34,347 nt of DNA, from the NCBI GenBank assembly GCA_012519255.1, contig JAAYQQ010000060.1, positions 1 to 34,347 of the forward strand, read 5' to 3'. Of this stretch, positions 1-34,347 are shown piece after piece. The notes beneath the pieces are model-generated. The model had not been told where the DNA came from and made no database searches. It worked only from the letters and a program-made list of their open reading frames with translations. The position numbers and the translations under genes are program-made. The DNA is from Methanobacteriota archaeon (GTDB taxonomy: Archaea > Thermoplasmatota > Thermoplasmata > Methanomassiliicoccales > Methanomassiliicoccaceae). The number at the start of each line of letters is the position of its first letter. Positions within the stretch are counted from its first letter, which is position 1.

Positions 1-748
1 GCTGCTAGGCATGCTGGTGATGGCCACCCTGGTCATCCCGGCACCGGCGGCTGCACAAGATGGAACAGATTTCTTGATCGAGATCAGCGGTCCGCAGACA
101 CTGATCACTGAGGAGAAGGCAAAGTATGTTGTGAATGTGGATGGCGGGCCGAGTGGTGACATCAAGTATGAAGTCACTGCCTCCAGCGGGGGCAGTGTCA
201 GTCCCTCAAGCGGCAAAACCAGCGCCAATAACTTTACCGTCACGGTGACCGCACCTGCCGACACGGGGAAGTTCATTGTCACATTCATCATCTCATCAGA
301 AGATGGTCTGGTCAAAAAAACCGCCCAACAGACTATAGAGGTCACCCCTCCAGTAGTGATCTCGGCAGAAGTGTTCAATAGCGGAAACGTCGCCGCCAAA
401 GACGTGCCGGTGGAATTCTATGCTGATGGGAAGCTACTTAACACTACTGCCGTAACCATCCCTGCCAATAGCACTTATACACTCAGGTATAACTGGTCGG
501 TGGAAAACCTATCTCCTGGCAAGCATACCGTGAAGATAGTCATTGACCCCGATGACCAATTCAGCCAGTTCTTACACTTTGCCAACAATACCAAGGAATT
601 CGAGAGCGCCTTCTATGTGGGTGATGGCGGTTGGGGAATTACCAATATTATCTTGGGCGTAGTGGTCGCCCTGCTTGCGATATTGGTGACCTATACATAC
701 GTGAGCAGGGGCAAGAAAAAGAAAAAGAAAAAGCGACCTAAGGCCTGA
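1..748 (+). CDS. Secreted/membrane-anchored protein with CARDB-like domain, C-terminal TM helix and poly-lysine tail (5' end likely outside the window)
   Basis: ORF 11..748 stays open to the window edge; hydrophobic start ..LLGMLVMATLVIPAPAAAQ; CARDB-like VFNSGNVAAKDVPVEFYADGKLL; TM IILGVVVALLAILVTYTYV followed by RGKKKKKKKRPKA. Confidence 0.75.
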   Translation, partial: LLGMLVMATLVIPAPAAAQDGTDFLIEISGPQTLITEEKAKYVVNVDGGPSGDIKYEVTASSGGSVSPSSGKTSANNFTVTVTAPADTGKFIVTFIISSEDGLVKKTAQQTIEVTPPVVISAEVFNSGNVAAKDVPVEFYADGKLLNTTAVTIPANSTYTLRYNWSVENLSPGKHTVKIVIDPDDQFSQFLHFANNTKEFESAFYVGDGGWGITNIILGVVVALLAILVTYTYVSRGKKKKKKKRPKA

Positions 749-835
749 AACCTCTTCGACCTTTCATTCTATTATGTTGATTTATTTTTTGCATATCAAC
801 AAATAGGGTGAGTTGAATAACTCGCAACGATAGCC

Positions 836-1159
836 ATGGCGGACAATGTTATCATCATCACTCAGGATGAATTGGACGAGGTAAGGAGCAACAATCCAAA
901 ACTGGTCGTGGATTGCTGGGCAGACTGGTGCGGGCCCTGCCGCCTGCTCACACCGATCCTTGAGAAGTTGGCCCAGGACTATGCCGGTAGGATAACTTTC
1001 GCCAAGATGAACGTTGACGAGAATCAGGAGGCGGCGCAACGTTTCAGGATCATGGCTATCCCTACCATCTTGGTTTTTAAGGATGGCAAGGTGGTAGATC
1101 AGCTGATTGGACTAATGCCTAGAGAGGACATCGAGGAAGTGCTGCGCAAGCACTTCTGA
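836..1159 (+). CDS. trxA: Thioredoxin
   Basis: WCGPC active site and thioredoxin fold motifs (VDCWADWCGPCRLLTPILEKLA, AIPTILVFKDG). Confidence 0.95.
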   Translation: MADNVIIITQDELDEVRSNNPKLVVDCWADWCGPCRLLTPILEKLAQDYAGRITFAKMNVDENQEAAQRFRIMAIPTILVFKDGKVVDQLIGLMPREDIEEVLRKHF

Positions 1160-1160
1160 A

Positions 1161-1778
1161 CTAGTACCTCTTGGACATCTCCTCTAGTTTGGCCTGCAAT
1201 CGAGCGGAGTTAAGCGCCACTGCAACCTCTCCGCGGGTCTTCTCCAACAGGGAACGAGCCACATCTTGTTTTCTGCGAATGGAAATGATGGCGTCAGGGT
1301 AGTCGAAGCGCATAAGCACCAGAAAGAGTTCTTCCATCAAGTCTAGATATTTACTGGCTTCATGGGGATCCCCCTCTCGAAGACGCTCCAATGCGAAGCG
1401 GCGAAGCTCACCGATAGAGTCTGCCAGGCCCAATAGATAGGCCGTGCTGGTCAGCCCCATCTCATCAGGGTCAGGCAGGTTCTCGCCATATACGAGGGCA
1501 CGTAGTATGGCCGCTTCAGCCAGTTCCTGCAATGCTCCCTCGACCAGCCCGGACTCCCACATCGCTGGATGGTCCTCCAACAAGCTGCGTAGGCGGTGCG
1601 CCTCATCCAACGCCTCGTGCATCGTGGCTTTTACATCCTCTCCCTTGTGAATGGAATGGACGATGCTGCCGGAGAGCCTGTTGATGGCCCTTGCCGACTT
1701 GATAGCGACCTCGCGGACCTGATCCCTCTCATCCAGTCTGGATTCTATGCGATCAGCGATGTCTTGGAGATTGTTCAT
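1161..1778 (-). CDS. Translin/TRAX family protein
   Basis: Translin-like pattern EAAILRALVYGENLPDPDEMGLTSTAYLLGLADSIGELRRFAL...YLDLMEELFLVLMRFDYPDAI..RRKQDVARSLLEKTRGEV. Confidence 0.85.
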   Translation of the reverse strand: MNNLQDIADRIESRLDERDQVREVAIKSARAINRLSGSIVHSIHKGEDVKATMHEALDEAHRLRSLLEDHPAMWESGLVEGALQELAEAAILRALVYGENLPDPDEMGLTSTAYLLGLADSIGELRRFALERLREGDPHEASKYLDLMEELFLVLMRFDYPDAIISIRRKQDVARSLLEKTRGEVAVALNSARLQAKLEEMSKRY

Positions 1779-1805
1779 GCTCGAAATGAAGGAAAGGTAG
1801 GTATT

Positions 1806-3131
1806 TCACGCTTTCCTAATACTTGCCATATGCTCGACCCGTCGGCTCACCAAATCCGCCTTGCCGATGTCATGGCGGACGTAGATAGCCTCGCCCCGAA
1901 CATGGCGGAGAGCACGCTCACATGCCTTCTCTGCCGCTTCGATAGTATCATCAATACCCACTATGCCCATTGATCTGGACGTGGTGGTAAGGATTCTACC
2001 ATCCTCTGCGCTGACCATGGCATAGTAAGCTCGCGCTCCCTCCTCGGCGATGGCCATCTCATCAACCTCTATAGGCTTCCCGGCCTGGGGCGCGGTACCA
2101 TAGCCCGTTGGGACGACGTACTTGCATACTGTGGCCTTATTGGCAAAAGATACGTTGGTGGATGACAGGGCGCCATCCACGATGCCTTGACAGATATCTA
2201 GGAATGATGAGCTCAGTATGGAAAGGACATTCATGGCCTCCGGATCGCCGAAACGAGCGTTGAACTCGATCACCTTGGGGCCATCGCGGGTGAGCATGAA
2301 TTGACCATATAGCACGCCTCGGTAAGGGTGCCCTTCCTCGGCCATTGCGGCAACGGTGCGCTGGATGACATCTAGCGCGGCCTGGAAATCCTCTTCCCGC
2401 ACAAAGGGCAGTAGGTGATTCTCCGCCGAATACGACCCCATCCCTCCAGTATTGGGACCAACATCCCCTTCATAGGCGCGCTTGTGGTCCTGCACAAGGG
2501 GCATGGGGACAACGGTGTGCCCGTCACAGAATACCTGCAGCGTGAACTCCTCTCCCACTGCCCGCTCCTCCAGGACGACGCTCCCTCCTCCGATATCTCG
2601 TCTGAAGATCTCCTCTAGATATTCGTAGACGTCCTGGAGATTCTGGAGATGCTCTCCCTGTATCTTGACACCCTTGCCTCCAGTGAGGCCAACCGGTTTG
2701 ATGGCCAGCTCGGTGTCTGATTCCCTTACGTAGCGTTTCGCCTCCTCCAGGTCGTCAAAGGAGGCGAATCGTAGATTTCCAGGAACAGAGTGGCGTTGCA
2801 TGATCTCGCGGGCGAAGCTCTTGGAAGTCTCCAGTCTTGCCGCCGCCTTGGTTGGCCCAACGCAACCGATGCCCTCTTTCTCCAGCGCATCAACCAGGCC
2901 GGCCTCTAGGGGGGCTTCCGGACCCATAACCGCGATCTCCACGGCCTTGGCCCTGGCAAACTCCACCACCTTGTCCACATCGGTTTCCTGAACTAAGCGA
3001 ACTTCTTGAGATAGCCGAGCGATACCGGGGTTGTTGTTCTTCATGGCCGAGAACACTTCAGCACCGCTACGATGCAGCGCGGCGGCAAGGGCATGTTCCC
3101 TTCCGCCACCTCCTACGACGAGCACCTTCAT
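1806..3131 (-). CDS. purD: Phosphoribosylamine--glycine ligase
   Basis: N-term MKVLVVGGGGREHALA; ATP-grasp IKPVGLTGGKGVKI; GPNTGGMGSYS; EFNARFGDPEAM. Confidence 0.97.
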   Translation of the reverse strand: MKVLVVGGGGREHALAAALHRSGAEVFSAMKNNNPGIARLSQEVRLVQETDVDKVVEFARAKAVEIAVMGPEAPLEAGLVDALEKEGIGCVGPTKAAARLETSKSFAREIMQRHSVPGNLRFASFDDLEEAKRYVRESDTELAIKPVGLTGGKGVKIQGEHLQNLQDVYEYLEEIFRRDIGGGSVVLEERAVGEEFTLQVFCDGHTVVPMPLVQDHKRAYEGDVGPNTGGMGSYSAENHLLPFVREEDFQAALDVIQRTVAAMAEEGHPYRGVLYGQFMLTRDGPKVIEFNARFGDPEAMNVLSILSSSFLDICQGIVDGALSSTNVSFANKATVCKYVVPTGYGTAPQAGKPIEVDEMAIAEEGARAYYAMVSAEDGRILTTTSRSMGIVGIDDTIEAAEKACERALRHVRGEAIYVRHDIGKADLVSRRVEHMASIRKA

Positions 3132-3171
3132 CCTAGCACCGTCCTATGGAAATGATAGGTGGTAAAAAAAG

Positions 3172-3828
3172 CTAGGCGTGTATATTGAGTGCTTTTAGCA
3201 GTTCATCGAGTCCCTCTCCAGTCTTGGCGCTGGTGCGGTACAGCTTCGCACCCTTCTTGAACCTGGCATAATCTCGGTCGAGAAGGGAGACATCGCTATC
3301 TACGTAGGGGAGCAGGTCGACCTTATTGAGCACGGCGACATCCGATTCCAGGAATATGAGGGGCTGTTTCCTGATCATGTCATCCCCCTCGGTCACGGAA
3401 ATGACGACCATGCGCTGGTCGGTACCCAGTGGAAAGTCAGCTGGGCATACCAAATTGCCCACATTCTCCACGAATAGGAAGTCCAGGGAGTCTAGGTCTA
3501 ACTGGTCCAGGGCGTGGTCGACGAGGTGGGCGTCAAGATGGCATTCCTTTCCCGTATTAACATTGATAGCCTGGATATCCGCGGCGCGAAAGCGATCAAA
3601 ATCATCCTGCCCGGTGACGTCGCCGACCAGCACCGCCGTCCTGATACCGCGCTTTTGCATTTCCACGGCCATGGTCTGGATCAGGCGAGTCTTTCCCGCG
3701 CCGATGGACCCCATGACGTCCAGCGACCGGATACCGTGGGAACGGAGGCGCTTATGATTGTCCTGGCCTAGCTTGCGATTCTCTGCCAGGATGTCTGCCT
3801 CGATAGTGATATTGGAAACCTTGTGCAC
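3172..3828 (-). CDS. hypB: Hydrogenase/urease nickel incorporation GTPase HypB (ORF opens at 3936; GTG at 3828 is the more likely start)
   Basis: GSIGAGKT P-loop; VGDVTGQDD; GKECHLDAHLVDHALD; FVENVGNLVCPADFPLG; NKVDLLPYV. Confidence 0.9.
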   Translation of the reverse strand: MHKVSNITIEADILAENRKLGQDNHKRLRSHGIRSLDVMGSIGAGKTRLIQTMAVEMQKRGIRTAVLVGDVTGQDDFDRFRAADIQAINVNTGKECHLDAHLVDHALDQLDLDSLDFLFVENVGNLVCPADFPLGTDQRMVVISVTEGDDMIRKQPLIFLESDVAVLNKVDLLPYVDSDVSLLDRDYARFKKGAKLYRTSAKTGEGLDELLKALNIHA

Positions 3829-4348
3829 GCCATGGGCTAGGGCGAGGGGACTAATAATCGTTGTTACGAAACATTCCGTAACATATGCTAAATGATCCTT
3901 GGGACCCAATGTGCCAGGATGTCTGCCAGCGGGCACATAATAGTTCGAATAAGTATCAGCGCCTTCGCGTGGATCATTAACGATAACATAATATTCTCCT
4001 ATCGATATTCAATGGATGCTGATGTAAGAGGTATGGAACACATGGTGAACAATGCCTGACCGGAACCACATGCGATTCACCACGCCCAGATCATTTATTC
4101 GTCATTGTGGTTGGGATGTTGTTCACTCTTTCGTCAGCATGCCCTTACTCTATCCAGGGATATGTCGTTCGGCCCAAGGTAGTCCTCTCAAGACATATTG
4201 CATATGCAGGGCGAAGAAACGGTCCTTGAGAAGATCAGTTTATGACCAACACGATCTTGCCGTCTTATCTGCCCATTATCAATCCCTATAAAGCCTGCAC
4301 CGCACACCATTAATTAAGGATAAACCGTATTTCGCGCTCGATCAGTCC

Positions 4349-5644
4349 ATGAGCTACTCATCCAATCTCCTTGAGATGTTACAGCGCCTCGGTGCTGCCG
4401 AGGGCGATCATATTGAAGTCAGGAGCGAGGGCCGCGATTACGCTGGCATCCTCATGCCCCACCATCAGTTCAGCCATCCCGATGTTTTGATTATCAAACT
4501 GGATAGTGGTTATAACATCGGCATACGCATGGGTCCGTCCTCCGAGATAACGGCAGTGCAGAAGGCTGATGTCAGGGAAAGAGGCCCACGAGCCTCATCT
4601 GAGAACAAGGGCCTCCCCCTCGTCGCTGTGCTGGGCACCGGCGGTACAATCGCTTCGTACGTAGACTATCGCACTGGGGCGGTACACCCCGCCCTCTACG
4701 CCGATAGCCTGATGGCGGCAGTGCCGGAAATCGCGGACATCTGCGACGTACAGGCAGACGTTCTCTTCTCCAAATTCTCTGAAGACATGACGGTGGAGGA
4801 TTGGCAGAATATAGCCGGCGAGGTCGCCGATCGACTGAACTCTGGCGTGGAGGGGGTCATCGTCCCTCACGGTACTGACACCATGGGGTATACTTCCGCC
4901 GCCATCTCCTTCATGCTCGGCGACATCCCCAGGCCAGTTGTGATCACAGGAGCGCAGCGCTCCTCGGATAGGCCATCCTCCGATGCCTACACCAATCTGA
5001 TCAGCGCCGCCCGTTTTATCGTCAACTCGGATGCAGCCGAGGTGGTTGTGCTAATGCATGACTCCTCTTCCGATACCTCTGCGGCGGTCCACCGCGCCAC
5101 CAAGGTCCGCAAGATGCATGCCTCCCGTCGGGATGCATTCCACAGCATAAACGCCCCTCTGGTGGCCAGGGTGGACTTCGAGGGGGAGATCGAACACCTT
5201 TCCCCATGCCGTAAGCGGTCTGATGTCAAGGTCGTGCCCAGGCTAGAAATGGAGAAGAACGTGTCGCTATTGCAGTACTATCCAGGCATGAGCCATTCCA
5301 TGTTTGAGAAGGTCCTGTCGGAAAACAGGGGCGTAGTGATCGCCGGCACCGGTCTTGGACACACATCTTCCGAGTTGTTCGGCGCGATTAGGCGCGCTGT
5401 AGCATCTGGCACCTTTGTAGTCATGACCTCGCAATGCCTCTATGGAGGGGTCAATCTCAATGTCTATGCCACTGGGAGGGATCTACTCTCCGCTGGCGTG
5501 ATATCGGGCGAGGACATGCTCCCCGAGACTGCCTATGTCAAGCTGATGTGGGTCTTGGGACAGACGGACGATGATGAAGAGGTCCGGAGGCTGATGACAT
5601 CCAATCTCAGGGGCGAGATAACCACCAGGAGGGAGATGCAATGA
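4349..5644 (+). CDS. gatD: Glutamyl-tRNA(Gln) amidotransferase subunit D
   Basis: Asparaginase-type motifs VLGTGGTIASYVDY and VPHGTDTMGYT; adjacent to gatE with ATGA overlap. Confidence 0.96.
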   Translation: MSYSSNLLEMLQRLGAAEGDHIEVRSEGRDYAGILMPHHQFSHPDVLIIKLDSGYNIGIRMGPSSEITAVQKADVRERGPRASSENKGLPLVAVLGTGGTIASYVDYRTGAVHPALYADSLMAAVPEIADICDVQADVLFSKFSEDMTVEDWQNIAGEVADRLNSGVEGVIVPHGTDTMGYTSAAISFMLGDIPRPVVITGAQRSSDRPSSDAYTNLISAARFIVNSDAAEVVVLMHDSSSDTSAAVHRATKVRKMHASRRDAFHSINAPLVARVDFEGEIEHLSPCRKRSDVKVVPRLEMEKNVSLLQYYPGMSHSMFEKVLSENRGVVIAGTGLGHTSSELFGAIRRAVASGTFVVMTSQCLYGGVNLNVYATGRDLLSAGVISGEDMLPETAYVKLMWVLGQTDDDEEVRRLMTSNLRGEITTRREMQ

Positions 5645-7497
5645 GCCAAGAGGTCAAAGTGGGACTCGAGATACATCAGCAGCTCGACACAAGGAAACTC
5701 TTCTGCGACTGCCCCTCCACCCTGGTGGAGGATGAGGGGGCGACCTTCCTGCGCCGCCTCCGTCCCACCCAGTCAGAGCTGGGAGAGATCGACCGGGCTG
5801 CCCTGGCACAGGCGGAGAGAGGTTTACGCTTCCGGTACCAGTCGCCCGCCTCGGCCAGTTGTTTGGTCGATGCCGATGAGGAGCCCCCTCATCGTGCCAA
5901 CCCTGAAGCTATTGAGGTAATCCTCACCGTGGCCGCGTTGTTGGATGCCAAACCGATAGATGAGGTCCATTTCATGCGTAAGCTGGTTATCGACGGCTCC
6001 AACACTACAGGGTTCCAGCGCACCGCCATGGTCGCGTTGGACGGCTCCCTGGAGGTGAATGGTCGTCGTATATCCATTCCCACTTTCTGTCTAGAGGAGG
6101 ACGCCGCCCGCAAGGTTGAGACAAATGGCTCAGAGATCACATATCGGTTAGATCGACTGGGCATACCTCTCATAGAGATTGCCACTGGTCCAGATATGCG
6201 CAGCCCGGAGGAGGTCAAGGAGGTGGCGCAGCGTCTTGGCTCCATCATGAGGGCCACCCGCAAGGTCAAGCGTGGTATCGGCACCATACGGGAGGATGTT
6301 AACATCTCCATCCCTGGAGGGGCAAGGGTTGAGATCAAGGGGGTGCAGGAGCTGCGTCTTCTTCCCACTTATGTGGAGAAAGAGATGGAGCGTCAGAAAT
6401 CCCTTCTTGCGATCCGAGATATACTCCTGAGCAGGGGCGTCCATCCCGCCGAAGAGAGAATTGAAGACCTCACCGAATTATTCTCGACCTGCCCATCCAA
6501 GATCATGGCCAAGGCGATCAAGAAGGGGGGCCGTGTATTTGGGGTGAGGCTCCCCGGGTTTGCAGGGGTTCTGCGATCGGCCGACGCCAGGCTTCGACTG
6601 GGGGCCGAGATGGCCCAGCGAGCCAGGGCGAGGGGCGTGGCTGGAATATTCCACTCCGACGAACTACCTGCCTATGGTATCGACCAGGAATATGTGGACA
6701 AGGTTCGTGAGTTGTTCGCTCTTGGTATCAATGACGCATTTGTGCTTTGTGCCGACGAGGAAACCATGGCCCGCGCCGGTCTTGCCGCCGCCATTGAACG
6801 GGCCAATGAGGCTCTGAAGGGAGTGCCGGAGGAGACCAGGGATCCCCAGCCCGATGGCTCTTCCACCTACTCACGTCCGCTCCCCGGGGCGGCGAGGATG
6901 TATCCAGAGACGGATGTCCCTCCCATAATGATCTCTCCGGAGTACATGGACACCATATGCTCGAATCTTCCAGAGCTTCCCGAGGTCCGCATCGAGCGCA
7001 TCGCCACTACCTATGGCATCCATGAGCAACAGGCCCGTCAACTGGTAAGGGAGGGCTGGGATGATCTCTTTGAGGAGGTCGCCAATGACAGCGAGCTCGC
7101 CGCATTGGCCGCCAGGACATTGACCTCCACGCTTGCTGAATTGGAGAGAGAGGTGGATCTTTCGACACTTGATGAATCATCTCTGAAGGAAGCATTCGCA
7201 GGCGTCACCGAAGGCACATTCGCCAAGGAGGCAGTCCCTGACATACTTAGAGAGATGGCCAGGGGCAAGGATCTGACCGAGGCCGTCGAGGCGCTAGGGC
7301 TATCGGCGGTAAGCGTGGACGAGGCCCGCGCCATCGTGGCCAAGATAGTCCTCGAACGCGAGACATTCGTTAGGGAAAGGGGACCGGCCGCGGTTGGTCC
7401 TCTCATGGGAGCAGTCATGGCCGAATTGCGCGGCCGCCTTGATGGAAAGGCCGCCAGCGAACTACTCCGCAAGGAGATCCAGAAGCTCCTGTCCTGA
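5641..7497 (+). CDS. gatE: Glutamyl-tRNA(Gln) amidotransferase subunit E
   Basis: GatB/E motifs KVGLEIHQQLDT, RKLVIDGSNTTGFQRT, LEEDAARK, IPLIEIATGPD; C-terminal GatB/YqeY-like domain. Confidence 0.96.
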   Translation: MSQEVKVGLEIHQQLDTRKLFCDCPSTLVEDEGATFLRRLRPTQSELGEIDRAALAQAERGLRFRYQSPASASCLVDADEEPPHRANPEAIEVILTVAALLDAKPIDEVHFMRKLVIDGSNTTGFQRTAMVALDGSLEVNGRRISIPTFCLEEDAARKVETNGSEITYRLDRLGIPLIEIATGPDMRSPEEVKEVAQRLGSIMRATRKVKRGIGTIREDVNISIPGGARVEIKGVQELRLLPTYVEKEMERQKSLLAIRDILLSRGVHPAEERIEDLTELFSTCPSKIMAKAIKKGGRVFGVRLPGFAGVLRSADARLRLGAEMAQRARARGVAGIFHSDELPAYGIDQEYVDKVRELFALGINDAFVLCADEETMARAGLAAAIERANEALKGVPEETRDPQPDGSSTYSRPLPGAARMYPETDVPPIMISPEYMDTICSNLPELPEVRIERIATTYGIHEQQARQLVREGWDDLFEEVANDSELAALAARTLTSTLAELEREVDLSTLDESSLKEAFAGVTEGTFAKEAVPDILREMARGKDLTEAVEALGLSAVSVDEARAIVAKIVLERETFVRERGPAAVGPLMGAVMAELRGRLDGKAASELLRKEIQKLLS

Positions 7498-7638
7498 TAA
7501 GGGGGAGCCACCTCTCCTTTCTTCGGCCGACTGGCTGCCGGTCCGCTCTTACCAGAGGCAATATTATTGAGGGTCCCGCTTCAATTATATTTATGGACTT
7601 CCGCCATCGGCTCGGAGGCCTTCAAGGGAGGTGAAGCA

Positions 7639-8013
7639 ATGACAAGGGACGTGGCGACGCCTACATACGGCATCAGGGCAGTCTATTCGACATGGCCATT
7701 CTGGCTGTCCCTGATCGGAGGGGTTCTGATAATAATCGAGGGAGTGGTCCTCGCCGTTGTTGGGCCAATACTTCTCAGTGGAGCCGCTGACCTGGGAATG
7801 GGCATGTTGGCCTTTGGGATAGTGGTATTCATTTTGGGAGCCATCATTGTCTGGGGAGCGTACAGCCTGCGAACGATTCCCATCCGGCATGTCATCTATG
7901 GCGCCATAATCGTGATAGCATCTATACTGGCTCTGGTGATCGCGGGAGGAGGATTCGTCATCGGCTCCATCTTTGGAATAGTAGGAGGGGCCTGGGCGAT
8001 AATGAAGGGTTGA
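7639..8013 (+). CDS. Small multi-TM membrane protein of unknown function
   Basis: ATG at 7639 preceded by GGAGGTGA Shine-Dalgarno; about four hydrophobic segments in a 124-aa protein. Confidence 0.75.
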   Translation: MTRDVATPTYGIRAVYSTWPFWLSLIGGVLIIIEGVVLAVVGPILLSGAADLGMGMLAFGIVVFILGAIIVWGAYSLRTIPIRHVIYGAIIVIASILALVIAGGGFVIGSIFGIVGGAWAIMKG

Positions 8014-8039
8014 CCACAAAGCCATCGGCGATGTATGCA

Positions 8040-8642
8040 CTATTTGGTCTGCTCTGCGCCCTTTTCCTTATATTGGATGGGCGTGAGCTCCTCCACCCAC
8101 AGCTCTTCAAAGAAGAGTCTGCGTCCGCCTAGCCGGGATCGCTGGAATGGGGAGAGAGCGCTCTCCAGTGCAGTCTTCTCCATCTCTGTGGACAGCAGGA
8201 GCACGATCTTGCCCCCGGGGCGCAGATAATGTGGGGCATCCTTTAGGAAAGCAGCGGTGATGGCAACTCCATCCGGGCCGCCTGCCCAGGCGAGACTCAT
8301 GAGATCATCCCTCTTTCCGGGGCAATATGGTGGGTTGAACACTATGGTGTCGAATCTCTCGGTGATCTTCGCAAAGAGATTACTTTCAATGACCTCGCCT
8401 GGAAGGCCGTTGCGCCGGAGGTTGGCCAGGGTGCATTTTACCGCCTTGGGATTTATGTCGGCGGCGGTCACCCTGGCACTGGCGGCGGCAAGATGACAGG
8501 TAATGAGGCCGGTTCCTGGCCCCATCTCCAGAACGCGCGCCCCCCTTCCAACATTCAATAGGTCGAGCAGGAGAAAAGTATCTTCAGAAGGGGGATAGAC
8601 CTCCTCACACTCGATGATATTAATCTCTCTTTGATATTGCAT
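8040..8642 (-). CDS. HemK-related (HEMK2/MTQ2-like) protein methyltransferase
   Basis: VYPPSEDTFLLLD, VLEMGPGTGLITCHLA, FNPPYCPG. Confidence 0.9.
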   Translation of the reverse strand: MQYQREINIIECEEVYPPSEDTFLLLDLLNVGRGARVLEMGPGTGLITCHLAAASARVTAADINPKAVKCTLANLRRNGLPGEVIESNLFAKITERFDTIVFNPPYCPGKRDDLMSLAWAGGPDGVAITAAFLKDAPHYLRPGGKIVLLLSTEMEKTALESALSPFQRSRLGGRRLFFEELWVEELTPIQYKEKGAEQTK

Positions 8643-8740
8643 GCATCTATCTCCGATACCCGCAATCGGTATAATGGAAAGGTGCTAGGCGCGCCCCCAA
8701 TCGAAACCGACTTATCCCTTCTATATGATGCGCATCGGTC

Positions 8741-9646
8741 ATGGAGCTCGCTTCTCTATTGGTATTGGCCATAATCATTGTCACCTTATACATCGGTTCC
8801 CGGAAGCGGTTCGAGCTGACGCCCGTGCTCATGCTCAGCAACCTAATAATCTTCTTCATAGAGATACTGACTGCTCCTGGGATGTCCTACATCATCTACT
8901 CGCCAGTGGTGCAGGATCTGGCTTTTCAACCCATTGATCTAACCAATGGGAAATTCTACACGCTTTTCACTTCGATGTTCCTGCATGGCGATTTTGTAGC
9001 CCATCTGCTAGGCAACATGCTCTTCCTATTCCTGCTGGGGAGCCCCCTTGAACAACGCATAGGCAAAGGCCGTTTCGCCGCCGTATATTTCATTGCTGGC
9101 CTGGCTGGCACGCTGGTTATGGGGTTTATTGAGGTGGACAATCCTTTCATACTGGTGCTCGGCGCCTCTGGAGCCATCTCGGGAGCCATGGGGGCCCTCA
9201 TGATACTCTATCCACGTGACCAGATACCGATGATGGTGGGGCCTCTATTGCTGCCTCGCGTGCCGGTTTGGCTTGCCGCATTGAGCTGGTTCCTTTTGTC
9301 AGTGTTCCAATTCGCCGTTCTCTCCAAGAGCGGTGTGGCCTGGGAAGCTCATCTGTCGGGTTTCATTGCCGGCGCAGTGGTTGCCAGAGTGCTTGGCCGC
9401 AAGGAGGTGGCTCGACAAGAGGCCGCGTCCAAGCCCTCTGACCTCTCTGCTCTGGAACCTCTAGCCACCACGCCATCGCTACGCAATGCCCTGGACATGA
9501 TCCAGAAGGAGGAGAACAGTGACATCCGCAGGGCCTGGCTAGAATACTTCGCCGAGCATGCTCAATGCCCTCAATGCTCTGGCAGAATGCGGTACCAGAA
9601 CAACAAGTTAATATGCCCCTGTGGGCAGGAGTTCAATGTCAGATGA
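8741..9646 (+). CDS. Rhomboid family intramembrane serine protease with C-terminal zinc ribbon
   Basis: HLLGNMLFLFLLG, catalytic GASGAISG, catalytic His in EAHLSGFIAG; C-term CPQCSGRMRYQNNKLICPCGQEF. Confidence 0.9.
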   Translation: MELASLLVLAIIIVTLYIGSRKRFELTPVLMLSNLIIFFIEILTAPGMSYIIYSPVVQDLAFQPIDLTNGKFYTLFTSMFLHGDFVAHLLGNMLFLFLLGSPLEQRIGKGRFAAVYFIAGLAGTLVMGFIEVDNPFILVLGASGAISGAMGALMILYPRDQIPMMVGPLLLPRVPVWLAALSWFLLSVFQFAVLSKSGVAWEAHLSGFIAGAVVARVLGRKEVARQEAASKPSDLSALEPLATTPSLRNALDMIQKEENSDIRRAWLEYFAEHAQCPQCSGRMRYQNNKLICPCGQEFNVR

Positions 9647-10221
9647 TCTCCGTTCAAGTTGTATGCCCCGGCCTCCTGTGCAGAGATAAGGGAATGATAA
9701 GAGAAGCACACTCTACCGCTACCCTGATCCTTACTCCTGAAGCAAACATTCTGGTAGACACTACCAGCCGGGAATGGCGAAATCGGCTGCTCAGCGGACT
9801 GGATGGTGTTGGTCTATCACCTTCTCAGATAGACATTGTCATTCTCACCCACCTGCATCATGACCATGTCGGCAACGTTGACCTGTTCCCCCGCGCTCGC
9901 AAGCTGGCACACCAGGAAGAGAGCCCTGGGGCGGGCCTTGAGAAGATCAGCGATGACTATGAGGTGGTTCCAGGAGTGTCATTGCTACACACTCCTGGCC
10001 ACACCAGGGGCAGCATGAGCGTGGTTGCTCGGACGGCGGATGGGGTGTACGTCATGGCGGGCGACGCCATTCCCACGCGGGACAATCACGACCGCTGGCT
10101 CCCCCCAGGCCTCAATTATGATCCAACGATAGCATTGGCCAGTATGGAGCGCATCGTGAGGATGGCCGATCTCATCGTGCCCGGACACGGCATAGCATTC
10201 CCCTCCCGTTCCAAGCGATAA
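9643..10221 (+). CDS. Metallo-beta-lactamase fold hydrolase
   Basis: HLHHDHVGNVDLF, HTPGHTRGSMSV, AGDAIPTRDN; ATG at 9643 overlaps the rhomboid stop codon. Confidence 0.9.
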   Translation: MISVQVVCPGLLCRDKGMIREAHSTATLILTPEANILVDTTSREWRNRLLSGLDGVGLSPSQIDIVILTHLHHDHVGNVDLFPRARKLAHQEESPGAGLEKISDDYEVVPGVSLLHTPGHTRGSMSVVARTADGVYVMAGDAIPTRDNHDRWLPPGLNYDPTIALASMERIVRMADLIVPGHGIAFPSRSKR

Positions 10222-10261
10222 GTATATTTTTCGGTAAAGTGCATGGATTGGCTGGATCTAT

Positions 10262-10861
10262 ATGTCTGTGCCAAACGCTATCTACCTGGATTGCCCGAGC
10301 TGCGAAGAGCAAGCCGTGCATGAGGTCCTCAAGGGCAAGCTGGGGAAGAAACAGGAGACCATGGAGGCGACCGTCAAGTGCCAGGAGTGCGGTCATATCT
10401 ATACTACTGTGGTGAGGGAGCCTGAATCGATCAAACTCCCCATAATAGTCTCCGATCTTGGGAACTCCATGAAGACGGAGATAGAATTGGTGTCAGGTGA
10501 CACCGTCTCGGTCAACGACGAAATGTTCCTGGATGAAACCCACATCCTCATAACGGCCATTGAGTGCAATGGTCGAAGAGTGGAGCACTGCGCTGTAGAG
10601 GATGTGGATACTCTATGGGCCAAGAAGTTTGACAGAGTCATAGTTAAAATATCCATAAACAAGCACACCACGACAATCCCCGCTCAGGTGGAGGCCCTTC
10701 CCGATGAGGAGTTCTTCGTGGGAGATCTCATGACCGTGGGAAAAGAGAACGTGGCAATTCATAATATCAAGTCTAAAAGGGGCATCGTCCGAAGGGGCGG
10801 AGTCCCTGCTCGTGATATCGTGCGGATCTATGCCAAGTCCGTCCGCACTGTCTGGTCATGA
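10262..10861 (+). CDS. HVO_0476-type archaeal zinc-finger protein
   Basis: Two CxxC pairs (YLDCPSCEEQ, VKCQECGH) followed by a conserved beta-rich region; family assignment by eye. Confidence 0.75.
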   Translation: MSVPNAIYLDCPSCEEQAVHEVLKGKLGKKQETMEATVKCQECGHIYTTVVREPESIKLPIIVSDLGNSMKTEIELVSGDTVSVNDEMFLDETHILITAIECNGRRVEHCAVEDVDTLWAKKFDRVIVKISINKHTTTIPAQVEALPDEEFFVGDLMTVGKENVAIHNIKSKRGIVRRGGVPARDIVRIYAKSVRTVWS

Positions 10862-10865
10862 GTCC

Positions 10866-11528
10866 ATGTATGAGGAGGAGCGACGTCAACTAGTCCATAG
10901 ATTGAAACGCTTTGGGTACGTGAAAAGCGAGAAAATACTCCAGGCCATGGAGAAGGTGCCGCGCCATGAGTTTCTCCCCCTGGAGGCCCGCAGCCACGCC
11001 TACGTCGATTCGCCAATCCCTATCGGACTGGGACAAACCATCTCTGCGCCCCATATGATCGGAATCATGCTGGAAGCGCTGGACCCGCAGCCCGGGAACA
11101 AGGTGCTGGAAATAGGGGCAGGGTCAGGCTACCATGCCGCCCTGATGGGAGAGTTGGTACGTCCCAATGGGAAGGTATATACCGTGGAGCGCCTGGAGGC
11201 GCTGGGTCTGCAGGCTCGAGAAACGATCAATAGGCTTGGGTTCGGGGACGTTGTAGAGGTGTCCATCGCCGATGGCTCTGCTGGCCTGGCAGAGCATGCT
11301 CCTTATGATCGCATCACCGTTGCCGCCGCTGCCCCAGCCGTCCCGAGGCCTCTGGAGGAGCAGCTTGCCGACAATGGTCGCCTTCTCGTGCCGGTAGGAG
11401 ATCGAGGATATCAAGACCTAATACTGGTGGTTCGACGAGGCGACCATCTGGAGCGCAGTGAGCTGGGAGGGGTGGTATTTGTCCCGCTCATAGGCCAACA
11501 TGGTTACGACAATTCGCCTCTTCCATAA
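10866..11528 (+). CDS. pcm: Protein-L-isoaspartate O-methyltransferase
   Basis: VPRHEFLP, YVDSPIPIGLGQTISAPHM, VLEIGAGSGYHAALM, GRLLVPVGDRGYQDL. Confidence 0.95.
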   Translation: MYEEERRQLVHRLKRFGYVKSEKILQAMEKVPRHEFLPLEARSHAYVDSPIPIGLGQTISAPHMIGIMLEALDPQPGNKVLEIGAGSGYHAALMGELVRPNGKVYTVERLEALGLQARETINRLGFGDVVEVSIADGSAGLAEHAPYDRITVAAAAPAVPRPLEEQLADNGRLLVPVGDRGYQDLILVVRRGDHLERSELGGVVFVPLIGQHGYDNSPLP

Positions 11529-12192
11529 TTGGCCCCAATACCTCGCGCAGGTCGTGGGCATGCATGACAACGTCAGCATTCTTCTGCACGTGATCATCGA
11601 TGGGGTTGAAGGCGATAGATAGGCCAGATGCGGAGAACATGGATACGTCCACAAAGCTGTTCCCTATGGCCACGGTCCTGGTTTCCTCGACGCCGTAAAT
11701 GTCCTGGAAATAACGGAGGGCCTTTCCCTTGTTGGTAAGGTCAACTCTTAACACTCCCTCTCCGGTGAGCATACCTTTGGGATCGCACTCCAATCCATTG
11801 GCCAGATAACCATCGAAACCATGATTCTTTGCTATCCGTCTCGCAGTCATGTCCAGACCCCCACTGACGATGACTGCCTTGGCCCCATGGCGGTGCAGCT
11901 CCTTCACGGTCTCACTGATCCCGTTGATAATTGGTACTGGTTCAAGTATGCGTTCGATGTCACTTCTGTGAATGTCTGCTTTAATCTTTATCCATTTGCC
12001 AATATCTCGCCGCATGAACTCTCGGTCGTCGATGCGCCCCTCGATATAATCGATAAGGGTGGCCTCATTATCGATCTTGAAATGGTCATGGACCCAGGTC
12101 CAGGAAGACGTGTAGTCAACCAGCACCCCATCCATGTCGAAGGCGATGAGACCCCATTGAGGTTCCATATTGAGATAGAATTCAAACCTCAT
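11488..12192 (-). CDS. SerB-like HAD-superfamily phosphatase
   Basis: FDMDGVLVDYTSSW (HAD motif I), VIVSGGLDMTAR (II), KGKALRYF (III), VAIGNSFVDVSMF (IV). Confidence 0.88.
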   Translation of the reverse strand: MRFEFYLNMEPQWGLIAFDMDGVLVDYTSSWTWVHDHFKIDNEATLIDYIEGRIDDREFMRRDIGKWIKIKADIHRSDIERILEPVPIINGISETVKELHRHGAKAVIVSGGLDMTARRIAKNHGFDGYLANGLECDPKGMLTGEGVLRVDLTNKGKALRYFQDIYGVEETRTVAIGNSFVDVSMFSASGLSIAFNPIDDHVQKNADVVMHAHDLREVLGPIMEEANCRNHVGL

Positions 12193-12227
12193 TGATTTAG
12201 CTTTTGGAGCTGGCTTCGTTGATAGAG

Positions 12228-12274
12228 ATGATATATGGTCCAGGCATCAAGCTGGCCTTGACTGTAGGTATCAT
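12228..12274 (+). pseudogene. 5' fragment of a small membrane-protein gene interrupted by the 12269-18958 element
   Basis: ATG at 12228 encodes MIYGPGIKLALTVGI; joined at TATCAT it is in phase with the 18959-19091 fragment. Confidence 0.75.
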
Positions 12275-12333
12275 GGATTGGGGGAGTATCTGGCCGACAA
12301 TGGTGAGGACATTATCAATAGCGTAGGGCCTCA

Positions 12334-13125
12334 TCATCTCGCTCCCAGTACGTGAACGGTCATATCGTCCCATGAGATCTCCATGGGCACTCGGCCTATG
12401 TCCATCGCAGCGGTGGTCTCCGCGTAATAATAAACTGTACGATCATGGGTTACGTTGGCGCCGCCGTAGGGGCCACTGATGCCGGCGGCCATATGGCCGC
12501 CCATTGGCGTATCCAGCATGGCCAGCAGGACGGCCGGGCGATCGAGCGCATGCATGACACTGACGTATAGGATGGCCAGGTCCTCGCAGTCGCCGCCGCT
12601 ATCCATCAGCGTCTCGATCGGGTACTTCGGGTACTCCTCGACGCCATGGTAATCGAGGTCCGCCCGGTAATCGAGGCTTCGCACGAACGACAGCGCCAGC
12701 GTGGCGGGGTCGCCGCTCAGGGCCTCGATGGACTCGGCGAGGGCGATCACGGCGAGGTCATCGGGAACCAGGTACAGCGCGTAGGAGTCCAGTGTAACCT
12801 TGCCGCGGGCGGTCTGTCTGGCACTATAATAGTCTCCGGTGGAGAGCTCCATCGATAGTTGATAATGCCGGCCTCCATGTGTCCAATTGTATTGCTTTGT
12901 GACGGTCTCGCCGATGGCGGGAGGCTCAGGCTCGCAGGCATCGAATGAGGGCGCGGGTGGAGGAACCAATAGGAGGCCCGCCAGGAAGATGGTGACGAGC
13001 GCCACGGTCAGGCAACCCCATTGTCGTCGGATGCCGTACCACAGCAATGCCCCCACGGTCATGGCAGTCAGTAGAGCAGCCAGTCCCATGCCCAACTGAT
13101 GCAGCAGTTCTCCGATCATAACCAT
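12334..13125 (-). CDS. Transglutaminase-like cysteine protease with N-terminal TM hairpin
   Basis: Cys in YPIETLMDSGGDCEDLAILYVSVMHAL, His in GGHMAAGISG, acidic residue in TVYYYAETT; two N-terminal TM segments. Confidence 0.85.
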   Translation of the reverse strand: MVMIGELLHQLGMGLAALLTAMTVGALLWYGIRRQWGCLTVALVTIFLAGLLLVPPPAPSFDACEPEPPAIGETVTKQYNWTHGGRHYQLSMELSTGDYYSARQTARGKVTLDSYALYLVPDDLAVIALAESIEALSGDPATLALSFVRSLDYRADLDYHGVEEYPKYPIETLMDSGGDCEDLAILYVSVMHALDRPAVLLAMLDTPMGGHMAAGISGPYGGANVTHDRTVYYYAETTAAMDIGRVPMEISWDDMTVHVLGAR

Positions 13126-14903
13126 CCCATGATCGTCCCGGCGCTGGCGATGATTGCGATGGCCACCAAGGCACCGATGAGCGCCAGCCAGTGCCGTCGG
13201 CTCATTGCGCCCACCATGACGATGAGTCCGCCAGAGAGCAGGCCGATCAGTTGGATGAGCGCGATGACTATACCTTCATCGAGCACGTGGATGGGCGTCC
13301 ACGGCTCTGGCCGCTCGATCGGGTCCCATTCTTCGATTGACATGATCTCCAGATCAATGGTGTCGACCGCCTCGCCTCGGTGGACAAGTTGGGCCACCTC
13401 CAGTTGATAATGGGGCTCCATGGCGATGATCTGTGCGTGGAAGCTGCTTGACCCCGACCACGTGGACAGGTCATTGGTCTCGCCCCATAGGGCGATGATG
13501 CCAGACTGGGTGGCCGTGTTGGTGCCCTTGCCTATGCGCCAATCATCCAACCAGACGTATGGCGTGAACACGACGGACTCATAGAGCAAAGTGCCGGAAG
13601 CGTCGTAGACGTTGCCCCTCAAGTACAGATCTATGCTATCGGGTGCCAATTTCCATCCTGTGGCCGTGAGGTTGCCACCTATCCTCTCATAGTAATCATG
13701 CACCTGGCGGAGATAGAGGGTCGTTAGGATGGCCATTTGTTCATCAGATATCTCCATGTCTGGGATGTCCGGCACAAGTGAGGATGGGGAGATGAGGATG
13801 TTGGACTCTTTAGCCCCCTCGTATATGCGCCACGCTGCCGATGCTGCGGCGCTGGCCTTGGTAAGCGATTGCTCCACTGAGCGAATCATGTCGTCATAGT
13901 GCTGGAGGACGGGCATGAGGCTGATGGGCCCGAATATCATGCCAGTGCCAGCGTCGACGGCCAGTGCCAGGTTGGAGCATGTATTGCCCCATAGCTGCAC
14001 CGCTCCGCCATCGTAGGCGGCCAGGGATATCCCGTCGGGCGATGATATAACTGCCCCAGAGTGCAGGACGCAGGCATCTGCTGCCAGGGCTGGGAGGATG
14101 CCGCCAGCGTAGCTACCGGCGGATAGCTGATAGACGCCCGGGACGATGCCAGCCAACTCGTTGTGGCCTTGCTTTAGCGAGTATTCGGCGCCATCCATCG
14201 CGGTGGCGGTACCGGTGCTGAATGCCCAGAGGCCATCTCCGGTGAGGTAGACCTTATTAACGTCCGCCGTCGCGGTGATGCATGGGCGGATGCTGAGACC
14301 CAGAGCAGAGTCGTAAGCATGGGAGGTGCGCCCATACTGCAACTGGAATGCCATGGAGTCATAACCCTCGGTGTTCTGCCAGGCAGTCAAGCGCTCGTTG
14401 AGCAGTTCGTAAGTTGCGTCTGGTCCGTCGTTGATATTTCGCATCAGTTGAGCCATATTGTAGTACAGCCCGGCGCGCTCGGTAATGGCCTGAGCGGAGT
14501 ACGGTTGACCGGTCGGCCATCGCTCCGCCGCTGCCACCTCGGCCTGACGCATCCAGTAGGCGTTGGTAAACCTCCAGCTGTCGCTGTAGCCGTCGATGCT
14601 ATGAGCAATGAGCTCACTATTGAGACTGAGAATCGTGTGTACGAGTTCGGCTTCGTGCTCGCGGCCTACACTGTCTCCAGCGCCTGGCTTTGACTTGTCG
14701 TCGAGGTACTCACTAAGATGCCAGCCAGCGGCCATGCCAGCGGCGAATGCTACGCCAATAACTACCGCGCTGGCGACGAAGCCCATCTCGGTTTCCTGCA
14801 CTTCGGCGGGTACGGGCCGAGCGACCGCCGACGGCGCCATGGTGGCAATCAGCAGCAGACCAGCAATTACCATGACCAAGAAGGCATGAAATGCGCGTCT
14901 CAG
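13116..14903 (-). CDS. Large secreted/membrane protein of unknown fold with signal peptide and C-terminal TM hairpin (ORF track start TTG 14879; possible CTG start at 14903)
   Basis: MVMVIAGLLLIATMAPSAVA signal; C-term VIALIQLIGLLSGGLIVMVGAMSRRHWLALIGALVAIAIIASAGTIMGWL; overlaps the next gene by 10 bp. Confidence 0.8.
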   Translation of the reverse strand: MRRAFHAFLVMVIAGLLLIATMAPSAVARPVPAEVQETEMGFVASAVVIGVAFAAGMAAGWHLSEYLDDKSKPGAGDSVGREHEAELVHTILSLNSELIAHSIDGYSDSWRFTNAYWMRQAEVAAAERWPTGQPYSAQAITERAGLYYNMAQLMRNINDGPDATYELLNERLTAWQNTEGYDSMAFQLQYGRTSHAYDSALGLSIRPCITATADVNKVYLTGDGLWAFSTGTATAMDGAEYSLKQGHNELAGIVPGVYQLSAGSYAGGILPALAADACVLHSGAVISSPDGISLAAYDGGAVQLWGNTCSNLALAVDAGTGMIFGPISLMPVLQHYDDMIRSVEQSLTKASAAASAAWRIYEGAKESNILISPSSLVPDIPDMEISDEQMAILTTLYLRQVHDYYERIGGNLTATGWKLAPDSIDLYLRGNVYDASGTLLYESVVFTPYVWLDDWRIGKGTNTATQSGIIALWGETNDLSTWSGSSSFHAQIIAMEPHYQLEVAQLVHRGEAVDTIDLEIMSIEEWDPIERPEPWTPIHVLDEGIVIALIQLIGLLSGGLIVMVGAMSRRHWLALIGALVAIAIIASAGTIMGWL

Positions 14904-16183
14904 GTGAACACCTCCGGATGAGCCATCAGCCAGATCATCAGTGATGCAATCGCCAGAATTATGGTTAGTATAAGCGCGTCGCGCCGCCTGGTGATTCCTG
15001 TAATGATCAGGGCGATGAGCGCAACGATGGATAGGAGGATGACGAGATGGCCCGTATAGTGTTCAACGACGTCCTCGCCATCGCCGCTCGCGTTGAGCTG
15101 CCAACCGGCAGTAAGGGTCAGATCGGTGGTGATCGGGGCGGAGAGATCGTATAACTCTCCGCCGACATACCAGCCGGTGAACTCATATCCATTTCTGACC
15201 GGCTCCCGAGGCGCAATGATGGTGGCGCCATGCTGAACGATCTGATGGCTCATGATGGTCCCGTCTACTCTGAATGATACGGTGTGGCCCGGGACCTCGC
15301 CGACGGTCTGGACAGTTACCACGGTTGACGAGCGGACAAAATTGGACCACTGGCCAGAGCGTACGGTAATTGTGTAATCGCCGGGTAAGGCATACTGGTG
15401 GCTCATCTCGCTATTGATGGTATTGTCGCCCCAGTCTACCTGGTGAATAGTGTACTCGGTCGGCAGGTCATCACTGATCATCAGCGCCACGGTGTTGTTG
15501 ATGATGCTCATGCGAAAATGCTCGCGCCATTCTGCCGTTAACGTTAGATCAGAGGATACTGAGGAGCCCCAATTGTAGGTGTTGCCGCGTTCATCTGTCC
15601 AGCGATGGACAACATATCGATCTCGGGTCAGATCTGGCTCATAGATCGCGGTGCCAGATAGGACAGTGATGGCGCCATCCCGCATGGGAATCGTTCCCGC
15701 GGAGGTCGAGACCTCGGCTGGCATTGGGTCGGAGATCAGACTTATGGTATGGGGCAGTTGCTGGACGTTGATCGTCCACTCGGCGCCATATACCACATTC
15801 TGACCTACGAAGAATGGGATAATGATCGGATAGGCGCCAGGCTCTGCAGGGGTGCCAGAGACCAGTATCTTTCCGTCGCCCTGACTGATCGTCAGCCAGG
15901 ATGGGAAATCTTTCCCTGGTACGACAAAGCGACCAGAGTCGCAATTGGCCCATGCCATGATATCGTCGCCTAGGCCATCGTACGCTCTCTCCAGGCGTGA
16001 CGGTAGATAGTCTACCAGATCGATGCTGTATTCCTGGCCGACCCGTGCAGACGTAGGTATCCATGGGGTGCTGGCCCCTGGCGCGCCACTGGCCTGGGTC
16101 AGCGCTGCAAATGGGGCAGCCAGGAGGATGATGAGGGCGGCGAACGCCCCTGCCATCATTAAAGGAGTTCTCCATCCCCTCAT
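14900..16183 (-). CDS. Secreted surface protein with putative Ig (He_PIG-like), PKD-like and InlB B-repeat-like (Flg_new) domains and C-terminal TM hairpin
   Basis: LTISQGDGKILVSGTPAEPGAYPIII; VDWGDNTINSEMSHQYALPGDYTITV; GYEFTGWYVGGELYDLSAPITTDLTLTAGWQ; C-term ILLSIVALIALIITGITRRRDALILTIILAIASLMIWLM. Confidence 0.85.
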   Translation of the reverse strand: MRGWRTPLMMAGAFAALIILLAAPFAALTQASGAPGASTPWIPTSARVGQEYSIDLVDYLPSRLERAYDGLGDDIMAWANCDSGRFVVPGKDFPSWLTISQGDGKILVSGTPAEPGAYPIIIPFFVGQNVVYGAEWTINVQQLPHTISLISDPMPAEVSTSAGTIPMRDGAITVLSGTAIYEPDLTRDRYVVHRWTDERGNTYNWGSSVSSDLTLTAEWREHFRMSIINNTVALMISDDLPTEYTIHQVDWGDNTINSEMSHQYALPGDYTITVRSGQWSNFVRSSTVVTVQTVGEVPGHTVSFRVDGTIMSHQIVQHGATIIAPREPVRNGYEFTGWYVGGELYDLSAPITTDLTLTAGWQLNASGDGEDVVEHYTGHLVILLSIVALIALIITGITRRRDALILTIILAIASLMIWLMAHPEVFT

Positions 16184-17901
16184 ATAATTCCCAGGTGTGC
16201 CAGGGCAGCGATGAGCAAGGCGGCTATGCCGACAATGGCAATCAATGGATGGCGTACTCGGGCAAGATATGCGACCACAAGGATGCCGCCGATAATTGCC
16301 AATACGGCAGTGCCATACCGCTCAATGAAGGTCCCATCTTCTACAATGGCGTTGGAATCATCAGCGATGTTGGGGTCATCCACACTGCCATCGTCGTTGG
16401 GAGGGTTGGCTGGATCATCAACAGTCTCACCCACATTCACCGCAGTGACGGAGGATACAGAGTGATCCAGGTTGTCAGTCACGGTCACGCGGATGGTATA
16501 TGTTCCGTCAGCCACGTACTTATGGCTCACTGAGGTCACACCGCAATATTCTACCCCATCGCCCATCTCCCAGACGATGCTGGAGTAGCTGTTAGCCACC
16601 ACGCTGGCGGTGACCGTGCGCCCATCCACGGTAGAGATAATGTTGGACACCGATGGTTCGGTGACAAATACTAGCCTGTCCCAGACCTTGATGGTAAGTG
16701 TCTGGGTAGCGGTCTGGAGAGAGCCGCCGGCATCACTGGATGCCCTGAGCGTCACCGTAGTTTCCGGTATCGGAGCAGAGCAGGGTACTGTCAGGACGCC
16801 GCCAGATAGGGTCATGCCGCCGACGAGTCCGGTAGCGGTAAGCTCGGCACCTTCTGGCACTATAACAGGCGTATAGGTCCAGTCGTGGTTACCCTCGACC
16901 AACCAGACGGTGGTACCGGTACCCTCGTGGTTGGTTGGTGTGCTGTCAATTCCCACATTAACATAGGTGGTGATGGTAGCTGTCATGGTCTTGGATTGAG
17001 AGATACCACCGGCGGAGGCAGTGGCGGTAATGGTCACGGAGGTAGCCCCCTCGACGTTGGCGGCCGTGCTACGCGCCAGGATCCAGGAGCTCTCAGAGTT
17101 CTTGGTGAGCGTATAGCCGGCCGTGGTCGCCTCGGCATTGAGCGCCAGCGTGACCTCGCTGGTGGCGTCGGGATCGACGTCGGAGACGCTGATTCCAGTG
17201 GAGTAGGATTTACCGGCCCACGAGCTCGGAGGGATGGATCCAGAGAGAGTCAGAGGGTTGTATACGCGGAACTCAATGGTTTGATACGCGTAGCGGACCG
17301 GACCGCCGTCATTACTGGTGGCCCTGATTATCACGGTCTGTTTACCGGTCTTGGCAGTGCCGCTGATGATGTCACCTGATAGTGTTAGACCTACCGTGGC
17401 CAGATCGCCAGAGGAGACAGAGAATGTAGACGGTACGTTCGTCTCCATCTGATAATTGAATGTGTCACCAGCCAGCATGTTAATTATAATGGGCTCTGGC
17501 TGGTAGACGTTGATGGCCCACTGGCATGAGCCTGCGTTTGAACCATGAACAATAAACATGGCAGTGACAGTGTAAGAGCCGGTCTCGGTAGGCGTCCCAG
17601 AGACTGTTACTTTACCCCCGCCTTGAGTCACGGTCAGCCATGAAGGAGCGTTGTAAAGATTGACCTCTGCGCAAGATGGCGGATTGTTTGCCCCATCACG
17701 CCCCCATCCAGCATAATCCGCGCCCATGTATTCTAAAAGTTCAACACAGTAGAGCTGTCCTACCTGGGTATTGGTCTGTATGCCTGATGGATCTACCACA
17801 TCAGCACCCATTACGATGCCGACTGGCGCCAGTGTCGCAAATGGGGCAGCCAGGAGAATGATTGTCGCAAAGAGAGTTATGGTAGCAGTAGAGTATTTCA
17901 T
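16180..17901 (-). CDS. Secreted surface protein with repeated putative Ig domains, a PKD domain and C-terminal TM hairpin
   Basis: Signal MKYSTATITLFATIILLAAPFATLA; LTVTQGGGKVTVSGTPTETGSYTVTA; WEMGDGVEYCGVTSVSHKYVADGTYTIRVTVTD; C-term AVLAIIGGILVVAYLARVRHPLIAIVGIAALLIAALA; ATGA overlap with downstream gene. Confidence 0.87.
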   Translation of the reverse strand: MKYSTATITLFATIILLAAPFATLAPVGIVMGADVVDPSGIQTNTQVGQLYCVELLEYMGADYAGWGRDGANNPPSCAEVNLYNAPSWLTVTQGGGKVTVSGTPTETGSYTVTAMFIVHGSNAGSCQWAINVYQPEPIIINMLAGDTFNYQMETNVPSTFSVSSGDLATVGLTLSGDIISGTAKTGKQTVIIRATSNDGGPVRYAYQTIEFRVYNPLTLSGSIPPSSWAGKSYSTGISVSDVDPDATSEVTLALNAEATTAGYTLTKNSESSWILARSTAANVEGATSVTITATASAGGISQSKTMTATITTYVNVGIDSTPTNHEGTGTTVWLVEGNHDWTYTPVIVPEGAELTATGLVGGMTLSGGVLTVPCSAPIPETTVTLRASSDAGGSLQTATQTLTIKVWDRLVFVTEPSVSNIISTVDGRTVTASVVANSYSSIVWEMGDGVEYCGVTSVSHKYVADGTYTIRVTVTDNLDHSVSSVTAVNVGETVDDPANPPNDDGSVDDPNIADDSNAIVEDGTFIERYGTAVLAIIGGILVVAYLARVRHPLIAIVGIAALLIAALAHLGII

Positions 17902-17902
17902 G

Positions 17903-17917
17903 GCGCGTTGAACGCGC
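17903..17917. promoter_or_regulatory. Palindrome GCGCGT-TGA-ACGCGC directly upstream of the start codon of the first surface gene
   Basis: Perfect 6-bp inverted repeat with 3-nt spacer, 1 bp from the ATG at 17901. Confidence 0.5.
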
Positions 17918-17961
17918 TAACTTCCTATCAGAATAATTTTTCCAAAGAAATGATAAAGTTT

Positions 17962-18939
17962 TTAATGTCGCAGGTAACGAGACATGAAGGTTTTGAGAAT
18001 CCATGGCGCGTAAATCCTAATCATGCATACAACACGGATGGCGTTAGCGACAATATCGGATTTGGGTCGGCCAGTAATGAGATTTAGTTGATCAATAAGA
18101 TTCACAACATCCGAAGGCAGGGAGTAGCTTCGACAGGTCCGTGAGGATTTTGCCCGAGCGCCAGTCACCACATCTCTTTGCATCCCAGAGCCCTGTCCTA
18201 GATAGGTGAACGAGGTGGTCGTCTCGTGCCGGAAATTATCATTATTTTCGACACCCTCATTTTCCTCATGTTTACCTATGCATCCACTTCCCCCACCCTT
18301 CCTAGCGTCTATTGAAATATTGAATCTGGAGAGATAGTCATAGAGCGTCGAGCGAGGAATCCCTAGACGGGCAGCAAGCCGTTTTTTAGATATGTTTGGT
18401 TCCTGGGAGAGGATTTGTTCTATGTCTTCTCGGCGTACAGGAAACTTTCCCCCATTGGCTTCGTACCCTCGGCGAGGTCGACCACTATGTATTCTCCGAC
18501 CCCCTCCCCTTGCCGTGTAATTTAAGCACCCATCTCTTATCAGCCCTCGTTCGAACTCCGCCAGGGCACCTAGAATATGGATTATTGTGCCTCCGCTAGC
18601 GGGGCTTATCTCTATTCGTTGATCCACGCAGATCAGGTTTATGCCCCATGAGTCCAGGTCCTCCATTATTGATAGTAGGTTGGTCAGACTGCGCATTATC
18701 TGGGAGAGGCGCGCTATTATGATCGTGTCGAACTTGCGTTGCCGGGCGTCACCCATCATCTGATCCAGCTGGGGATGATGATGCTCCGCCTCTGATACTC
18801 CATCAACATAAATGTACAAGGGGCTTACCTCGTAGCCCCTGGAATTGGCGAACCTTTTCAGCTCATTGAGTTGACAATCCAGGCTCTGGGGCCCTTTGAC
18901 CTCTGAGGGAGATACACGGGCGTAAAGAGCGGCCCTCAC
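17962..18939 (-). CDS. Serine recombinase (resolvase/invertase type) with HTH and C-terminal ribbon-helix-helix-like domain
   Basis: MRAALYARVS N-term; ALAEFERGLIRD; HTH ISKKRLAARLGIPRSTLYDYL; RHH-like RSYSLPSDVVNLIDQLNLITGRPKSDIVANAIRVV; GTG start. Confidence 0.9.
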   Translation of the reverse strand: MRAALYARVSPSEVKGPQSLDCQLNELKRFANSRGYEVSPLYIYVDGVSEAEHHHPQLDQMMGDARQRKFDTIIIARLSQIMRSLTNLLSIMEDLDSWGINLICVDQRIEISPASGGTIIHILGALAEFERGLIRDGCLNYTARGGGRRIHSGRPRRGYEANGGKFPVRREDIEQILSQEPNISKKRLAARLGIPRSTLYDYLSRFNISIDARKGGGSGCIGKHEENEGVENNDNFRHETTTSFTYLGQGSGMQRDVVTGARAKSSRTCRSYSLPSDVVNLIDQLNLITGRPKSDIVANAIRVVCMIRIYAPWILKTFMSRYLRH

Positions 18940-18958
18940 TGCATCAGCCTCTTATCAT

Positions 18959-19091
18959 TCATCCGGTACCCGCTCCTATCGTGATCGGACTGCCAGTTCT
19001 CGGCGTGGCAATAATCGCGGCGGGCGGCTATTCCCAGCCTGATACGGGTGAGAATATGAAGGGCATAGGGGCAAGCATGACTGAGACATGA
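18959..19091 (+). pseudogene. 3' fragment of the interrupted small membrane-protein gene
   Basis: Open frame ..IHPVPAPIVIGLPVLGVAIIAAGGYSQPDTGENMKGIGASMTET, stop TGA at 19089-19091. Confidence 0.75.
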
Positions 19092-19525
19092 TCTGTATAT
19101 GAATTGACAATATCCGACGCCTCGCCGCGCTCTATTTATGATGGCCCATACGCTGTCCAAAGCCTTGGAGGAAGGCCGTCCTTTCAATATGGGGATAAAA
19201 TGGCGGAACCTGGTATGTGATTGCCGATAGTGGCCAATGTCTGTACCCATCTCAATGGAGGCAGTCCTGATGGCACTCATGAGAATGCCCGCGCCGATAG
19301 GCAGATCATATTATATCCATGCCCTTTCAAATCGCGATTACGCGAGTGGATAGGTGGCGTATGGTCGATGGTTTTGCGGCGCAATAACAAAATATTCCGA
19401 ATTCTCACCTGGCTTATCTTTTATCTATCAACCCAGCTGCCAACGCAAAGAACTGGGTCATATCCCCTGGCCAGTGCACGAGGTTCAACGAAACCTTATT
19501 GATATTGTTTTGTAATGGTTTGTTA

Positions 19526-20254
19526 ATGATAACGGTGCTGGGAGTTGGCCACGTCTTTGACATTTCCACACAGGTCCGTAAGATCATAGAGGACGAACGG
19601 CCAGATGCAGTATGTGTAGAACTGGATCCACTTCGCTATCAGGCCCTTATCAATCCTCCCCGCGACAATCCAGACGTCCCCCTTGCTTACAATCTCCTCG
19701 CCTCCTTCCAGAGGCGGCTGGCCCGTAGCTATGGGGGGGAAGTCGGAGCAGAGATGCTGGCCGCCATTAAGGCTGCTGGGGCGGTAGGGTCAGAGGTAAT
19801 GCTTATCGATGTTAATGCTACCCAGATGTTCCGTCGACTGTGGCAGGAGATGCCGTCGCTGGAGAAGGTCAAGCTCGGTCTCTCTGCGATATCTTCTCTA
19901 TTTCTGAGCCGTCGGCGGGTGGAGAAGGAGCTGGAGAACTTCCAGGAGCATGAGGAACTCTATCTTGAAGAAATGGCCCAACAGTTCCCAACGCTCAAGC
20001 GTATGCTTATCGATGATCGCAATCACATAATGGCCCAGCGCATTGATGCTGCCGCTTCAGCCTTCCCCAACGTACTGGCAGTAGTGGGGGATGGGCATGT
20101 GGAAGGCATCGTCCGCCTCCTTGGCAGGGATGACATTACGATCATCCGGCTGAGGGAACTGCTTGGACAGGGGAGCATGCCCGTTGACGATCGCGATGGA
20201 AATGCCCAGGCTTGTTTCCATTATGAATATTCACTCCGCGATGAAGCCTTTTAA
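19526..20254 (+). CDS. TraB/PrgY family protein
   Basis: TVLGVGHVFDIS, VCVELDPLRYQAL, DDRNHIMAQRI, LAVVGDGHVEGIVRLL; ATG at 19526 within ORF 19499..20254. Confidence 0.88.
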   Translation: MITVLGVGHVFDISTQVRKIIEDERPDAVCVELDPLRYQALINPPRDNPDVPLAYNLLASFQRRLARSYGGEVGAEMLAAIKAAGAVGSEVMLIDVNATQMFRRLWQEMPSLEKVKLGLSAISSLFLSRRRVEKELENFQEHEELYLEEMAQQFPTLKRMLIDDRNHIMAQRIDAAASAFPNVLAVVGDGHVEGIVRLLGRDDITIIRLRELLGQGSMPVDDRDGNAQACFHYEYSLRDEAF

Positions 20255-20278
20255 TCATCGCTCGCGTATGAAGGGCAT

Positions 20279-21010
20279 GTGCGTGTAACTCTTCTTTCAT
20301 ATACCAAGGACGCAGAGCGCCTCTGCGCCGCCGCAGCACATTCTTGCTATTCTGAGAAAGGCGCCACCGATTTGATGGAGGAATGGGATGAGGAAAGGGG
20401 AGCTCGATGGCTGGGGAATCCTCTCGCTTCCGGGCATCGTTCTGTGATAGAGCACGCATCCTATACATTCTCCATCGAGGGCATTAGTCGTGCTTGTACA
20501 CATCAGCTGGTGCGCCACCGCCTAGCCAGTTTCTCTCAGCAGTCACAACGATATGTCAGGCAAGATGGCGCCGACTATGTGATGCCGGAGAGCATCGGCG
20601 AAGATGAAGAGGCGGCACGGCGTTTCAGGGCGTTGATGGATCATATATGGGAGGAGTATCAATTCCTGAGTGAGCGAGTGCCCAAAGAAGACGCCCGATA
20701 TGTACTGCCCAATGCATGCACCACCAAGATCACGGTCACCATGAATGCCCGTGAGCTCTGGCACTTCTTCGAGCTGAGATGCTGTAATCGTGCGCAGTGG
20801 GAGCTTAGGGCAGTTGCCGATGAGATGCTCCGCCTGGTCCGGAAAGTGTCCCCCTTCATCTTTGATAAGGCCGGCCCGCCCTGTGTATCTCGGGGCCGGT
20901 GCCCTGAAGGCAAAATGTCCTGTGGCAGACCTCGCACCGAGCTCTGCACATCTGAACGTAGGGACCGTGTCAGCCGTGCTCAGGGGGACATAACTCCCTC
21001 TGGACACTAG
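20279..21010 (+). CDS. thyX: Flavin-dependent thymidylate synthase ThyX
   Basis: ThyX signature RHRLASFSQQSQRY; HRSVIEHASYTF; ELWHFFELRCCNRAQWELR; GTG start. Confidence 0.93.
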   Translation: MRVTLLSYTKDAERLCAAAAHSCYSEKGATDLMEEWDEERGARWLGNPLASGHRSVIEHASYTFSIEGISRACTHQLVRHRLASFSQQSQRYVRQDGADYVMPESIGEDEEAARRFRALMDHIWEEYQFLSERVPKEDARYVLPNACTTKITVTMNARELWHFFELRCCNRAQWELRAVADEMLRLVRKVSPFIFDKAGPPCVSRGRCPEGKMSCGRPRTELCTSERRDRVSRAQGDITPSGH

Positions 21011-21084
21011 TCAACAACTCCTCCGCAGCAGAAAAGGGTTAAATATGAACTCTCCCTAACCGTTATCCTATTCAAGGTGACTTC

Positions 21085-21258
21085 ATGGGAAATATCCGCC
21101 CTACTTATATCAAGAGGATCGCTCTCGAACTCGTTCAGAAATATCCCGCAGTCTTCAATGATGACTTCGAGAACAATAAGATGCTGGTATCCAAGCTGAC
21201 CAATGTTAAGTCCAACTCCATGCGCAACCGCGTGGCTGGCTACGTCACCACATACTAG
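21085..21258 (+). CDS. rps17e: 30S ribosomal protein S17e
   Basis: 57-aa ORF below the cutoff of the supplied track: [57 protein letters not shown]. Confidence 0.95.
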
Positions 21259-21314
21259 CAGAATATGGAACGCTAATCAATCATTTTTTATTTAGATAGG
21301 CCGTAGCCAGCGGC

Positions 21315-22268
21315 ATGGTCGCCGCCGTTGAAGTGCAGTCTCTCACTCGGAGTTTCTCCGGCAAGGAGGACATCATCGCCCTCAATAATGTAGATCTACG
21401 GGTCGAAGAGGGAGAATTATTTGGTCTTCTAGGACCCAACGGCGCTGGCAAGACCACCCTCATTAAAATCTTATGTACTCTGCTTTTACCATCATCAGGG
21501 ACGGCTCGCGTCCTCGGTTATGATGTAGATAGAGAGGCGCATCTTATCCGCCCGCGCATCAATATGGTCTCGGGCGGGGAGATCTCTGGGTATGGGCTAC
21601 TCACCGTCAGAGAGAATCTTTGGATGTTCTCTCAGTTCTACGGTGTCCCTGGCAAGGTGGCCAAGGAGCGCATCGACGAACTGCTCAATATCTTTGATTT
21701 GGCAGACAAGGCCGATGCCAAGCTCCGTACGATCTCAACCGGTCAAAGACAGAAGATGAACGTCATCCGAGGCTTCGTTACCAATCCTGACCTTATTTTC
21801 CTGGATGAGCCCACCCTTGGCCTGGATGTCACATCTAGCCGCACCATCCGTGATTATGTAAGGAGATGGATAGGCGAGCGCGATGGCCGCACAATTTTAC
21901 TGACAACTCATTACATGAGAGAAGCGGAGGAGCTGTGCGATCGAGTGGCCATAATTGATCGGGGCAAGGTATTGGCGTGCGATACCCCATCCAACCTCAA
22001 GCGCAGCGTGGACGACTCCTCATCCTTCCTTATCGAGACCACTCCATTCGATGTCTCCCCGCTCCATGCCCTGAGGGATGTCAGAGGAATGAGCGTGGAA
22101 GCATGTGATGGCTATCAGATCCTCCGAGTGGGGTTAGAAGATGAGTCTGTAATATCTGACATCATCTCCCAAATAATCACTTGCGGGGCAAAGGTGATCG
22201 GTCTGAACAAGACCGAGACAACTCTAGAGGATGTCTTCATCCAGATGGTAGGGAGAGGGTTGGAATAG
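21315..22268 (+). CDS. ABC transporter ATP-binding protein (ABC-2 exporter type)
   Basis: Walker A GPNGAGKTT, signature-like STGQRQKM, Walker B LIFLDEPTLGLD, TTHYMREAEELCDR. Confidence 0.96.
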   Translation: MVAAVEVQSLTRSFSGKEDIIALNNVDLRVEEGELFGLLGPNGAGKTTLIKILCTLLLPSSGTARVLGYDVDREAHLIRPRINMVSGGEISGYGLLTVRENLWMFSQFYGVPGKVAKERIDELLNIFDLADKADAKLRTISTGQRQKMNVIRGFVTNPDLIFLDEPTLGLDVTSSRTIRDYVRRWIGERDGRTILLTTHYMREAEELCDRVAIIDRGKVLACDTPSNLKRSVDDSSSFLIETTPFDVSPLHALRDVRGMSVEACDGYQILRVGLEDESVISDIISQIITCGAKVIGLNKTETTLEDVFIQMVGRGLE

Positions 22269-22276
22269 CCGACTGG

Positions 22277-23077
22277 ATGCTGAACCTTCGAGCAGCCCTT
22301 GCCCGTGCGTATGTCCGGGTCGTGGGGGCGGTCAGAGAACCTTCCTGGCTCCTCTTTGATGTTTTCCTACCCTTGATGGGCATCGCCGCCTACATCTATT
22401 ATTACCGCGCTCTGGGGGCTGACCCCTCCTTTGAGGGTTTTGTGGTATTGGGCGGAGCGATGACCGCATTCTGGCTGAACGTGCTTTGGGGAATGGCCGC
22501 CCAGTTCTTCTGGGAGAAAGAGGTTGGAAATCTGCAGCTCTTCATGGTATCCCCCATGTCTCGAATGGCCCTGCTGGCTGGCATGGCCCTGGGCGGAATG
22601 TTTTCCTCTACGATCAGGGCCCTAAGCACACTCGTTCTTGGTATACTGATCTTCCAGGTCCAAATGGTGATCCCCGATCCAGTATCGCTTATTCTGGTGT
22701 TCTTCATCACCATGGCGGCCATCTATGGCATGGGGATGATGTTCTCATCCCTATTCCTCCTGTATGGGCGTGATGCCTGGAACATCTCCAATCTTCTACA
22801 GGAACCAATCTACCTGGTCTCGGGGTTCTATTTCCCCGTGAAGGAGCTAGGGTTCTGGGTCAGCGCAGCTGCTTCCCTCATACCCATCACTCTGGGCCTG
22901 GATGCCATGCGTCAGCTCCTCTTTGGCGCGGTATCCAATGGTCTACTTCCCGTCTCATATGAGATCGCCTTATTGACCATCCAGGCGGGGGCATTCATCA
23001 TATTTGCCAAGATCTCCCTTGACCACATGGAGGAACGTGGCCGTAGGGAGGGGAGGTTGACCCTAAGATGGCAATGA
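22277..23077 (+). CDS. ABC-2 type transporter permease
   Basis: Six-TM ABC-2 profile with LLQEPIYLVSGFYFPVKELGFWV; ATG at 22277 within ORF 22181..23077. Confidence 0.9.
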   Translation: MLNLRAALARAYVRVVGAVREPSWLLFDVFLPLMGIAAYIYYYRALGADPSFEGFVVLGGAMTAFWLNVLWGMAAQFFWEKEVGNLQLFMVSPMSRMALLAGMALGGMFSSTIRALSTLVLGILIFQVQMVIPDPVSLILVFFITMAAIYGMGMMFSSLFLLYGRDAWNISNLLQEPIYLVSGFYFPVKELGFWVSAAASLIPITLGLDAMRQLLFGAVSNGLLPVSYEIALLTIQAGAFIIFAKISLDHMEERGRREGRLTLRWQ

Positions 23078-23928
23078 GCGACCACATACGCACCTTCAGG
23101 CAGGCGGCATGGCTTGGATGGCAAATAGAGTCAAACTGGACGCGGCCATGGCTCTTTCTGGTTTACTCGGTGGTGCGCCCCATCGCTGCCACCCTTATAT
23201 TGGTCATCATGTTCCTCATCATCAAGCAGGACGTAGCGTCGGATCCGTTGCTCTTCTCTTACATGTATCTCGGCGCAGCGTTCTACATGTTCGTGGCCCA
23301 GGTATTATTTGGCACAGCCTCCGTGATCCACGAAGATCGGGAACACTACCAGACGCTCCGACACATCTACATCGCACCCATATCGATCTATGCCTACATA
23401 ATCGGCCGGGCCACCAGCAAGGTGATCCTCACAACACTGTCGGTAATCATCACTCTTGCCTTTGGAATGGGAGTTCTGGGGCTTCCGTTGGATCTTCTGC
23501 GTGTTGATTGGCCCCTTTTCGCCCTGACCATGGTGCTTGGCCTTGCCTGCATCACTGCCCTGGGCATTACTCTAGCCGGCGCGTCCCTCCTTATTGCAAA
23601 ACACTCTATAGGCATCAATGAGGGCATCGCCGGCACCTTTTACCTCTTCTGCGGAGTTGTCTTTCCGCTGACTGCTCTTCCGGCGTGGGGACAGGCCATT
23701 GGCCTGGCGATACCAATTACATACTGGCTAGAAGGTATACGCCGAACTCTTTACCCAGGCGGGGGCATCGAGATCATTGGCGGTCTGCAGGCCTATAGCG
23801 ATCTGAGTATAATGTCCCTGCTTATCCTATCCACCAGCGTCTTCTTGCTGCTTTCGATAGCCATATTCCGTTATGCCGATCGTGTCGCCCGGAAGAAAGG
23901 GAAGGTGGACATGATCACGACGTACTAG
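23068..23928 (+). CDS. ABC-2 type transporter permease
   Basis: Second multi-TM permease, overlaps the preceding gene; LFCGVVFPLTALPAWGQAIGLAIPITYWLEGIRR. Confidence 0.9.
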   Translation: MAMSDHIRTFRQAAWLGWQIESNWTRPWLFLVYSVVRPIAATLILVIMFLIIKQDVASDPLLFSYMYLGAAFYMFVAQVLFGTASVIHEDREHYQTLRHIYIAPISIYAYIIGRATSKVILTTLSVIITLAFGMGVLGLPLDLLRVDWPLFALTMVLGLACITALGITLAGASLLIAKHSIGINEGIAGTFYLFCGVVFPLTALPAWGQAIGLAIPITYWLEGIRRTLYPGGGIEIIGGLQAYSDLSIMSLLILSTSVFLLLSIAIFRYADRVARKKGKVDMITTY

Positions 23929-24251
23929 CGATATGCTTCCTGGCCGCAGAGACATCGCTCGGGCGGCTGTCCACAGGCGAAGCAGTGTGGTCCCGCCGAC
24001 TCGGCGAGAACCCCGTCTGCGCGGACGGGCGCGCATGGCGGGTGGGAAGACTTCTCCTTCAATATATGAAAATCATGAGACAGATCGTTCATGATAGTTT
24101 CGAAGCATGTGGCGCAGAGGGTTCGGGCGCGCCTGGGCCTGGAGCGGTCGCCCATGTGGACGAACATGACGCCTTCTCCCACATCCCCGCCGCAACGGTG
24201 GCATCTTCTTTTTCTATCCGAGACCTCGACCCAAATTCGATAGTCTCTCAT
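23925..24251 (-). CDS. Small Cys-rich, probably zinc-binding protein
   Basis: CHRCGGDV..CATCFE..CFACGQPPERCLCGQ; convergent with, and 4 bp overlapping, the ABC permease. Confidence 0.6.
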   Translation of the reverse strand: MRDYRIWVEVSDRKRRCHRCGGDVGEGVMFVHMGDRSRPRRARTLCATCFETIMNDLSHDFHILKEKSSHPPCAPVRADGVLAESAGPHCFACGQPPERCLCGQEAYR

Positions 24252-24385
24252 TGCCTTTCCCATCTCGGGCGCCACCTCTATAGGGGGTTAAGCCTTTTTT
24301 CCCATCATTATGAGTCTTGATAATGAGCCATAAATGCAGGGCGGAGAGAGAAAACTATTAAAGGGTGACACGAATCAGGAGTGAG

Positions 24386-24462
24386 GCCCGCGTGGGGTAG
24401 CTTGGATATCCTAAAAGATTGCGGATCTTTGGACTTGGGTTCGAATCCCAGCGCGGGCGCCA
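24386..24462 (+). tRNA. tRNA-Arg (anticodon GCG), CCA encoded
   Basis: Cloverleaf GCCCGCG..AAAGA-TTGCGGA-TCTTT..TTGGG-TTCGAAT-CCCAG-CGCGGGC-G-CCA. Confidence 0.95.
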
Positions 24463-24468
24463 TTTCTC

Positions 24469-26379
24469 TCACTCCAATCCTTTCTTCTCAACGATCTCGA
24501 CGTCGCCTGGTGGAAGTATCCTCGATATCTCTTCCTCTGGTACCTCGAAAGTGCGAGACAGTTGCGCCGATACCTTACTCCGATCGCTCTTTCCAGGCTG
24601 AATGATAACATACCTTTCAGAGCGGGCCAGCACACTCGTCGGAGGTCCGCACATGATCTTTCTAGCTCCCTCGTGTTCTATCTCTCCCACCGCCATCTTC
24701 AGCGGGAGATGATTGAGGTAGTTCCTTTTTCCTCGGATGATGAACGCCCCACGTGGAACAAATTCTCCAGCCTGAGCCATCTTGCTTACCTGATCAGGGA
24801 GGACCCAGTATGCAGTTCCCTCGCGCGCCCCGGCCGTCCAGGCCTTGGAGTGAGCCAATGCAAAGGCGCAGACCTCTTCCATATCTTCGTCGGTGGCGCT
24901 TTCGCCTTCCTTGATGACCACGCTGGGGGCCCCATGAAGATCGGCGTGGGCATAACGATCGGTGGTCTTGAGATGCTTCTTGACCACCTGATCATTGGTG
25001 CGGGCGTCCCGGCCGGAAAGGACCAGCTTGCCTCCCGTGGTGATGAACCATTTATATCGCTCGAACCAGAACTCCTTGGTCTTGCTGGCGGTATGTTTTT
25101 CCACCTGCTTTTGCCGCTCCCCCTCCTTCTTTCTTTTGGCCAGGCGGGTCTTGGTCTCCTGAATGGCTTGCTTGGCCCCCTCCATCTTATCCCGGAACTC
25201 CTTGGACGTTTGATACATCCGATCTGCGTTGCCATCTACACCCACGTTGTAATCCAGGATGACCTCCTTGCCCGCGATCATTGCCCTGAGCGTGTGTTCC
25301 TTGGGATCGATCGATATCACTCCGGGAATCTTTGCCCCCTCCTCCCGGGCCTGCTCCCATGATATGCCATTGAGTTTTTCTGCTGCATTTAGGATGGCTT
25401 CGGTGCCCATGTAATCCGAGTATATCGCCTCGGCCATCTCCACAAAGGTTCGCGCCTTCGCCTCCTGGGCATCGATGGCCTCCTGCTGCCGCTCCAGCTG
25501 GCGCTTTAGCCTAGCCAGTTCAGGATCTTCCTTGACCGGGAGTTCCCGGCTGGAGAGGTATGCGTGGAGGGCATCGGAGTAGGTGTTGTGCTCCCTCGCC
25601 TCTTCGTCGACATACTGGATGAGCGGTATGGAGGTCACATCCACGGGCTTCCCATTTTTTAGCACCTCCCTGGGTTGGCGATTCTCTTGAGCCTCTCTTA
25701 ATAGAAGCACGAGGGCCTGGTGCAGTCCCCCCATCTCCTCCTCTGAAAGCTCTTTGGCCTTGCGGGCCTTGTCCACCTCGGCACGCAGGCAGGTTTCCTC
25801 GGCATACTGCCCGCCCAGGTTTATGGCGGTGGCGAGAGTGCGCACGGTATCAGAGGATGAATCCATCATGGTGTGGCGGAATGCATCGATATCCATGTCT
25901 CGCGGGTCGGTCCGGGATGGTGGGAATGAATAATCCGACCCGGGACGGACCTCACGATATCGCCATTTCCGGGAGGTGACCGAGTTGATAATCTTGCCTT
26001 CGGAGACGACTATTAGATTTCCCCCTCCAAACAGCTCGATAACGATCTGGTACGTGACTGGCCCCTTCTCCAGCTCCATGACCACGATGCGGTCGAACTC
26101 CCTCTGCTGGACCGAGGTCACGCGGGCATTGGTTAGGTGCTTTCTCAGGTTGACTGCGAACTGCGAGGGGAAGTCGGGAGTTTCCGGTCGTTCAGGGGCC
26201 AGGTATAGCCATTTCAGGTCCTGAAGGACAAGCTCCTTTCTACCATCTGTTGGGGTATTGATGCGCAGGAGCACGTTCCTGCCATCCCAGTGAAAGATCT
26301 TGTCCATGTAGCCTCCCACCAGGACCTGCAGCTCTCCTACCATGGCGAGAATATCGAACGCGCTCATCTCGTGCTTCAT
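24469..26379 (-). CDS. rqcH: Rqc2/RqcH-like NFACT family protein
   Basis: MSAFDILAMVGELQVLVGGYMDKIF; WFERYKWFITTGGKLVLSGRDARTNDQVVKKHL; DLHGAPSVVIK; start placed at an internal ATG (ORF opens at 26451). Confidence 0.92.
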   Translation of the reverse strand: MKHEMSAFDILAMVGELQVLVGGYMDKIFHWDGRNVLLRINTPTDGRKELVLQDLKWLYLAPERPETPDFPSQFAVNLRKHLTNARVTSVQQREFDRIVVMELEKGPVTYQIVIELFGGGNLIVVSEGKIINSVTSRKWRYREVRPGSDYSFPPSRTDPRDMDIDAFRHTMMDSSSDTVRTLATAINLGGQYAEETCLRAEVDKARKAKELSEEEMGGLHQALVLLLREAQENRQPREVLKNGKPVDVTSIPLIQYVDEEAREHNTYSDALHAYLSSRELPVKEDPELARLKRQLERQQEAIDAQEAKARTFVEMAEAIYSDYMGTEAILNAAEKLNGISWEQAREEGAKIPGVISIDPKEHTLRAMIAGKEVILDYNVGVDGNADRMYQTSKEFRDKMEGAKQAIQETKTRLAKRKKEGERQKQVEKHTASKTKEFWFERYKWFITTGGKLVLSGRDARTNDQVVKKHLKTTDRYAHADLHGAPSVVIKEGESATDEDMEEVCAFALAHSKAWTAGAREGTAYWVLPDQVSKMAQAGEFVPRGAFIIRGKRNYLNHLPLKMAVGEIEHEGARKIMCGPPTSVLARSERYVIIQPGKSDRSKVSAQLSRTFEVPEEEISRILPPGDVEIVEKKGLE

Positions 26380-26504
26380 GCACCTCCGAACTGAAGAAGC
26401 GCTCATAAGTCTTGCTGAAGTACGCGAGAGGGCATCACCTTCACGCTGCATCGTTAGGAAGGATGGACATATTAGTAATACAATGAAGGATAAGGGGGGA
26501 AGCA

Positions 26505-26858
26505 GTGATTGACATCGAAGACATAATCTTACAGCGTATCGGGCAGATCGAAGAGGATGACCCCAACCTCCAGGTGGACTACGAGCTGATCGGCGAGGAG
26601 AACCGAGGCATCATAATTACTCAGGTAGAGGATATCCTGGTCAGCGTGGAGTTCGTGGAATCTGACCTAAGTTGGAGGAGGGAACTGGCGATGGACGAGT
26701 ACTTGGGCGCCCTCAATGAACAGGTTCTCGTTGCAGTGATAGTGCCCACCGATGCGTTCCTTACAGTCTATGGCCTCCTCAGAAAGCATGGCCACGGGGA
26801 CATAATTCTACTGTCCTATGAGTCCCTTGGCATTTTATCGACGCCCATGGCGGGGTGA
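26505..26858 (+). CDS. Hypothetical acidic protein
   Basis: 117-aa ORF with GTG start and plausible composition, no recognised domain. Confidence 0.55.
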   Translation: MIDIEDIILQRIGQIEEDDPNLQVDYELIGEENRGIIITQVEDILVSVEFVESDLSWRRELAMDEYLGALNEQVLVAVIVPTDAFLTVYGLLRKHGHGDIILLSYESLGILSTPMAG

Positions 26859-26969
26859 GTGCGCCAGCATCCATGCAGTATTTCATAGGGGCGCTGACAT
26901 AGCGTTCTCGGCATCATCCCGGGCTGACGAAATCTATATAACTCATAAGCGGATTGGTGGTCCTCATCC

Positions 26970-27044
26970 GCCACTGTGGCTTAGCGGTATAGCGACGCCT
27001 TGGTAAGGCGTAGGTCGAGGGTTCAATTCCCTCCAGTGGCTCCA
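26970..27044 (+). tRNA. tRNA-Thr (anticodon GGT), CCA encoded
   Basis: GCCACTG..ACGCC-TTGGTAA-GGCGT..GAGGG-TTCAATT-CCCTC-CAGTGGC-T-CCA. Confidence 0.95.
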
Positions 27045-27096
27045 CTTCCTCAATTTTATTAACTGGTATTATGATTCCCATCGAGGATGGGATTGG

Positions 27097-28683
27097 ATGG
27101 GAAGAACTGCATTAGCCATAGCACTTGCTATATGCGTTTTAACAATGCCAGTGTTATTGCCCTCCGCCATGGCGTCTGAGGAAGGCCAGCTGTCGGTGAA
27201 TATAACGTCACCTTCCAATGATGCCTATGTGGGTAGTAACCTAACGGCCACGTGGAACTGCACTGATGAGGTCATTTATTATGAGGTTCAACTACATCCA
27301 TTGGACGGTCACGGGACCCTTATCAAAAGTATCAACGTTGGTCTGAATCAGAGTATTGAATTGACCGATCTTACCGATGGACTTCATGTCATCACTGTTA
27401 GGGCCCATGGCCCTGACAACACCTGGGGCGACGCCTCGGCGGTATTTCATGTTGATACCGCTCCACCAGAGCTCGACCTGCTCTACCCCCATGAGAATGA
27501 TATTTTAAACACATCTAACGTGACGGCGCGATGGCGCGCCGCGGACTCATCAGGGATTGTCTATTATGAGGTCTGGCTAGATGGTCAGGAGAATGCAGTG
27601 CAACGACTGAAAGGTTCTGACACCCAACTCACCTTCTATAATCTGTCCAACGAGGTCCACTCGATCATGGTTAAGGCGGTCGATGGATCAGGGAAGTCCA
27701 CATCTAGGACAGTGCAATTTTCTGTCGATACCACAGTGCCCTGTCTGGAGATAATCTCCCCATCCAGTGGCTTCCACTCTCTCGATGGCAGCATCGAAGT
27801 GAAGTGGAACGCCAGCGACGCGGGCGATAACATCAAGGGATTTACCATATTCTTAAATGGAAAAGAGCAGACCAACGTAGCGAGCTGGGCGGACACGCAC
27901 ATCTTCTCCTGTCTAAAAGATGGCGAGTATGAGGTGATGGTGCGGGCGATAGACTGGGCCAACAATTCTGCCCAGGATATCATAATCTTCACGGTTGATA
28001 CACTATATCCCGAGATCTTGGATCGGTCTCCGCAGGACGGGGCCTCCATCAGCACTTCCGTGTCGGTGGAGTTCTCCCGACCAATGGATCCGCAGGCCAG
28101 CAGCATAGTTGTCGAAGGCGTGAATGGAACAACAAGATGGGACGGTCTAACTCTTATCTTCACTCCAGAAAGGCCCCTTACTTACGGTACGACCTATGCC
28201 GTCAAGGTGGTAGCGAAGGATGATCTGGGGCGATGGGCCAATGATACCTGGACATTCACCACCACCGACATGGCCTTCCTGACAGGAACGGTCCTGGATT
28301 CCCACGATGCCCCCCTGTCCAACGTAACGGTCGCCATTGTGGGAGGCAAGAGCGTGCTCACCGATGAGACAGGATCATTCCGATTGGAGCTCTCCGCCGG
28401 TCCGAATATCCTTTCGATCTCCAGATCTGGTTATGTGACGCAGAACATCCCCATTACCGTGGGCCCAGGAGAGGAAAAGTCGATGGATGAGATACGCATG
28501 AGCTCGACTGGACTTATCCCCTTCATGGGTTGGATCGTCGCCCTGATCGCCCTTGGGCTAGTACTTGTCCTTTACCTTGTGGGCAGGCACCGAGGCCAAC
28601 AGCCCCCTTCCCGGCGAGCCCCCGGAAGACATACAGCGCGCTCCTGGAAGCGCCTGGAGGAGCTGGAGAGGCGTTCCCGCTGA
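27097..28683 (+). CDS. Secreted surface protein with repeated Ig-like domains, Big_5-like and carboxypeptidase-regulatory-like domain, C-terminal TM
   Basis: Signal peptide; repeats ..FHVDTAPPELDLLYP.., ..FSVDTTVPCLEIISP.., ..FTVDTLYPEILDRSP..; GTVLDSHDAPLSNVTVAIVGGKSVLTDETGSFRLEL; TM IVALIALGLVLVLYLV. Confidence 0.87.
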   Translation: MGRTALAIALAICVLTMPVLLPSAMASEEGQLSVNITSPSNDAYVGSNLTATWNCTDEVIYYEVQLHPLDGHGTLIKSINVGLNQSIELTDLTDGLHVITVRAHGPDNTWGDASAVFHVDTAPPELDLLYPHENDILNTSNVTARWRAADSSGIVYYEVWLDGQENAVQRLKGSDTQLTFYNLSNEVHSIMVKAVDGSGKSTSRTVQFSVDTTVPCLEIISPSSGFHSLDGSIEVKWNASDAGDNIKGFTIFLNGKEQTNVASWADTHIFSCLKDGEYEVMVRAIDWANNSAQDIIIFTVDTLYPEILDRSPQDGASISTSVSVEFSRPMDPQASSIVVEGVNGTTRWDGLTLIFTPERPLTYGTTYAVKVVAKDDLGRWANDTWTFTTTDMAFLTGTVLDSHDAPLSNVTVAIVGGKSVLTDETGSFRLELSAGPNILSISRSGYVTQNIPITVGPGEEKSMDEIRMSSTGLIPFMGWIVALIALGLVLVLYLVGRHRGQQPPSRRAPGRHTARSWKRLEELERRSR

Positions 28684-28831
28684 GGCTGTTTGGGCGATGA
28701 CCTGATGGGTAGGGGGCATCTGAGCGGAGATCCAGGGTACTTGGGCCGTGCCCTGGATAATGCCTGGATTGAACGCTTTATTGCATCAATTATGGTACAT
28801 GCAACAGAAAAAAAGCAGAATCTTATGAGCC

Positions 28832-28927
28832 TCATACTATTCCCGGGACTGCAATAAGGGTTAAGAGCAGGAGCAGGACTATAGCAATAAGATAGGCCCA
28901 TCCTCGCTTTGGGTGTGCCATTTCCAT
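28832..28927 (-). CDS. Candidate 31-aa single-TM small membrane protein
   Basis: MEMAHPKRGWAYLIAIVLLLLLTLIAVPGIV with GGAGCAGG directly upstream of the ATG; below the ORF-track cutoff. Confidence 0.5.
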   Translation of the reverse strand: MEMAHPKRGWAYLIAIVLLLLLTLIAVPGIV

Positions 28928-29060
28928 CCTGCTCCTGTACGTTTTTCCCCCTCCAGATTCTTAGCAAGCCCCGTGGACCGTCGCTTGCAGAAGTTATTTT
29001 GGAGCTACTATTACAAATACATTATCATAAAAAAGAATATTATCAATTTAGATAATGTTT

Positions 29061-30269
29061 CTATCTCTTCATCCGATAAAGAACAAAGCCAGACCAGATC
29101 TTTGGCCAGAAATAGGTGGTCTTCTTGGGCATCTTTCTCCCGTTCTGGGCTACCTTCCACACCATCTCCAGGGAGGGTGCCCGGACAATAATGGCCAGGT
29201 CCAGTCCTCCGCCATTCATCTGTTCGACAGCCGATCTGAGATCATGTTCATACTCTATCGTCATCTCGTTGCCATTGGGCAGGGCGTACAAGATTTCCCT
29301 GAGGATCACTTCCTGACACACGTAGGCGTCGACCGACCATAGTATATCCCCGAGGGGGTCGGGGTATTCGGCAATGAACATAGAATCGTCGCGGAGCAGA
29401 AGGCCGAAGGTAGGCGAGGTCGCCGTTTCCAGTGCCTCAGCTATGGCCCCAGCGTCCCTTACCTTGCGGATGTAGAGACGCTTTTCCATGCGCTCGAGGA
29501 GATCCTTTGGCTGATAACCTAGGTCCCTGATCAGGCGGTGGGTCGGCCGGACAAACATGCCTCTATCCTGAGATGATACCATGGTGCAAAGGACGTAGGC
29601 CTTCCTCTCATCCTGGCGATTCTCCCGAGAATACCTGCACGCGGTCTCGTAACGATGATGTCCGTCGGCAATGAGAATCTTCTTGGTAGAGAACATGTCG
29701 CGCAGTTCAGCTACAGTGGTGGGGTCAGATATGCGGTGGAGTTGATGCACTGTCCCCGAATTATCGGTGGTCTTGAAAAGCCTCGGGGCTGCATCGGCGA
29801 TCCTATCCATGTCAAGTTCGGCACGATCGTAGAGGCCAAATATGGACTCACAATGCGTCGCCGTCGCTCGCAATAGATTCAGACGGTCTTCCTTGACCTG
29901 GGGGAAGGTCTCCTCATGAGGCATGATGTTCCCGGCCTCGTAGCCTTCTGCCCTGAGCACGCCGATTATACCATTGCGAGTCAGCCATTTACCATTATCC
30001 TGAAAACTCTGGCGGTAGAGATAGTAACAGTCGTCGGCGTCCTGAATAAGCTTACCTGTGGCGATCCATTCGTCCAGCAGGGCGGCCGCTTGCTCATAGT
30101 TTCCATCGGCCCCTCCCAAGGTGATTCGGGCGATGTTGTATGGTTTGGACTGTAATTCTTCCTGTTCCCTCGCTGAGATAATATCGTATGGCGGAGATAC
30201 GCGCTCGGCAATATCCTCATTATTACTCAGATGGGGCAGGAGGCCATGGAAGGGGCGGAAATCTACCAT
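29061..30269 (-). CDS. DUF1015 family protein
   Basis: VDFRPFHGLLP, VSPPYDIIS, ILIADGHHRYETACRY, PTHRLI. Confidence 0.92.
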   Translation of the reverse strand: MVDFRPFHGLLPHLSNNEDIAERVSPPYDIISAREQEELQSKPYNIARITLGGADGNYEQAAALLDEWIATGKLIQDADDCYYLYRQSFQDNGKWLTRNGIIGVLRAEGYEAGNIMPHEETFPQVKEDRLNLLRATATHCESIFGLYDRAELDMDRIADAAPRLFKTTDNSGTVHQLHRISDPTTVAELRDMFSTKKILIADGHHRYETACRYSRENRQDERKAYVLCTMVSSQDRGMFVRPTHRLIRDLGYQPKDLLERMEKRLYIRKVRDAGAIAEALETATSPTFGLLLRDDSMFIAEYPDPLGDILWSVDAYVCQEVILREILYALPNGNEMTIEYEHDLRSAVEQMNGGGLDLAIIVRAPSLEMVWKVAQNGRKMPKKTTYFWPKIWSGFVLYRMKR

Positions 30270-30377
30270 AGGAACGCAACATAAACGACTCGCTCGTTCA
30301 ATATGGTTGCGTCCAGGCGGGCAAGGTCATTTTTAATAAGGTGGCCTCCTTCTCTTTCCAAATCACTGAGGCGGGGA

Positions 30378-31019
30378 ATGAATCTTATCACCATGATCAA
30401 TGAGCTGGTGATCGGCCTGATCGAGACCACGGGCTACGCTGGCATATTCTTGGCTATGTTCATAGAGGGAATCTTCACGCCAATCCCCAGTGAGATCATC
30501 GTCCCCTTCGCCGGCTATCTCGCCTCTGTTGGCAGATTCAATATCATTCTGGTCGTTTTGATAAGCTCATTGGGTGCCGCTGCCGGGTCCACTATCGCAT
30601 ATTTTATAGGCCGCCAACTCGGGCGTCCGTTCATCGACCGCTTCGGCCGATATTTTGGTTTTGGGCACGATAGCATGTCCCGCGCGGAGGCTTGGTTCGA
30701 GCGGTGGGGCAACTACGGAATCCTTGCTGGCCACTCTCTTCCAGGCATTAGATCGATAATATCATTCCCCGCTGGCATATCCAAAATGGATCTCAAGCGG
30801 TTTATCTTATTCACATTCATGGGGGCCACGATATGGAACACGGTGCTCACCGTGGCTGGATATCTTTTGGGGGAGTATTATCTGGTATTCGCCGAGAACC
30901 TGGATGGATGGGACATAGTCATCCTGGCCGCTGTTTGCATCGCCTTCATCGTCTATGTGCTGTATGGTCGCTGGAAGCGTTCTGCGAGACCACATTGTGA
31001 TGATGGAACGGAGAGGTAG
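30378..31019 (+). CDS. DedA family (SNARE-associated/VTT domain) membrane protein
   Basis: GYAGIFLAMFIEGIFTPIPSEIIVPFAGYLA; GSTIAYFIGRQLGRPFIDRFGRYF; GHSLPGIRSIISFPAGISKM. Confidence 0.93.
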   Translation: MNLITMINELVIGLIETTGYAGIFLAMFIEGIFTPIPSEIIVPFAGYLASVGRFNIILVVLISSLGAAAGSTIAYFIGRQLGRPFIDRFGRYFGFGHDSMSRAEAWFERWGNYGILAGHSLPGIRSIISFPAGISKMDLKRFILFTFMGATIWNTVLTVAGYLLGEYYLVFAENLDGWDIVILAAVCIAFIVYVLYGRWKRSARPHCDDGTER

Positions 31020-31355
31020 TGCGACCCGCATTCATCGTCTAGAATGTCTCCAACCGAGTTATCACTATACTCTACGGCTTGGAAAGAAGGCGTTACATTG
31101 CCAGGTATTGGCCAAGGGGCCAGGGGCCATTCTTCACCTGATGCTCTCCGGGCATATCTGCCGGGTCAGGACCTGTCATTGGATAGAATAAACTCCTCAT
31201 GAACAAGCTCTTTCGCTTTCTGCAGTAGGTGAGGGCGGACATGGGCGGACAGGTGCTGGTAGAACCGAGCGAAGCGGCGAGGATTTCGGGATGAATCTCG
31301 GGATGAATGTACAGAAGTGTTCAGGGCAAAAACGCCCCGAGCCAGATGGGGGAAG

Positions 31356-31428
31356 TGGGCTCAGCCGGATTTGAACCGGCGATCTTCGCCGTGTAAGGGC
31401 AACGTCATGACCGCTAGACCATGAGCCC
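31356..31428 (-). tRNA. tRNA-Val (anticodon TAC)
   Basis: Reverse strand GGGCTCA..TTGCC-CTTACAC-GGCGA..GCCGG-TTCAAAT-CCGGC-TGAGCCC-A; CCA not encoded. Confidence 0.95.
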
Positions 31429-31570
31429 GTGGGTTGTGGAATGAGGATATGATATAAAAGGATAATCGCAGCAATGGTCATATCGAGATGTATTTTCTTT
31501 CCCGATAGCCTCGGCGGGCCCAAACTTGAAATCCTCGCGTTTCATACGACTTCACCATAGAGGAAGATAA

Positions 31571-32164
31571 TTGGTCCCCGAGGAAGGATTAGGCGACAGA
31601 ATACGAGCGGTGCTGAAAGAGCCCGAGACTGGGCCGACCATGCGCCGCTTCTTTGTTAACACGATCTTTGACAGCACATTTGTTATCTTGGGGATTCTGA
31701 TAGCGTCGGCATTCTCTGCTTCGCCGGACCTTCGTCTGATCATCGCCACGATAGTCACCAGCAGTGTCGCCCTCGGCATCTCTACTGGAGTCAGCGTCTT
31801 CGAAGCTGAAACGATGGAGCAGACCATCAAGATGCGGGAGATGGAGCGGGCCATGCTCCGGTCGCTAGAGGACACCAATATCCTTCGTACCTCTCGATTG
31901 ACCATCCTCTTGATATCTGCGGTGAACTTCACGGCCCCCATCCTCGCGGGAATAATCACCTTGGCCCCGTTCCTCATACTGGGAGAGGGCCAGATCCAGA
32001 TCGCCGCCTACATAAGCGTCGCACTCGCCATGACCATATTGTTCTCGGTTGGTGCTGCGATGGGGCGGGCGGGTGGACGCAAGCCTCTGAATCAGGGCGC
32101 CCGCATGGTCCTCGCTGGCATCGGCGCCTTCATCATATGCTTCTGGATCGAGTCTCTGCTCTGA
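31571..32164 (+). CDS. VIT1/CCC1-like integral membrane protein
   Basis: FFVNTIFDSTFVILGILIAS, GISTGVSVFEAE, further TM segments; probable TTG start. Confidence 0.75.
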   Translation: MVPEEGLGDRIRAVLKEPETGPTMRRFFVNTIFDSTFVILGILIASAFSASPDLRLIIATIVTSSVALGISTGVSVFEAETMEQTIKMREMERAMLRSLEDTNILRTSRLTILLISAVNFTAPILAGIITLAPFLILGEGQIQIAAYISVALAMTILFSVGAAMGRAGGRKPLNQGARMVLAGIGAFIICFWIESLL

Positions 32165-33250
32165 TCAGCAGATACGGGGCACAGGGTCGCCCACCGGGGG
32201 CTCAAGGATACGATGGCCCCCCACCTCGGTGCGAAGGACTACGCGCTCGTATTTGCTGGTAGCTCTCCCCACAATGGCTGCATTCTTGCCTAATGGACTA
32301 CGTCGGAGCACTCGCACTATTTCTTCGGCCATCTCTGGGACCGCGCCGATAACCACCTTGCCCTCGTTGCCAATGCTTAGCGGGTCCAGTCCCAGGAGTT
32401 CACATGCATTTCTCACTGGCTCGGAGATGGGAACGGCAGTCTCCTCGATCTCCACGCCTATATTGGATTTGGAGGACCACTCGTTGATGGCATTGGCGAA
32501 ACCGCCTCGTGTAGGATCTTTCATGCTAACCGCTCCGCCCACACGCATCACATCTTCTATCAGATGATTCAGCGGTGCAATGTCACTCTTGACGTCAGCC
32601 TCGAAGCCATAACCCTCCCGGAAGGAGAGCAGGGAGATGCCATGGTCTCCCAGTGTGCCCGAGACAATGATGGCATCACCTTCCTGGATATTATCATCGG
32701 TGAGCCATTTTGATGCCACCGGACGGTACTCGCCGGCCACCTCAAGATTGTGGTCCAGGAAACGGCTTCTTTTTCCCACTGCGGAGGTGGTGAGGATCAT
32801 CTCATCCACTGCTCCCGCCTCCACAACCTTCGTGTCGCCCGTGACTACTGGAACCTCGGCAAGTTCGGAGTATTGGCCCACCGATGTCATAACTCGTTCC
32901 AGAACGTCTAGATCGAGGCCCTCCTCCAGGATGATGGATTGGGCGAGGGCCAATGGGGTCGCCCCCATCACCGATATATCATTGACAGTTCCGCTAACGG
33001 CCAGGGAGCCTATGTCGCCACCCGGGAAGAATAATGGCTTGACGGTATGGCCATCAGTGGTGAAGACGATATTATCCACCACGGCTGAGTCGTCGAAGGA
33101 GCGTAAGGGAACCTCGACGGAGAATTGTGGGAGAAATGGCACGATATGAAGGGAGAGCAGCTCGTGCATGAGCTCGCCCCCCGCCCCGTGACCCATGGTG
33201 ACGCGCTTCATAAGTCCAGTGATTCCTCCATCCGAGTTAAAGGTTGTCAC
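32165..33250 (-). CDS. hypE: Hydrogenase expression/formation protein HypE
   Basis: MGHGAGGELMHELL; TTDGHTVKPLFFPGGDIG; DPTRGGFANAINEW; C-terminal ..PVPRIC with the terminal Cys. Confidence 0.95.
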   Translation of the reverse strand: MTTFNSDGGITGLMKRVTMGHGAGGELMHELLSLHIVPFLPQFSVEVPLRSFDDSAVVDNIVFTTDGHTVKPLFFPGGDIGSLAVSGTVNDISVMGATPLALAQSIILEEGLDLDVLERVMTSVGQYSELAEVPVVTGDTKVVEAGAVDEMILTTSAVGKRSRFLDHNLEVAGEYRPVASKWLTDDNIQEGDAIIVSGTLGDHGISLLSFREGYGFEADVKSDIAPLNHLIEDVMRVGGAVSMKDPTRGGFANAINEWSSKSNIGVEIEETAVPISEPVRNACELLGLDPLSIGNEGKVVIGAVPEMAEEIVRVLRRSPLGKNAAIVGRATSKYERVVLRTEVGGHRILEPPVGDPVPRIC

Positions 33251-33528
33251 GAAGGGCCCTATTCCTATCGTGAGGAGCGGTATGCCCCAGGCGCGGGCGT
33301 ATAATACTATTCATAATTCCTTGATGAATGACATGGCGACCTTGCCATGAAACGATTCTACCGGGATCTCCATGGCCAGGCTTCTCTGAACTTTTTGCAG
33401 ATAATACTATTTCGTGTAGATTCCCAACTTAAAAACAATGAATGCAGGTCATCTTATGGCACATGGTACGATATGATTAAATGCAATGACGCGCTCGCGG
33501 ATGTGACGATCCTCTAGGAGGACGCCAA

Positions 33529-33603
33529 GGGCTCGTGGGGTAGCCTGGATTATCCTTTCGGCCTTCGGAGCCGATGACGGGGGTTCGAATCCCCCCGGGC
33601 CCG
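33529..33603 (+). tRNA. tRNA-Arg (anticodon TCG)
   Basis: GGGCTCG..TCGGC-CTTCGGA-GCCGA..GGGGG-TTCGAAT-CCCCC-CGGGCCC-G; CCA not encoded. Confidence 0.93.
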
Positions 33604-33854
33604 CTTCTTTCTCCCTTCCAGATGTGGTTTTTCTTTGATGAATGGCGGAATCGCGCTATCGGGGATCCATTCAGCAAACCACTTCACAGCCCTTTCTCCA
33701 AACAATAGCTCGGTAGAACGCCCACTTACTTCTGATAGAGTGAATGATAGAATGAGTATAACTCACATCGGCGCCCACACATAAGTTCACTCTTGAGGCG
33801 CATACAATCTGATGAACTAATGAAAGAAAGGGACAATGAAGCAAAAAGGTGAAA

Positions 33855-34135
33855 ACATGGCATCTATGCAGAGTTGAGAAGATGCGGTCAGGTGGCTGGC
33901 TTAGCTCCGAGAGTTAAGCCTGGCCCGAAGTAAGCTGTTCAAGGCCATCTATATTTCAAAAGAAAGGGCCTTGAACGTCGTCCCCCCGAGATCGGCATTG
34001 TGAGGACCATCTCGTCGAAGGAGTGGGAGACTCTTGTCTAGAAGATGAACAAGGTCATCTGGGGGCAATCCTGAAGGGGTCTGAGGATCAGGAAAGTGCC
34101 AAGGCTGAGAGCTTCACGGCGCCTTTTTCGCTGAG
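33855..34135 (+). ncRNA. Candidate structured non-coding RNA or degraded gene, unassigned
   Basis: Serial short inverted repeats in an ORF-poor segment: GCATCT/AGATGC, GGCTTA/TAAGCC, GTTCAAGGCC/GGCCTTGAAC, AGATGA/TCATCT, CTGA/TCAG, then a GGCGCCTTTTT tract; strand uncertain. Confidence 0.3.
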
Positions 34136-34347
34136 TGGTGTGTTAACAAGCCGGCAAATCTACTTTCTCGCCAGTGTGTGGTTACCAGATTAGCTCTAGG
34201 AGTAATTTTGCAAAGTAATCGTTCTGACGGTAACTGATTAATGCTGCTTTATTTTCTACCATGAACTCTCTTAGAGTCGTATCGAATATCGAAACCCTGT
34301 AGACTTGGAATGACAGCTCCATATCGGTTGCATCGGCTAGGATTTCC

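Follow-up and report, generated by a model that had tools for sequence, protein, structure and literature searches.

How did a block of surface-protein genes with a serine-recombinase-like gene at one end come to lie between the genes for a HAD-family phosphatase and a TraB/PrgY-family protein, and can it still move? The window, i.e. the whole stretch of 34,347 nucleotides that was analysed, is the complete contig C149 of a MAG (G000; 1.75 Mb, 149 contigs, 97% complete) of a methanogenic archaeon, which named relatives place in the Methanomassiliicoccales. Within the family, 14 other genomes were compared beside G000 (15 in total), including that of a second species of the same genus (G001), and a wider set of 199 relatives was used as well. 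The first-pass annotation had interpreted this DNA as a discrete cassette, mobilized by its own serine recombinase, that had entered a 59-aa membrane-protein gene precisely at the hexamer TATCAT.

Table 1. Features of the HAD-TraB interval and its flanks, given as positions in the window.
Feature	Position	Strand	Basis
HAD-family phosphatase, left flank	11488..12192	-	Pfam HAD; divergent neighbour of TraB in 15/15 family genomes
Direct repeat of ~22 bp, left copy AAACCTCATTGATTTAGCTTTTG	12184..12206	+	Aligns with right copy and with single empty-site copy (G002/G003)
Supposed 5' half of 59-aa gene, probably non-coding	12228..12274	+	No homolog; high chance expectation
P263: two N-terminal TM segments and transglutaminase-like/LapG-like cysteine peptidase domain	12334..13125	-	LapG 4fgo, E 9.7e-05; NCBIfam LapG, E 5.7e-05
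P587: spike/fusogen-like; signal peptide region, helical N-domain, beta domains, C-terminal TM hairpin	13116..14879	-	VP4-like fold (Foldseek)
P427: secreted; Listeria-Bacteroides repeat (Flg_new), C-terminal TM hairpin	14900..16183	-	Pfam PF09479, E 3.4e-16
P573: secreted; PKD domain, C-terminal TM hairpin	16180..17901	-	Pfam PKD
Serine-recombinase-like protein; HTH, fused C-terminal ribbon-helix-helix-like domain	17962..18939	-	Pfam Resolvase, E 1.1e-24; active-site comparison
Ser79-Gln80 codons; Asp-Arg in homologs (D67, R68, Tn3/gamma-delta numbering)	18700..18705	-	Nine homologs and TP901-1 aligned
Supposed 3' half of 59-aa gene, probably non-coding	18953..19091	+	No homolog; high chance expectation
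Direct repeat of ~22 bp, right copy AAACCTTATTGATATTGTTTTG	19491..19512	+	Matches G002/G003 empty-site copy over 28 bp
TraB/PrgY-family protein, right flank	19499..20254	+	Pfam TraB_PrgY_gumN; in 15/15 family genomes

The gap between the HAD and TraB genes, determined by tblastn, amounts to 3-54 bp in 10 of the 14 other family genomes and to 144 bp in G006. It is occupied by a NikR-like gene only in G004 and by a NikR-like gene plus znuABC (3.4 kb) in G001 and G005, and it reaches 7.3 kb in the window. As the two genes adjoin in the whole family and nearly touch each other in those ten genomes, the block in the window is an insert, and the HAD-TraB interval is an insertion hotspot. No remnants of NikR-znuABC were found in the residual flanks (12193-12340 and 18930-19495), and the GC content of the block (56%) is like that of the host (54%). 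The true start of the HAD gene is probably an in-frame ATG giving MEPQWG, that of the TraB/PrgY gene probably the ATG at 19526. The claim of an insertion was therefore sound inasmuch as about 7 kb of foreign DNA are present and relatives have empty sites; the precise entry into a 59-aa gene was not borne out.

The observations on which that gene had been built can be reproduced. TATCAT is found at 12269-12274 and 18953-18958, joining the flanks there creates a 180-nt ORF of 59 aa, and five co-directional minus-strand genes, one serine-recombinase-like and four for surface or secreted proteins, lie between the two copies. However, TATCAT occurs 12 times on the plus strand of the window and is one of 19 6-mers common to both flanks, no more than chance would give. 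When the flanks were resampled with a Markov model, joining them via some shared 6-mer produced an ORF no shorter than 59 aa in 58% (ATG only) or 73% (ATG/GTG/TTG) of the cases. A search of the 14 other family genomes with the 59-aa protein revealed no homolog, only its own two halves scoring below E 0.05, and the joined DNA, representing the empty site, matched no other genome of the genus. As such an ORF is expected by chance and has no homolog, it is not evidence for a disrupted gene, and the interrupted 59-aa gene was rejected; that no relative has an intact version is an outcome that the first-pass annotation itself had set against its reading.

A direct repeat of about 22 bp is a better edge signal than TATCAT. 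The empty sites of G002 and G003 contain a single copy of AAACCTTCTTGTTTATGTTTTGTCATGG and the window contains two direct copies, and a scan of the window for AAACCTTATTGATTT, allowing up to 3 mismatches, returned only these two positions. Taken alone, the left-right match is modest, being reached by 0.5% of near-flank shuffles and 4.7% of wider-flank resamplings, and the repeat is credible because it agrees with the empty-site sequence. An element moved by a serine recombinase would be expected to have defined att sites and an empty target; here empty sites exist and the repeat flanks the insert, but this repeat also surrounds a different insert (NikR-znuABC) in G001, G004 and G005 and is not specific to the block of the window. 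In view of such duplications around the znu insert of relatives, the repeat may mark an older event or may represent the promoters of both genes.

The proposed motor of mobility does not fit well either. Its product resembles small serine recombinases (resolvase/invertase, the N-domain of TP901-1, gamma-delta, Tn3) in having a resolvase domain with an HTH behind it and in keeping the nucleophile Ser10 and the equivalents of R8 and R71, but it differs from them in that the D67-R68 equivalents are Ser-Gln and in an extra C-terminal domain, which we read as ribbon-helix-helix (RHH)-like. Nine homologs keep Asp-Arg. Since R68 contacts the scissile phosphate (PMC4499144), the loss of the D67 and R68 equivalents predicts, at the level of sequence, that the window recombinase is probably catalytically inactive. 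Mobility driven by this protein is also disfavoured by the element of G003, where the homolog is intact but a tyrosine integrase located at a tRNA gene is present as well. A self-moving cassette precisely inserted at TATCAT would account for the joined ORF, the real insertion and the resolvase-domain gene at one end of the block, but a 59-aa gene present in no relative, an ORF that chance would supply, the loss of two active-site residues and a collinear block in G001 without a recombinase domain make it very improbable. A recombinase-run invertible switch of the surface genes was also considered and rejected, as no convincing inverted repeat pair was found around the promoter and the active site is lost. 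A recombinase adjoining surface genes need not be active, which should serve as a warning.

In the elements of G003, G035 and G060, the C-terminal part of the recombinase (xNLIDQLxxxTGxxKxDIVxxAI) has a small gene of its own, placed before the surface genes, and in G001 it stands alone, without a recombinase domain. Part of this domain corresponds to a transcriptional regulator in PHROGs. In G003, the recombinase gene and the RHH-type gene are adjacent and nearly overlap, so a fusion is a simple account of the window protein. The upstream sequences of the window recombinase gene and the G001 RHH gene shared no more than shuffled sequences (scores near those of shuffles), and a scan of named genomes for the recombinase found nothing, a weak negative because such scans need near-exact peptide patterns.

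According to tblastn, contig C100 of G001 has the same order P263-P587-P427-P573, and the next ORF there corresponds to the recombinase in its C-terminal part only; the four proteins are 59, 53, 36 and 42% identical to their G001 counterparts, respectively. For all four gene pairs, values of pN (0.30-0.43) are low compared to those of pS (0.81-0.86, saturated), indicating that the surface proteins have been constrained, be it in a virus or in a cell. This collinear block lies at a different place, beside the 3' end of a tRNA gene; it looks as if it starts at the 3' end of an apparent intron-bearing tRNA, which is not called by ARAGORN, and its empty site is seen in G005. The gene of G000 that neighbours the G001 locus lies at a contig end.

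P263 shares with LapG-type transglutaminase-like cysteine proteinases a Cys-containing DCEDLA region, but it differs from them in being membrane-anchored by two N-terminal TM segments, and it scores far below the family cut-off. Relatives of P263 occur in 131 of the 199 genomes, a type common in hosts, and the island is thus not purely viral. Apparently, a host gene of the P263 type entered the block before its copies in the window and in G001 diverged.

For P587, a sequence search of the PDB gave no match, and a profile comparison with eleven haloarchaeal VP4-type spikes gave no link (hhalign probability 1%). AlphaFold models were obtained for P587 of the window (pLDDT 70.9, pTM 0.54) and for its homolog from G003 (pLDDT 69.2, pTM 0.63), both built on one alignment and hence not fully independent. 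When these models were compared with BFVD by Foldseek, VP4 of Halorubrum pleomorphic virus 11 (HRPV-11) was the best match for both, with E 2.4e-9 for the window protein and E 4.2e-7 for the homolog (probability 1.00 in each case), and the next matches had E 6e-4 or worse and probabilities of at most 0.25. In the PDB fold search, the VP5 spike of HRPV-6 (6qgl) had the highest probability among the matches listed (0.60; E 0.19). The models thus give P587 a predicted pleolipovirus VP4-like spike fold with a clear top viral match; as overall TM-scores are low (0.22-0.27) and the models moderate (pLDDT ~70) and a profile link is lacking, kinship with VP4 is a fold-level claim only. Pattern scans of IMG/VR and INPHARED, which are insensitive, gave no match for the spike family.

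The P587 family is present in 29 of the 199 genomes, often within integrated elements with an ATPase, an integrase or a Rep protein. In G003, such a gene lies in a stretch of ~27 kb that extends from a tyrosine integrase (a 395-aa protein, according to our own reading) overlapping a tRNA-Arg gene to a place where the end of the integrase recurs with 80% identity, and that also encodes an ATPase and a two-TM protein. The locus of G006 (L107), beside tRNA-Pro, has genes for a two-TM protein, an ATPase and a Rep-like protein with an HUH-type motif after P587, and two-TM proteins and ATPases follow the P587-family gene in G060, G035, G032 and G046. The provirus ATPase matched the ORF8 NTPase of pleolipoviruses with an hhalign probability of 93, both being P-loop proteins, and profile comparison of the two-TM family with pleolipovirus ORF7 gave no match (probability 2.5%). 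Scans of IMG/VR for the ATPase and the PKD protein found nothing, again a weak negative that depends on near-exact peptide patterns. These elements bear on the idea of a purely cellular adhesin-like cluster that relocates by ordinary recombination, acquired its recombinase by accident, and in which the fold match of P587 reflects convergence or borrowing. Such a cluster would agree with the PKD, Listeria-Bacteroides and transglutaminase-like domains in many proteins of Methanomassiliicoccales, with the missing sequence-profile link between P587 and VP4 and with the host-like GC content. It is unlikely, however, in view of the tRNA-adjoining integrated elements of several genomes in which P587-family genes accompany an integrase, an ATPase or a Rep, and of two family models that select VP4 with a probability of 1.00.

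Both G003 and G005 contain members of the ATPase and two-TM families, which are absent from G000 and G001, and since G000 is a MAG, genes missing from the island could be unassembled. The same content and order at two places in two species, once beside a tRNA gene, together with the direct repeat around the insert of the window, might suggest a minimal autonomous or satellite element in which surface genes and an RHH-type gene form the mobile unit and a helper VP4-type virus supplies integrase and packaging genes. With two examples only, no second copy of the block in G000, a repeat that encloses the NikR-znuABC insert of three relatives as well and an apparently dead recombinase, we judge this quite improbable.

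We consider it likely that the 7.3-kb HAD-TraB interval is a chromosomal spike-operon island that stems from an integrated pleolipovirus-like (VP4-type) provirus of Methanomassiliicoccales and is now immobile. Such an island would have kept the PKD protein, the Listeria-Bacteroides-repeat protein, the VP4-like spike and the transglutaminase-like peptidase, and would have lost the neighbouring virus genes for the two-TM ORF6/7-like protein and the packaging-type ATPase. The RHH-like DNA-binding domain, which lies ahead of the spike operon in proviruses, would have been fused to a recombinase that probably no longer cuts DNA, and the fusion, if acting at all, would most likely regulate the operon by binding DNA locally. 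The same surface-gene set in both islands is not simply predicted by independent loss from separate proviruses and speaks against this reading. The insertion, the collinearity, the absence of viral families, the lost active-site residues and the fold match are observed, and viral descent, regulation and a present function are inferred from them.

As the five ORFs have remained intact and a second species has nearly the same set, it is probable that the proteins are still produced and under selection. Plausibly located at the cell surface, they might serve in adhesion or in blocking related viruses, and the spike-module island is possibly domesticated, or it may be in slow decay. More specifically, the lineage may have domesticated a viral spike operon, comprising a VP4-type fusogen, adhesin-like partners, a host-type peptidase and a regulator made of a dead recombinase and an RHH domain, for cell-cell contact, exchange of vesicles or DNA, or exclusion of related viruses, a proposal that we put forward as tentative and rather doubtful. 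In eukaryotes, fusogens domesticated from viruses play important roles, and if two archaeal species have retained a spike operon while the remainder of its virus is gone, this would offer an archaeal parallel open to testing. Some of the surface clusters called "adhesin-like" in Methanomassiliicoccales from guts and digesters would thereby also be connected with virus ancestry.

Membership of the pleolipovirus group rests on four hallmark genes (PMC10599561). Like spikes of Pleolipoviridae (HRPV-1, HRPV-6, HRPV-11, His2), P587 has a signal peptide and a C-terminal membrane anchor, and two family members resemble the spike (ORF4 of HRPV-1, VP4-type) at the fold level, with VP4 as top fold match. 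In contrast to these spikes, P587 has two C-terminal TM segments instead of one and no match at the sequence level. Of these hallmark genes, the window block is without three (ORF6, 7 and 8; PMC10599561): its ORFs include no ORF6/ORF7-type membrane protein beside the spike, and the two-TM family and the ATPase family, the latter standing for the ORF8 NTPase, are absent from G000. Inspection by eye noted no VP3-like small membrane protein among the block ORFs, and neither a replication gene nor an integrase is among the five genes. By the hallmark rule, the window block is not a pleolipovirus. In related proviruses, the order of spike, two-TM protein and NTPase is like that of Pleolipoviridae.

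According to a mention in PMC10919331, VP4-type proviruses of Methanomassiliicoccales have been reported (Medvedeva et al., 2023), and the earlier statement that no described element has such a content was too strong. The window block differs from these proviruses in lacking ATPase, two-TM protein, integrase and Rep and in lying between two protein genes rather than at a tRNA gene. It shares with them the host order and the VP4-type spike fold, and the likely link between the two is the P587 family, members of which reside in integrated elements beside tRNA genes.

The space between the HAD phosphatase and TraB/PrgY genes, which holds the island in the window, is an insertion hotspot with a cargo that differs between genomes (table). 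Paired hydrophobic segments were found in all four surface proteins of the window, as a C-terminal hairpin in three of them and N-terminally in P263, and this shared feature of the sequences hints at a common membrane assembly.

Positions of the features discussed
Feature	Locus	Position
NikR-like regulator and znuABC in HAD-TraB gap	G001, L062	1810-4986
NikR-like regulator and znuABC in HAD-TraB gap	G005, L063	1897-5081
NikR-like gene only, in HAD-TraB gap	G004, L064	2213-2599
Surface proteins with paired hydrophobic segments	window	12334-17901
Tandem serine-recombinase genes	G001:C116, L018	615-2310
Integrated element at tRNA-Arg	G003:C1, L078 + L076	about 70.1-97.4 kb
Provirus-like contig	G005:C38, L157	1-9181
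440-aa protein gene	G006:C1, L107	12481-13803

Relative G001 carries two serine-recombinase genes side by side in the same direction, with products of about 295 and 271 aa that are clearly unlike the serine recombinase of the window. Homology search of relatives recovered such paired matches in many Methanomassiliicoccales genomes, and this conservation suggests that the pair has a fixed cellular role.

In G003, an element of roughly 27 kb is integrated at tRNA-Arg, encoding a tyrosine integrase, an HExxH protein, an ATPase with an apparently split reading frame, the spike operon, an intact serine recombinase and a large protein of 951 aa that resembles DNA methyltransferases. A separate provirus-like contig of G005 encodes an ATPase and two-TM proteins. 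It also encodes a large membrane protein that was not among the matches of the P587 search and may be a highly diverged spike. Adjoining the spike operon of G006, a 440-aa protein contains an HIH motif, resembling HUH rolling-circle Rep proteins.

Follow-up and report, generated by a model that had tools for sequence, protein, structure and literature searches.

A predicted VP4-like fusogen in a four-gene surface operon of a methanogenic archaeon: a probable virus spike module stranded in the host chromosome

The genome of a methanogenic archaeon of the Methanomassiliicoccaceae carries a group of four genes for apparent surface proteins, placed between two housekeeping genes, which raises the question of where this operon came from and what it may do for its host. 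The window, i.e., the whole stretch of 34,347 nucleotides analysed here, had been described in an earlier note as containing a tightly packed four-gene operon for a co-assembling surface complex. The four ORFs, here named P1 to P4, were confirmed as tightly coupled genes on the minus strand. Because the flanking genes for HAD and TraB proteins are direct neighbours in most genomes of the host family, the locus represents an insertion with the following features:

11488-12192, HAD gene, one flank of the insertion
12215..19490 (approximate extent, no strand), insertion of about 7.3 kb between the HAD and TraB genes
12334..13125, minus strand, P4, LapG/transglutaminase-like enzyme with N-terminal membrane anchor
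13116..14903, minus strand, P3, predicted VP4-like fusogen of 595 aa from the inferred CTG start at 14903 (587 aa from TTG 14879)
14900..16183, minus strand, P2, 427 aa, with signal peptide, He_PIG-like domain, PKD domain, InlB-type repeats and C-terminal TM hairpin
16180..17901, minus strand, P1, adhesin-like spike protein of 573 aa, with signal peptide, Ig-like and PKD domains and C-terminal TM hairpin
17903..17917 (no strand), palindrome of 15 bp, GCGCGTTCAACGCGC, directly before the P1 start, a possible operator
17962..18939, minus strand, serine recombinase fused to an RHH-like C-terminal domain (Resolvase, E=1.1e-24)
19499-20254, TraB gene, other flank of the insertion

Apart from the spike operon, the insertion contains only a recombinase, which is probably inactive, and we found no direct att repeats of 14 bp or more between its ends, although shorter core sites are possible. 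The overlaps between the genes described previously were confirmed, but the short gap assumed between P2 and P3 would disappear with the probable start codon of P3. P3 probably starts at CTG 14903, because this codon forms a CTGA overlap with the P2 stop codon, like the TTGA start in a related locus (L001), yielding a protein of 595 aa with the n-region MRRAFHAF. P4 likely starts at ATG 13119 with an ATGA overlap, and all three junctions then show 4-bp overlaps.

The search for the same four genes elsewhere, as proposed before, was successful: locus L001 of a second species of the same genus (G001) contains P1 to P4 in identical order, with identities of 45, 39, 54 and 60%, respectively. All frames are intact in both species, and the chromosomal sites differ. 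L001 likewise stops at P4, and an NTPase was not detected in G001; the genomes compared are draft MAGs, and the G001 contig ends 521 bp past P4, so virus genes missing there could be on another contig.

The origin of the operon is best approached via P3, which had been listed as a 587-aa protein of no known kind. This length is correct for the TTG start, but the protein is now recognised as a predicted VP4-like fusogen. It consists of a signal peptide, a directly following extra hydrophobic segment resembling a fusion peptide, which had been overlooked, a helical N1 domain, a beta N2 domain, a C-domain with helical and beta parts, and a C-terminal TM hairpin. The AlphaFold model has a VP5-like domain order, with the elements of the V-shaped fold of two domains (helical N1, beta N2 and alpha/beta C-domain) in sequence. 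A Foldseek search of BFVD returned VP4 of Halorubrum pleomorphic virus 11 (HRPV-11) as best match (E=1.4e-8, probability 1.00), whereas no match was obtained against PDB. Global TM-scores against VP4 were low (0.24–0.27), the fold consisting of two flexible domains. Comparing the P3 profile with VP4 by hhalign gave an E-value of 5.9e-5 at 65% probability, covering only the C-terminal beta domain, while unrelated control pairs scored between 0.07 and 0.28. Scans of the P3 sequence against Pfam, PHROGs, PDB sequences, phage records and IMG/VR peptides gave no match, and PHROGs also yielded none for the P3 protein of locus L107.

Members of the P3 family are present in 29 of the 147 genomes, and relatives of P3 occur in provirus neighbourhoods together with an NTPase, an ORF6-like protein and an integrase. 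These NTPases match that of pleolipoviruses, and the NTPase and ORF6-like neighbourhood corresponds to those of Pleolipoviridae and Thalassapleoviridae. The fusogens of these families (HRPV-6 VP5 and AvPV1 gp06) resemble P3 in fold, domain order, the hydrophobic mature N-terminus and the presence of a C-terminal anchor, which is a TM hairpin in P3 instead of the single TM segment of VP4-like fusogens. Based on its fold, profile match, domain order, fusion-peptide-like N-terminus and the provirus neighbourhoods of its relatives, we assign P3 to the VP4-like membrane-fusion spikes of pleomorphic archaeal viruses (kingdom Trapavirae), with a predicted fusion activity. For Methanomassiliicoccales, proviruses encoding VP4 have been reported before (Medvedeva et al. 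2023, as cited in PMC10919331).

P1 and P2 are paralogous (39% identity), and the paralogy to P1 includes the He_PIG-like domain of P2. Matches to PKD_4 in P1 (E=1.3e-7) and Flg_new in P2 (E=3.4e-16) bear out their description as Ig/PKD/InlB-repeat surface proteins. P1 has homologs in L001 and in the provirus L105 (376 bits), P2 has one in L001, and P1- and P2-like genes adjoin P3 in the proviruses of a relative, G006. InlB-type repeats resembling those of P2 are also frequent in surface proteins of G006 (many matches).

Like P3, both proteins carry a signal peptide, as previously noted, and two C-terminal TM segments separated by a short Arg/His turn (ARVRHP in P1 and TRRRD in P2), and the large domains of the operon products are predicted to be outside, as proposed. 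The hairpins of P1 to P3 are kept in L001, and nearly all complete members of the P3 family end in one. Applying a simple hydropathy criterion to a 211-kb sample of host DNA, we found none among 119 proteins of at least 200 aa with a signal peptide, an ectodomain and only C-terminal TM segments, so the hairpin anchor is not a general host feature; it is mainly a property of the virus spike module. A pilin-like interpretation of the hairpin was dropped because the match was insignificant (E about 2).

The protease-like enzyme of the earlier note was also confirmed. P4 is predicted to fold like LapG, an adhesin-cleaving cysteine protease: Foldseek against PDB gave LapG structures as best matches (4u65_E, E=3.3e-5, probability 1.00), followed by a transglutaminase (4xz7, E=2.6e-4), and Pfam Transglut_core scored 14.8 bits, below the cut-off of 23 bits. 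The catalytic residues C180, H211 and E236 are invariant among 12 homologs. P4 shares with LapG of Legionella and Pseudomonas the fold, the GDCED Cys motif, the His and acidic residues and the adjoining adhesin genes, but it is archaeal and membrane-anchored, it has Glu, as part of an ETT motif, for the third catalytic residue, and neither LapD nor a conserved cleavage site was found. A candidate AAG cleavage site of the LapG type in P3 was discarded, since L001 does not share it. AlphaFold predicts one low-confidence helix (residues 3-52) at the N-terminus of P4, and the enzymes of L001 and of the operons in G035, G049 and G051 contain a single N-terminal TM segment. The hairpin is therefore not conserved in P4, and while a hairpin with a basic turn holds for P1 to P3, the idea that all four proteins co-assemble via this shared feature has to be rejected.

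The genes expected next to a pleolipovirus-like spike operon are missing. We found no virion NTPase of family A, family B or the L104 type in the genome containing the window, no ORF6-like membrane protein in that genome and no small multi-TM VP3-like gene downstream of P3 within the window. Neither NTPase family A, the NTPase of the nearest P3 relative nor ORF6 was found in either species, whereas relatives scored; a very divergent NTPase could escape detection, and for family B a positive control from within the family was lacking. At 21 other loci, an NTPase is present near P3. The recombinase was aligned with the TP901-1 integrase and with the recombinase and RHH genes of a G003 provirus (L111, G003:C1). 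Because the equivalents of the active-site residues R45, D67 and R68 are replaced by H, S and Q, it is probably inactive. L111, a complete provirus from the same genus, contains a serine recombinase, an RHH protein and a spike operon with a P3-family fusogen ordered as in the window, but its recombinase retains the active-site residues and is separate from the RHH gene, ORF6, NTPase and HExxH genes are present, and a LapG-like enzyme is absent. Compared with the fusogens of Pleolipoviridae and Thalassapleoviridae and their neighbourhoods, the window differs by several hairpin-anchored Ig/InlB co-spikes and by the lack of NTPase, ORF6 and VP3. Since these genes are missing and its recombinase is probably dead, the insertion is not a self-sufficient virus. 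The predicted VP4-like fusogen, the probably virus-derived insertion and the crippled integrase alongside go beyond the earlier note.

When P3 operons of the whole order are compared, they separate into two mutually exclusive groups, one with NTPase and without protease (proviruses) and one with protease and without NTPase. The latter comprises nine loci scattered over the P3 tree, requiring at least four changes, and all retain the catalytic motif of P4. Among loci with long flanks, the classes do not overlap (9:0 vs. 0:11), but a test with independent pairs was not significant because too few were available.

We consider it probable that the host chromosome carries, in P1 to P4, the stranded spike module of a pleolipovirus-like, pleomorphic virus of Methanomassiliicoccales. 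The main rival is plain provirus decay, leaving a truncated provirus of no present function that keeps the integrase, RHH domain and spike half and whose downstream half (VP3, ORF6, NTPase and Rep) was lost so recently that the frames are still intact. The window indeed corresponds to just the first half of the recombinase-RHH-spikes-P3-ORF6-NTPase order of the complete G003 provirus, and its recombinase is already degraded. Yet the spike genes stayed intact beside a recombinase with several active-site changes, the G001 locus ends at the same gene without a detectable NTPase, and operons with protease and without NTPase occur on at least four branches, which leaves decay possible, if somewhat doubtful.

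A second type of mobile element or virus, combining VP4 spikes and a LapG-like enzyme with other, unrecognised or helper-supplied assembly and replication functions, would fit the different site in G001 and the small downstream genes common to the protease-containing loci of G035, G049, G051 and G104, and transglutaminase genes have been reported in pleomorphic viruses of Archaeoglobi (PMC10919331). It appears unlikely, since downstream genes differ between the groups of such loci and the window insertion offers only spikes and a probably dead recombinase. An ordinary host adhesin operon unrelated to viruses, as the abundance of P2-type repeats in G006 might suggest, is very improbable given the VP4 fold and profile match of P3, the provirus neighbourhoods of its homologs, the adjoining recombinase-RHH gene and the insertion site.

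As a stranded module, the spike operon is possibly retained by selection as an adhesion or fusion system of the host. The host would most likely display the set on its surface or on vesicles, where the P1 and P2 adhesins would bind the envelope of a neighbour, P4, as an outward-facing cysteine protease or transglutaminase, may process or release spikes, and hairpin-anchored P3 with its putative fusion peptide would serve in close contact, in membrane fusion or in keeping out related viruses. Syncytins, the captured viral fusogens of eukaryotes, are fusion glycoproteins kept after the loss of other virus genes; they belong to an unrelated fusogen class, and the likeness is limited to retention, the host role being hypothetical in our case. 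More tentatively, hosts of the order may have repeatedly captured a VP4 fusogen-adhesin operon and combined it with a LapG-like protease while losing the genes for virion assembly, arriving at a surface fusion or contact system of their own.

The assignment of P3 gives a likely role to a large protein family, and the finding that a VP4-like fusogen is accompanied by a virion NTPase or by a LapG-like enzyme, each to the exclusion of the other, can be put to the test in members of the order. Few prokaryotic membrane-fusion proteins are known, and archaeal ones retained by their hosts would bear on cell fusion, DNA exchange and virus exclusion.

The adhesin, fusogen and enzyme genes of the window form one minus-strand operon:

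17901-12334, minus strand: four open reading frames, P1 to P4

Both P1 and P2 carry PKD, He_PIG-like and InlB-type repeats according to domain searches, have paralogous N-terminal domains and are adhesins. The tight packing described in the earlier note was borne out by ATGA overlaps at the P1/P2 and P3/P4 junctions, whereas the short gap between P2 and P3 (20 bp) is probably only apparent. The P3 frame is open further upstream to a CTG overlapping the P2 stop codon (CTGA), translation from there yields a normal signal peptide, and the homologue in locus L001 of genome G001 (same genus) starts at the equivalent position with TTGA; we infer this CTG to be the true start. A search for the same gene order elsewhere, as the note had proposed, retrieved the complete series P1-P2-P3-P4 in L001 with 45, 39, 54 and 60% identity, respectively, at a different genomic location and on a sequence ending 521 bp beyond P4. 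Between the copies, 0.66-0.71 of third codon positions differ vs. 0.27-0.39 of second positions, indicating that all four genes evolved as proteins since the copies parted. Palindromes of differing sequence directly precede P1 in both species (window 17903-17917; L001 about 3062-3080) and are possible operators for an RHH protein.

P3 matched no Pfam or PHROGs family, and a profile search detected its family in 29 of 147 genomes of the order Methanomassiliicoccales. Compared with seven VP4 spikes of pleomorphic viruses, the family profile gave E=5.9e-5 (probability 65%), confined to the C-terminal beta domain, while unrelated control pairs gave E values of 0.07-0.28. A BFVD search with the AlphaFold model (mean pLDDT 80) ranked VP4 of Halorubrum pleomorphic virus 11 first (E=1.4e-8, probability 1.00), albeit with low global TM-scores, and a structure search of the PDB returned no match. 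The model consists of a hydrophobic mature N-terminus, a helical bundle with one 38-residue helix, a beta domain, a helical then beta C-terminal domain and a membrane anchor. This order is shared with VP5 of Halorubrum pleomorphic viruses, in which the hydrophobic N-terminus has been proposed to act as the fusion peptide (PMC6381117). By profile and predicted fold, P3 is identified as a VP4-like fusogen.

LapG is a protease cleaving surface adhesins. The P4 model (mean pLDDT 84) was closest to LapG in a structure search (E=3.3e-5, probability 1.00), followed by transglutaminases; Pfam gave a weak Transglut_core match, and C180, H211 and E236 are invariant across 12 homologs.

The earlier note assigned all four products a transmembrane hairpin with a basic turn. 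This applies to P1, P2 and P3, each with a signal peptide and two C-terminal helices around a short basic turn, all kept in L001, but is not conserved in P4, because the L001 enzyme and the operon-linked enzymes of genomes G035, G049 and G051 have a single N-terminal helix. Nearly every complete P3-family member carries the hairpin (turns such as TRNP, RRNI or TRRY), and where upstream genes could be read, 15 of 21 P3 loci encode at least one additional hairpin-anchored protein. The architecture was absent from 119 proteins of at least 200 aa in a 211-kb sample of the window's genome, a rough control because it used simple hydropathy. Several spike proteins of other loci (L107:11166-15546, L111:9567-13767) lack a C-terminal transmembrane helix and end at the stop codon in a strand-like motif (TSxPSNGVIAYA or TNSPAxGAIAYV), which in P1 precedes the PKD domain and hairpin; such chains possibly dock onto hairpin-anchored partners.

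A typical P3 locus contains a run of signal-peptide surface proteins ending in P3; beyond it lie a membrane protein and smaller proteins together with an NTPase, which at one locus weakly matches Zot. A similar order around VP4 is described for archaeal pleomorphic viruses, and the same paper already reports VP4-like proviruses in Methanomassiliicoccales (PMC10919331). The NTPases downstream of P3 fall into two families, each matching that of pleolipoviruses (E=1.5e-5 and 1.8e-5), and a further sequence match is suggestive of ORF6 (E=0.0024). Serine or tyrosine integrase genes adjoin the spike operons of proviruses G003:C1 and G006:C10, the former also having an RHH gene, and G006:C1 contains a rolling-circle-type Rep candidate. 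Downstream of P3 in L104, the element nearest to the window's, a Rep-like protein (12481-13803) with the HUH-type motif GYPHIHMIV and a weak RepSA match (E=5e-4) suggests that this element may replicate by rolling circle. Two further protein groups recur in these loci:

L105:990-1991, L111:2283-3401, L107:2282-3247, L084:1199-2278 and L115:12915-14117: HExxH protein (HEVVH/HEGIH/HESAH) conserved after the NTPase, no Pfam match for the two copies scanned; candidate new viral metallopeptidase-like family
L087:8397-8750, L089:5306-5599, L093:8024-8353 and L112:9496-9831: proteins of 97-117 aa with 3-4 transmembrane segments directly downstream of P3; candidate VP3-like membrane proteins

NTPase family A also occurs at G010:C2:407612-410172 (L162; with ORF6 in the same genome) and G005:C38 (L161), where no P3-family gene was detectable; these may be proviruses whose spike has diverged further.

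The window locus itself is a stranded insertion. In most genomes of the family, the divergent HAD and TraB genes are separated by tens of bases or fewer; in the window they lie 7.3 kb apart, enclosing, apart from doubtful small ORFs, only P1-P4 and a recombinase-RHH gene. The recombinase lacks equivalents of R45, D67 and R68 (compared with TP901-1 integrase and the G003 provirus relative), residues whose roles we take from gamma-delta resolvase, and is fused to RHH, whereas the G003 provirus has separate genes. Genome-wide searches of G000 (the window's genome) and G001 found no NTPase family A, no NTPase of the nearest P3 relative's type and no ORF6, although they matched relatives; family B was likewise not found, in a set containing no family B positive control. 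Direct repeats were not found at the insertion ends. The HAD-TraB interval (window 12192-19499; L153, L154, L157) is a variable spot within the genus, being empty in G002 and G003, occupied by the spike cassette in G000, by NikR-like and zinc-transporter (ZnuABC-like) genes in G001 and G005, and by a NikR-like gene alone in G004.

As rivals to the surface role proposed below, plain decay of a provirus and a second kind of mobile element are possible explanations for such a locus. When longer flanks were used for class assignment, the P3 loci separated cleanly: nine pair the spike genes with a nearby LapG/transglutaminase-like gene on the same strand but have no NTPase, and 21 contain the NTPase but never this enzyme; a few loci lacked both. 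Restricted to long upstream flanks, the counts are 9:0 vs. 0:11 (Fisher p=6e-6, indicative only because the loci are related), and independent-pair tests did not reach significance with too few pairs. At about two such enzymes per genome, we estimate a chance expectation of roughly 0.01 per locus. The enzyme-bearing loci are scattered in the P3 tree, well supported branches forcing at least four changes, and the two classes coexist in G035 and in G051, with a single locus apiece. The window operon closes with the enzyme gene and the gut-type operons open with it, suggesting independent recruitment.

The papers available for comparison yielded no description of stranded operons with a LapG-like enzyme, of NTPase exclusivity or of hairpin anchors. 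For the stranded operon, we propose that the adhesins and P3 would be displayed outside the cell, where P1 and P2 may bind a neighbour's envelope and P4 may process or release the spikes, while P3 would drive close contact or fusion, or block the entry of related viruses.
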